Shown here piece by piece: positions 1 through 36,450 of a stretch of DNA of 36,450 bases. The position numbers and the translations under genes are program-made. The DNA comes from a virus: positions 1 to 36,450 of the IMG/VR virus record IMGVR_UViG_3300027987_000064; one strand, 5' to 3'. The notes beneath the pieces are model-generated. The model was not told the origin of the DNA, did no database searches, and saw only the letters and a list, made by a program, of their open reading frames with translations. How positions within the stretch are numbered: position 1 is the first letter of the stretch; each line of letters begins with the position of its first letter.

Positions 1-36
1 TTGAAATTCGCCACAACCGAAGCTGGAGGCACGTAG
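1..36 (+). CDS. 3' end of an upstream gene (partial)
   Basis: An open frame runs from the first base to a TAG at 34-36 (11 residues, ending EAGGT). Its stop lies two bases before the ATG of the next ORF at 38, as expected for a tightly packed operon. Nothing can be said of its function, and an open frame this short could be chance. Confidence 0.3.
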   Translation: MKFATTEAGGT

Positions 37-37
37 C

Positions 38-214
38 ATGACACCCTTTAGCATCGTGGTTGCGGACCCGCCGTGGCTGTTTCGCGACGCGCTTCCTGGC
101 CGTGGGCGCGGTGCGCGCAAACACTACCGCTGCATGACCGTCGAGAGCGCGCTCATTACGCCTCGCAGGCAAACGGGACTTTTCGGGGACGTGATCCCCC
201 TTGCAGGAGAGTGA
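38..214 (+). pseudogene. Truncated MT-A70-family adenine methyltransferase (N-terminal fragment)
   Basis: This 58-residue ORF starts at an ATG preceded by GGAGG (25-29). Residues 5-13 read SIVVADPPW, the catalytic DPPW motif of MT-A70-type N6-adenine methyltransferases. It is followed by a Gly/Arg-rich turn and HYRCM (residues 29-33), which matches the segment after DPPW in this family. Complete family members are about 180-250 residues and carry the SAM-binding part further on. Here the frame stops at 212-214, just before the next gene at 221. I see no continuation in the next gene, which is unrelated. It is most likely a decayed remnant or deletion product. A sequencing error is less likely because the following region is fully used by another gene. 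Confidence 0.55.
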
Positions 215-220
215 AGGACG

Positions 221-925
221 ATGATCAAAACGGAGGACGGAATCAAACTGACCAAGGACGAGCTGACGGCGCTGTTGGCGTTCGCGTCGGACGATCCAAG
301 TAGGCAGAAGCTGTACGGAGTGCACTTCATCGCGACGAAGTCGAAGGTCAAGGCTCGGGCAACGAACGGCCACATTGCGCTCGACGCGGTTGGGCCAAAC
401 GAAAGCGAGAACCCCAACGAGTGGTTCGTGCACCGTGACTTTCTGAAGCGTGCACACAAGGCGCTCGACAACAAGAGCTCGGTCACGCTGAAGTTCAGCG
501 GCGCCAGCTTGTACGACGCTGTGGTGCACAACGATGACGGTGTTGAGGTCTACACGGTCTCGTCGCCGGAAGACGTCGCCAATTCGCAGATGACGTTCCC
601 TGACCCTCGCGAGTGGAACAAGCTGCTCAAGCCCCCGCCGAAGACAGAATCGGTCAACTGCGTGACGCTCAACGCTGAATACCTTGGTCTGATGAGCAAG
701 GTTTCGCGCGCTGCCGGCGTGTACGGGATCGACTGCTACCCGCCGCCGTCGACAATGGAACGCGTCGTGTTTCGATGCGAAGGCGACCTGACGAGCTGGA
801 TCGCTGTGGTGATGCCGATGCGATCCGAGGCTAGCGAGCGCAGCACCCCGAGCGTAGCCGATGCGTCTGGGAACTGGAACGACGTGGAACCGGAAGGGTC
901 AGCGCTGGAAGGCGAGGACGCGTGA
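221..925 (+). CDS. DnaN-like sliding clamp homologue (short)
   Basis: 234 residues from an ATG at 221, with GGAGAGTGAAGG upstream (205-216) as the likely ribosome site. Residues about 30-55 (GVHFIATKSKVKARATNGHIAL) resemble the beta-clamp pattern in which the protein reports on 'ATDGxR' strands. Near residue 195 it has AVVMPMR, very like the C-terminal YVVMPMRL of bacterial DnaN. Bacterial clamps have about 366 residues in three domains, so this would be a reduced clamp or clamp-like decoy of roughly two domains, followed by an acidic low-complexity tail (residues about 205-234). If it is a clamp, it would tether a polymerase to DNA or compete with the host clamp. No polymerase gene is seen in this window. 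The call rests on short motifs only. The stop overlaps the next start (GTGA). Confidence 0.45.
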   Translation: MIKTEDGIKLTKDELTALLAFASDDPSRQKLYGVHFIATKSKVKARATNGHIALDAVGPNESENPNEWFVHRDFLKRAHKALDNKSSVTLKFSGASLYDAVVHNDDGVEVYTVSSPEDVANSQMTFPDPREWNKLLKPPPKTESVNCVTLNAEYLGLMSKVSRAAGVYGIDCYPPPSTMERVVFRCEGDLTSWIAVVMPMRSEASERSTPSVADASGNWNDVEPEGSALEGEDA

Positions 926-1716
926 AGCAGTCGAGCGCCGAAAGCGTGCAAGCCGCCATCGAGAAGCTATGGAAACCTCCGGCTTTCTCGTGGCTGAAAG
1001 AGGTCAGCAACGGCACCGGCGCCCGCGCGCGGCGATGGGCCGATGCTGTTGCCGTCAGCATCTGGCCCAGTCGCGGACTCTACGCGATGGGCATCGAGAT
1101 CAAGGTGCACCGCAGCGACTGGCTTCGCGAGTTGGAGCAGCCGAGCAAGAGTGATCCGGTGCAGAAGTACTGCCGCCACTGGTGGGTGGCAACGCCTCCC
1201 GGGATTGTTGCGGCGGGAGAACTGCCGGCGACTTGGGGGCTGGTCGAGGTGGCTGGCGGCAAGGCCAAGGTGATCGTTGATGCGCCGGAGCTCACCCCAG
1301 AACCGCTGACGTGGGAGTTCACATGCGCGATTCTGCGTCGCGCGTCCGAGTCGCAGCACGCGATTGAAACGATGGCGGCTCACAAGGCGCATGAGTCCGC
1401 ACGCGAGGAGTTCAACGCGGAAGCGGTTGAACAGATGCGGCTGGAGCTGCACCAGGCGAATCGAGCGCTCGACATTGCAAAGCGCGACGTCGAGACGATG
1501 ACGACCAAGCTCAAGACGCTTCGTGGGGAGATCGGTGCCATTGGTGTTGATTCGGACTTCTACGGTCGCATCCCGCCTGGCACGCGCGAGGCTGTGCAGT
1601 TTGCAAAGCAGATCCAACATCTCGATGTCGTGGGTATTGGTGAACGACTGAAGGCTGCCTTTGAGGCTCACCAAGCCCTCGTCGAGGCAGTTAGGGAGAC
1701 CGCTGCGTGGTTCTGA
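922..1716 (+). CDS. PD-(D/E)XK-like (MmcB-type) protein with C-terminal coiled coil
   Basis: 264 residues from a GTG at 922 that overlaps the upstream TGA. The N-terminal 110 residues contain a plausible PD-(D/E)XK core: D41 in WADAVAV, then E59-x-K61 in GIEIKVHRSDW, then a YC..WW segment and a hydrophobic strand (WGLVEV). This order matches the MmcB/DUF-type restriction-endonuclease-fold proteins common in phages and alphaproteobacteria. Residues about 140-200 are rich in Ala, Glu, Lys and Arg with heptad-like spacing and probably form a coiled coil. The likely role is in DNA repair or replication. Whether it cleaves DNA cannot be judged from sequence. Neighbouring genes are clamp-like and resolvase-like, which fits a DNA-metabolism block. 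Confidence 0.5.
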   Translation: MKQSSAESVQAAIEKLWKPPAFSWLKEVSNGTGARARRWADAVAVSIWPSRGLYAMGIEIKVHRSDWLRELEQPSKSDPVQKYCRHWWVATPPGIVAAGELPATWGLVEVAGGKAKVIVDAPELTPEPLTWEFTCAILRRASESQHAIETMAAHKAHESAREEFNAEAVEQMRLELHQANRALDIAKRDVETMTTKLKTLRGEIGAIGVDSDFYGRIPPGTREAVQFAKQIQHLDVVGIGERLKAAFEAHQALVEAVRETAAWF

Positions 1717-2279
1717 CCAATCCCACTGCGAAGCGCCCGCGCAAGTCGTCGTGGCCCGGGATTTCCAAGGCGGGAGCCATCGCCAAGGCGATCCTTGCGG
1801 CCCCGCCGGCGGACGCGCTCATCGAGCGTCCTGCGATCGTCGGGAGCTTCGTGTGGGGGTGCGTCGTCCCCGCAGAGCTGTGTTTGCCCACGAACCAGTT
1901 CAAGCGAACCAACCGGTGGGCGTGCGAGAAGACGTACAACCGAATCCTGGAAGTCATGCGGCAGCAGCTCGACTTCCACGTGCGGGATAAACCGTTGCCT
2001 GGGCGCCCGCGTGTGCACGTCGTGCGGCTCACGTCGAAGGCGCCTGACGTCACCGCGGACTGGAGCAAGTTCCCAGTTGACGCCATCGTGAAGCCGATGT
2101 GTCAGCGGTCGCGCAAGGACGGTCGCATCATTCGACAGCGCGACGGGCTTGGGTTTCTACGAGACGACAACCGCCGAGACTCTGACATTCGCACGTGGTG
2201 GGAGCCGGCGCCGCGCGGGGTTGGGATTGTGGTGCTCGAGATTTGGACTGGAACGGCACCGGATGTTGCCCGGAGGTGA
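1707..2279 (+). CDS. Possible RusA-like Holliday junction resolvase
   Basis: 190 residues. The GTG at 1707 lies 10 bases inside the preceding gene, so the two are translationally coupled. After a strand-rich first half, residues 113-131 (PD...DWSK...VDAIVKPM) and 150-156 (FLRDDNR) recall the RusA pattern of spaced aspartates with a Lys, followed by a 'DD' before the last strand. Candidate metal ligands are D114, D118, D125 and D153/D154, with K121 as the conserved basic residue. RusA enzymes resolve four-way junctions during phage recombination and packaging and are usually 120-150 residues, so this one has an N-terminal extension of about 45 residues. The match is by pattern only, and the canonical D-x-D spacing is not exact. 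The gene could be an unrelated conserved phage protein. Confidence 0.38.
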   Translation: MVLTNPTAKRPRKSSWPGISKAGAIAKAILAAPPADALIERPAIVGSFVWGCVVPAELCLPTNQFKRTNRWACEKTYNRILEVMRQQLDFHVRDKPLPGRPRVHVVRLTSKAPDVTADWSKFPVDAIVKPMCQRSRKDGRIIRQRDGLGFLRDDNRRDSDIRTWWEPAPRGVGIVVLEIWTGTAPDVARR

Positions 2280-2281
2280 TC

Positions 2282-2644
2282 ATGGAAGGCGAAACGAAAA
2301 GCAAGCTGCTGCGGGTGCTCATGGACGCAATCCCAATCGTGAAGGTGGTGTTGCGCACCAATGGCAGTCGTGTGCGGATACCGGATCACCTGCGCGCTTG
2401 CGACCTGCCCGTTACCGTGTTCGACATTGGCCACGGACTGGCTCGACCAATTCGCGACTTCGAATGCGACGCCAAGGGGATCCGTGGGACTCTCAGCTTC
2501 AACGGGCAACCGTTCTTCTGCGACGTCCCGTGGCCAGCAATCGTTGGTGCCATCGAGCCCAACGGAGGAGCGGCTATCCAGTTCGGCAGCAGTGAACAGC
2601 AATCGGAGCCAGAGCGGCACCGTGGTGGACTGCGGGTTGTTTGA
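2282..2644 (+). CDS. SspB-like ClpXP specificity-enhancing adaptor
   Basis: 120 residues from the ATG at 2282, chosen because GGAGG (2271-2275) sits 6 bases upstream. Longer in-frame starts would overlap the previous gene. The chain follows the SspB fold order: an N-terminal helix (KSKLLRVLMDAI), a strand, 'VRIPDHLR', a strand (VTVFDIG), then 'FECDAKGIRGTLSFNG', 'FFCDVPWPAIVGAI' and a final 'AIQF'. The last three correspond to the 'F.ARFgG....v.VP..AVlaIya' core of SspB. SspB delivers ssrA-tagged and other substrates to ClpXP. The short tail (residues about 105-120) is polar, but I do not see a clear copy of the hydrophobic ClpX-binding XB peptide. A phage copy could redirect host proteolysis. 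The function is inferred. Confidence 0.55.
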   Translation: MEGETKSKLLRVLMDAIPIVKVVLRTNGSRVRIPDHLRACDLPVTVFDIGHGLARPIRDFECDAKGIRGTLSFNGQPFFCDVPWPAIVGAIEPNGGAAIQFGSSEQQSEPERHRGGLRVV

Positions 2645-2670
2645 CTGACGAGTAATGGAGTCCGCTGACA

Positions 2671-2835
2671 ATGAATAAACCTGACTACACCGACTACTCG
2701 TGGCGCGCCTGGAGTAGACCGTTCACCATCCCAGCGAGCGAGTTCCGGGCCGATCAAACGCCGCAGCGCGACTACGCTGAGCAGCAGTTCTACGAAGCGG
2801 TCAAACGCATCGTCGACATCACCATGCCGCGATAG
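2671..2835 (+). CDS. Small ORF, possibly the 5' part of the J-domain gene
   Basis: 54 residues from ATG 2671 to TAG 2833-2835, acidic and aromatic at the start (KPDYTDYSWRAW). No family is recognised. Its interest lies in the next frame: the J-domain frame (-1 relative to this one) is open from 2781 and has no ATG, GTG or TTG ahead of its J domain. A -1 shift anywhere between 2781 and 2835 would join the two into one protein of about 136 residues. I see no classical slippery heptamer there. Alternatives are independent small genes or a sequencing indel. Confidence 0.4.
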   Translation: MNKPDYTDYSWRAWSRPFTIPASEFRADQTPQRDYAEQQFYEAVKRIVDITMPR

Positions 2836-3083
2836 GCGGCAAGGTTCAGTTCGTCGATCCGGGAGGCGCCCTGAAGACGCTGAAGGTTCCGATCCCCGTC
2901 GCGCCATGGGCAACAACGCTCGGGCTGACGCGGTCGGTCGGACTCACGGAGGACGACGTCAACAGCGCCTACCGCGCACAGGCGAAGCGCTGTCATCCGG
3001 ACGCCGGCGGTACCCCGGAGCAGTTCGTCGAGTTGGGAAAGGCCCGCGACGCGGCGCTGAAGAGCATCGGGAAGCAAGGCTGA
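2832..3083 (+). CDS. J-domain (DnaJ-like) protein without a normal start codon
   Basis: The frame ending at TGA 3081-3083 encodes a clear C-terminal J domain: 'AYRAQAKRCHPDAGG' followed by 'QFVELGKARDAAL'. It contains the HPD tripeptide that stimulates Hsp70 ATPase and the usual helix II and helix III pattern. The frame is open from 2781, but no ATG, GTG or TTG codon precedes the domain. An ATA at 2832 overlaps the upstream TAG (ATAG) and is used here only as a placeholder start. CTG codons occur at 2871 and 2880. Either the gene is expressed by a -1 frameshift from the ORF at 2671, it uses an unusual start, or the sequence has an indel. A phage J protein would recruit host DnaK, for example to remodel replication complexes. 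Confidence 0.6.
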   Translation: MGGKVQFVDPGGALKTLKVPIPVAPWATTLGLTRSVGLTEDDVNSAYRAQAKRCHPDAGGTPEQFVELGKARDAALKSIGKQG

Positions 3084-3098
3084 GATCTAGGAGGTTTC

Positions 3099-3269
3099 GT
3101 GGACGAGAGGAATAGACAGAAGCAGTGGCTCGAGCACCTCGACGCGAACGGTTTTCCGCGGGCCGAGTACTACGACAACGCGACGCCGTTCGATCGCTGG
3201 TGCGAACTTGCAACGTGGCACGAGCGGCTCAGGCGGAAGTGGTATGCGAGCCACAGGAGGTCCGCGTGA
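3099..3269 (+). CDS. Small hypothetical protein
   Basis: 56 residues from a GTG at 3099, supported by a strong GGAGG at 3090-3094 (4 bases upstream). It is rich in Trp, Arg and Glu (KQWLEHLDANG, FDRWCELATWHERLRRKWY) and is probably a small helical protein. No family is recognised. Small basic and aromatic ORFs at this place, just before a replication initiator, are common in phages. The choice of GTG rests on the ribosome-binding site. Confidence 0.5.
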   Translation: MDERNRQKQWLEHLDANGFPRAEYYDNATPFDRWCELATWHERLRRKWYASHRRSA

Positions 3270-3303
3270 GCCTCGAGAGCGACGCGGCGCCGGAGGTCAT
3301 GCA

Positions 3304-4470
3304 GTGAACTTCGAGGACGAACACTACGTGCGCGCGTATACGAGGGACACCAAGACGTGGCTTCGCTGGGGCTGGGAAGGGCAATGTGTGTTCTTGCTGG
3401 TGCTGCGCAAACTCGACAAGGCTGGCGTGTTGGATGACATCGACGACCCCGTCGAGGACATCGCCCTGCTCACTGGCCTTCCAGGCGAGGTGGTCGAGAT
3501 TGGTCTGCCGAAGGTGCTCAAGAGCGGCGCCTTGGAACTGGTTGGCAGCGTGCTGATCTGCCCCCGCTACATCGAGGGACAGACCGCTCGGAAGTCCGAC
3601 GCGGCACGAGCAAAGGAGTCCAGACAGCGCCGAAGTAACGCGGCGCGTGCGTCACAAATTGTGACAGATCGTCACGAAATAGGAAGCGATGTGACGTCGT
3701 GTGACGATCTCGGTCACGAACGGTCACCGTGTGACGAAGTCACGAAACGTGATGCGCGCGTCACAAATTGTGACGATCAGTCACAGAACGAAGCAAAACG
3801 TTCGACGGCCGACCAGCCGCGTCACTCAACGCAGAGCAACGCAGTGCAGAGCAACGCAGGAGCAGGAGATCCCCCCAGCCCCCCAAAGCCGACCAACCTC
3901 GACGAAGCGATCCGGATCCCACTCACCGAGCGGGCGCAAGCACTCAAGCTCAACCCATACTCGGCCGAATGGATCCAACCCCAACGCTGGCCCGAGACGT
4001 TGCGGGTCGTTGGCAGGCTCCACGAGCTCGCTGGGCTCGCTCCACCGAAGCTGGGCTCGTACCAGGCCGACAGCGCCGTCAGGGGCGCTGTGGAGCTGTT
4101 CGCGGCAGGCGTAACCGTCGAGGAGATCCTTGCGGCGCTGCCACAGGTCGTGAGCTCGGATTGGTGGCGTCAGAAGCGTCGCGACTTCGGTGCGGTGACG
4201 TTGACGGTGATTCGCAGGGCCACCCCCCAAAGGGCTACCGACCCCGACCCCGACCTCGCCAAGCGCCAAGCCCAAGACCGCGCCGACATCGAAGCCGACC
4301 GACAGCGGACCCGCGCAAAGGCGGCCGCTGGCGACACTGATAGCGTTTCAGGAACCAGATCGGCCCGCCGTGAGCGCGGAGCCAAAAACGCAACCACGGT
4401 GCCGCCAAGCGCCAGCAATGGCCATCCAAAAACCAGGTCACTAACCAAACTCGTGGAGGGGATCGGTTGA
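3304..4470 (+). CDS. Replication initiator / helicase-loader-like protein (lambda O-like position)
   Basis: 388 residues from GTG 3304, with GGAGG at 3292-3296. An upstream ATG at 3208 in the same frame would run through the preceding gene. Residues 1-100 look like a winged-helix domain (WGWEGQCVFLLVLRKLDKAGVL, then an 'IALLTGLP...VEIGLPKVLKSGALEL' helix-turn-helix), as in phage O/DnaD-like initiators. A charged linker of about 100 residues follows (about 101-215), and its DNA carries the iteron cluster at 3651-3825. A helical C-terminal domain (about 220-330) ends in a basic, disordered tail. The DnaB helicase gene starts at its stop codon (TGATG), which fits an initiator and helicase-loader pair. 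The family is inferred from architecture and context rather than from diagnostic residues. Confidence 0.6.
   Translation: MNFEDEHYVRAYTRDTKTWLRWGWEGQCVFLLVLRKLDKAGVLDDIDDPVEDIALLTGLPGEVVEIGLPKVLKSGALELVGSVLICPRYIEGQTARKSDAARAKESRQRRSNAARASQIVTDRHEIGSDVTSCDDLGHERSPCDEVTKRDARVTNCDDQSQNEAKRSTADQPRHSTQSNAVQSNAGAGDPPSPPKPTNLDEAIRIPLTERAQALKLNPYSAEWIQPQRWPETLRVVGRLHELAGLAPPKLGSYQADSAVRGAVELFAAGVTVEEILAALPQVVSSDWWRQKRRDFGAVTLTVIRRATPQRATDPDPDLAKRQAQDRADIEADRQRTRAKAAAGDTDSVSGTRSARRERGAKNATTVPPSASNGHPKTRSLTKLVEGIG
3651..3825 (+). repeat. Iteron cluster: candidate replication origin inside the initiator gene
   Basis: Twelve copies of GTCAC or its complement GTGAC lie between 3651 and 3784, starting at 3651, 3661, 3671, 3691, 3701, 3713, 3723, 3731, 3739, 3760, 3770 and 3780, with one more at 3821. 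Many are exactly 10 bp apart, so they face the same side of the helix. Two exact 15-bp palindromes, GTCACAAATTGTGAC, sit at 3651-3665 and 3760-3774. Each is followed by another GTCAC about 5-6 bp on. The cluster encodes the low-complexity linker of the initiator, as the lambda ori does inside gene O. No strongly AT-rich unwinding element is evident beside it. Confidence 0.7.
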
Positions 4471-5867
4471 TGTCCGGGATGCCAACCATCGCAGACCTGG
4501 ATGCAGAGCGCGCCCTCCTAGGTGAATTGCTGAGCCGCCCGGAACAGCTCGCCGACGCGATGGACGTGCTCGACCCCGCAGACTTCTTCGGGGTCGCCAA
4601 CCGCACGACGTACGCGGCGATCCTCGATGTCGATGCGAGCGGCGAGAGCATCGACCTCGTTTCGGTGATGCGCCGGATTCGACAGCTGGGGCGCGATAGC
4701 GAAATCTCAAGCTCTGACCTCGTTGAGTTCACGAACGCACCCGCAATCGCGTCGGTGTCCGAGGTCGCAAAGGTCGTCAGGAGCAAGGCCAGGCACCGCC
4801 GCATGCTCTCTGGCCTCGAGCGATTGGTCGCCACTGGGCGCGACGGCAGAGTCGACTCGGACGAGTGGATCGAGCAGGTCGAGCAGGTCGTGTTTGAACT
4901 CGCCGCAAGCGATGACCCGAGCCCGACGATCGAATTCTCGGAGCTGATCGACCAAAGCCTCAGCACGGTGCGTGACCGCGGCGCCGGTGCAACCGACTAC
5001 ATTCCGACCGCGCTCGCGACGGTGAATCGGTACGTGCACGGTTGGGAGCCAGGTTTGCCGCACATCGTTTCGGCTCGCCCCGGGCTCGGGAAGACGGCAT
5101 TCGCGCTGCAGGAGTTGCGCAACGTCGCGGGGCGCGGGTTCGGCGCGGTGATGTTCTCGCTCGAGATGCCGAAGCTGAAGCTGTCGATTCGAATGCTTTC
5201 GCAGGAGGCTCGAGTCGACAACGCGAAGCTGATGACCGGAAAGCTCGAAGGCAACGACTGGGCCGACATGGGCGAAGCCGCCGAGGCGCTCGGCAAGCTC
5301 CCCATCTCGATCGTTGACGATGGCTCGATGACCGTCGCGAAGCTGCGAGCGAAGTTCCGTCGTGAGGTCATCCGACTACGCCGCAAGCACGGTGACGACC
5401 TGAAAGTGAAGCTCGTGATCGTGGACTACATCCAGCTCATGAGCGGAAGTGGCGCGAACCGGGATCAGGAGATTGGCTCCGTTTCGAGGGACCTGCGAGC
5501 TTTCGCAAAGGAGTTCAACGTCGCGCTGATCGAGCTATCGCAGAACAACCGAGAGGGGGCGAAGAAGAACGACCGGCCGCAACTCACCGACCTTCGGGAA
5601 AGCGGCTCGCTCGAGCAGGACGCCGCCAAGGTGTTGTTCCTATACAACCCCACGGCGAACAAGCCGCCAGACCAGCAGGAGGCAAAGCGCATCGTCATCG
5701 TTGCGAAGAACCGCGACGGCGGCGGCACCGGCGACGCATGGTGCAAGTTCGACGGACCAACTACTCGGTTCTTCGTTCCTGCGCATGAATCACACGAATG
5801 GCTGGACGGCGTAAGCGAAGGGCTGCCGCCTCCAACACACTGGAGCGACGATGACTTTGGAGAGTAA
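4470..5867 (+). CDS. dnaB: Replicative DNA helicase, DnaB family
   Basis: 465 residues from ATG 4470, which overlaps the upstream stop (TGATG). GGAGGGG at 4455-4461 is the ribosome site. The N-terminal DnaB domain is about residues 5-105 (DLDAERALLGELL... ADFFGVANRTTYAAI). The RecA-like core has Walker A ARPGLGKTA near residue 204, an 'SLEM' motif, Walker B VIVDYIQLM near residue 318, and the signature LSQNNR...RPQLTDLRESG.LEQDA near residues 355-385. This is a full-length hexameric 5'-3' helicase that unwinds the phage fork. It lies directly after the initiator gene, which presumably loads it. Confidence 0.95.
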   Translation: MSGMPTIADLDAERALLGELLSRPEQLADAMDVLDPADFFGVANRTTYAAILDVDASGESIDLVSVMRRIRQLGRDSEISSSDLVEFTNAPAIASVSEVAKVVRSKARHRRMLSGLERLVATGRDGRVDSDEWIEQVEQVVFELAASDDPSPTIEFSELIDQSLSTVRDRGAGATDYIPTALATVNRYVHGWEPGLPHIVSARPGLGKTAFALQELRNVAGRGFGAVMFSLEMPKLKLSIRMLSQEARVDNAKLMTGKLEGNDWADMGEAAEALGKLPISIVDDGSMTVAKLRAKFRREVIRLRRKHGDDLKVKLVIVDYIQLMSGSGANRDQEIGSVSRDLRAFAKEFNVALIELSQNNREGAKKNDRPQLTDLRESGSLEQDAAKVLFLYNPTANKPPDQQEAKRIVIVAKNRDGGGTGDAWCKFDGPTTRFFVPAHESHEWLDGVSEGLPPPTHWSDDDFGE

Positions 5868-5897
5868 CCCGAAGCACTGGCAAGAAGGAGACGAGTG

Positions 5898-6749
5898 ATG
5901 GCAAGAATCGGAACGGCACCAATCAAACCAACGGTCATCGAGGGGTTCGTGGGTCAGCTGCGAACCAACGGAAGCTGGGAGGTTGGAGAGTACACCTTCG
6001 CAGCGAAAGATCGCGACGTACATTCCGTGTTCGTCAAAGCAATCGAGGAAGGATTCAACGTTTCTGGTATGCCCAGGGCGCCGCTCGGCTCCACCATGCT
6101 GGTGTGTGGCGTTCGGTTTGTTCTGCAAGACGAGAACTCGAGACAGGTGCGTTGCCCGGACACTGGCAAGGTGCGGCTGTTAGAGCGCCTTGAAGAAGAC
6201 TGGCGCAGCGAGCAAGATGGTCGCGCCCTCATTTGGAATATCGGCAAAGGATGGTCGTTCCCCAAGAGCCTCTCAGATGTGCCTAAGTGGGAAATGACAG
6301 CTCTAGCAGCGGTATCCAAATCGAATGGGCCAGCCGCAGTAGCCTCGCAGCTGGGCCAATCCCAGTCCGTGCAGTACTGCGACGAGACCGCGGAGTATGA
6401 ACAATCGGGGCTCGAAAGCATCGCCGAGCGGACGACAGCGAAAGAGAAGGCCCCAGGCGAAACCGACGAAGAGTTCAGGGGGCGTGTGCGGCGCACTCTC
6501 TCGATCGAGCGTTGCGCAGCCTGCAACGAGCCATTCGGTTCCTTCCGCAAGCCACACTCCGGAAAGGTGCGCGGTGAGCCGGCACAAATCTGCGGCGACT
6601 GCATCGGCACGCATTGTCGCTACCCGGTTCAGGAGCGCGCTTCGAAGCGGTTCACAGCCGACACGCCGCCAGGGCCCAGCACAACTGCCGCGACCAAGTG
6701 GCACAACCAGCACACGAGCGTGGACAGCACGCCGGGATGGGAGGAGTGA
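5898..6749 (+). CDS. Unknown protein with C-terminal zinc-binding cysteines
   Basis: 283 residues. ATG 5898 is preferred because AGGAG (5886-5890) is 7 bases upstream, and GTG 5895 is an alternative. No family is recognised. The N-terminal 120 residues look folded and beta-rich (IEGFVGQLRTNGSWEVGEYTF, STMLVCGVRFVL). The middle is charged. Residues about 215-250 hold CAAC, then CGDC some 25 residues later, a CxxC-x(n)-CxxC zinc ribbon. The gene sits between dnaB and a run of small genes with overlapping stop and start codons. A DNA- or RNA-binding role is possible but unproven. Confidence 0.6.
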   Translation: MARIGTAPIKPTVIEGFVGQLRTNGSWEVGEYTFAAKDRDVHSVFVKAIEEGFNVSGMPRAPLGSTMLVCGVRFVLQDENSRQVRCPDTGKVRLLERLEEDWRSEQDGRALIWNIGKGWSFPKSLSDVPKWEMTALAAVSKSNGPAAVASQLGQSQSVQYCDETAEYEQSGLESIAERTTAKEKAPGETDEEFRGRVRRTLSIERCAACNEPFGSFRKPHSGKVRGEPAQICGDCIGTHCRYPVQERASKRFTADTPPGPSTTAATKWHNQHTSVDSTPGWEE

Positions 6750-7297
6750 TGGGCTTCATCGTTACCTGGAAAGCAAAGCGGCCCGCATCGGCAGCAGACG
6801 AGTGCTTCTATTGCCGACAGCAAATCGGTTCCGATCATGGGGCAGAATGCGTGCTCGTGATAAAGATGCAGAAGCTCAAAATCTCGATCGAAGTGGAGCG
6901 ACCAGTTCCGGCGCACTGGGACCAGAAAGCAATCGAGTTCTTCCATAACGAAGGAACTTGGTGCGCGGACAACGCTATAGATTGGCTGAAGCAGGTGCAG
7001 TCGAAGGATGGTTGTCTATGCCGGGCTACCAGGGTCGACTACCTCGATGAGTCTGGCGATCCGTTCTTGGATGAGGACGGGAAGGAACAAGCGACACCGG
7101 TTACCGTCGACTACTTTGCCAAGTGGTGCGAGTTGGTCGAGTTGCTACCGAAGTGCGACACTTACAACTGCGAGCGCAAAGCGCAGTTCGCGCATTTCGA
7201 ATCGTCGCTGTGTGCTGGTCACGCTGAAGCGAGTGACGAGGAACTCCCGTGGGCCGCCCACGTTCGCGAATGGGAGGCGTTGGAAAGCGATGAGTAA
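6749..7297 (+). CDS. Unknown cysteine-rich protein
   Basis: 182 residues from ATG 6749, overlapping the previous TGA by one base (TGATG), with GGGAGGAG at 6739-6746. It carries CFYC near residue 18, and a C-terminal CDTYNC...CAGH cluster around residues 137-160 that could bind zinc as a treble clef. An acidic stretch (DYLDESGDPFLDEDGKEQ) lies in between. No family is recognised. The next gene starts inside its last codons (ATG 7290), so the genes are co-transcribed and coupled. Confidence 0.6.
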   Translation: MGFIVTWKAKRPASAADECFYCRQQIGSDHGAECVLVIKMQKLKISIEVERPVPAHWDQKAIEFFHNEGTWCADNAIDWLKQVQSKDGCLCRATRVDYLDESGDPFLDEDGKEQATPVTVDYFAKWCELVELLPKCDTYNCERKAQFAHFESSLCAGHAEASDEELPWAAHVREWEALESDE

Positions 7298-7646
7298 ACG
7301 CAACTGGTTCGAGCTCGCCGCGAAGCACGGCCGAGCGCTTCGCTGCCTACCTATCGTTGGCGACGCGATCGTTCGCAAACTGGACCTGTGGGCACTGCGC
7401 GATGCCGAGACAGCATTTGCGGTTGCTGTGCGATACGGCATCGAGTTGAGCGCAGCAACGAAGCTGTTCGACGACTACGGATATGCTGGCGCGTGTCTGG
7501 CGTGCGAGATTGGGATGCGTGTTTGCATGCACCCACTAGACGTTCCTGAGCTGCCGTACGAGTGTCGATACCGATTGCGCGAGTCGGGGATGACTGTTGA
7601 GCAGGCAACCGAGGCGCTCGGTTTCCTGGGGAGTAAGCTGAAGTGA
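7290..7646 (+). CDS. Unknown protein, tandem paralogue 1
   Basis: 118 residues from ATG 7290, overlapping the end of the upstream gene by 8 bases. An all-helical composition is likely. Residues about 43-95 (AVAVRYGIEL...LFDDYGYAGACLACEIG... HPLDVPEL) align without gaps to part of the next gene, which points to duplication. The repeated unit has the spacing of a degenerate helix-turn-helix, but no binding function can be asserted. Confidence 0.6.
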   Translation: MSKRNWFELAAKHGRALRCLPIVGDAIVRKLDLWALRDAETAFAVAVRYGIELSAATKLFDDYGYAGACLACEIGMRVCMHPLDVPELPYECRYRLRESGMTVEQATEALGFLGSKLK

Positions 7647-8191
7647 CGACTCCAACAGCCGAAGAACTGCTTGAGCTGGTGCGACCGTGCCCGTACTCCG
7701 AGTTGTTGAGTCCACGGGAGCGCGAGTCCATGTGCATCCTGTCTACTCCCGGCGCGTCTGCTCGATGGATTGCGGAACGGTTTGGTTTCCAGGTTGGGGC
7801 CGTATCGATAGCCGTGGAAGAATATGGAGTAACCAATACGCTGTGGGCGTGCGAGACAGGGAAAGCGATCGGAGTTGAGCCGTTCGACTTGCTGTGTGAG
7901 GCAGAACGACTGCGCGAGCGCCTGGCCGGCAAGAGCTTCGAGTACAACGCCCTGACATCACTGCTCGCTTGGATGTCGCGCCCCAAGGAAGAGCCCCGGG
8001 CAATCGTTGGTTTCGTCTCCGACGCGATCCCGATGATGCATCGGCACGTCACGGAGAAAGGCAACGAGTACCGCTCTGTGAGCGAGCACCCGAGCCCGAG
8101 GATGTCCGACATCGCGGACTACTTCGCGGAGCGCGCGCCGCGCGTCGTAATGATCAAGGTTCCAAGCGACAACGGGGCCATCCGGCCATGA
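7643..8191 (+). CDS. Unknown protein, tandem paralogue 2
   Basis: 182 residues from GTG 7643 (GTGA overlap). Residues about 40-95 (WIAERFGFQV...AVEEYGVTNTLWACETG... EPFDLLCEAERLRE) match the central part of the gene before it: aromatic-Gly, '[DE][DE]YG', 'ACE.G', 'P[LF]D' and a Glu/Arg-rich end, all in the same spacing. The C-terminal half (about 100-182) is extra and ends in a strand-like RVVMIKV. It is a likely duplicate with divergence. Its role is unknown. Confidence 0.6.
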   Translation: MTTPTAEELLELVRPCPYSELLSPRERESMCILSTPGASARWIAERFGFQVGAVSIAVEEYGVTNTLWACETGKAIGVEPFDLLCEAERLRERLAGKSFEYNALTSLLAWMSRPKEEPRAIVGFVSDAIPMMHRHVTEKGNEYRSVSEHPSPRMSDIADYFAERAPRVVMIKVPSDNGAIRP

Positions 8192-8322
8192 CTTGCCTCA
8201 AACGCCCATACCCATCAGTCGCGCAAGCGAAGCGCTCCAACCGGCACGCGCGCTTCACGCTGCGTGTATACTGGTGCAACGAGTGCCGAGCGTACCACGT
8301 GACGAATCGAGGTAAGAAGTGA
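8188..8322 (+). CDS. Small zinc-ribbon-like protein
   Basis: 44 residues from ATG 8188 (ATGA overlap with the previous stop). The chain is basic, with a Cys at position 3 and WCNECRAYHVT near the end. The CxxC followed by a Tyr-His-hydrophobic-Thr strand is a pattern seen in many very small phage proteins with a single zinc knuckle. The stop overlaps a following GTG, but the ORF from that GTG is doubtful. Confidence 0.55.
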   Translation: MTCLKRPYPSVAQAKRSNRHARFTLRVYWCNECRAYHVTNRGKK

Positions 8323-8391
8323 GCGCACCAATGCCGATTCAAGACGAAGTCCAAAACGAGGCGCATTACATCGCAGACATCAGAGGATCCA

Positions 8392-8652
8392 ATGAGTCGA
8401 TACAAGTGGAGCACGTACACGGTTCAGTACACCAGAGTCGCTCCGATCGATCTCATTGACGATGCTCAAGGTGATCCGTCGGCAGAGGTAACCGTCTACA
8501 CCAAGGAGGTTCAGTACGTTCCGAGCGACCCATGGGTTGACCCGGTGTTCGTGCGGGAACAGATGCGGATGGAGCGGCAGACGGATGCCGCGATCGAGTT
8601 CTTGATGCGGCGGGCTGGGTACGCGAAGCGAAAAGAGTTGAAAGGCGCCTAG
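8392..8652 (+). CDS. Small hypothetical protein upstream of the Cas12-like gene
   Basis: 86 residues from ATG 8392, with AGAGGA at 8381-8386. The first half is beta-like (KWSTYTVQYTRVAP, AEVTVYTKEVQYVP) and the last 30 residues are helical and basic (VREQMRMERQTDAAIEFLMRRAGYAKRKELKGA). No family is recognised. It ends 19 bases before the effector gene and is probably on the same transcript. An accessory role to the effector is possible by position only. Confidence 0.5.
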   Translation: MSRYKWSTYTVQYTRVAPIDLIDDAQGDPSAEVTVYTKEVQYVPSDPWVDPVFVREQMRMERQTDAAIEFLMRRAGYAKRKELKGA

Positions 8653-8671
8653 GCGCGGAAGGAGTTGGAGG

Positions 8672-10696
8672 ATGAAAGCGACGAGAGTGTACAAGTACGG
8701 TTGCAGGCCGGAGATAACGGAGCAACTGCTCGACCAATTGAAGGCAGCGCGCGAACTGCGAACCGAGTTGGTCAACATCGAGAACAGGCGAATGGAGGAG
8801 TTCCTCGCATTGCGTTCGGTATCGTGCCCGGGGCTGGCTGAGCTTGAGGAGCAAAACGAATCGCTAAACGAGTGCATCGAAGACGTGGTAAAGCGCATAT
8901 CTTACGCCAAGAAGAGCGAGCGCCGGAAGCACCCGCTACAGGCTGAGTTGAAAGCGCTGAAAGCCGAGCGCAAACCTGTCTACGAAGCCGTGAAAGCCGA
9001 GCGCGAGAAGTTCTCGGAGCTCCTGGGTCCACACGACAAGGCATTGGCTTTGCTGAAGGATACCGCATGTGCCGCGGCTGGTTTTCCAACCAAGAAAGGC
9101 ATGAAGCGCTATTCCGATGACGGCAAACAGATGGGAGCCCACCTACTGGGTAGTCTCAGCAGAGAAGCTCTGGATGAGATGCTTGCACGCAAGGATGTGC
9201 CGACCGAGTGGAAAACAGCGAAGAACATCGACAACGAAGCAAAGCGCTCATCCAAGGCGGCCCTGAAGGCGACTCGTTGCACCAGCGGGACGAAGTTCAT
9301 GATTCACAACGACGTCATTGCTGCAGCGAAGAAGTCGAAGGGACGAACGCGGCTCAAGACGCGCTACGATCGCGAGTCGGTCGCGCTGGACATCAAGTCG
9401 CTTAGGCTGAGCGACGTTGCTAACGGAGGCTCGCCACTGCTCAGGTTCGTGAACGAGTCGACCGCATCGCACGGCAGGGTATTCGTCGACTGCATCGTGC
9501 GATTCGGCGTTCTACCCGAGCCGTTCGTTGTTGGAATGAGCGTGCTCATGCATCGGCCTCTCCCAGCCGACTCTGACATTCGCTCAGTTCGACTGTGTCG
9601 CGAGCGCATTGGGCGGCGCGAGCGGTGGACGATACAGTTCACCGTGCTGACTGATGAGCCGAACCAGAGGCGTGTCCCGAAGGGAGGAACGATCGCGATC
9701 AACATCGGTTGGCGAGTTAGAAGCGGCAAAGCTGCTATGGGTGCGCAGTTCGGAAAGGTGTCCGACATCGGCGATAAGCATGTGCGGGTTGGCGTGGCCA
9801 TCGACGACGACGGCAATGTGCGCGAGCTCACTCTTCCGGCGCGGATGCGCAGAAGGGAAGAATTCATCCGGTCGCTTCAGTCGGCGTCAGACAAGTTGTT
9901 CGATTCCGCCTTGTCCCAGTTTCGGGAGATCCGAAAGGCGCACCCTGAGTTGCTCGACTTCGAACTGGCTATTCCAGGTCGCGAGCCGGTAACACTGCTG
10001 AAGAAGACCATTCAGTGCGACAAGTGGCGCAGTCACAAGAAGCTGCTGTTCGCCATTCGTGATCTCGCGAACCACATGGGAATCGATGGGCGCCCGATCT
10101 ACGCAGAGTGGAAGAAGCAGCGCCTAGCAGCGAAGATCGACCTGTTCGCTACACTGGAGGAAACGCGCGAGTGGTTGAGCGAGAATGGCGAGTCTGAGCC
10201 TCTGCGCCAAGAGGTGATCTGGCTGTTGTTCTGGATGCGCAAATGCTACCACCTCGACTCGATGGCGCGTGACCTGATCGCCAAGACCACGGGGTGGCGT
10301 CGGGAGATATTCCGGATCTGGGCGGCGCAGTTCGCTGCAGCATACCAGACACTGGTCACCTCCGATGAGAAGTACAAGGAGCTGAAGGAAAAGAAGCCGA
10401 AGGAGCAAGACTTCGAAGGCCCGCAAGAGCAGAAGGCGCGAGCGAACCAGCACAAGGCGTCACCGGGTCTGTTGCGCTCGATACTCCGAGACGCGTTTGG
10501 TCAACGCTCCATCGTTGTGTCTGCATCCGACGTCACCAAGTTACACTATGACTGTGGGTGTGAGCTTTACGGCGACAGAAAGAAGAATGTGGCGCTTGCG
10601 TGTGAACGCGACGGCTCATATCATGACCAGGACGAAAACGCGGCACGTAACATGCTGCGAGCGGTCCTTGAAAAACGTAGCGAGGTAGCGGCCTGA
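8672..10696 (+). CDS. Compact Cas12-like (type V) effector with substituted RuvC-I and RuvC-II residues
   Basis: 674 residues. ATG 8672 has AAGGAG at 8659-8664 and GGAGG directly before it. The N-terminal 200 residues are helical and highly charged (REC-like). About residues 300-335 (IRSVRLCRERIG.RERWTIQFTV) match the WED strands that precede RuvC in TnpB/Cas12 proteins. RuvC-I is GTIAINIGWR, with N344 where the family has catalytic Asp. The RuvC-II position reads TLVTSDEKYKEL, with S564 where Glu is expected and D565/E566 beside it. RuvC-III is intact: DQDENAARNML (D652, D654). The zinc ribbon is reduced to C628-G-C630 and C644-x-x-D647. The CRISPR array starts 61 bases after the stop, and no adaptation genes are seen. 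I infer a crRNA-guided DNA binder with lost or weak cleavage. The subtype (CasPhi-like, Cas12m-like or new) cannot be settled here. Confidence 0.85.
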   Translation: MKATRVYKYGCRPEITEQLLDQLKAARELRTELVNIENRRMEEFLALRSVSCPGLAELEEQNESLNECIEDVVKRISYAKKSERRKHPLQAELKALKAERKPVYEAVKAEREKFSELLGPHDKALALLKDTACAAAGFPTKKGMKRYSDDGKQMGAHLLGSLSREALDEMLARKDVPTEWKTAKNIDNEAKRSSKAALKATRCTSGTKFMIHNDVIAAAKKSKGRTRLKTRYDRESVALDIKSLRLSDVANGGSPLLRFVNESTASHGRVFVDCIVRFGVLPEPFVVGMSVLMHRPLPADSDIRSVRLCRERIGRRERWTIQFTVLTDEPNQRRVPKGGTIAINIGWRVRSGKAAMGAQFGKVSDIGDKHVRVGVAIDDDGNVRELTLPARMRRREEFIRSLQSASDKLFDSALSQFREIRKAHPELLDFELAIPGREPVTLLKKTIQCDKWRSHKKLLFAIRDLANHMGIDGRPIYAEWKKQRLAAKIDLFATLEETREWLSENGESEPLRQEVIWLLFWMRKCYHLDSMARDLIAKTTGWRREIFRIWAAQFAAAYQTLVTSDEKYKELKEKKPKEQDFEGPQEQKARANQHKASPGLLRSILRDAFGQRSIVVSASDVTKLHYDCGCELYGDRKKNVALACERDGSYHDQDENAARNMLRAVLEKRSEVAA

Positions 10697-10743
10697 ATCT
10701 GAGCCGCTCGAAAACCGGGTAGCAGGTGCGCGAAAGTGCTTGT
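10666..10743 (+). repeat. Two degenerate CRISPR-repeat-like segments between effector and array
   Basis: At 10668-10710, AAAAA is followed by an 8-base insert and then GGTAGCGG, the same words as the repeat (AAAAAGGTAGCGG). The following bases form AGCGGC/GCCGCT (10687-10692 with 10703-10708) around a 10-base loop, in place of the repeat hairpin that also has a 10-base loop. AAAAACGTAGCGAGG here also matches 14 of 15 bases of the degenerate last repeat. A second, weaker copy lies at about 10707-10740 (GAAAACC, GGGTAGC, CGAAAG). The first spans the effector stop codon. They may be decayed repeats or a structured leader/regulatory RNA. Confidence 0.5.
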
Positions 10744-10757
10744 ATCCTCGGTGGTGT

Positions 10758-11224
10758 ATTCAAAAAGGTAGCGGATCGCCTAAAGAGTCCGACTTGCGTG
10801 GTTGTTACCTACTACCCGGGGGACTCGGATTCAAAAAGGTAGCGGATCGCCTAAAGAGTCCGACATACACGGCGCTGTGTTGGAGGTTTGCGTTGCGGAG
10901 ATTCAAAAAGGTAGCGGATCGCCTAAAGAGTCCGACTTCGCGGTCCGCGCGTTGGCCTCGGCGTGCCCGCGGATTCAAAAAGGTAGCGGATCGCCTAAAG
11001 AGTCCGACTTGAGGCGTCAGATGACGACGTTTCGGACGCGCCCGATTCAAAAAGGTAGCGGATCGCCTAAAGAGTCCGACCGAACGAGCGAGTCGACATC
11101 GTGGTCAATGGGCATATTCAAGAAGGTAGCGGATCGCCTAAAGAGTCCGACGTCGATGCCTACGCCCCGGACGAAGCCGTTGCGCGGATTCAAAAAGGTA
11201 GCGAGGCGCCTAAAGACTTTCGAC
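10758..11224 (+). CRISPR. Phage-borne CRISPR array, 7 repeats and 6 spacers
   Basis: Repeats of 36 bp start at 10758, 10829, 10901, 10973, 11045 and 11116. A degenerate 37-bp last copy is at 11188-11224. Repeats 1-5 are identical, and repeat 6 has one A-to-G change at position 7. Spacers are 10794-10828 (35 bp), 10865-10900 (36), 10937-10972 (36), 11009-11044 (36), 11081-11115 (35) and 11152-11187 (36), all different. The repeat begins ATTCAAAAAGGTAGC and ends AAAGAGTCCGAC. Its 3' half can fold as CGGAT/GTCCG (positions 15-19 with 30-34) around a 10-base loop, leaving a 3' AC. A hairpin just before the spacer fits the 5' handle of type V crRNAs read on the + strand. Decay of the last repeat puts the leader end next to the effector gene. 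Confidence 0.95.
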
Positions 11225-11242
11225 AAGCCAAAGGAGCAAAGG

Positions 11243-12469
11243 ATGGAACTACGAGACTACCAAGCAAGAGCGGTCGCTGAAGTACGAGCCAAGTGGGCAG
11301 CGGGCGCAAAGCACGTTCTGCTTGTCGCGCCGACCGCTTCTGGCAAGACCGAGATGGCGCAAGCGGCAGTTGGAAAGGCGCCGCAGTGTTGGCTCGTGCA
11401 CACGCGCGACTTGCTCGATCAGACGGCAAAGCGTCTGCGTGAGGCAACGGGTCAGCCGGTAAACGTGATCGCTGGAGGTGTAGAGCCGACGAACGGTGCG
11501 CGAATTCATGTCGCAATGGTGCAGTCGTTGTTCGGGCGAGAAGTGCCAGAAGTGAACTACCTCATTCCCGACGAATGCCATCACTACCGGGCCGACGAGT
11601 GGGAGCTTGCCCTGTATGCATTCAAGACTGCGAAACGCCTTGGGCTAACGGCCACGCCAGCGCGCTACGACAACAGGCCACTGGGCGACGTCTTCGACGA
11701 GCTTGTGGTTGCGGCGCAGATCCAGGATCTGGTTGAGCGCGGGTATCTTATGAAGGTCGATCTGCTACGCGCTCCGGAGCCGCTCAAGGGAATGGCTGCG
11801 CTGGATGCCGTGGAAGCATACATGCGCTACGCAAACGGAACGAAGGCATTCGGGTACCTGCCGTCAGTCGACATGTGCCAAGACGCCGCTCGGCGATTCC
11901 GAGAGAACGGCGTAAGCGCGAAGGTCATCGCCTACAACACCGGCGACAGCGAGCGACGCAAAGCAATGGGAGAGTTTGCAGCCGGAGAGGTGCGTGTGTT
12001 GCTCTGTCACACGACACTGACGGAGGGCATCGATGTACCGGACGCTGAGACCTGCATCCTTGGAAAGTCCTATCACCACGTCGGGCAGATGATGCAGGCG
12101 ACCGGGCGCATCATGCGTACGTCTCCGAGCAAGACGCGGGCGCTTGTGCTTGACCTCGTTGGTTGCACGCATGTTCTCGGGCATCCGCAGATCCCTCGAC
12201 TGTTCTCGCTGACAGGTGAGGCGATTAGCACACCAACCACCAACCCTGAGGCCGTTGGAAAGGAGCGCAATCCGATGCAGTGGAGCGTCGGAAACATCGA
12301 CCTGCAGGAGTTCGAGATTGTATCTGTCGGCGCCGAGGTCGCGAGAGTTCCGAGCGAAGTCATGAAGGAGCGCTGGAACGACCTGCTTGGGCTCGTGAAG
12401 CTCCGGAAGATGCGACGGTGCGAGGCATCAGCGCAATTTCACGCGGAGTACGGCCTGTGGCCAGCCTGA
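11243..12469 (+). CDS. SF2 DEAD/DEAH-box (type III restriction/RadD-like) helicase
   Basis: 408 residues from ATG 11243, with AAGGAG at 11231-11236. The frame stays open upstream through the whole CRISPR array because most units are 72 bp, so longer starts are artefacts. The motifs are complete: Q-like RDYQARAV at the N-terminus, Walker A APTASGKT near residue 32, DECHH at 110-114, LTATP at about 135, TEGIDVP in domain 2, and QATGRIMRT near 287. It is an ATP-dependent nucleic-acid translocase of the kind phages use in replication or recombination. It follows the array with only 18 bases between. A link to the Cas12-like effector is possible but unsupported beyond position. Confidence 0.88.
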   Translation: MELRDYQARAVAEVRAKWAAGAKHVLLVAPTASGKTEMAQAAVGKAPQCWLVHTRDLLDQTAKRLREATGQPVNVIAGGVEPTNGARIHVAMVQSLFGREVPEVNYLIPDECHHYRADEWELALYAFKTAKRLGLTATPARYDNRPLGDVFDELVVAAQIQDLVERGYLMKVDLLRAPEPLKGMAALDAVEAYMRYANGTKAFGYLPSVDMCQDAARRFRENGVSAKVIAYNTGDSERRKAMGEFAAGEVRVLLCHTTLTEGIDVPDAETCILGKSYHHVGQMMQATGRIMRTSPSKTRALVLDLVGCTHVLGHPQIPRLFSLTGEAISTPTTNPEAVGKERNPMQWSVGNIDLQEFEIVSVGAEVARVPSEVMKERWNDLLGLVKLRKMRRCEASAQFHAEYGLWPA

Positions 12470-12486
12470 CCAGACCAAGCGAAAAA

Positions 12487-12514
12487 CCCCCGCCCCGGTA
12501 ATCCGAGACGGGGG
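12487..12514 (-). terminator. Possible intrinsic terminator or hairpin between helicase and zinc-finger gene
   Basis: CCCCCG (12487-12492) pairs with CGGGGG (12509-12514) over a 16-base loop that can itself pair in part (CGG/CCG). AAAAA at 12482-12486 becomes a U tract after the hairpin on the minus strand, so as an intrinsic terminator it would read leftward. On the + strand there is no T tract. It lies in the 82-base gap between two + genes and may be a processing or attenuation hairpin instead. Confidence 0.35.
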
Positions 12515-12551
12515 CTGCCCTCCGGCGCAACGGCAGGAGGATAGCACAACA

Positions 12552-13619
12552 ATGCCAGCGACGACAGCGACCAAGATACACGCAGAAACGAAGCAGCAGA
12601 CCATCCAACTCGCCCCCGACGAGGCCGCTCACATCGAGTGGTTTTTCGACGAGGGAATCGCCACGTTCGAGCGATCGAACCTGGGCCCGCAACTGGAGCG
12701 CCTCCGGAGCGCCTCACGCGGCACCTACGAATGCCGGACCTGCAAAGGTCGCCGATTCGTCAAGGTTCGGCTCGCGACCTGCGGGCATTGCCGCGGCACC
12801 GGCTGGTTGGAGCCCACCAACCTGGTCGACACGCAACAGCGGTGCGGGCACTGCAAAGGCAAGTGTGTCGTTCGGCTCGCCCCCGAGTCGAAGCGGACGG
12901 ACTACTACACCGTGAAGGACTTGTGCGCCCCCTGCCGCGGGACTGGCGTCACTGCCCGCAAGCGAGGCCACCAGAGGCGAACTGGGGCGATGACGGCGCG
13001 CCCGGGGGTTATCAGGGAGTGGCGCGCCCCGGTTTACCCGGACGAGTACGACGTCGAGCGCTACGGAATGGTAGCGAGGCGGCTCATGCGGATGACCGAG
13101 CGGCACGCACTCGCGATCTACGCCTACCACTGGATTGGGCAGCAGTACGCGGCGAACGTGAACACGGGCCCGCTCTGGGCGGTCATGGCGCTGACGGTTG
13201 CGGGGCGACGGCTCGTAGAGCGCAACAGCGACAAGCCGCCAAAGGCACTGGATGGGCATCAGCTGCAGCTCCACAGCCGTGCCCAGGACCACGCCGACAT
13301 CGACGGCAGCTGCGTGGACCCCGGGTTGGTCGACGATTGGCAACTGCTCACTCAGCCAGAGCTGTTCACCGAGCTGTCCCACACGCCCAGCGACGGGGGG
13401 AGCGAAGCCCGGCAGCGCACGGCACTGTTGGCGGCGGCGAAGCGCCAGGCCGAGACGCTCTACCGGGCCGCCGTGCTGGAGTGGCAGACCCTGGGCGATG
13501 GACAGGTGGCGAGATCTCGAGCGAGGACGCCCAAGGCACCACGGACCAAGGCGACCACACTGAAGGACGTGAGAGCGCTGCTCAGGCGTCTCGAGGTCGT
13601 CGAGGTGGTCGTCCGATGA
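12552..13619 (+). CDS. Protein with DnaJ-type cysteine-rich zinc-finger domain
   Basis: 355 residues from ATG 12552, with AGGAGG about 11 bases upstream. Residues 61-132 hold four CxxCxG-type motifs (C61/C64, C77/C80, C98/C101, C125/C128), which is the DnaJ central zinc domain that binds two zinc ions. There is no J domain and no DnaJ substrate domain. The remaining 220 residues are mostly helical (RYGMVARRLMRMTERHALAIYAYHWIG) and end in a basic region. Such proteins in lambdoid phages often precede the late genes, and some antiterminators use zinc fingers, so a regulator of late transcription is one guess. The next gene overlaps its stop (ATGA). Confidence 0.6.
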   Translation: MPATTATKIHAETKQQTIQLAPDEAAHIEWFFDEGIATFERSNLGPQLERLRSASRGTYECRTCKGRRFVKVRLATCGHCRGTGWLEPTNLVDTQQRCGHCKGKCVVRLAPESKRTDYYTVKDLCAPCRGTGVTARKRGHQRRTGAMTARPGVIREWRAPVYPDEYDVERYGMVARRLMRMTERHALAIYAYHWIGQQYAANVNTGPLWAVMALTVAGRRLVERNSDKPPKALDGHQLQLHSRAQDHADIDGSCVDPGLVDDWQLLTQPELFTELSHTPSDGGSEARQRTALLAAAKRQAETLYRAAVLEWQTLGDGQVARSRARTPKAPRTKATTLKDVRALLRRLEVVEVVVR

Positions 13620-14044
13620 GCATCCAGGACGACGGAGACAACGCCGAGATGACGGCCCAGCAGTGCGCCGCGTGGCTCGGCTGGGGGAGCACGAGGGCCG
13701 CCGCCCGCAGGCTCACCGATCGGCTGAAGCGACGCGAGAAGGGCCGTGGCTGGTTCGAGCGGGACGGTACCGGCGGGCTCCGTATCACGAAGCGGCAGAT
13801 TGCCCAGCACGCCCCCGACCTGCTGCGCGCCGACTACCAAACGGGGCTCACGCAGGTGAGCAAGCAGCTGGACGAGATCCACCAGCGACTCGACCGCGTC
13901 GTGGACCGGCGGATCGCCAAGCATCCGATGGTGCAGCGCCACGAGAGAAAAATCGCCCAGCACTCGCGGGACATCGCTCAACTGACCGAAGTGGCTGACA
14001 AGTCCGCGAAAGCGTTGGCGAGAATTCTGGACTTGGAGCCGTAG
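13616..14044 (+). CDS. Small putative HTH protein with coiled-coil tail
   Basis: 142 residues from ATG 13616, overlapping the previous TGA. Residues about 10-60 (TAQQCAAWLGWGSTRAAARRLTDRL...RITKRQIAQHA) resemble an excisionase- or terminase-like winged helix. Residues 70-140 have heptad repeats (VSKQLDEIHQRLDRVVD, IAQHSRDIAQLTEVADKSAKAL) and probably form a coiled coil. This could be a regulatory DNA-binding dimer. No specific family is recognised. Confidence 0.5.
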   Translation: MSIQDDGDNAEMTAQQCAAWLGWGSTRAAARRLTDRLKRREKGRGWFERDGTGGLRITKRQIAQHAPDLLRADYQTGLTQVSKQLDEIHQRLDRVVDRRIAKHPMVQRHERKIAQHSRDIAQLTEVADKSAKALARILDLEP

Positions 14045-14052
14045 CTGCCGAT

Positions 14053-14081
14053 CGCAGAAACTATCCCGGGTCGTTTCTGCG
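14053..14081 (+). promoter_or_regulatory. Stem-loop upstream of the small HTH gene
   Basis: CGCAGAAAC (14053-14061) and GTTTCTGCG (14073-14081) form a perfect 9-bp stem with an 11-base loop. It begins eight bases after the stop of the preceding gene and is not followed by a T tract. It may be an operator, an attenuator or an RNA processing site. Confidence 0.45.
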
Positions 14082-14084
14082 CCT

Positions 14085-14096
14085 ACCTCATGAGGT
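14085..14096 (+). promoter_or_regulatory. Palindromic operator candidate over the ribosome-binding site
   Basis: ACCTCATGAGGT is a perfect 12-bp palindrome ending 6 bases before ATG 14103. Its right half (TGAGGTG) is also the best Shine-Dalgarno candidate for that gene. A small HTH protein binding here could repress its own synthesis. That is inference from position only. Confidence 0.4.
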
Positions 14097-14102
14097 GTAA
14101 GA

Positions 14103-14300
14103 ATGGCCAGACCAGCGAAACCATCCCAGAGAATCATCAACGCAGTCAGGTCGATTATCGACCGCACATCAGTCTGTGAAGCCGCGCGAATGCTCGACAT
14201 CGCGGAAGCAACCACGGCGCGCATCGCCGCTGGTCTGCCGGTAACTACCGGGACGGCTGCGCATGTCGAGCAGAGGCTGCAGTGGCTTGAATCGACTTGA
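14103..14300 (+). CDS. Small HTH DNA-binding protein
   Basis: 65 residues from ATG 14103. Residues about 22-45 (SVCEAARMLDIAEATTARIAAG) have the spacing of a helix-turn-helix, with a basic N-terminus (MARPAKPSQRI). It is the length of small phage regulators. A stem-loop and a 12-bp palindrome lie directly upstream, which suggests autoregulation. It is the last gene before the packaging region and could control the late operon. Confidence 0.5.
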   Translation: MARPAKPSQRIINAVRSIIDRTSVCEAARMLDIAEATTARIAAGLPVTTGTAAHVEQRLQWLEST

Positions 14301-14498
14301 TGTAAGGGCGCGGTCGCTTGGCCGGTTTGGCCCTGGAATGGTACTAACCTGGGCTGCCGAAACCGTACGAATTCGAACGCCCGATTCCGCAAATAGGTGG
14401 AAGCCGCAACCGCTCGCGAAGCTGTTGTGCCAGCGGGGTCACTCAGGCGCGAGTCGGGGTGACCTCGTTGCTCCTGTCCTGCAAGCGGAGGCGAGAGA
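14301..14498. other. 198-base gap before the late genes
   Basis: I see no convincing ORF or tRNA here. It contains GGTCAC (14437-14442) and GTGACC (14459-14464) as an inverted pair that reuses the GTCAC/GTGAC word of the origin iterons, and a TTGGCC direct repeat near 14320. It is a plausible place for a late promoter, but I cannot point to clear -35/-10 boxes. Confidence 0.35.
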
Positions 14499-15182
14499 GT
14501 GGCAATCAAGGGCGACTTCAGGCGAGTCGAAGACCTGGCAGATCGCCTGCGGACGATGGCCAAGCAGGGCGTCCCGCACGCGATGCGAAACGCGGTCAAT
14601 CGCTCCGCCTTCGCGGCTCGGAAAGTCTGGAAGCGAGAGATCGAGGGGTCGATGACCCTGCGAAACACCTACACGACCAGGTCGCTGCGGGTCGTTCCAG
14701 CGCGAGGCGTTGACCCGCGGAACCTCATGGCTGTGCTGGGGAGTGAAAGCTCGTACCTTGGAGAGCGAGAGCGCGGGGCCACCAAGGCGACTCGAATACC
14801 AACTGCTGTAGCGGCGGGTCAGTCACCAGGGGCCAAGCGCACCAAGGTCGTCAGGGCGCCCAACAAGCTCGGGTCCATCAAGCTCGCAAACAGGCCACAC
14901 CATGGTGGGCGACGCCAGCGCAACGCTGCGGCGATTCGCATCTCGAAGGCCAAGGGGGCCAAGTTCGTCTACTTGGAGGGGCAGCAACACAGCGGTCTCT
15001 ACAAGCTGCAGGGTGGCAAGCGACGCACGATCGTCAAGATGGTGTGGGACTTGTCCAAGCGCAAAGTCACGGTGAAGCCGATGCCTACGCTGGCACGCAC
15101 ACTGGCAGTGATGCAGTCGAAGATGCTGCCCATCCACGAGGGCGCTTTGATTCAGCAGCTGAAGCGACACAAGCTCTATTGA
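14499..15182 (+). CDS. GpZ/HK97-gp10-like minor tail or neck protein
   Basis: 227 residues from GTG 14499, with GGAGG at 14487-14491. The first 70 residues (VEDLADRLRTMAKQGVPHAMRNAVNRSAFAARK then 'MTLRNTYTTRSLRV') match the usual start of lambda GpZ-type and gp10-like tail-completion proteins: an amphipathic helix, 'A..NR.A..AR', and a following 'RN.YT..SL'. The remainder is basic. Such proteins act at the head-tail junction or tail end. Its place ahead of the terminase genes is unusual, since lambda Z lies after the head genes. Confidence 0.5.
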   Translation: MAIKGDFRRVEDLADRLRTMAKQGVPHAMRNAVNRSAFAARKVWKREIEGSMTLRNTYTTRSLRVVPARGVDPRNLMAVLGSESSYLGERERGATKATRIPTAVAAGQSPGAKRTKVVRAPNKLGSIKLANRPHHGGRRQRNAAAIRISKAKGAKFVYLEGQQHSGLYKLQGGKRRTIVKMVWDLSKRKVTVKPMPTLARTLAVMQSKMLPIHEGALIQQLKRHKLY

Positions 15183-15342
15183 ACTGAGCGCGAAAGGGGA
15201 TCGTTCACATATGACCGCGAGCGGGTCCTGTGCCAAGGGTGCGGGATGGTTGCGGTTCTTCAGCGGGTCCCCACCTATCTCGCAAATTCGACTTTTAACC
15301 TCGGTTTTAACCCGGGGCCACCTGGCGCCTCGCCTTTAACCA
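15183..15342. other. Candidate cos/pac (terminase-binding) region
   Basis: This 160-base stretch lies directly before the small terminase gene, where cos is found in lambda-type phages. It contains AGCGGGTCC twice (15220-15228 and 15262-15270, 42 bp apart) and three (T)TTTAACC words (15293-15300, 15305-15312, 15335-15341), the last ending one base before the terminase ATG. Spaced direct repeats next to the terminase are typical of cosB-like binding sites. A 42-codon ORF (15211-15339) also runs through it but looks incidental. Confidence 0.4.
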
Positions 15343-16044
15343 ATGCATCCACTTTCTCGCTCCGAGTTCGCGCGACTTGCAGGCGTATCCCCCGCGGCCG
15401 TGACGAAGTCCGCGCAGAGCGGGAAGCTCGCGCCGGCGTGCTCGGGAGATCGAATCGATGCTGAGCACCCGGCTGCTGTCGAGTACCTGGCATCCCGCGG
15501 GGTCGCTTCGCCTGTTTCCGACGCTGCCCAGACCAAGTCGGAAGAACCGTCATCTGGGCGACCGTCTCGACCGACGCCGGTGAAGCGAGCCGTCGCAGAA
15601 AAGCCGGTTTCGAAGCCCGGGCGCCGACCGAAGTACACGCCGCCGGCGGACGTAAACCCCGATGGGGACGACTTCCTCGACAAGTGCGGGCACATGACGT
15701 TGCGGCAGATCGCGTCGCGCTGGGGTACGATGCGAGCGTTTCGCGACCACCTCGACGCGCTGAAGAAGATCGAGGACACCCGCGGCAAGCGTCTCGAGAA
15801 CGACGAGACCGAAGGGCAGCTGATCTCGAGGGAGCTGGTCAAGTCGCACGTGTTCAGCGCGATCGAGTCGAGCAATCGACGGCTGCTGCGCGATGTGCCT
15901 CGGACCGCGACGCGTCGGCTGTACGCAAACGCCAAGTCTCGCATCCCACTTGAGGAGTCCGAGACGCTCGTCCGAGACCTGATCGGATCCGTGCTGCTCC
16001 CGACGAAGGAGACGCTCGTTCGCGTGTTGCGCAATGGCGAGTAG
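15343..16044 (+). CDS. Terminase small subunit (Nu1-like)
   Basis: 233 residues from ATG 15343. No Shine-Dalgarno is obvious, but the HTH begins immediately after it. Residues 1-50 (LSRSEFARLAGVSPAAVTKSAQSGKL) form a winged HTH like that of lambda Nu1, which binds cos DNA. A Pro/Lys-rich linker follows (about 70-105), then a helical C-terminal part that would bind the large subunit. It directly precedes and overlaps the GpA-type large subunit, the lambda order. Confidence 0.8.
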   Translation: MHPLSRSEFARLAGVSPAAVTKSAQSGKLAPACSGDRIDAEHPAAVEYLASRGVASPVSDAAQTKSEEPSSGRPSRPTPVKRAVAEKPVSKPGRRPKYTPPADVNPDGDDFLDKCGHMTLRQIASRWGTMRAFRDHLDALKKIEDTRGKRLENDETEGQLISRELVKSHVFSAIESSNRRLLRDVPRTATRRLYANAKSRIPLEESETLVRDLIGSVLLPTKETLVRVLRNGE

Positions 16045-18094
16045 GCGTCGGCGCAAGTCTGATGAAGCTGACGCGCAAGAGGTCGAAGTAGAACTTGGTG
16101 CGCTCCAGTCGATAGAGGATCCGTACGAGAACCCGGAGCAGCGCGAGTGGCTTGCGAAACAGTTCGAGTCTCTGACCACCGAGATGGTGGTTTTGACCCC
16201 CAGCGAGTGGGCTGAATCGAAGCGCTACTTGCCGCCGGCGGTGACGGCGATGCCGGGCTACTACCGGTTCGACGTCGCGCCGTACATCAAGGAGATCGTC
16301 GACTGCCTAAGCGTCGATTCGCCGATCCGCGAGGTGTCGGTGATGAAGGGCGTCCAGTTGGCTTTCACGGTCGGTGTTCTAGAGAACGCGATCGGCTACT
16401 TCATCGAGCACGTCAAGACGGCTCCGATGATGCTGGTTACGGCGGACGCGGAACTCGCAAAGCTTCGCATGGAGTCATACGTGACGCCCATGCTCCAGTT
16501 CTCTGGGCTCGACCACCTGATCAGGTCGTCGGACGAGAAGAACACCAGGAAGACTGGCAAGACAGACAAGAAGATCGAGTGGGTCGGCGGCGGGTATCTC
16601 GTTCCGTTCGGCGCTCAAAACGCGAACAAGCTACGATCGCTGTCCGTCCAGATTCTGCTGAACGACGAGATTGACGGTTGGCCAGACGTCGTCGGCAAAG
16701 ACGGCGACCCCGTGAAGCTCGTTCGAGACAGAACGTCGGCTTACGAGGGCAGTCGCAAGATTGTCGACGGTTCGACTCCAACCATCAAAGGCCAGTCGAA
16801 GATCGAGGCGCGGTTCCTGCAAGGGGACCAGCGCTACTACTTCGTAAACTGCTTGAAGTGTGGGCACAGCCAAACGCTTCGGTGGAGCCGCAAGCATCCT
16901 GTTACCGGCATCCGCACCGGCATCGTTTGGGAACTCGACGAGCACGGTCAGGTCGTGCCCGATTCGGTCCGGTACCTGTGTGAGCAGTGCGGTCACGCCC
17001 ACTCGAACGACGACAAGACAAGGCTACTTGACCCCGAGTGCGGGGCAGAGTGGCGTGCCACAGCGACGCCAGCAAACCCGGACCACCGCAGCTACCACAT
17101 CAACGCGCTATACTCCCCCGTGGGGATGAAGACGTGGCTGGCGTGCGTGTACGAGTGGCGCGAGGCGTGGGACGACGAGCGGGGCATTCCGAAGGACTTC
17201 GGCAAGCTCCAAGTCTTCTACAACAACGTTTTGGGTGAGACCTTCGAGCTGCAGGGCGAGAAGGTTAAGTTCCAGCAGGTCTCATCACATCGCCGGCAGT
17301 GCTATCGAAGCGGCGAGATCCCGAACACCTGGGCTCAGAAGTTCTGTGGCTCGAAAGTGCTCGTGCTTGTCTGCACGGTCGACGTGCATGCCGACAACCT
17401 GGCGGTTGCGGTGTGGGGTTGGTGCCGAGACAGGCGCGTCGTGCTCATCGAGTACACGAGGCTTTGGGGCACGACTTCGCAACTCGACGACACGGGCACG
17501 TGGGGCGCGTTGTCGTCGCTAATCGAGCAGCGCGAGTATCGGTCAGACGACGGCAAGCAGTATCGAATCTCGATGACGCTTGTTGACTCCGGTTACCAAG
17601 CGGACGTCGTCTACAACTTCAGCGCTCTGTACGAGTCGGGCGTATTCCCCGTGAAAGGGCAAGCCCAGTCGCAGAGCGCGTCGATCAAAGAGTTCCACGC
17701 GTTCAAAACGCCGCAAGGTCCGACTGCCTACGGCATCACCGTGGACATGTACAAGGACCGTTGGGCGCCCGCGTTGCGTCGCAACTGGGACGGGCAAAGC
17801 GAGCAACCAGCAGGATTCTTCAACGCGCCGATCGACACGACCGACGACCAGCTGAAAGAGCTGACCGTCGAGGTCAAGAGGGAGAAGCGCGAGCCGAGAA
17901 CGAACAGGCTCATCGGATGGGAGTGGTTCCGACCATCCGGGGCGAAGAACGAACTCTGGGACCTGCTCATATACTCAAACGCAGCTCTGGATCTGATCGC
18001 GCACGACTTGTGCCGCAACACCTACGCGATGGAGTTCGTCAACTGGACGTTCTTCTACGACGAGGCGGAGAAAGGGCTGTTCTTCGAAGGCTAA
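16034..18094 (+). CDS. Terminase large subunit, lambda GpA family
   Basis: 686 residues (lambda A has 641) from ATG 16034, overlapping the small subunit by 11 bases. The ATPase has a divergent Walker A in VSVMKGVQLAFT near residue 102, as in the GpA family where the P-loop is non-classical, and a Walker B-like VQILLNDEIDGW near 205-215. A zinc-binding pair follows (NCLKCGH about 275, LCEQCGH about 315). The RuvC-like nuclease starts at VLVCTVDVHADNL near residue 450. It cuts and translocates DNA into the prohead. Confidence 0.95.
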   Translation: MASRRRRKSDEADAQEVEVELGALQSIEDPYENPEQREWLAKQFESLTTEMVVLTPSEWAESKRYLPPAVTAMPGYYRFDVAPYIKEIVDCLSVDSPIREVSVMKGVQLAFTVGVLENAIGYFIEHVKTAPMMLVTADAELAKLRMESYVTPMLQFSGLDHLIRSSDEKNTRKTGKTDKKIEWVGGGYLVPFGAQNANKLRSLSVQILLNDEIDGWPDVVGKDGDPVKLVRDRTSAYEGSRKIVDGSTPTIKGQSKIEARFLQGDQRYYFVNCLKCGHSQTLRWSRKHPVTGIRTGIVWELDEHGQVVPDSVRYLCEQCGHAHSNDDKTRLLDPECGAEWRATATPANPDHRSYHINALYSPVGMKTWLACVYEWREAWDDERGIPKDFGKLQVFYNNVLGETFELQGEKVKFQQVSSHRRQCYRSGEIPNTWAQKFCGSKVLVLVCTVDVHADNLAVAVWGWCRDRRVVLIEYTRLWGTTSQLDDTGTWGALSSLIEQREYRSDDGKQYRISMTLVDSGYQADVVYNFSALYESGVFPVKGQAQSQSASIKEFHAFKTPQGPTAYGITVDMYKDRWAPALRRNWDGQSEQPAGFFNAPIDTTDDQLKELTVEVKREKREPRTNRLIGWEWFRPSGAKNELWDLLIYSNAALDLIAHDLCRNTYAMEFVNWTFFYDEAEKGLFFEG

Positions 18095-18103
18095 CAACCA
18101 GCG

Positions 18104-18376
18104 ATGGCTACGGATAACACTGTCTGGATCGAGACGCGCTTGGAGCGCACCGAGACCAGCATCGTAGCTGTAGAGGACGCGATCGACGCGCTCGTTGGCG
18201 GCGCCCAAACGTACTCACTCGACACCGGGCAAACTCGGCAGTCGGTGACGAAGGCGAATCTGACCGAGTTGCGAAACCTGCTCCAGACTCTGGAGGAACG
18301 TCGCGAAGGCTTGCGCTCTCAGCTTGGGCTTGGATCCAACGTTGGCTCTGTCACGCGAGTGGTCCCGGGATACTGA
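18104..18376 (+). CDS. Head-tail joining protein, gpW-like
   Basis: 90 residues from ATG 18104. The segment SYSLDTGQTRQSVTKANLTEL (written here as 'YSLDTGQTRQSVTKANL' at about residues 37-54), followed by a long helix, matches the small head-completion proteins that sit between terminase and portal in lambda-like phages. gpW-type proteins plug the portal and stabilise packaged DNA. Its stop overlaps the first base of the portal ATG. Confidence 0.7.
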   Translation: MATDNTVWIETRLERTETSIVAVEDAIDALVGGAQTYSLDTGQTRQSVTKANLTELRNLLQTLEERREGLRSQLGLGSNVGSVTRVVPGY

Positions 18377-20070
18377 TGTTTGGTTTTGGACGAAGCAAAT
18401 CGGACGCACTGTTCGATGCGTTGTATCGCTCCCCCACTCCGCCACGGCAGCAGAGCGAGGCGACCGATGCGCCGATCACCGTTTCTGTTTCAGACCTGGG
18501 CGCCGCGCCACTGCGCCAAGTCGCTCACGATGGCGAGAAGTTTGCTGGCGGGCTCGGCGCCATCGACCTGTTGTTCACGGACTACTGGACACTGCGACAG
18601 CGCTCGTCGGACCTGTTCAAGCGCAACATCTACGGCCGCGGCATCATCCGCAGGCTCGTCACGAACGAGATCAACACGGGCCTGCATCTCGAGTCGACCC
18701 CGCAAGAGAAGATCTTGGGGCTGCCAGAAGAGTCACTCGGCGATTGGTCAGAAGAGGTCGAGACTCGGTTCCAGCTGTGGTCAGACACGCCGGAGCTTTG
18801 CGACCACACGGAGCAGATGACGTTCGGCGCGCTGCAGGCCGAGGCCCGCCGCGAAGCGCTGATCGCCGGCGACGTGTTGGTTGTGTTGCGACAGGACCGG
18901 CGCACGAAGCTGCCGCGTGTCGAGCTCATCAAAGGCGAGAACGTCCAAACGCCATTGAGCCACATGCTTGGTGCCTCGGGTTCGAACAAGGTCAAGCACG
19001 GCGTCGAGATCGACGACAATGGGCGCCACGTCGCGTACCACGTCCGTCAAGGAGACGGATCGTCGAAGCGTCTTCCGGCGCGCGGCGAGAAGTCCGGGCG
19101 ACGGCTCGCGTGGATGGTATACGGAACCGACAAGCGCCTCGACGAGGTGCGCGGAGAGCCGCTGCTGAGTATCGCGATCCAGTCTCTCAAGGAGATTGAC
19201 AGGTACCGAGACAGCACCCAGCGCAAGGCGACGATCAATTCGCATCTCGCCATGGTTGTCGAGAAGGGTGAACAGGTACCGGGTACTCGCCCGATCACCG
19301 CTGGGGCGACGCGCAAGGGGTCGATCGTAACTCAGGATCAGGACGGAACCACCCGCGCGTTCTCGATTGCCGAACAGGTGCCAGGCGTCGTCGTCGACGA
19401 ACTGCAGCACGGGGAAAAGGTCAAGCCGTTCCCGAGCACCGGAACCGACGAGCGCTTTGGCGACTTCGAAGAGTCGATCATCCAAGCGGTCGCGTGGTGC
19501 TTGGAAATCCCTCCAGAGATTCTTCGGCAGTCGTTTTCGAACAACTACTCGGCGAGCCAAGCGGCGATCAACGAATTCAAGATCTATCTGAACAAGGTTC
19601 GCGCCGACTTCGGCAGAGACTTCTGCCAGCCCATCTACGTCGACTGGCTCACGTCGGCCGTGCTGGCGAAGGCAATCGAGGCCCGCGGCATGATCGAAGC
19701 GTGGCGCGACAGCTCGAGTCACGCGGTGTTTGCCGCTTGGGTGTGCTCCGATTGGAGCGGCCACATCAAACCAGCAGTCGATATGACCAAGCTGGTGCGC
19801 GCGTACAAGGAAGCGGTCGCTGAGGGGTTCATCTCGCGCGGACGCGCTGCGCGTGAACTGTTCGGTCTGAAGTACTCGCAGATCGTGCGGCTGTTGAAGC
19901 GCGAAAACGAGCAACTGAGCGAAGCCAACGAGTCAATCGTCGAGGCGACGCAGCCACCAGCCGCGGAGCCCACGAAGGCGGACGACAAGGTCGCCGACGA
20001 AGACCCGGACGCGATCGACAACGAAGACGATGCGCCTGCCGCGGCTCCGAAGAACAGAAAGGCAAGCTAG
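18376..20070 (+). CDS. Portal protein, lambda gpB family
   Basis: 564 residues (lambda B has 533) from ATG 18376. Typical features are an early 'DLFKRNIYGRGIIRRLVTNEINTGLHLES' (given in part), a central stem region, and 'CLEIPPEILRQSFSNNYSASQAA' near residue 375 (the conserved 'G.P...L..d.s..NySS.R' motif of portals). The C-terminal 60 residues are acidic and of low complexity. The dodecameric portal is the DNA entry channel. The S49 protease gene follows with no gap. Confidence 0.93.
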   Translation: MFGFGRSKSDALFDALYRSPTPPRQQSEATDAPITVSVSDLGAAPLRQVAHDGEKFAGGLGAIDLLFTDYWTLRQRSSDLFKRNIYGRGIIRRLVTNEINTGLHLESTPQEKILGLPEESLGDWSEEVETRFQLWSDTPELCDHTEQMTFGALQAEARREALIAGDVLVVLRQDRRTKLPRVELIKGENVQTPLSHMLGASGSNKVKHGVEIDDNGRHVAYHVRQGDGSSKRLPARGEKSGRRLAWMVYGTDKRLDEVRGEPLLSIAIQSLKEIDRYRDSTQRKATINSHLAMVVEKGEQVPGTRPITAGATRKGSIVTQDQDGTTRAFSIAEQVPGVVVDELQHGEKVKPFPSTGTDERFGDFEESIIQAVAWCLEIPPEILRQSFSNNYSASQAAINEFKIYLNKVRADFGRDFCQPIYVDWLTSAVLAKAIEARGMIEAWRDSSSHAVFAAWVCSDWSGHIKPAVDMTKLVRAYKEAVAEGFISRGRAARELFGLKYSQIVRLLKRENEQLSEANESIVEATQPPAAEPTKADDKVADEDPDAIDNEDDAPAAAPKNRKAS

Positions 20071-21267
20071 ATGCTTTGGCTGATTCAGCAAGAGAAACTC
20101 GACGAGATTCGAGCCTGCGCGCAAGCCGGCGTTCGTGCCTCGGAAGAGCAGCAGAAGGCGTGGGCCACGAGTGTCGAGGCGCGTGCCGGAAGCGACGGGC
20201 CGCGCAATCTGACCAAGGCGGGCGACGTCGCGGAGATCCGAATCGAGGGCGTACTCGTCCCGAAGATGGACTTCATCATGTGGCTGTTTGGCATGGACCA
20301 AACGGCCTACAGCGACATCGTTGCCGCGCTATCGGCGGCTGATTCTGACCCCGAGGTCAAGAGCATCGTCATGTATGTCGACAGCCCAGGAGGTCGAGTC
20401 GATGGTCTGTTCGACACGCTCGCGGCGATTCAGGCGACGAAGAAGCCGATCTCGGTAGTCGCCGCATGCGCTTGCTCGGGCGCCTACGCGCTGGCTGCTG
20501 TGGCTGGACCAATCCGCGCGAAGAACGCGGCGTCTCAGTTCGGATCCATCGGCGTGGCGGCTCAGTTCCGCGTGTCTGACGAGGTCGTCGACATCACGAG
20601 CACGGAGGCGCCGAACAAGCGCCCCGACCCGACGACGGAGTCGGGCAAGGCGGTGATTCGTGAGTACTTGGACCAAGTGCACGACTTGTTCGTGGACGCG
20701 ATCGCCACGGCGCGCGGCACCGACAAGGACAACGTCAACTCAACGTATGGCCGCGGTGCAACGCTCCTGGCCGGCGAAGCAAAGAAGCGCGGGATGGTCG
20801 ATTCCATCCCCAAGCCGACGCTGCGGGCCGTGAAAGCATCGGCGGAAGCAATCGATCCCACCGCCCAAGACGGCGGGGCTCAACAAATGGAGAAGCAAAA
20901 CATGGACCTCGAAACACTACGAGCCCAGCACCCGGACGTCTTCAAGGCGGCCTCGGCGGAGGGCGAAGCCAAGGAGCGCAAGCGCGTCTGCGGTCACCTG
21001 AAAATGGCGGACTCGACCGGCGCGACCAAGGTCGCCTTCGAGGCGATCCGCGAAGGCAAGTCGCTCTTCGACGAAGACGTCCACGCCGACTACATGTCTC
21101 ACGCGCTGGCCAAGAAGGACCAGGACAACCGTCAGAGCGACTCCGACGGAGCTGGCAACGTCACCGGTGGCGTCAACAAGACCGAGTCTCAGTCCGGCAA
21201 GGACTTGGGCGACCTGGTCGTCGAGCGACTGGCTGCGATGAGCGGTCAGGGCAAGGTGGTGGCGTAA
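20071..21267 (+). CDS. Prohead protease, S49 family (lambda gpC-like)
   Basis: 398 residues from ATG 20071. VDSPGGRVDG at about residue 103 and CACSGAYALAA with the nucleophile S136 are the S49 (SppA/gpC) signatures, followed by ASQFGSIGV. As in lambda C, the C-terminal third (about 275-398) is charged and helical and probably acts as the scaffold. An in-frame internal start could give that part alone (see next entry). The enzyme matures the prohead. Confidence 0.92.
   Translation: MLWLIQQEKLDEIRACAQAGVRASEEQQKAWATSVEARAGSDGPRNLTKAGDVAEIRIEGVLVPKMDFIMWLFGMDQTAYSDIVAALSAADSDPEVKSIVMYVDSPGGRVDGLFDTLAAIQATKKPISVVAACACSGAYALAAVAGPIRAKNAASQFGSIGVAAQFRVSDEVVDITSTEAPNKRPDPTTESGKAVIREYLDQVHDLFVDAIATARGTDKDNVNSTYGRGATLLAGEAKKRGMVDSIPKPTLRAVKASAEAIDPTAQDGGAQQMEKQNMDLETLRAQHPDVFKAASAEGEAKERKRVCGHLKMADSTGATKVAFEAIREGKSLFDEDVHADYMSHALAKKDQDNRQSDSDGAGNVTGGVNKTESQSGKDLGDLVVERLAAMSGQGKVVA
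20902..21267 (+). CDS. Internal in-frame scaffold protein (Nu3-like)
   Basis: ATG 20902 lies in the frame of the protease gene and has GGAG (20889-20892) 9 bases upstream. ATG 20887 is a less well supported alternative. It would give a 121-residue, helical, charged product, close to the 132 residues of lambda Nu3, which is likewise made from an internal start in C. The start is predicted by analogy and by the ribosome site, not shown. Confidence 0.45.
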   Translation: MDLETLRAQHPDVFKAASAEGEAKERKRVCGHLKMADSTGATKVAFEAIREGKSLFDEDVHADYMSHALAKKDQDNRQSDSDGAGNVTGGVNKTESQSGKDLGDLVVERLAAMSGQGKVVA

Positions 21268-21268
21268 C

Positions 21269-21961
21269 ATGACCATGGTCATCACGGACATCGACGTCCG
21301 AAGCGTCGAACTCGAAGGCGGCAAGTTCTCCGACGAGGGACTGCTGTTCGCGGCTGCCGACACGTTCGTGAAGGGGACGATTCTGGCGCGCAAGCTCGTC
21401 AACGACACCGTTTCGGTGACTCCCAACGGCGGCAACACCGGCACGAAAGCGTTGTCTGTCACGACGGCGGCGGGCCGCACGCTGAAGATCGGAAACTACA
21501 GCCTGGTGGCTGGAACGCTCAGTTCTGGCCTCGGCCCGTGGACGCTGACGGACCCTGACGGCATCGCCCAAACGGTCACGACGGCGGGCGGCGCTGCCGA
21601 TGACGACCTGGTGTTCTCGGATCACGGTCTGACCGTTGTGGTCGCAGCCTCCGGCACGAACTTCGTGACCGGCGACAGTGCCGCGATTGTCCCCGCGGCG
21701 ATCGCTGGTGAGCCGCTCGTCCCGTTCGACCCGGTCGGCACCAACGGCGAGCAGAAGCCAGCGGCAGTCCTGACCTACGAGGCATCGCTGACGGCTGGCG
21801 GAACGAAGTCCATCCGTGCGCTCGTCGCCGGAGAGGTCAACGCAAACATGCTCGTCATCGACGCAGGCGGAACCGTGACCAAGGCGATCTTGGACCAGCT
21901 CCGCGACGTCGGAATCGTCGCCACGTCCGTGCAGCAACTCGCGGAGTACGATAACTCGTAA
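21269..21961 (+). CDS. Head decoration protein (lambda gpD-like), enlarged
   Basis: 230 residues from ATG 21269, one base after the protease stop. The C-terminal half, with 'GDSAAIVPAAIAGEPLVPFDPVG' (about residues 131-155), 'AAVLTYEASLTAGGTKSIRALVAGEVN' and 'ILDQLRDVGIVA' near the end, follows the pattern of the gpD family. It is about twice the length of lambda D (110). Residues 40-130 include a repeat-like insert rich in Gly, Thr and Val that is common in larger decoration proteins. It stabilises the expanded capsid. Confidence 0.8.
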   Translation: MTMVITDIDVRSVELEGGKFSDEGLLFAAADTFVKGTILARKLVNDTVSVTPNGGNTGTKALSVTTAAGRTLKIGNYSLVAGTLSSGLGPWTLTDPDGIAQTVTTAGGAADDDLVFSDHGLTVVVAASGTNFVTGDSAAIVPAAIAGEPLVPFDPVGTNGEQKPAAVLTYEASLTAGGTKSIRALVAGEVNANMLVIDAGGTVTKAILDQLRDVGIVATSVQQLAEYDNS

Positions 21962-21968
21962 CCACCAC

Positions 21969-22013
21969 TGAGGCCCAGCGTTCCCGTCTGACGGTGTTCG
22001 ATGCTGGGCCTCA
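21969..22013 (+). terminator. Strong stem-loop between decoration and capsid genes
   Basis: TGAGGCCCAGC (21969-21979) pairs perfectly with GCTGGGCCTCA (22003-22013), an 11-bp stem with a 23-base loop. There is no T tract after it, so it may be a partial terminator or an RNA-stabilising hairpin that adjusts capsid to decoration ratios. The remaining bases up to the capsid ATG (22014-22130) contain no ORF. Confidence 0.5.
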
Positions 22014-22130
22014 AACCAAAAACCTGGGCGCTAGCCCGCTGACGTCTGGACGTCGTCGCTGTTCACACCCGCCGCGCTGCGGAGTGTGCTGGCAGGGGTG
22101 CGTCTTCGTTTCTAGAAAAGGACCAGAAAA

Positions 22131-23231
22131 ATGAGTGACGCATCCAACGCGAAGATGCTCGCGATGTATGAGGAGCAGGCGGAGGCCCCCATGTTCCTCG
22201 CGGGGCTATTCCGGAGCCCGCCTCAGAACTTTCACCGCACCGAGAAGGTCGAGATCGACATTCTTCGCGACGACGAGGACATCGCAATCGCGGTGCACGA
22301 TCTGAGCGTTGGTGCTCGTGCGAACCAAAGCACGCTGATGACCAACAAGGGGTACACCCCGCCGATCCTCGACGAGGAAGGCACGATCACGGCGTACGAT
22401 CAGATCAAGCGCCAGGCCGGTCAGGACCCGTATACGGATCCCGACTACGCCGCCAATGCGACGATACAAGCGTTCCGCTTGTTCAGCAAGTTGGAGCGCA
22501 AGATCCGCCGGACAATCGAGTTGATGGCGAGTCAGGTCTTCCAGACCGGAACCGTCACGCTCACCGACAGCGCTGGCGTTGGCATTTACACGATCGACTT
22601 CCAGGCGAAAGCGAGCCATCTCGTTCAGTGCGGCGTTACCGCCGGTTACGGCGCCGTGTGGGCCGCTGACGGAAGCACCGGCACGCCACTCGCAGACTTG
22701 GAGCTGATGGCGAAGGCGGTGCGTCGCGACGGGAAGATTCGCCCCAACAAGCTGATCTTCGGTTCGAGCGCGATGCAGAAGTTCCTTGCGAACGCTGACG
22801 TGAAGGCGAAGCTCGACAACCGCGGCATGAACCTCGGTCAGGTCGCTCCGGAGTCACGCGGCGAAGGTGCAACGTTCCAGGGTTGGGTCTGGATCGGTCA
22901 CTACCGGTTCGAAATGTGGATGTACGACGGGTTCTATCGTGATCCGGTCACCGGAAACCACACGGACTACATCAGTCCCAACAACGTCGTGATGACCGGC
23001 GACAAGGCTCGCTACGACCTGTCGTTTGGTGCGATTCCTCTGCTTCGCACGCCCGCGCAGCCAGCCATGGGCTTCCTGCCGCCGCGCATGTCGAGTAGCA
23101 AGCTCGGTCTCGACCTGAGCATCAACGCGTTCTTCACGCCAGATGGGCGCCAACTGAAACTGCAGGCAGGCACTCGCCCGCTGACCATCCCCACGGCGAT
23201 CGACACGTTCGCGCGCCTCACCGTCGCCTGA
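22131..23231 (+). CDS. Major capsid protein, lambda gpE family
   Basis: 366 residues (lambda E has 341) from ATG 22131, with AAAAGGA at 22116-22122. Recognisable segments are the N-arm 'MFLAGLFRSPPQNFHRTEKVEIDI', the E-loop region, 'KLERKIRRTIELMASQVFQTG', 'KLIFGSSAMQKFLANADVK' and 'RYDLSFGAIPLL...PAQPAMGF', in the order of the gpE family (each given in part). It forms the icosahedral shell together with the decoration protein upstream. Confidence 0.92.
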   Translation: MSDASNAKMLAMYEEQAEAPMFLAGLFRSPPQNFHRTEKVEIDILRDDEDIAIAVHDLSVGARANQSTLMTNKGYTPPILDEEGTITAYDQIKRQAGQDPYTDPDYAANATIQAFRLFSKLERKIRRTIELMASQVFQTGTVTLTDSAGVGIYTIDFQAKASHLVQCGVTAGYGAVWAADGSTGTPLADLELMAKAVRRDGKIRPNKLIFGSSAMQKFLANADVKAKLDNRGMNLGQVAPESRGEGATFQGWVWIGHYRFEMWMYDGFYRDPVTGNHTDYISPNNVVMTGDKARYDLSFGAIPLLRTPAQPAMGFLPPRMSSSKLGLDLSINAFFTPDGRQLKLQAGTRPLTIPTAIDTFARLTVA

Positions 23232-23257
23232 TTGTGGGCGGCAGGAATCGCAGGAAC

Positions 23258-23623
23258 ATGGCGAACAATCATGGCGCGCAACGGCGTGCGCAAGACGAGC
23301 CGTCGGCTGCTGAGCAGCAAGCGGCAAGCACCAAGGTCGCCGCTCAGGCGCCGGCTCCGAAGGCGACCAGGTCGAAAACGCCTGCGTCGAAACCACCCGT
23401 CATCGATGGCGCTTCGGATGGTTCGATTGGCGGCCCACCGCCGAAGGTCACCAACTTCGAGGCGCCAACTGTCGCCTTGTACGTTGGCCCCAACCGAAGC
23501 GTCACGAGCCCGCGCGGACAGCTGAACTCTGGCGACGAGGTTCGGGTTACCGACTTCGACGCAGAGACGCTCGAGAGGCTGCTGGACAAGCACGTCGTGC
23601 TTCGCGGCGCCCCAAAGGGCTGA
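23258..23623 (+). CDS. Small head protein, FI-like by position
   Basis: 121 residues if ATG 23258 is used. A GTG at 23234 is in frame, but neither start has an ideal ribosome site (AGGAA at 23243-23247 fits the ATG). The first 60 residues are Ala/Pro/Lys-rich and disordered. Residues 65-121 look like a small beta domain ('PTVALYVGPNRSVTSPRGQL', 'DEVRVTDFDAETLERLLD'). It lies where lambda has FI. No sequence family is certain. Confidence 0.5.
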   Translation: MANNHGAQRRAQDEPSAAEQQAASTKVAAQAPAPKATRSKTPASKPPVIDGASDGSIGGPPPKVTNFEAPTVALYVGPNRSVTSPRGQLNSGDEVRVTDFDAETLERLLDKHVVLRGAPKG

Positions 23624-23624
23624 G

Positions 23625-24005
23625 ATGAACTTGCTCCAACAAGCCGCCGCTGACCTCTCGACATTCATGTCGGACACGAGCGGCGGCTTTGCGAGCTCGA
23701 TCATTCTCACGAGCCCGACGGGCGCACGGGCAACGGTGACGGGATTCAAGGCCGACGTCTCGCAATCCATCGACCCGGAAACTGGTCAACTCGTGAGCGG
23801 GCGCGTCGCTTCTGCGGCGATCCCACTCACTGCGATTGACGAGGCGGGGATCGGTGAACCGGTTGGCATTGCCGATCGGGCGACGCAGCCATGGGTTGTC
23901 GAGATGCAAGACGTTCGAGGGCGCACGTGGAAATTCAAGGTCACGTCCACGCTTCCGGACCGTTTGCTCGGCGTGCTGGTTTGCCAGCTGACGCTGCTGG
24001 TGTGA
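23625..24005 (+). CDS. Head-tail connector protein (FII-like position)
   Basis: 126 residues from ATG 23625. Strand-rich ('SIILTSPTGARATVTGFKAD', 'WVVEMQDVRGRTWKFKVTSTLPDR'), with the size and gene order of lambda FII or similar head-completion proteins. The sentence-like 'PETGQLVSGRVASAAIPL' segment resembles neck proteins that bind the portal. Its role is inferred mainly from position between capsid and tail genes. Confidence 0.5.
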   Translation: MNLLQQAAADLSTFMSDTSGGFASSIILTSPTGARATVTGFKADVSQSIDPETGQLVSGRVASAAIPLTAIDEAGIGEPVGIADRATQPWVVEMQDVRGRTWKFKVTSTLPDRLLGVLVCQLTLLV

Positions 24006-24009
24006 ACAC

Positions 24010-24702
24010 GTGGCAGCGCTGATCACAGACCTGATCGACAAGCTCGATACCTTCGAGATGATCCGCGACCAAGTCGCGGCCATTCTCGCGGTCGAGTCGG
24101 TCGAGCAAGTTCGGCTCGCGGAAGCGGCGAACAAGGCGCGCCCTGAAGACTGGGAAATGCGCGTGTTCGTCGAGCGAAGCGACCCGTGGGACGTTTTCGT
24201 TTCTGGCGAAGACGAGTCAACGGTGGACGCGACGCCGATCGTCAACGTCTGGTTTGACAACTCGACGGTTGACCTATCGAAGAGCGATCTGATCGAGCGC
24301 CAGAACCACAACGGCGTCGTCAACATTGATTGCTATGGCTACGGACTGGCCAAGCAAGAAGCGAGTGGGCACCTGTCGAGTGACGAGGCTGCCGCGATGG
24401 AAGCTCAGCGTGCCGTTCGATTGGCGCGCAATATCCTGATGGCGGGGCACTACACGTACCTGGGGTTTCCGCGTGGCGCGAACCAACTGGTGGCGAACCG
24501 GTATCCTCAGTCGATCACGATGTTCCAGCCGCAGCTGGACAACAGAACGATTCAAAACGTTCAGGCGGCGCGGCTCGCGCTGCTGGTGAACTACAACGAG
24601 TACTCCCCGCAAGTGCAGGGCCAGCCCCTCGAACTGATCAGTACGCAAGTGCTGCGATCGGTGACCGGGCAGGTGCTGTTGGCGGCCGACTTCGACCACT
24701 GA
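24010..24702 (+). CDS. Putative tail terminator / tail completion protein
   Basis: 230 residues from a GTG at 24010. Features are a helical start (LITDLIDKLDTFEMIRDQVAAIL), a central beta segment ('VVNIDCYGYGLAK'), a helical 'MEAQRAVRLARNILM', and 'ARLALLVNYNEYSPQ' near the end. This order is typical of tail-completion proteins that sit before the sheath gene in Mu-like phages. It would cap the tail and join it to the head. The assignment is mainly by position. Confidence 0.55.
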   Translation: MAALITDLIDKLDTFEMIRDQVAAILAVESVEQVRLAEAANKARPEDWEMRVFVERSDPWDVFVSGEDESTVDATPIVNVWFDNSTVDLSKSDLIERQNHNGVVNIDCYGYGLAKQEASGHLSSDEAAAMEAQRAVRLARNILMAGHYTYLGFPRGANQLVANRYPQSITMFQPQLDNRTIQNVQAARLALLVNYNEYSPQVQGQPLELISTQVLRSVTGQVLLAADFDH

Positions 24703-24715
24703 AAACGGAGCAAAT

Positions 24716-26206
24716 ATGAGCATCGACGCGACCGCGGTTGCCCGCGTGACGGGCATCACTACGCAATTTTTGGACCTGCGCGGAGCATCGGTCCGGTACC
24801 TGCCGCAACGAATCGCACTGGTTGGGCAGGGCTCGACAGCCGCGACGTTCGCGACCACGAAGGCGCAGGTCACGAGCGCGGCCGAAGTGGGTGCGGCGTA
24901 CGGGTACGGCAGCCAGCTGCATCTTGCTGCGCGTGAACTGATGCCAGTGAACGGCGACGGCGTCGGATCCATCCCTGTCACCGTGTACCCGCTCGACGAC
25001 CATGCTTCTGGCGTTGCAGCCGCGGGAGACATCACGCCGTCTGGCACCGCGACCGCCGACGGGACCTACTACATTCGAATCGGTGGAATCCTGAGCGGAG
25101 CGTTCTCCATCCCGGCGGGAGCCATCGCGGGGCAACTCGCCACCGTGCTCGATGCCATGGCGGCAGCTTGCGCGAGCATTCTGCACTTCCCGTTCACCGC
25201 GGCGAACAACGCCGACACCGACCTGGCTCTGACGTGCAAGTGGAAGGGAACGACCGGCAACGGGATTCTCGTCGAGGTCATCGGGCCATCTGTTGGTGTC
25301 ACGTTCACGATCACGCAACCGGTAAACGGCGCAACCAATCCCGACGTGGATCCAGCGCTCAACCAGGTTGGCAACGTCTGGGAGACGTTGGTGCTGAACT
25401 GCGGCGACATCGCCGACACGACGACGCTCAACAAGTACCAGACGTGGGGCGAAGGCCGCTGGGGCACGTTGGTGCGCAAGCCAGCAGTGGTCTTCACCGG
25501 CAACACCGATGCGACGCTTTCGAGCGCGACGGCCGTCAGTGACGCTCGCCCGACGGACCGCATCAACTCGCAGCTCGTGGGCGTTGGGTCACCCAACCTG
25601 CCCTGCGTGGTCGCTGCGCGCCAGCTCGTGCGCATCGCCAAGCTCGCGCAAAACAACCCCCCAACCGACTACGGCAGCCAACAGGCAACCGGACTCATCC
25701 CGGGAACCGACGGCGAGCAGTGGACTTGGGTGCAGCGCGACGCGGCCGTAAAGGCTGGTAGTTCGACGATCGAGGTGAAGGACGGCGTCATCAACATCAG
25801 CGACGTTGTGACCTTCTACAAGCCGACCGGCGAAGACCCCCCCGCGTACCGGTACGTGGTCGATATCGTGAAGCTGCAGAACATCATCTACAACCTCGAT
25901 CTCGAGTTCGCATCCCCCAACTGGGACGGCATGATCCTGATCCCGAACGACCAGGCGACGACCAACCCGAACGCTCGCAAGCCGAAGGATGTGGTCGCGG
26001 CGATTGCTGGGATCCTCGATGCGTTGGGCCTCGACGCCTTCATTTCAGACCCGAAGACGGCGAAGAAAAACACATCTGCAGTGATCAACGCCCAGAACCC
26101 GAAGCGCTGCGACGCGAGCACGAAGGTGCAGTTGTCGGGGAACGTGAACATCATCGATGTGACGCTGAACTTCGGTTTCTACTTCGGCGGGGCTGCCGCG
26201 GCGTAA
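24716..26206 (+). CDS. Tail sheath protein, Mu gpL-like
   Basis: 496 residues (Mu L has 495) from ATG 24716. The order is 'RYLPQRIALVGQGS', 'AAYGYGSQLHLAAR', a variable beta domain, 'LNKYQTWGEGRWGTLV', 'RLVRIAKLA'-type helices and a C-terminal 'NIIDVTLNFGFYFGG', all of which fit Mu-type sheaths. It makes this a contractile-tailed phage. The sheath shortens on infection to drive the tube through the cell envelope. Confidence 0.9.
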   Translation: MSIDATAVARVTGITTQFLDLRGASVRYLPQRIALVGQGSTAATFATTKAQVTSAAEVGAAYGYGSQLHLAARELMPVNGDGVGSIPVTVYPLDDHASGVAAAGDITPSGTATADGTYYIRIGGILSGAFSIPAGAIAGQLATVLDAMAAACASILHFPFTAANNADTDLALTCKWKGTTGNGILVEVIGPSVGVTFTITQPVNGATNPDVDPALNQVGNVWETLVLNCGDIADTTTLNKYQTWGEGRWGTLVRKPAVVFTGNTDATLSSATAVSDARPTDRINSQLVGVGSPNLPCVVAARQLVRIAKLAQNNPPTDYGSQQATGLIPGTDGEQWTWVQRDAAVKAGSSTIEVKDGVINISDVVTFYKPTGEDPPAYRYVVDIVKLQNIIYNLDLEFASPNWDGMILIPNDQATTNPNARKPKDVVAAIAGILDALGLDAFISDPKTAKKNTSAVINAQNPKRCDASTKVQLSGNVNIIDVTLNFGFYFGGAAAA

Positions 26207-26311
26207 CGAGAGCCGACCAAACAACAACATCAGAATCGTGACGGGGCAACGGCGCCAGCTGTTGCACGCGAGGCATTCGTGCGCCCCGACCAACAGAAAA
26301 GGACCCACGCA

Positions 26312-26695
26312 ATGGCATCAATTGGCGGCCCCGTACAGGAGTGCTCCATCAAGGGGCGACTGTTCTCTCCCGCGGCTGACGGAGAGGTCAGCATCAAGTC
26401 CGGCGGATTCGAAAACGCCGTCGAGCCCAACGGCGACGCGACCGTGCGAATCGTCAAGTCGCGAGTGCCGTGGATGGCGAAGGGGCTCAACCTAGCGATC
26501 GACCACAACCGAGCCGACATGGAGTTCCTCCAGGGGATCGCCGACGGCATGGAGCAGGTCACGATCGCGATCACGCTTGTCGACGGCACCGTGTTCCAGG
26601 GCAAGGGCACGATCAACGGCGAGCTGGACCTCAACACTGCCAAGGCGACCTGCCCGGTCGAGTTGTCTGGCGGCGGGAAGATGGAGCAGCAATGA
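26312..26695 (+). CDS. Tail tube protein, Mu gpM-like
   Basis: 127 residues from ATG 26312, with AAGGA at 26298-26302. An upstream in-frame ATG at 26279 lacks a good site. The sequence 'LFSPAADGEVSIKSGGFENAVEPNGDATVRIVKSRVPW' (in part) and 'GKGTINGELDLNTAKATCPVELSGGGK' match the Mu M tube family in length and order. It lies directly after the sheath, as in Mu. Its stop overlaps the next start (ATGA). Confidence 0.82.
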   Translation: MASIGGPVQECSIKGRLFSPAADGEVSIKSGGFENAVEPNGDATVRIVKSRVPWMAKGLNLAIDHNRADMEFLQGIADGMEQVTIAITLVDGTVFQGKGTINGELDLNTAKATCPVELSGGGKMEQQ

Positions 26696-27102
26696 GCGTT
26701 GAAATCTCGCAAGAGATGGCGGACGACGAGTTCGATCGTTGGGCTGTGGCCATGGGCCTCGACGGCAAGCTCGACCCCACCGACATGGACATGGAGGACA
26801 AGAAGTCTCTCTTCGAGTCCAAGCGCGTCATCACCGCGGCGATTCGCTGCGGGACGTTGACTGTCGATGATGAAGGTCGGTTCGTCTACGATCCGAAGCT
26901 GAGCGGCGGAGAGCCAATCGTATTCAACGAGCCAACCGGCGCCGACCTGATGGCAATGGATCGTGCGCGCGCTGGTCATTCCGTGTCGAAGATGTTCAAG
27001 ACGCTTTCAGGAATGACGCAACAGCCTGAGGTGCGGTTCTCGAAGATGAAGGGGCGTGACATTTCGGTCTGCCAGGCGATCTTCGCGCTTTTTTTGGGCT
27101 GA
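26692..27102 (+). CDS. Tail assembly chaperone, short form (Mu gp41-like)
   Basis: 136 residues from ATG 26692, ending at TGA 27100-27102 right after a T7 run. It is acidic at the start (MADDEFDRWAVAMG... MDMEDKKSLFES) and helical after that. Position between tube and tape measure is the hallmark of the tail assembly chaperone that coats the tape measure during tube assembly. The last codons carry the slippery sequence T TTT TTG, and the -1 frame continues to 27335. Confidence 0.8.
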   Translation: MSVEISQEMADDEFDRWAVAMGLDGKLDPTDMDMEDKKSLFESKRVITAAIRCGTLTVDDEGRFVYDPKLSGGEPIVFNEPTGADLMAMDRARAGHSVSKMFKTLSGMTQQPEVRFSKMKGRDISVCQAIFALFLG

Positions 27103-27335
27103 AGTCGACGCACCTGTTGGTCATTCGCGGAGCCGACGGCGAACTGCCGCGTGACCGAGAGACTGGCGTCGAAACACACACGCTCCCTGTAGTGCTGGGC
27201 ACCATGATGGCCCAGATTTGCATGGACTACTCCGGGTTACCGGACGTTCGAACGCTCACCATGAGCGACATCGTCTGGTTCTACGACGGGCTACGCGCCG
27301 GACTGAAACGCGCAACGAAGCCGAAAGACGACTGA
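26692..27335 (+). CDS. Tail assembly chaperone, -1 frameshifted long form
   Basis: A -1 shift at T TTT TTG (27090-27096) moves ribosomes from the frame of the short form into the frame that is open from there to TGA 27333-27335. The fused product would have about 214 residues, adding 'GLKSTHLLVIRGADG' and a C-terminal part ending RATKPKDD. The extension has no good start of its own (only a TTG at 27117). A minor frameshifted product at this locus is a conserved strategy from lambda G/GT to Mu 41. The efficiency cannot be read from sequence. Confidence 0.75.
27090..27096 (+). promoter_or_regulatory. Programmed -1 frameshift site
   Basis: The heptamer T TTT TTG is in register with the zero frame (ctt ttt ttg ggc tga), one codon before the stop of the short chaperone. 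Both tRNAs can re-pair after slipping one base. No strong downstream pseudoknot is obvious by eye. Confidence 0.75.
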
Positions 27336-27336
27336 C

Positions 27337-29379
27337 GTGGCTGGGCGATTCTCCATCGAAGCAATCTTCAAGGCGACGGACCGCTTCACGCGCCCGATCG
27401 CAAAGATGGAGAGTCGCTTGGACAGGTTCGCGCGGCGCGGCCTGCGTGGACTGTCCGCCATGGACAAGTACGCCAGCAAGTTGTCGAGCGGAATGAAGAC
27501 GCTCGGCTCAGCGCTCGCCGCTGCTGCAGTTCCCGCCGGGCTGCTCGCCTACAACATCGGCAAGACTGGAGCCGACTTCGAGCAGGCGATCACCAACGTC
27601 GGCGCCGTCGGTCTGCAGACGCGAGACCAGATCGCGAGTCTGGAAAAGAAGGCACTCGACCTGGGTGCCACGACGCAGTTCACAGCGACGCAAGCAGCCG
27701 AGGCCATGGAGATCATGGCGCGCGCAGGCTTCAAGAACGAGGAGATCCTTTCCGGTGTTGGCGGCGTGCTAGACGCTGCGGCCGCCTCCGGTCTGGAGAT
27801 GGCCGAGGTCGCCAATCACGTCTCGAACGTGCTCAAGGGCATGGGGCTGCAGGCCACCGACGCCGCGCGCGTCGCGGACGTGTTGGCGCTGGCGTCGTCG
27901 CGAACGAACAGTTCGATCGGCTCGCTTGGTGAGTCGATGAAGAACTTGGCGCCCGTTGCGCGCCAGCTGAACGTCCCGCTCGAGCAAGCCGTCGCATCCG
28001 TGGCGCTGCTGCAGGACGTCGGCCTCGACGCTTCGGAAGCGGGCACCGCTACGGCGACGATGCTGACGAAGCTGACGAAGCCGATCCCCGAGGTCGCCAA
28101 GCGCATGAAGCAGCTTGGGATCGCGTTCAAGGATTCGGCCGGCAACGCGCTTCCGCTTCCGCAGATTCTGGGCCAGTTCGACAAGGCCGCGAAGAAGTCG
28201 GGCGGCAACATGGAGGTCGTCGCGTTCTTCGCCGACCTCGTGGGTCTGCGCGGTCAAAAGGCAGCGCTGAACCTGAAGGACATGTTCACTTCGGGCAAGC
28301 TGAGCACGCTGGTCGACGAGCTTGAAAAAGCCGAGGGGTCCGCAAAAAAGATGGCTGCACTGCGGCTTGACTCGTTCCAAGGGGATCTCACGCTACTTGG
28401 TTCGGCAGTCGATGCGGTGAAGATCAAACTATACAACCTGGAAGCTAGTCCACTGCGTGACGTTGCAAAAGCTATCACTAGCTGGGTATCAGAGAACCAA
28501 GAAGGAATAGTGTCAGGGGCTAACAATGCGCTATCGGGACTCAAGGAGTTCGGTTCATTGGTAGCAAAAAGCTTCAATGATGCACTGAAGCCAGCAAAGG
28601 AAGCGTTGTCCGGTATCTTTGATTCGTGGGGTTCGGACGATACTGAGTTCGTGAAAGGAATGCTTGTATCGTTTGCGCAGAACCTTGGGAAGATAGCCGC
28701 ATTTGGGCTGATGGCAGCTGGCGCATTTACGGTGCTTGCCGGTGGCGTCTTCGCGGCGGGAAATGCGATTGTAACTGGGCTGTTTGCTGTTCTGGACGAC
28801 GGGATAGCGCTGATCGGGGATAGCATTCTCGCGTTTGACAATTGGTGGGCGAAGGTGAAGGCATATTTTGGTGAGTTGCCTGGCCGCATGCGCGACTTTG
28901 GAAGAGATGTCGTGCGCGGGCTCGTTGACGGAATCAAGTCTCTCGCGGACGCTCCACTGGATGCGATCAAGTCGGTTGGCACCGGCGCCCTGAATGCATT
29001 CAAAGAAGCGATGGGAATCCGCTCGCCATCAGTTGAGATGTCGAAGCTTGGAAAGCTAAGCGCTATGGGCTTGGAGCGAGGGATCTTGTCTGGTGTGCCT
29101 GGCATCACGAAGGCGACTGCCGCCATGTATGATGCGGTTGGGTCGCTGAACATCGGTGGTCGTTTCGCTGACAACGACGACGCGGAACGGTCGCCGGCTT
29201 CAGTGTTTGTGGTTTCGCAAAAGCCCGAACTGTCGAGCTCGGTTAGCACCAGGAACGAGAGCGTATCCAAGGAGCAAGTCGAGGTAGTGATCAAAGACGA
29301 GCGAGGAGGAGTAGAACTGCGCAGATCACGTCGAGGGCAAAGCGGTCTAAGGCTTGTGCATTCCGGCGCTGACTACTGA
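27337..29379 (+). CDS. Tail tape measure protein
   Basis: 680 residues from GTG 27337. After a basic N-terminal helix comes a TP901-type core (about residues 65-260: 'DFEQAITNVGAVG', 'AAEAMEIMARAGF', 'LNVPLEQAVASVALLQDVG'). A membrane-like hydrophobic stretch (LGKIAAFGLMAAGAFTVLAGG) lies near residue 460, and the C-terminus has the familiar 'AFKEAMGIRSPSVEMSKLG'. At about 0.15 nm per residue the tail would be near 100 nm. Base composition falls sharply after about 28380 (48% G+C by count at 28441-28620 against 68% at 27961-28080), so the C-terminal half is a recent exchange. Confidence 0.92.
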   Translation: MAGRFSIEAIFKATDRFTRPIAKMESRLDRFARRGLRGLSAMDKYASKLSSGMKTLGSALAAAAVPAGLLAYNIGKTGADFEQAITNVGAVGLQTRDQIASLEKKALDLGATTQFTATQAAEAMEIMARAGFKNEEILSGVGGVLDAAAASGLEMAEVANHVSNVLKGMGLQATDAARVADVLALASSRTNSSIGSLGESMKNLAPVARQLNVPLEQAVASVALLQDVGLDASEAGTATATMLTKLTKPIPEVAKRMKQLGIAFKDSAGNALPLPQILGQFDKAAKKSGGNMEVVAFFADLVGLRGQKAALNLKDMFTSGKLSTLVDELEKAEGSAKKMAALRLDSFQGDLTLLGSAVDAVKIKLYNLEASPLRDVAKAITSWVSENQEGIVSGANNALSGLKEFGSLVAKSFNDALKPAKEALSGIFDSWGSDDTEFVKGMLVSFAQNLGKIAAFGLMAAGAFTVLAGGVFAAGNAIVTGLFAVLDDGIALIGDSILAFDNWWAKVKAYFGELPGRMRDFGRDVVRGLVDGIKSLADAPLDAIKSVGTGALNAFKEAMGIRSPSVEMSKLGKLSAMGLERGILSGVPGITKATAAMYDAVGSLNIGGRFADNDDAERSPASVFVVSQKPELSSSVSTRNESVSKEQVEVVIKDERGGVELRRSRRGQSGLRLVHSGADY

Positions 29380-30740
29380 TGGCAAACGCTATCCCACCCG
29401 GCGTCGCGGACGCGATTGGGCTCCTGGGCGGCGCAGAGCGCGAGACGTGGGAGGACCGGCTATTCGAGGCGGCGTACGAGTCCCCAAGCGGAACGCGCAT
29501 CAGGTTCGCCTACGAAGAAGTTCGGCGCGGATTCACGCTGCGGGGAACGCCATTCGAGTTCGCCGGCATCAACAACGCCTACGTGCAGAAGCGTGGCTAC
29601 GGCTCGCGTCAGTACCCCATGCGCGTGTTTTTCTGGGGGACTGACCACGACCGGATCGCCACCGCGTTCGAAGCGGCGTTGCTCGAAGACGGCGTCGGTC
29701 GTCTCGAACACCCGATGTACGGACCGGTCGACGTCACCCCGCTCGGTGAGGTGACGCGCCGTGAAGACCTGAAGGGTGCAGCAAACCAGAGCGTGGTCGA
29801 GGTCACGTTCTGGACGACGACTGGCGTCGTTTACCCGCGCGCGACCACCAACGCGAAGAGCGAGATCGAGGCAGCGCTTGCGCACTTCGATCTGGCAGCT
29901 GCGCAGCAGTTCCGCGACCAGATGGACCTTTCGACGGCGTCACTGCGAGCCAACTCGAAGGCGACGATCAAGAGCTTTCTGCGCGATGTGAGCGCAGCGT
30001 TGCAGAACGCATCCGACAGCGTGGCGGAGATTCGTCGCGAGGTCGCAGACATCCAGGACAGCATCAACCTGGGGCTCGACGTGCTCGTGGGGCAGCCGCT
30101 GCAGTTGGCCCAGCAGATCGTCAACCTCGTTCGCGCCCCGGCGCGCGCGACGCTCGGGTTCGAGTCGAGGCTTGCGGGCTACCAGGACTTGGCGGCGCGC
30201 ATTCGGGCATCGGCTGCCGGCGCCCCAGCGGAGGCGCTTGCTGCGGGTGCGGCGCTCACGTTCCGGACGGCATCTGTCGCGAACGACTTCCTGATTGGCG
30301 ACCTGTACGCGATGGCTGCGGTTTCCGGTTCAGTCGAGACCACGATTCGCACCGAGTTCAAAACGCGCCGTGAGGCGCTGCTCGCGGCAGACGAAGTGCT
30401 GTCCCAGTACGATGATCTGACAGCGTGGCGGGACCAGGGGTTCACTGACCTGCAGGCTCTCGACTTCACTCCGTCGCAGGTCGACACCGGAGGGGCCATC
30501 CAAGGGCTATCCGCCGCCGTGAACGCCACGGCTGGCTTGCTCGTCCAGGCGAGCTTCTCTCTGTCCCCCGAGATTCGCGTCGTGCTCGACCGCCCGCGAA
30601 CCATCATCGACCTCGCCGCGGAGCTGTACGGCTCAGTCGACGACGCCCTCGACACACTGATCGAGAACAACAACCTGACCGGCGATCAGATCTTGGAGCT
30701 GCCGCGTGGCGCTGTCGTTGTCTACTACCCGCGGACGTGA
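29379..30740 (+). CDS. DNA circularisation / tail protein, Mu gpN-like, with C-terminal LysM-like motif
   Basis: 453 residues from ATG 29379, overlapping the tape measure stop by one base. The N-terminal segment 'WEDRLFEAAYESPSGTRIRFAYEEV' (in part) and 'AYVQKRGYGSRQYPMRVFFWG' are typical of the DNA-circulation N domain of Mu N. The last 45 residues ('AAELYGSVDDALDTLIENNN...LELPRGAVVVYY') look like a LysM-type fold. Mu N lies at the tail tip and is injected or acts at baseplate assembly. The next gene starts 35 bases before its end. Confidence 0.85.
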   Translation: MANAIPPGVADAIGLLGGAERETWEDRLFEAAYESPSGTRIRFAYEEVRRGFTLRGTPFEFAGINNAYVQKRGYGSRQYPMRVFFWGTDHDRIATAFEAALLEDGVGRLEHPMYGPVDVTPLGEVTRREDLKGAANQSVVEVTFWTTTGVVYPRATTNAKSEIEAALAHFDLAAAQQFRDQMDLSTASLRANSKATIKSFLRDVSAALQNASDSVAEIRREVADIQDSINLGLDVLVGQPLQLAQQIVNLVRAPARATLGFESRLAGYQDLAARIRASAAGAPAEALAAGAALTFRTASVANDFLIGDLYAMAAVSGSVETTIRTEFKTRREALLAADEVLSQYDDLTAWRDQGFTDLQALDFTPSQVDTGGAIQGLSAAVNATAGLLVQASFSLSPEIRVVLDRPRTIIDLAAELYGSVDDALDTLIENNNLTGDQILELPRGAVVVYYPRT

Positions 30741-31767
30741 CGAGGTAACACTCGTTGTCGACGGGAGAGAGTTCCGGTTCTTCGAATCGCTGGAAGTGAC
30801 GCTCTCGCTCGACACCGTGTCAACGGTCGAGTTGACGGCGCCATTCGAGCCGGGAGAGGCATCGCACCGGAAGCTGTTCCTGCCGTTCCAGTTCCAGCCG
30901 CTCGAAGTGCTGCTCGGAGGGGAGAACCTCTTCACCGGAACGGTCGTTTCGACGGAGCCGAGCGCGGACGCGAATCGCTCCGTGGTGGAGCTTGCCGGGT
31001 ACTCGCTGCCGGGTGTGCTTGGCGACTGCGCCATGCCGGTAGACGAGCTCCCGCTTGAATTCAAGGGGATACCGCTCAAGGAGATTCTGCCGGCAATCAC
31101 GAAGCCGTTCGGTGTTGACGTCGAGATCCGAGACGACACTGGGCCCGCTTTCAAGAAGGTTTCGATCGACATCGACGACAAGCCTCTCGAGTGGCTCGCG
31201 AAGCTCGCGCGTCAGAGGAGCCTGGTTCTGTCGAGCACAGATTCTGGAAAGCTACTCTGCTGGCGCTCTGTTCAAACTGGGTCACCAGTTGCGGCGCTTG
31301 AAGGCCAGCCGCTCGTCAAGGTCGAGTCTGAGTTCAGCGCGCAAGATTACTTCTCTGTGGTGACCGGGTTCGTTCCGAAGACGCGACGACGGAAAGGCAT
31401 ACGGCAACCGCTGCAGAACCCGTGGCTCACGGGGCGCGTTCGACCGATGAACTTTCGGCTCGACGACATCGACCCGGCAAGCGCCCCCGATGCCGTCAGG
31501 GCAAAGCTCGCGCGGATGTTTGCTGGCATGGCCGCCTATTCGGTGAAGGACTTGCCGACCTGGCGCGACCCATCAGGGAATCTCTGGCGCCCGAACACGA
31601 CGATCAAGATCAAGGCTCCCGAAGTGATGATCTACGACTACTACGAGTTTCTGATTCGCACGGTTCGACTTCGTGAGGAAGCGGACAAGCAGACGGCAGA
31701 TCTCGAGCTCGTGATGCCCGGCGCGTTCAGCGGAGAGATCCCGGAGAGCCTACCGTGGCAAGCATAG
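30706..31767 (+). CDS. Baseplate hub protein, Mu gpP-like (gp27/gpD family)
   Basis: 353 residues from GTG 30706. The sequence 'VTLVVDGREFRFFESLEVTLSLDTVSTVELTAPFEP' (in part), 'LLGGENLFTGTVV' and 'DKPLEWLAKLARQRSLVLSS' matches the order of Mu P, the trimeric hub that connects tube and spike. Its C-terminus overlaps the spike gene by 13 bases. This hub-then-spike order is the one in Mu (44, 45). Confidence 0.85.
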   Translation: MALSLSTTRGRDEVTLVVDGREFRFFESLEVTLSLDTVSTVELTAPFEPGEASHRKLFLPFQFQPLEVLLGGENLFTGTVVSTEPSADANRSVVELAGYSLPGVLGDCAMPVDELPLEFKGIPLKEILPAITKPFGVDVEIRDDTGPAFKKVSIDIDDKPLEWLAKLARQRSLVLSSTDSGKLLCWRSVQTGSPVAALEGQPLVKVESEFSAQDYFSVVTGFVPKTRRRKGIRQPLQNPWLTGRVRPMNFRLDDIDPASAPDAVRAKLARMFAGMAAYSVKDLPTWRDPSGNLWRPNTTIKIKAPEVMIYDYYEFLIRTVRLREEADKQTADLELVMPGAFSGEIPESLPWQA

Positions 31768-32255
31768 CGGAAGTCGTTTCATACGAGGTCACCGACGACG
31801 GTCCTGTCGTACAGGTTGACTTCGGCGGCGGAAGCCCTGTCACAGCCGAGTGGTTCGCCCCGAACGGCGACGACTCTCCACCCCTACCCGGCGACTCGGT
31901 TGCTGTTGAGCGCTCGGACGGAACCGGCGTGTGGCAGGCCACCGCGTGTCACGACCCAGCGAACGACGGCTCAGCTGCTCCCGGCGAGGTCAGGCGCTAC
32001 GCGAGAAACGCCGCGGGCGTGCCCGTTGCCGAGTTTCACCTGAAGGCAAACGGCGACATCGCAATCACGAGCCTGTTGCCGACCGGAAAGATCAACCTCA
32101 ACGGAGTCGAGATCGACGCCTTGGGGAACGTGACGATTCCGGGGACCGCGTCGGCGCTATCGGTTTCAGCCGCCGGCGTCGACCTGGCAACGCATCTTCA
32201 CACAGCGCCAAGCGGCGGCGGCCCAACATCACCGCCAGTTCCAACAGGACCATGA
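31755..32255 (+). CDS. Baseplate spike protein, Mu gp45-like
   Basis: 166 residues from GTG 31755. An N-terminal OB-like domain ('VVQVDFGGGSPVTAEWFAPNGDDSPPLPGDSV', in part) precedes a repeating beta-helix segment ('IAITSLLPTGKINLNGVEIDALGNVTI'). The end, 'HLHTAPSGGGPTSPPVP', has the H-x-H pair that binds iron in gp45/gpV spikes. It pierces the outer membrane, which supports a Gram-negative host. ATGA joins it to the next gene. Confidence 0.85.
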   Translation: MASIAEVVSYEVTDDGPVVQVDFGGGSPVTAEWFAPNGDDSPPLPGDSVAVERSDGTGVWQATACHDPANDGSAAPGEVRRYARNAAGVPVAEFHLKANGDIAITSLLPTGKINLNGVEIDALGNVTIPGTASALSVSAAGVDLATHLHTAPSGGGPTSPPVPTGP

Positions 32256-32707
32256 CGGACGCTCGCCTGTTTCACACGAGAGACGGCGGCGAGATGCTCT
32301 GGGAAAACGGCGAGCCCGAGCTATCCTCCGACGGCCTGGAGACTGCCGTTTACCTGTCGCTGTTCGGCGGAAACTACGACGACAGCGGGCTGTCAAAGGA
32401 TGACGCCCGGCAGTGGTGGGGTAACCTCACAGAAGAGTCACCGGAGAACACGTACCGCAGCAAGACACAGAGCTTGCTCGCGTCACTGCCACCGACTGCG
32501 GCGAACGCGCGCCTCATCGTCGCGTCTGCAGAGTCCGATCTGAACTGGCTCGTGTCGACGGGCGTAGCGAAGTCCGTGTCGGTTGCCGTGCGGGTCCCAT
32601 CGAGGAACCGCGTCGACATCACCGTCCTCGTGCTCATCGATGCAGAGTCCAAAACCTTCCGCTTTGAAAGCCTTTGGCCACTGAATGGCAGCACCGGTAA
32701 TACCTGA
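32252..32707 (+). CDS. Baseplate wedge protein, Mu gp46-like
   Basis: 151 residues from ATG 32252 (ATGA overlap). 'LETAVYLSLFGGNYDD' and 'WWGNLTEESPENTYRSKTQSLL' are characteristic of the gp46 family, as is the last strand 'VDITVLVLIDAESKTFRFESLW'. It sits between spike and baseplate J, as in Mu. The wedge joins the hub to the outer baseplate. The next gene starts 23 bases inside it. Confidence 0.82.
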   Translation: MTDARLFHTRDGGEMLWENGEPELSSDGLETAVYLSLFGGNYDDSGLSKDDARQWWGNLTEESPENTYRSKTQSLLASLPPTAANARLIVASAESDLNWLVSTGVAKSVSVAVRVPSRNRVDITVLVLIDAESKTFRFESLWPLNGSTGNT

Positions 32708-33878
32708 GACGCAGGCGATTTCTGACGCCATCGTGGCGCAGATCGAGACGAGCATCTCACAGACGGTGCCGATTCTCCCGAAGGCGTTCTCTCGCGTCGT
32801 GGCGAAGGCGCTCGCTGGCGCGACGATCATCCTCTACAAGTACGCGGGGTTCATCTTCCTGCAGCTCTTCGTCCGCTACGCGACGATGGAGCCGACGACT
32901 GTCAACGGCAAGGTCATTCGGCCGTTGTTGGAGTGGGGGCGACTCATTGGGTGTCCAGACCCGACGCCTGCGACCCGCGGAGAGTTCACTGTATCGGTAC
33001 CGGTAAATTCGCAGACTGGCTCTCTCGCGGCGGGAACGCAGCTTGTTCGCACTGAGACGGGCGCCATCTACACGACGGTCGCTGCGGTAGCGCTCAGCGC
33101 ATCGACGATCACTGCAACGATTCGAGCGACACCAGAGTGGGCTGGCGCTGTCGGGAATCTAATCCCCGGCGACAAGGTCAAGTTCGCGAACACGCCGCCG
33201 AACGTTGCCAGCGAGGTAACGGTCGCCACGCAGGTGACCGCCGGCGTCGACGCAGAGACGACCGAGGCATACAGGGCTCGGGTGTTCCGCAAGTACCAGG
33301 CGCGCCCGCAAGGCGGCGCCTACGCGGACTACCGCGAGTGGGCCGAGACGGTCGCCGGAATCATCAACGCGTACCCGTACACGTCCGACAACCCGGGCGA
33401 AGTCGACATCTACTGCGAAGCCAGCGAGGCGAGCTCAGGAAGCGTCGACGGCATCCCGACGGGCGGGCAGCTGACTGCCGTGTTCGACGCGATCAACCTC
33501 GACGTTGGCGGCAAGGCGACGCGGCGACCAGCGAACGCCGCAATCAACGTTCTCACGATCACGCGCACGGCTTTCGACGTCGAGTTCACTGGGCTCGAAG
33601 CCACAGCGGACCAGGATCTCGATGGCCTAAAGTCGGCAATCGAGAGCGGTCTCGACGAATACCTGCGCTACAGAGAGCCGTACATCGAAGGCCTGCACGT
33701 CCTTCCGCGACGCGATCGCATCACCGAGCCAGCAATTGGCGGAGTGGTTGATTCGATCGTCAATGCACGAGGCGGAATCGTGACAACTGTGCGGCTCAAA
33801 CAGGGCGCCGACTACGTGCCAGCGTACACGCTCGAATTCGGCGAGAAGGCCAAGTTAGGCTCCGCCTCCTACCTCTGA
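32685..33878 (+). CDS. Baseplate J-like wedge protein, Mu gp47-like
   Basis: 397 residues from ATG 32685. The order 'ATRGEFTVSVPVNSQTGSLAAGTQLVRTETGAIYTT' (in part), 'AGVDAETTEAYRARVFRKYQARPQGGAYADYREWAE' (in part) and 'VDIYCEASE' is the baseplate J signature. The C-terminal part ends with a beta-rich domain. It is the main ring component of contractile baseplates. Confidence 0.92.
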   Translation: MAAPVIPETQAISDAIVAQIETSISQTVPILPKAFSRVVAKALAGATIILYKYAGFIFLQLFVRYATMEPTTVNGKVIRPLLEWGRLIGCPDPTPATRGEFTVSVPVNSQTGSLAAGTQLVRTETGAIYTTVAAVALSASTITATIRATPEWAGAVGNLIPGDKVKFANTPPNVASEVTVATQVTAGVDAETTEAYRARVFRKYQARPQGGAYADYREWAETVAGIINAYPYTSDNPGEVDIYCEASEASSGSVDGIPTGGQLTAVFDAINLDVGGKATRRPANAAINVLTITRTAFDVEFTGLEATADQDLDGLKSAIESGLDEYLRYREPYIEGLHVLPRRDRITEPAIGGVVDSIVNARGGIVTTVRLKQGADYVPAYTLEFGEKAKLGSASYL

Positions 33879-33890
33879 CGATCGACACAG

Positions 33891-34673
33891 ATGGCAATCC
33901 AACCAAAGCGCATATACCCGGCTCAGACGTCACAATCTGCTGACGGGTACCCGTACGGGGCGGCGCGCAACAGCAACTCACCAGGTGACTATTCTGGCAC
34001 TCCGCTCGAGCGCACCTGGTTGAACGACCTGTGGGGGTTCCTGCAGTCGCTCCTGGTAGACGCTGACATTAACCCGAATGGTCTACCGGATCGGGTAGGC
34101 GCGTCGCAGTACCTGGAGGCCGTCAAGGTGTTGGCGAACAGGGTGCCGTTTGAGGCATTCACCGACGTAGTTCGTGTGCCGCTCACGGTGGCGACTAACC
34201 TGGACAACATCTGGGCGTACTTCGAGGACGTTCCCGGTGCTCCGAACCTCCTAACGCAGAGGAGCCTGCTCAACGCAATCGCTCCCGGCTCCGTCAAGAT
34301 CAGCTTCGCTCTTCCGTATCGTGGTTGGCAGATCAAACGCAACGGGTTTCACGTCACGGTGAAAGGCGCTACCGGTCACGCGTCGCTGCCGCAGCACATG
34401 CCAGTCGTCACCCTCACGAGGCGCAGCGGAATAAACCATGAGAGCCCGAATGTCGTTGCTTCAGGAAGCGACACATCGGCCAGTGTCACGAACTACCAAG
34501 ACGTGCACGACATTCGCCCAAGCATGACCGGTCCAGTAACAGTAGACGCAGCCGGTGAATACTGCGTGCAGATTGTCGGTGAGTACGGGACCTTCAGCAA
34601 GGAGGGGCTGCTGGTCTATGGCGTGTTCGTTGACATCGAACCCGTGGGCGCCGACGACATCACACTGCCATGA
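33891..34673 (+). CDS. Tail- or baseplate-associated protein of unknown role
   Basis: 260 residues from ATG 33891, no clear ribosome site. The first 80 residues ('YPYGAARNSNSPGDYSGTPLERTWLNDLWGFLQSLL', in part) resemble the N-terminal anchor segment of phage tail fibre proteins, which contacts the baseplate. The rest is beta-rich ('WQIKRNGFHVTVKG...VVTLTRRSG', 'AAGEYCVQIVGEYG') and might be a receptor-binding or spacer domain. It interrupts the usual Mu 47-48 order. Confidence 0.5.
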   Translation: MAIQPKRIYPAQTSQSADGYPYGAARNSNSPGDYSGTPLERTWLNDLWGFLQSLLVDADINPNGLPDRVGASQYLEAVKVLANRVPFEAFTDVVRVPLTVATNLDNIWAYFEDVPGAPNLLTQRSLLNAIAPGSVKISFALPYRGWQIKRNGFHVTVKGATGHASLPQHMPVVTLTRRSGINHESPNVVASGSDTSASVTNYQDVHDIRPSMTGPVTVDAAGEYCVQIVGEYGTFSKEGLLVYGVFVDIEPVGADDITLP

Positions 34674-35467
34674 CGTTCTTTCGGCAGCTGCAACACCTTC
34701 TGCCGAACGGTGAGGCGTGGCGCACGACGGTATCGAAGAAGCTTCGCGGGTTTTTCGAGGGGCTCGCCATGGGATTTGGCGACGCCAAGACGTTCATCGA
34801 CTTGGTGTGGTGGGACATCCACCCAAGCACAACACGGGAGCTCGAGACCTGGGAATACCAGTTTGGTCTCCCTGGGATCGGTAGCGATGCAACCCGGCGC
34901 AACGATCTCGACGCGGCATGGAGCGCGACAGGCGGGCAAGATCCAACCTACCTGCAGACCGTGCTGCAGAACGCAGGATTCGACGTCTACGTGCACGAGT
35001 GGTGGTGGTCGGGCCCACCGTACGTCGCAAAGGACCCTCGGCTCTACACGATATATCCGCTGATCGGCACGTACCAATGTGCCGGGCATGCTACGCCGCA
35101 CACCTGCGAAGAACGCTACGACGTCGATGGAGACATCGTGGCCCAGCCGCATTGCAACCGGTTCCTGGTAAACGACCCAGGTTACCTTGTAAACAAGAAC
35201 CTGACCCCGCTCGCCCCGCCACCGGTTCCTGACGATCCGAGCAAATGGCCGTACTTCATCTACGTTGGCGGGGAGACATTCCCGGACCGCGCGTTCGTAG
35301 ATCCCGACAGGCGCCAAGAGTTTGAGCGCCTGATGCTCAAGCATTTTCCCACCCAGCACTGGATCGTCTACCTGCTCACCGACGATCCGAGTGAAGATCC
35401 AGACGACTGGTTCTACTTCAACGGCGGCGATGGTTTCAACGACGCCGTTTGGAAACCCTATTCATGA
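34670..35467 (+). CDS. Tail protein, Mu gp48-like (DUF2313/YmfQ)
   Basis: 265 residues from ATG 34670 (ATGA overlap). 'HLLPNGEAWRTTVSKKLRGFFEGLAMGF' (in part), 'TRELETWEYQFGLPG' and 'RRNDLDAAWSATGGQDPTYLQTVL' (in part) fit the YmfQ/gp48 pattern, in which a baseplate-to-fibre adaptor begins with a 'LPxGxAW' motif. It is longer than Mu 48 (about 190 residues), and its extra C-terminal part may carry a fibre anchor. The fibre gene follows. Confidence 0.8.
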   Translation: MTFFRQLQHLLPNGEAWRTTVSKKLRGFFEGLAMGFGDAKTFIDLVWWDIHPSTTRELETWEYQFGLPGIGSDATRRNDLDAAWSATGGQDPTYLQTVLQNAGFDVYVHEWWWSGPPYVAKDPRLYTIYPLIGTYQCAGHATPHTCEERYDVDGDIVAQPHCNRFLVNDPGYLVNKNLTPLAPPPVPDDPSKWPYFIYVGGETFPDRAFVDPDRRQEFERLMLKHFPTQHWIVYLLTDDPSEDPDDWFYFNGGDGFNDAVWKPYS

Positions 35468-36450
35468 CCGATAAGCCCGCAGCGTACCCCGCGGTAATCG
35501 CGCAGAACACGAACTACACGGTTGGTCCGCACGTCGGCACGCCCACCAAGGTCGTGTTCGATTCTGGCGACGAGGCCGAGGGGAATGTCGCTGGCCCCAG
35601 CTACGCGCCGGACGCTCGCAACTTCAACGACTGGATGTACAAGGTCGCGTTGTGGATCCGCTACTTCGACGAGCGTCTCTTCGGTACGACTAGCCAGCTG
35701 TTCGACAACGACATCGACGTCGCGGGTACGCCCCCCGAGACGAAGAGCTTCAAGTTCGACAGCGCGACAATCGCCGACGCGACGCAGATGTCGCTCGACG
35801 ATCAGGACATCGACGGACGCGGCGTAGCGCGACTGTTTCAGCCTCCGGCCAACATGCTTGTGCTCGTGCACAACGAGTCACGTACGATCGAGCATCGGTT
35901 CTCGGTCACAGGAATCACGGACGTGAGCGGCTACACCGTCTGGGATGTCACGTACGTTGATGGCACCGGAGCGTTCACCAACGACGTCGCGTACCTGATC
36001 TCGCTCGACGTAACGGGGACTGGAGTTGGAACCGGAGGCACAGGCCCCGCTGGTCCAGCCGGATACCCCGGTGGCGAATCCGCGCTTCTGACGTTCTCGG
36101 TGGACACGGGAGCGACCGATCCTGGCAGCGGCAAAGCGAAGATCGATTCTGCTACTGTTGGTGGGAGCTTGACGCTCTACGTCAGCGCTGAAACGGCGGA
36201 CAGTCCAACACGAGACCTGTCCGGGTTCTGGCCGACACTGCAGGCAGGCGATCGCGTGCGCGCGTTCGAGCGTGATGCCGTCGAAAACTGGGTCACATGG
36301 ATCGTTGACAGCGTCGTGAACCTATCGACGTACTTCGAGGTGAGGTTCACCGAGATTCAGGACCGCAAGTCCGGATCGTGGACGTTCGGGACCACCGCCG
36401 GAAACCTAGTCCTGATGGTCATTCGTGGCGGAGCGTCGTCGACGGCGGTT
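35464..36450 (+). CDS. Tail fibre protein (3' end beyond the window)
   Basis: The frame opens at ATG 35464 (ATGA with the previous stop) and runs without a stop to the last base, giving at least 329 residues. The first 70 residues include 'PDARNFNDWMYKVALWIRYFDERLF', a baseplate-contact helix. A short collagen-like stretch, GTGGTGPAGPAGYPGG, occurs near residues 187-202. Collagen-like segments act as flexible trimeric shafts in fibres. The distal, receptor-binding part is outside the window. Confidence 0.7.
   Translation, partial: MTDKPAAYPAVIAQNTNYTVGPHVGTPTKVVFDSGDEAEGNVAGPSYAPDARNFNDWMYKVALWIRYFDERLFGTTSQLFDNDIDVAGTPPETKSFKFDSATIADATQMSLDDQDIDGRGVARLFQPPANMLVLVHNESRTIEHRFSVTGITDVSGYTVWDVTYVDGTGAFTNDVAYLISLDVTGTGVGTGGTGPAGPAGYPGGESALLTFSVDTGATDPGSGKAKIDSATVGGSLTLYVSAETADSPTRDLSGFWPTLQAGDRVRAFERDAVENWVTWIVDSVVNLSTYFEVRFTEIQDRKSGSWTFGTTAGNLVLMVIRGGASSTAV

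Follow-up and report, generated by a model that had tools for sequence, protein, structure and literature searches.

In lambda and the Stx phages, the replication origin lies within gene O, and silent mutations of its iterons abolish origin function (PMC7466680); lambda has four long iterons and the Stx phages six (about 18 bp each, e.g. ATCCCTCAAAACGAGGGA), placed beside an AT-rich tract. The origin oriL of SPP1 lies in gene 38 (PMC6316719). For P1, an oriL is postulated within repL, where synonymous base changes have been used to study it (PMC9948254). Here, we describe a phage gene in which short GTCAC/GTGAC words (hereafter GTSAC) recur about once per helical turn of the DNA, and we consider it highly probable that these words are the initiator-binding iterons of a replication origin embedded in its own initiator gene.

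The window, by which we mean the whole stretch of DNA analysed, is an entire contig of 36,450 bp within a 10.4 Mb bacterial assembly; it carries phage terminase, tape-measure and replication genes, and the features discussed below are collected in Table 1. The GTG start of the initiator gene agrees with the family alignment, in which M1 is nearly invariant, and its immediate 3′ neighbour is the gene for the DnaB-type helicase. The window protein has clear homologues, and several of these give PHROG matches to replication-initiation families; the window protein itself gives no Pfam or PHROG match, the Phage_rep_org_N, HTH_36, DUF1376 and O-like models included. In the AlphaFold2 model, the pLDDT is mostly >90 over residues 21–90, and phage replisome organisers and replication initiators are among the best matches of the N-terminal winged helix in the viral structure library BFVD: C9WB95, a replisome organiser N-terminal domain (E 8e-3, probability 1.00), A0A8S5TAU7, a replication initiator, and DUF1376 proteins. 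The N-terminal part, therefore, has by BFVD the winged-helix fold of phage replisome organisers, the single match with E <0.001 being to an unnamed protein; a fold search of the PDB returned generic winged helices alone, none at E <=0.001. Further along the model, a helix extends up to residue 126, and residues 128–141 and 143–189 are disordered (pLDDT <50) save for a one-residue break; the array encodes residues from about 116 to 161, that is, the end of the helix and then disorder.

Table 1. Positions of the array, its component repeats and the surrounding genes in the window
Feature	Position	Strand	Remarks
Replication initiator gene	3304..4470	+	388 aa, GTG start; homologues, AlphaFold2 N-terminal winged helix, DnaB next
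N-terminal winged-helix domain, coding part	3304..3588	+	Residues 1–95; pLDDT, BFVD matches
Core array of 12 GTCAC/GTGAC units, spaced by about a helical turn	3651..3784		Proposed initiator-binding iterons
Outlying 13th GTCAC unit	3821..3825		
First 15-bp dyad GTCACAAATTGTGAC	3651..3665		Two opposed units
Second 15-bp dyad GTCACAAATTGTGAC	3760..3774		Second copy
29-nt direct repeat	3637..3665 / 3746..3774	+	Copies 86% identical; each contains GTCACAAATTGTGAC
AT-rich 40-mer	3763..3802		60% AT, overlaps 3′ end of array; weak candidate unwinding region
DnaB-type replicative helicase gene	4473..5867	+	Pfam DnaB_C E 1.1e-64 and DnaB N-terminal domain; phrog_19

Several neighbouring features were also recorded. 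A short ORF just 5′ of the initiator (2907–3085) scores 26.7 bits for a DnaJ domain, against a Pfam cut-off of 27.8 bits. The 674-residue protein encoded at 8672–10696 matches the PADLOC models for Cas12f and Cas12u1 and Cas12m chains in the PDB, and its gene is followed by a CRISPR-like array (10751–11227; seven copies at 71–72 bp steps), the two together looking like a miniature type V CRISPR system carried by the phage. Directly 3′ of this lies a ResIII/DEAD-type helicase (about 11150–12469); as its mechanical ORF (10802–12469) spans the CRISPR-like array, the gene probably begins some way inside this ORF. The assembly has another prophage-like contig (G000, contig C468), on which the gene at 1006–1857 (L002) encodes a protein with a different N-terminal part and a C-terminal region 37% identical to residues 205–341 of the window initiator, and carries no GTSAC array; the initiators thus look modular.

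Units of the array start at positions 3651, 3661, 3671, 3691, 3701, 3713, 3723, 3731, 3739, 3760, 3770 and 3780, with the outlier at 3821. The 12 core units fall within 134 bp, and six of their 11 spacings are exactly 10 bp, the others being 20, 12, 8, 8 and 21 bp. The densest 135-bp stretch elsewhere in the 36.4 kb holds four units; for the background of 0.335 units per 135 bp, the Poisson probability of finding at least 12 is about 3e-15. Both copies of GTCACAAATTGTGAC are perfect dyads save for the central base, with the opposed units flanking AAATT. A preliminary description of this DNA had drawn attention to 12 pentamers in 134 bp, many at 10-bp steps, and to two identical 15-bp palindromes, placing the cluster in the linker-coding part of an initiator gene. 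The unit count and the Poisson background confirm the first point and the copies of GTCACAAATTGTGAC the second; the placement is upheld by homologues with PHROG initiation matches, by the winged helix and by the adjacent DnaB gene. A CRP-type site was considered by eye and dropped, the spacing of TGTGA...TCAC being wrong.

AT content and GC skew provide no independent mark of an origin. The array itself is relatively AT-rich, and the 40-mer at its 3′ end is one of the two AT-richest within 2500–6000; the rise in the window is modest there, with no distinct tract, and across the family the AT content exceeds the locus average by only about 6 points in the 30 bp 3′ of the array. No clear AT-rich unwinding element was found in the window or the family loci, and no turn in the GC skew coincides with the array.

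Queried with the window protein, neither viral contigs nor annotated phages gave a relative; it was host genomes and the DNA pattern that led to relatives. Homologues occur in two genomes from the same host family and, in each, the linker has GTSAC words at 10-bp steps. Alignment of the N-terminal region yielded a peptide motif that is independent of the array, and nearly all of the family genes were fetched by this motif alone. At least four GTSAC units are present in the linker of 69 of the 73 non-redundant family genes (window gene included); the four exceptions comprise truncated genes (L472 and L544) and two genes that use other words, GTWAC in L478 and GTGTC in L506, at about the same spacing as judged by eye. 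The modal spacing in the family is 10 bp (291 consecutive cases), and the histogram of pair distances, from which the antiphase spacing was also read, has a peak at each helical turn with troughs between, the best period being 10.25 bp. In the window and in the family alike, then, the initiator gene contains short repeated DNA sites, and the array persists in relatives whose N-terminal regions share 28–54% identity with that of the window protein. A DnaB gene lies directly 3′ or within about 1.1 kb at 44 of 80 family loci, and IstB-like or G39P-like genes are seen at a few of the rest. The preliminary description had proposed just such a comparison, with a lack of conserved GTCAC spacing among relatives to count against its reading: no such lack emerged in the 73 genes, and it is the DNA word and its helical phasing that are conserved, not the reading frame or the residues.

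The pattern extends well beyond this family. Four GTSAC words at 10-bp steps occur at no fewer than 120 loci in viral contigs, and at 11-bp steps in at least 120 viral contigs; given that the 11-bp arrays are also frequent, the phasing follows the helical turn and is not fixed at 10 bp. Among the matches listed, this word-only search of viral contigs led mostly to phage initiation genes of many families, and the array ORFs listed match the PHROG replication initiation, O-like, primosomal and DnaD-like loader families, and Phage_rep_org_N, HTH_36 and DnaT in Pfam. With the array masked, 144 of 179 array ORFs fall into one single-linkage homology group, although single linkage may join families loosely. 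The generality of the pattern rests largely on loci selected by the pattern, the window family and a second family, of the QPNYYAIIPA type, being the only ones sampled regardless of the array. Within this second family, a subclade carries 11-bp arrays, and a member of the family has switched to GTCAA. The related initiators of E. coli Rac (ydaU) and epsilon15 lack a GTSAC array. In annotated phages of E. coli, Pseudomonas and Aeromonas (L549, which is gene O of phage vB_EcoS-813R8, L551 and L552), the initiator gene contains two GTSAC arrays, one in the part coding for the winged helix and one in the linker (2635–2666 and 2895–2936 in L549).

As a control, the word GASTC at 10-bp steps was found in 26 viral contigs in a completed scan, versus at least 120 for GTSAC; this is not a clean null, as L209, L213 and L220 are initiator-like and L196 is also a GTSAC match. 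The GASTC array of L209 lies in a gene for a replication-initiation protein (PHROG), and, on inspection by eye, L213 and L220 resemble initiators; the presence of GASTC in at least one initiator gene suggests that the word in use differs between lineages. In bacterial genomes, the GTSAC pattern often falls on apparent simple tandem repeats, and it is mainly in viral contigs that it points to initiators.

The initiator, or some other protein of the phage, might bind the array not as an origin but as an autoregulatory operator or a copy-control site. Sites within a gene could indeed repress it, and our evidence is drawn from sequence; nevertheless, the linker that holds the array is a long way from the promoter region, a location that control of expression would not need, and the array recurs in initiator genes across many families, in the manner of known embedded origins, such that we regard this alternative as very unlikely. 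We think it very unlikely, too, that the reader is a host protein common to many bacteria, such as a nucleoid or replication factor. This would account for the same word appearing in several families of initiator and in phages whose hosts differ widely, but the word changes within the window family while the array is kept, as in L478 and L506, and the switch to GTCAA in the second family is a better fit to a phage-encoded reader.

Selection on this stretch acts on the DNA rather than the protein. The 10-bp steps shift the word through the reading frames: in the family, GTCAC is distributed 115, 77 and 110 across the three frames, and GTGAC 58, 54 and 0, where the empty frame is the one that creates a TGA stop. 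When synonymous codons were permuted, a null in which every gene retains its protein and its codon usage while dinucleotide context is not kept, 317 ± 9 units were expected in the family against 590 observed, and 28 ± 4 ten-bp pairs against 292; for the window gene alone, the permuted mean was 7.2 units (maximum 12 in 200 trials) versus 13 observed, with 3.0 helically spaced pairs (maximum 9) versus 11. Because the permutation leaves the protein unchanged and yet lowers the number of units and removes their phasing, the words are maintained as DNA, and the array is a clear case of a DNA signal selected inside a coding region. The earlier suggestion that the DNA, rather than the low-complexity protein, is under selection is, thus, supported by both frame use and the codon-permutation null. 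It follows that there is next to no room for a functional V-T / S-H / x-S linker repeat of which the DNA regularity would be a by-product: the translated linkers look alike (e.g. VT..H..S..VT), but the stop-free frames are used about equally, so that the residues differ between units, and synonymous permutation abolishes most of the signal. A functionless microsatellite expansion, as the many tandem-repeat-like matches in bacterial genomes might suggest, is contradicted by the unit-to-unit differences in the family spacers, the absence of consensus beyond the pentamer and the conservation of the array in distant relatives, and can hardly be entertained.

Judged from its sequence, then, the array most likely marks the start site of phage replication, and the logic of lambda ori in gene O is the best-supported mechanism. 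The winged-helix domains of the initiator would settle on GTSAC words spaced by roughly a turn of the helix, several molecules thereby aligning on one face of the DNA; the C-terminal part of the initiator would bring in the DnaB helicase encoded by the next gene, and the DNA would be opened at some point near the array. The disordered linker is presumably the part of the gene able to tolerate such a DNA signal. We found no description of an iteron class of phased pentamers in the open-licence literature; the origin-in-initiator arrangement is already known, and the difference lies in the iteron itself, which takes the form of a pentamer with almost two-fold symmetry at each helical turn.

A broader proposal is that GTSAC per helical turn represents a widespread, undescribed origin code of tailed phages, common to many initiator families and hosts and read by a row of winged helices on one face of the DNA, in which lineages swap the word (GTWAC, GTGTC, GTCAA or GASTC) and keep the phasing, and from which unknown origins could be located from sequence; we see this as evenly balanced between being right and wrong. 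To our knowledge, most phages have replication origins that are still to be located. If the array is what it seems to be, a search for phased words would mark both origin and initiator where the replication genes are otherwise unrecognisable, and the natural switches of word would provide material for studies of initiator–origin co-evolution.

Comparison with described systems places the locus among several relatives in kind. The Phage_rep_org_N, HTH_36, DnaT-type, DUF1376 and PHROG replication initiation or O-like proteins share with the window initiator an N-terminal winged helix, a low-complexity linker and a nearby helicase or loader gene, and many members of these families carry a GTSAC array, although the window protein has no sequence match to any of them. 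The oriL of P1 is likewise a postulated origin in an initiator gene, but its key feature is an AT-rich region rather than phased pentamers. SPP1 resembles the window in having direct repeats for the origin-binding protein inside its own gene (binding being predicted here) and a phage DnaB-type helicase; it differs in its AT-rich unwinding element, separate loader gp39 and second origin oriR, none of which was identified in the window. The lambda and Stx origins have a few long iterons beside an AT-rich tract, and their protein P works with the host helicase, whereas here there are 12–13 pentamers about 10 bp apart, one turn of the helix, with no distinct tract, and DnaB is encoded by the phage. 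In common with lambda and Stx, however, the proposed origin lies inside the initiator gene, with repeated initiator sites in mid-gene and replication genes adjacent, and the same stretch is constrained as both DNA and protein.

Follow-up and report, generated by a model that had tools for sequence, protein, structure and literature searches.

Which kind of CRISPR effector does a phage carry in the locus studied here, and what would the phage use it for? The window (the whole stretch of DNA analysed, 36,450 bp, IMG/VR record IMGVR_UViG_3300027987_000064) is an entire contig, in which a first-pass annotation had described a phage-encoded, compact single-effector type V locus matching no subtype that it could name. 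The effector gene (8672..10696, + strand) starts with ATG and encodes 674 aa with no internal stop, and the RuvC-III motif that had been assigned to this reading frame is present (DQDENAARN, with D654). A stretch of 61 nt (10697..10757, + strand) separates the stop codon from the first repeat of a CRISPR array on the same strand (10758..11223), so that spacing and orientation agree with the annotation. The array comprises seven repeats of 36 nt, starting at 10758, 10829, 10901, 10973, 11045, 11116, and 11188, and six spacers, all on the + strand: spacer 1 (10794..10828, 35 nt), spacer 2 (10865..10900, 36 nt), spacer 3 (10937..10972, 36 nt, 81% GC), spacer 4 (11009..11044, 36 nt), spacer 5 (11081..11115, 35 nt), and spacer 6 (11152..11187, 36 nt). 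Repeats 1–5 are identical (ATTCAAAAAGGTAGCGGATCGCCTAAAGAGTCCGAC), repeat 6 carries one change, and repeat 7 (11188..11223, + strand) is degenerate and was read as closing the array at its distal side. The array is real, since 36-nt units repeated identically five times with a period of 71–72 nt cannot be a product of chance. No sigma-70-like promoter was found in positions 6500–13000, and a PADLOC scan of 11 window proteins matched no Cas1 or Cas2 model, while a Cas10 match (E 0.002) and helicase cross-matches in the same scan were judged unspecific.

The phage setting of the locus, also part of the first-pass annotation, is borne out by PHROGs families, which were matched at E ≤ 0.001 by 18 of the 20 window proteins scanned and include DnaB helicase, terminase, portal, head protease, major head protein, tail sheath, tape measure, and baseplate. 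Judged by these replication, head, and contractile-tail genes, the contig is that of a tailed phage. The terminase large subunit (16034..18094, + strand) has up to ~50% identity to the best 8 phages of 445 matching records, and since those eight records measure 42–51 kb, the contig may cover the greater part of a small phage or prophage; no overlap was found between the contig ends. The contig was placed in a 10.4-Mb genome bin (96.5% complete, 6% contaminated), and the link between phage and host is thus one made by binning. Adaptation of the array in trans by the host was considered and set aside: the bin contains two cas1 genes, and the single repeat pair observed next to either gene differs from the window repeat.

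The sequence and profile searches, the predicted fold, and the structure of the repeat together make it near certain that the effector is a type V-M Cas12m (formerly V-U1); a phage-encoded compact type V locus is therefore what the window holds, as first annotated, whereas the view that it fits no nameable subtype no longer stands. A phmmer search against all PDB chains gave five matches at E ≤ 1, all of them Cas12m (the list labels 8pm4 “Transposase”, the structure comparisons label it Cas12m). Using a profile of 27 relatives, five Cas12m chains scored 300–630 bits over nearly their whole length, followed by TnpB-like proteins with at most 69 bits over part of the protein, the best of them in the C-terminal part. 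An AlphaFold2 model of the effector (pLDDT 83.5, pTM 0.69) retrieved Cas12m at ranks 1–4 in Foldseek (best E 8.8e-22), and in VIA-align its top match was the Cas12m 8pm4 (Z 21.9, rmsd 5.3, 534 residues), with a second Cas12m at Z 21.2 over 531 residues; the best Fanzor and the best TnpB both reached Z 15.0, the latter over 335 residues. The TnpB/Cas12 fold, on which the first-pass annotation had made its reading depend, is thus present in the model, together with predicted WED/RuvC strands, in keeping with the WED-like strands noted earlier, and the helical REC insertion of the Cas12m fold, with long helices in residues 53–135.

Other identities were considered and set aside. Cas12f (V-F) was absent from the phmmer matches, stayed below 50 bits in the profile search, and aligned at a fold Z of 13.0, while CasPhi (Cas12j) and CasLambda aligned at 12.8 and 11.4 versus 21.9 for Cas12m. 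A TnpB or TldR identity was rejected given the presence of an array and an NCBIfam TnpB score of 18.6 bits against a cut-off of 100; TldR proteins are nuclease-dead (RuvC-dead) TnpB repressors, and TldR systems are not known to carry a CRISPR array. A new type V subtype was rejected on the profile search, Foldseek, and the fold alignment, all of which point to Cas12m. No Pfam family matched the effector above its cut-off. PADLOC matched the effector with models labelled Cas12f (1.2e-51) and Cas12u1 (1.4e-49). As a control, we ran PADLOC on five relatives and on a Cas12m from an Allomeiothermus silvanus plasmid, identified by organism with the published MsCas12m. Each of the two models matched all six proteins, and since the “Cas12f” model also ranked first for the plasmid Cas12m (4e-94), its label cannot tell V-F from V-M.

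Two overlapping viral scans for relatives yielded 13 and 23 loci, the former with ~72-nt-period arrays at all 13, and such repeats lie within 3 kb of 28 of the 33 effectors checked (including L026, where the automated search chose another repeat and the array had been seen in the first scan); of the remaining five effectors, which lack them, some lie in short or contig-edge stretches. In the phage collection the sole long match was Virus Rctr197k (KX853510; E 4e-8, with 23% identity across 98% of the query), listed in a run with an E limit of 10 and absent from a run limited to 1e-5; it encodes an intact 622-aa Cas12m beside an annotated CRISPR, and this protein is annotated only as “similar to transposase”. 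Searching IMG/VR with the window protein alone gave no relative. A protein search of 97 related genomes gave a match in five, its own genome included, from which G005, G022, and G050 were used and G063 (E 3e-4) was dropped as unrelated, and scanning genome contigs with a 5-row alignment gave six loci, three of them already in the set. The effector is at most ~28–29% identical to any relative over most of its length. Two trees group it with the phage effectors L022 and L044 (support 94/95 with L025 included and 92/94 without L025, L030, and L064), a placement that long branches render tentative. Phage-borne Cas12m has already been published, with a tree of landfill viruses on which 24 viral sequences are linked to Cas12m (PMC12607003) and V-M described as “also encoded by some prophages” (PMC11656645); the window locus is a divergent variant of it. 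Downstream of the array, a phage DNA helicase gene (phrog_16, 11243..12469, + strand) begins after 19 nt, and a conserved pairing of Cas12m with this helicase was considered and dropped, a relative of the window helicase being found at one of 27 V-M loci.

The divergence extends to the nuclease site. By both MAFFT and HMMER alignments, the effector has the triad N344-S564-D654 instead of D-E-D. The RuvC-I position (codon N344, 9701..9703, + strand) is D in most relatives and H317 in Cas12m2, the RuvC-II position (codon S564, 10361..10363, + strand) is E in most relatives and D485 in Cas12m2, and the RuvC-III aspartate (codon D654, 10631..10633, + strand) is retained; in the HMMER alignment N344 falls on His317 and S564 on Asp485 of Cas12m2, in a numbering counted from alignment coordinates. 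The MAFFT alignment held 33 proteins with the window effector (the fragment L065 and duplicate loci were left out), 32 of which have readable triads: 25 D-E-D, the N-S-D of the window, and one each of N-D-D, H-E-D, D-E-H, D-A-D, D-N-D, and D-K-D. The window protein is the sole one of the 32 without an acid at both the RuvC-I and RuvC-II positions and, as far as these alignments tell, has lost more of the cutting site than the relatives examined, although D565, next to S564, could serve at RuvC-II and would then give an N-D-D triad. Triads named in the available parts of two earlier studies (PMC10442227, PMC11013384) are D-E-D, N-E-D, D-N-D, H-D-D, N-D-D, H-E-K, and H-Q-K, without N-S-D among them. 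Cas12m proteins with D-E-D, H-D-D, or N-D-D are described as binding dsDNA in a PAM-dependent manner with no cleavage, and plasmid interference is reported for two named variants of four tested (PMC11013384); inactivation of RuvC, moreover, arose independently several times in type V (PMC12669027). Given the N-S-D triad and these relatives, it is very likely that the effector is dead for cutting. As a natural variant lacking two RuvC acids, the effector could help to separate the roles of the RuvC metal in DNA grip and in RNA processing.

The WED pair H294-R295 (codons at 9551..9556, + strand) aligns with His269/Arg270 of Cas12m2, which may take part in crRNA maturation (PMC10442227), and in a 19-row alignment R295 is invariant and H294 occurs in at least 90% of the rows. 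The zinc-ribbon region (10544..10612, + strand) reads H625-x-x-C628 ... C644-x-x-D647 instead of CxxC...CxxC, with a HxxC first half that also occurs in the Cas12m2 and 8pm4 (GoCas12m) sequences. For the guide, the crRNA fold described for Cas12m is a pseudoknot with a triplex (PMC11013384). We scored a repeat as able to form such a pseudoknot when it allowed two interlocked stems of at least 3 and at least 4 bp, with the second stem stopping 2 nt short of the 3′ end. This was applied to 25 repeats from the 28 loci with arrays, a clear full repeat being absent at L028, L050, and L060. The pseudoknot is possible in 23 of the 25 (it is missing in L027 and L062), and 17 of these 23 share a 2-nt junction. 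In the window repeat, interlocked stems of 4 bp and 5 bp are possible, and this score of nine pairs, G-U included, was reached by 0.15% of 2000 shuffles, a figure that is not a blind test since the geometry was chosen after viewing these repeats. Exact anti-repeats in the rest of the window measure at most 11 nt, which does not by itself exclude a tracrRNA.

To what, then, would the guides direct the effector? With the whole array as query, blastn against phages and plasmids gave best E values of 0.1 and 0.4, which were taken as chance, and scans of IMG/VR with exact 18-mers of spacers 1, 2, 4, and 5 gave one match (spacer 4), with none extending past the seed. Related genomes were scanned with at most three mismatches over the first 24–26 nt (97 genomes for spacer 1, 59 for the others), where spacers 1, 2, and 4 had no match beyond the array. 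Among the 59 genomes, spacer 6 had one match (27/36) and spacer 5 had six against none for the reversed control (at full length, on both strands, the best was 26/35), while for spacer 3 there were 21 against six in the control, and the best of the eight checked at full length was 30/36 (in G065). None of the six spacers has a convincing protospacer in these sets. Against the window itself no spacer exceeded the shuffle level, the best being spacer 6 at 25/36, a score reached by one of 100 shuffles, and the genome bin held no match outside the array within three mismatches over the first 24–26 nt.

Some related phage arrays differ in this respect. We collected 233 distinct spacers from 20 array-bearing records (18 from IMG/VR, Rctr197k, and the window) and compared them with 22 sequences of 2.32 Mb in total, i.e., these records plus G103 and G117 (G110, G111, and G112 of the 23 IMG/VR loci were left out), allowing at most three mismatches in the first 24 nt and excluding the arrays. 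Six of the 233 spacers, in five of the 20 records, match their own phage outside the array: G097 (36/36), G100 (35/35), G106 (33/36), G118 (37/41), and two in G101 (41/41 and 37/37), which match opposite strands at the same site of a Uma2-family gene that lies ~0.6 kb upstream of cas12m. The self-matching spacers of G106 and G118 come from secondary arrays. Reversed spacers gave two matches, each at the three-mismatch limit and with 24/38 and 26/40 overall. No spacer matched another sequence in the set of 22, which says little since the records are mostly unrelated. In the available portions of the literature on Cas12m self-targeting, we found no report of self-matching spacers in phage Cas12m arrays, and with those described here the idea that phages control genes by CRISPR can be put to the test.

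We consider it likely that the window carries a phage-borne type V-M system which binds matching DNA without cutting it and silences rival elements. By analogy with characterised relatives, the array would be transcribed in sense with the effector gene and the effector would use a single crRNA with no tracrRNA. Processing of this crRNA would not depend on RuvC, as MsCas12m still processes pre-crRNA when its RuvC acid is missing (PMC11013384), and the WED His-Arg pair, kept here, may contribute. The complex would then bind PAM-flanked double-stranded DNA with no cutting, and tight binding would block transcription or replication of the target. Its most likely use would be the silencing of rival phages, prophages, and plasmids in the same host during replication or residence, a use that, in view of the lack of a convincing protospacer for the six spacers, we infer from the Cas12m family.

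The same nuclease-dead appearance means that binding to the phage's own genome would be tolerated, and the effector could instead regulate, under RNA guidance, genes of the phage itself or of its host, much as the TldR repressors do without CRISPR. The six self-matching spacers of the related arrays, set against two partial matches in the reversed control, speak for such a role, as does the regulation of host flagellin by phage TldR proteins (PMC13418256); we nevertheless regard it as unlikely, as the window's own spacers show neither a self-match beyond shuffle level nor a match in the genome bin outside the array, and the self-spacers elsewhere are possibly stray chance acquisitions of phage DNA. 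A further, speculative extension, to which we give little credence at present, is that some phages keep a nuclease-dead Cas12m and its array as a programmable repressor with guides that include their own genes, the N-S-D effector of the window standing at the far end, with a metal-free RuvC used purely for DNA grip. The changes in RuvC (two of its three acids) and in the zinc ribbon (two of its four ligands), along with the long branch, could also be signs of a decaying locus whose effector has lost all function, or of a decoy that acts only as a crRNA-binding anti-CRISPR, a role proposed for a phage Cas9 with an inactivated RuvC (PMC10910872). This seems very improbable for a locus with an intact 674-codon ORF, a fairly confident full-length model, the WED His-Arg pair, and an array in which five repeats are identical, the six spacers all differ, and the repeat can form the V-M pseudoknot; the array adjoins the gene, unlike in the array-less decoy Cas9, and the repeat pair beside the bin cas1 is not that of the window. 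Finally, an intact RuvC-III and the D-E-D of 25 of the 32 readable family proteins might suggest a new type V subtype with an effector that cuts, which is hardly credible given that N344 and S564 replace metal-binding acids, that the Cas12m proteins studied leave dsDNA uncut even with D-E-D (PMC11013384), and that profile and fold assign the subtype as Cas12m.

On the preferred reading, silencing by binding, a small phage carries a CRISPR effector that probably does no more than bind, and the closest counterparts of this system are the known V-M systems. With V-M Cas12m (Cas12m2/MmCas12m, GoCas12m, and MsCas12m; PDB 8hhl, 8hio, 8pm4, 23vw, 23vu) the effector shares the full-length fold with its helical REC insertion, the WED His-Arg pair, the gene-adjacent array, the pseudoknot repeat, and a non-canonical RuvC. 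It is nonetheless only 17–21% identical to the solved Cas12m chains in structural alignments; at 674 aa it is longer than the five of them (577–614 aa), and it lies in a 36-kb phage contig. Like TldR (PMC13418256), it is a phage-encoded TnpB relative proposed to act by binding, but its fold aligns clearly better with Cas12m than with TnpB. The phage V-M loci of Rctr197k, IMG/VR, and the landfill viruses (PMC12607003) likewise have Cas12m beside a ~72-nt-period array; unlike the window, such phage-borne loci mostly have the D-E-D triad and mostly lie on larger contigs (23 records, 13.7–321 kb).

Spacers that match their own record outside the array were found in phage-borne V-M loci, when the first 24 nt of 233 distinct spacers from 20 array-bearing records, the window counted among them, were scanned with up to three mismatches and with the arrays left out. 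Six of the 233 spacers gave such a match, and these came from five of the 20 records, all from IMG/VR (loci L022, L025, L026, L031 and L062, in virus records G097, G100, G101, G106 and G118, respectively). In G101, a Uma2-family gene near cas12m has one place that is matched by two spacers on opposite strands. For the window's own array, spacer 3 matched a stretch (L203) of contig C1050 in another genome, G065, at 30 of 36 positions with mismatches in the seed; this spacer is 81% GC, and chance matches to it are frequent.

The self-matching record G100, a 321-kb virus record, encodes a Cas12m (L025) that has the triad D-A-D and shares with the window protein the HxxC in the first half of the zinc ribbon. 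Its repeat also resembles that of the window, and more copies of it occur elsewhere in the record. Altered triads were also seen in the related Cas12m genes L013 (G050; H-E-D) and L014 (G005; D-E-H), and an array was not detected in the examined stretches of these two loci. The locus of Virus Rctr197k (L018; KX853510.1, 108507-118168) encodes an intact Cas12m of 622 aa with the triad D-E-D, annotated in the record as 'similar to transposase'; one CRISPR adjoins the gene, and a second annotated CRISPR lies ~7 kb away.

The PADLOC model PDLC01692, labeled Cas12f (V-F), ranked top for the Cas12m of the A. silvanus plasmid, which means that using this model as the sole criterion would mislabel V-M loci. 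The genome bin containing the window contig (G000) holds two cas1 matches (L209 and L210, on contigs C285 and C290), in long open frames of 642 and 959 aa. Next to one of them, a 32-nt repeat occurs twice, and it does not resemble that of the phage array. Within the window, the array is open and in frame with the downstream helicase gene (11243-12469) over 10802-11242, and a mechanical ORF call therefore runs that gene through the array, giving 555 rather than 408 aa.
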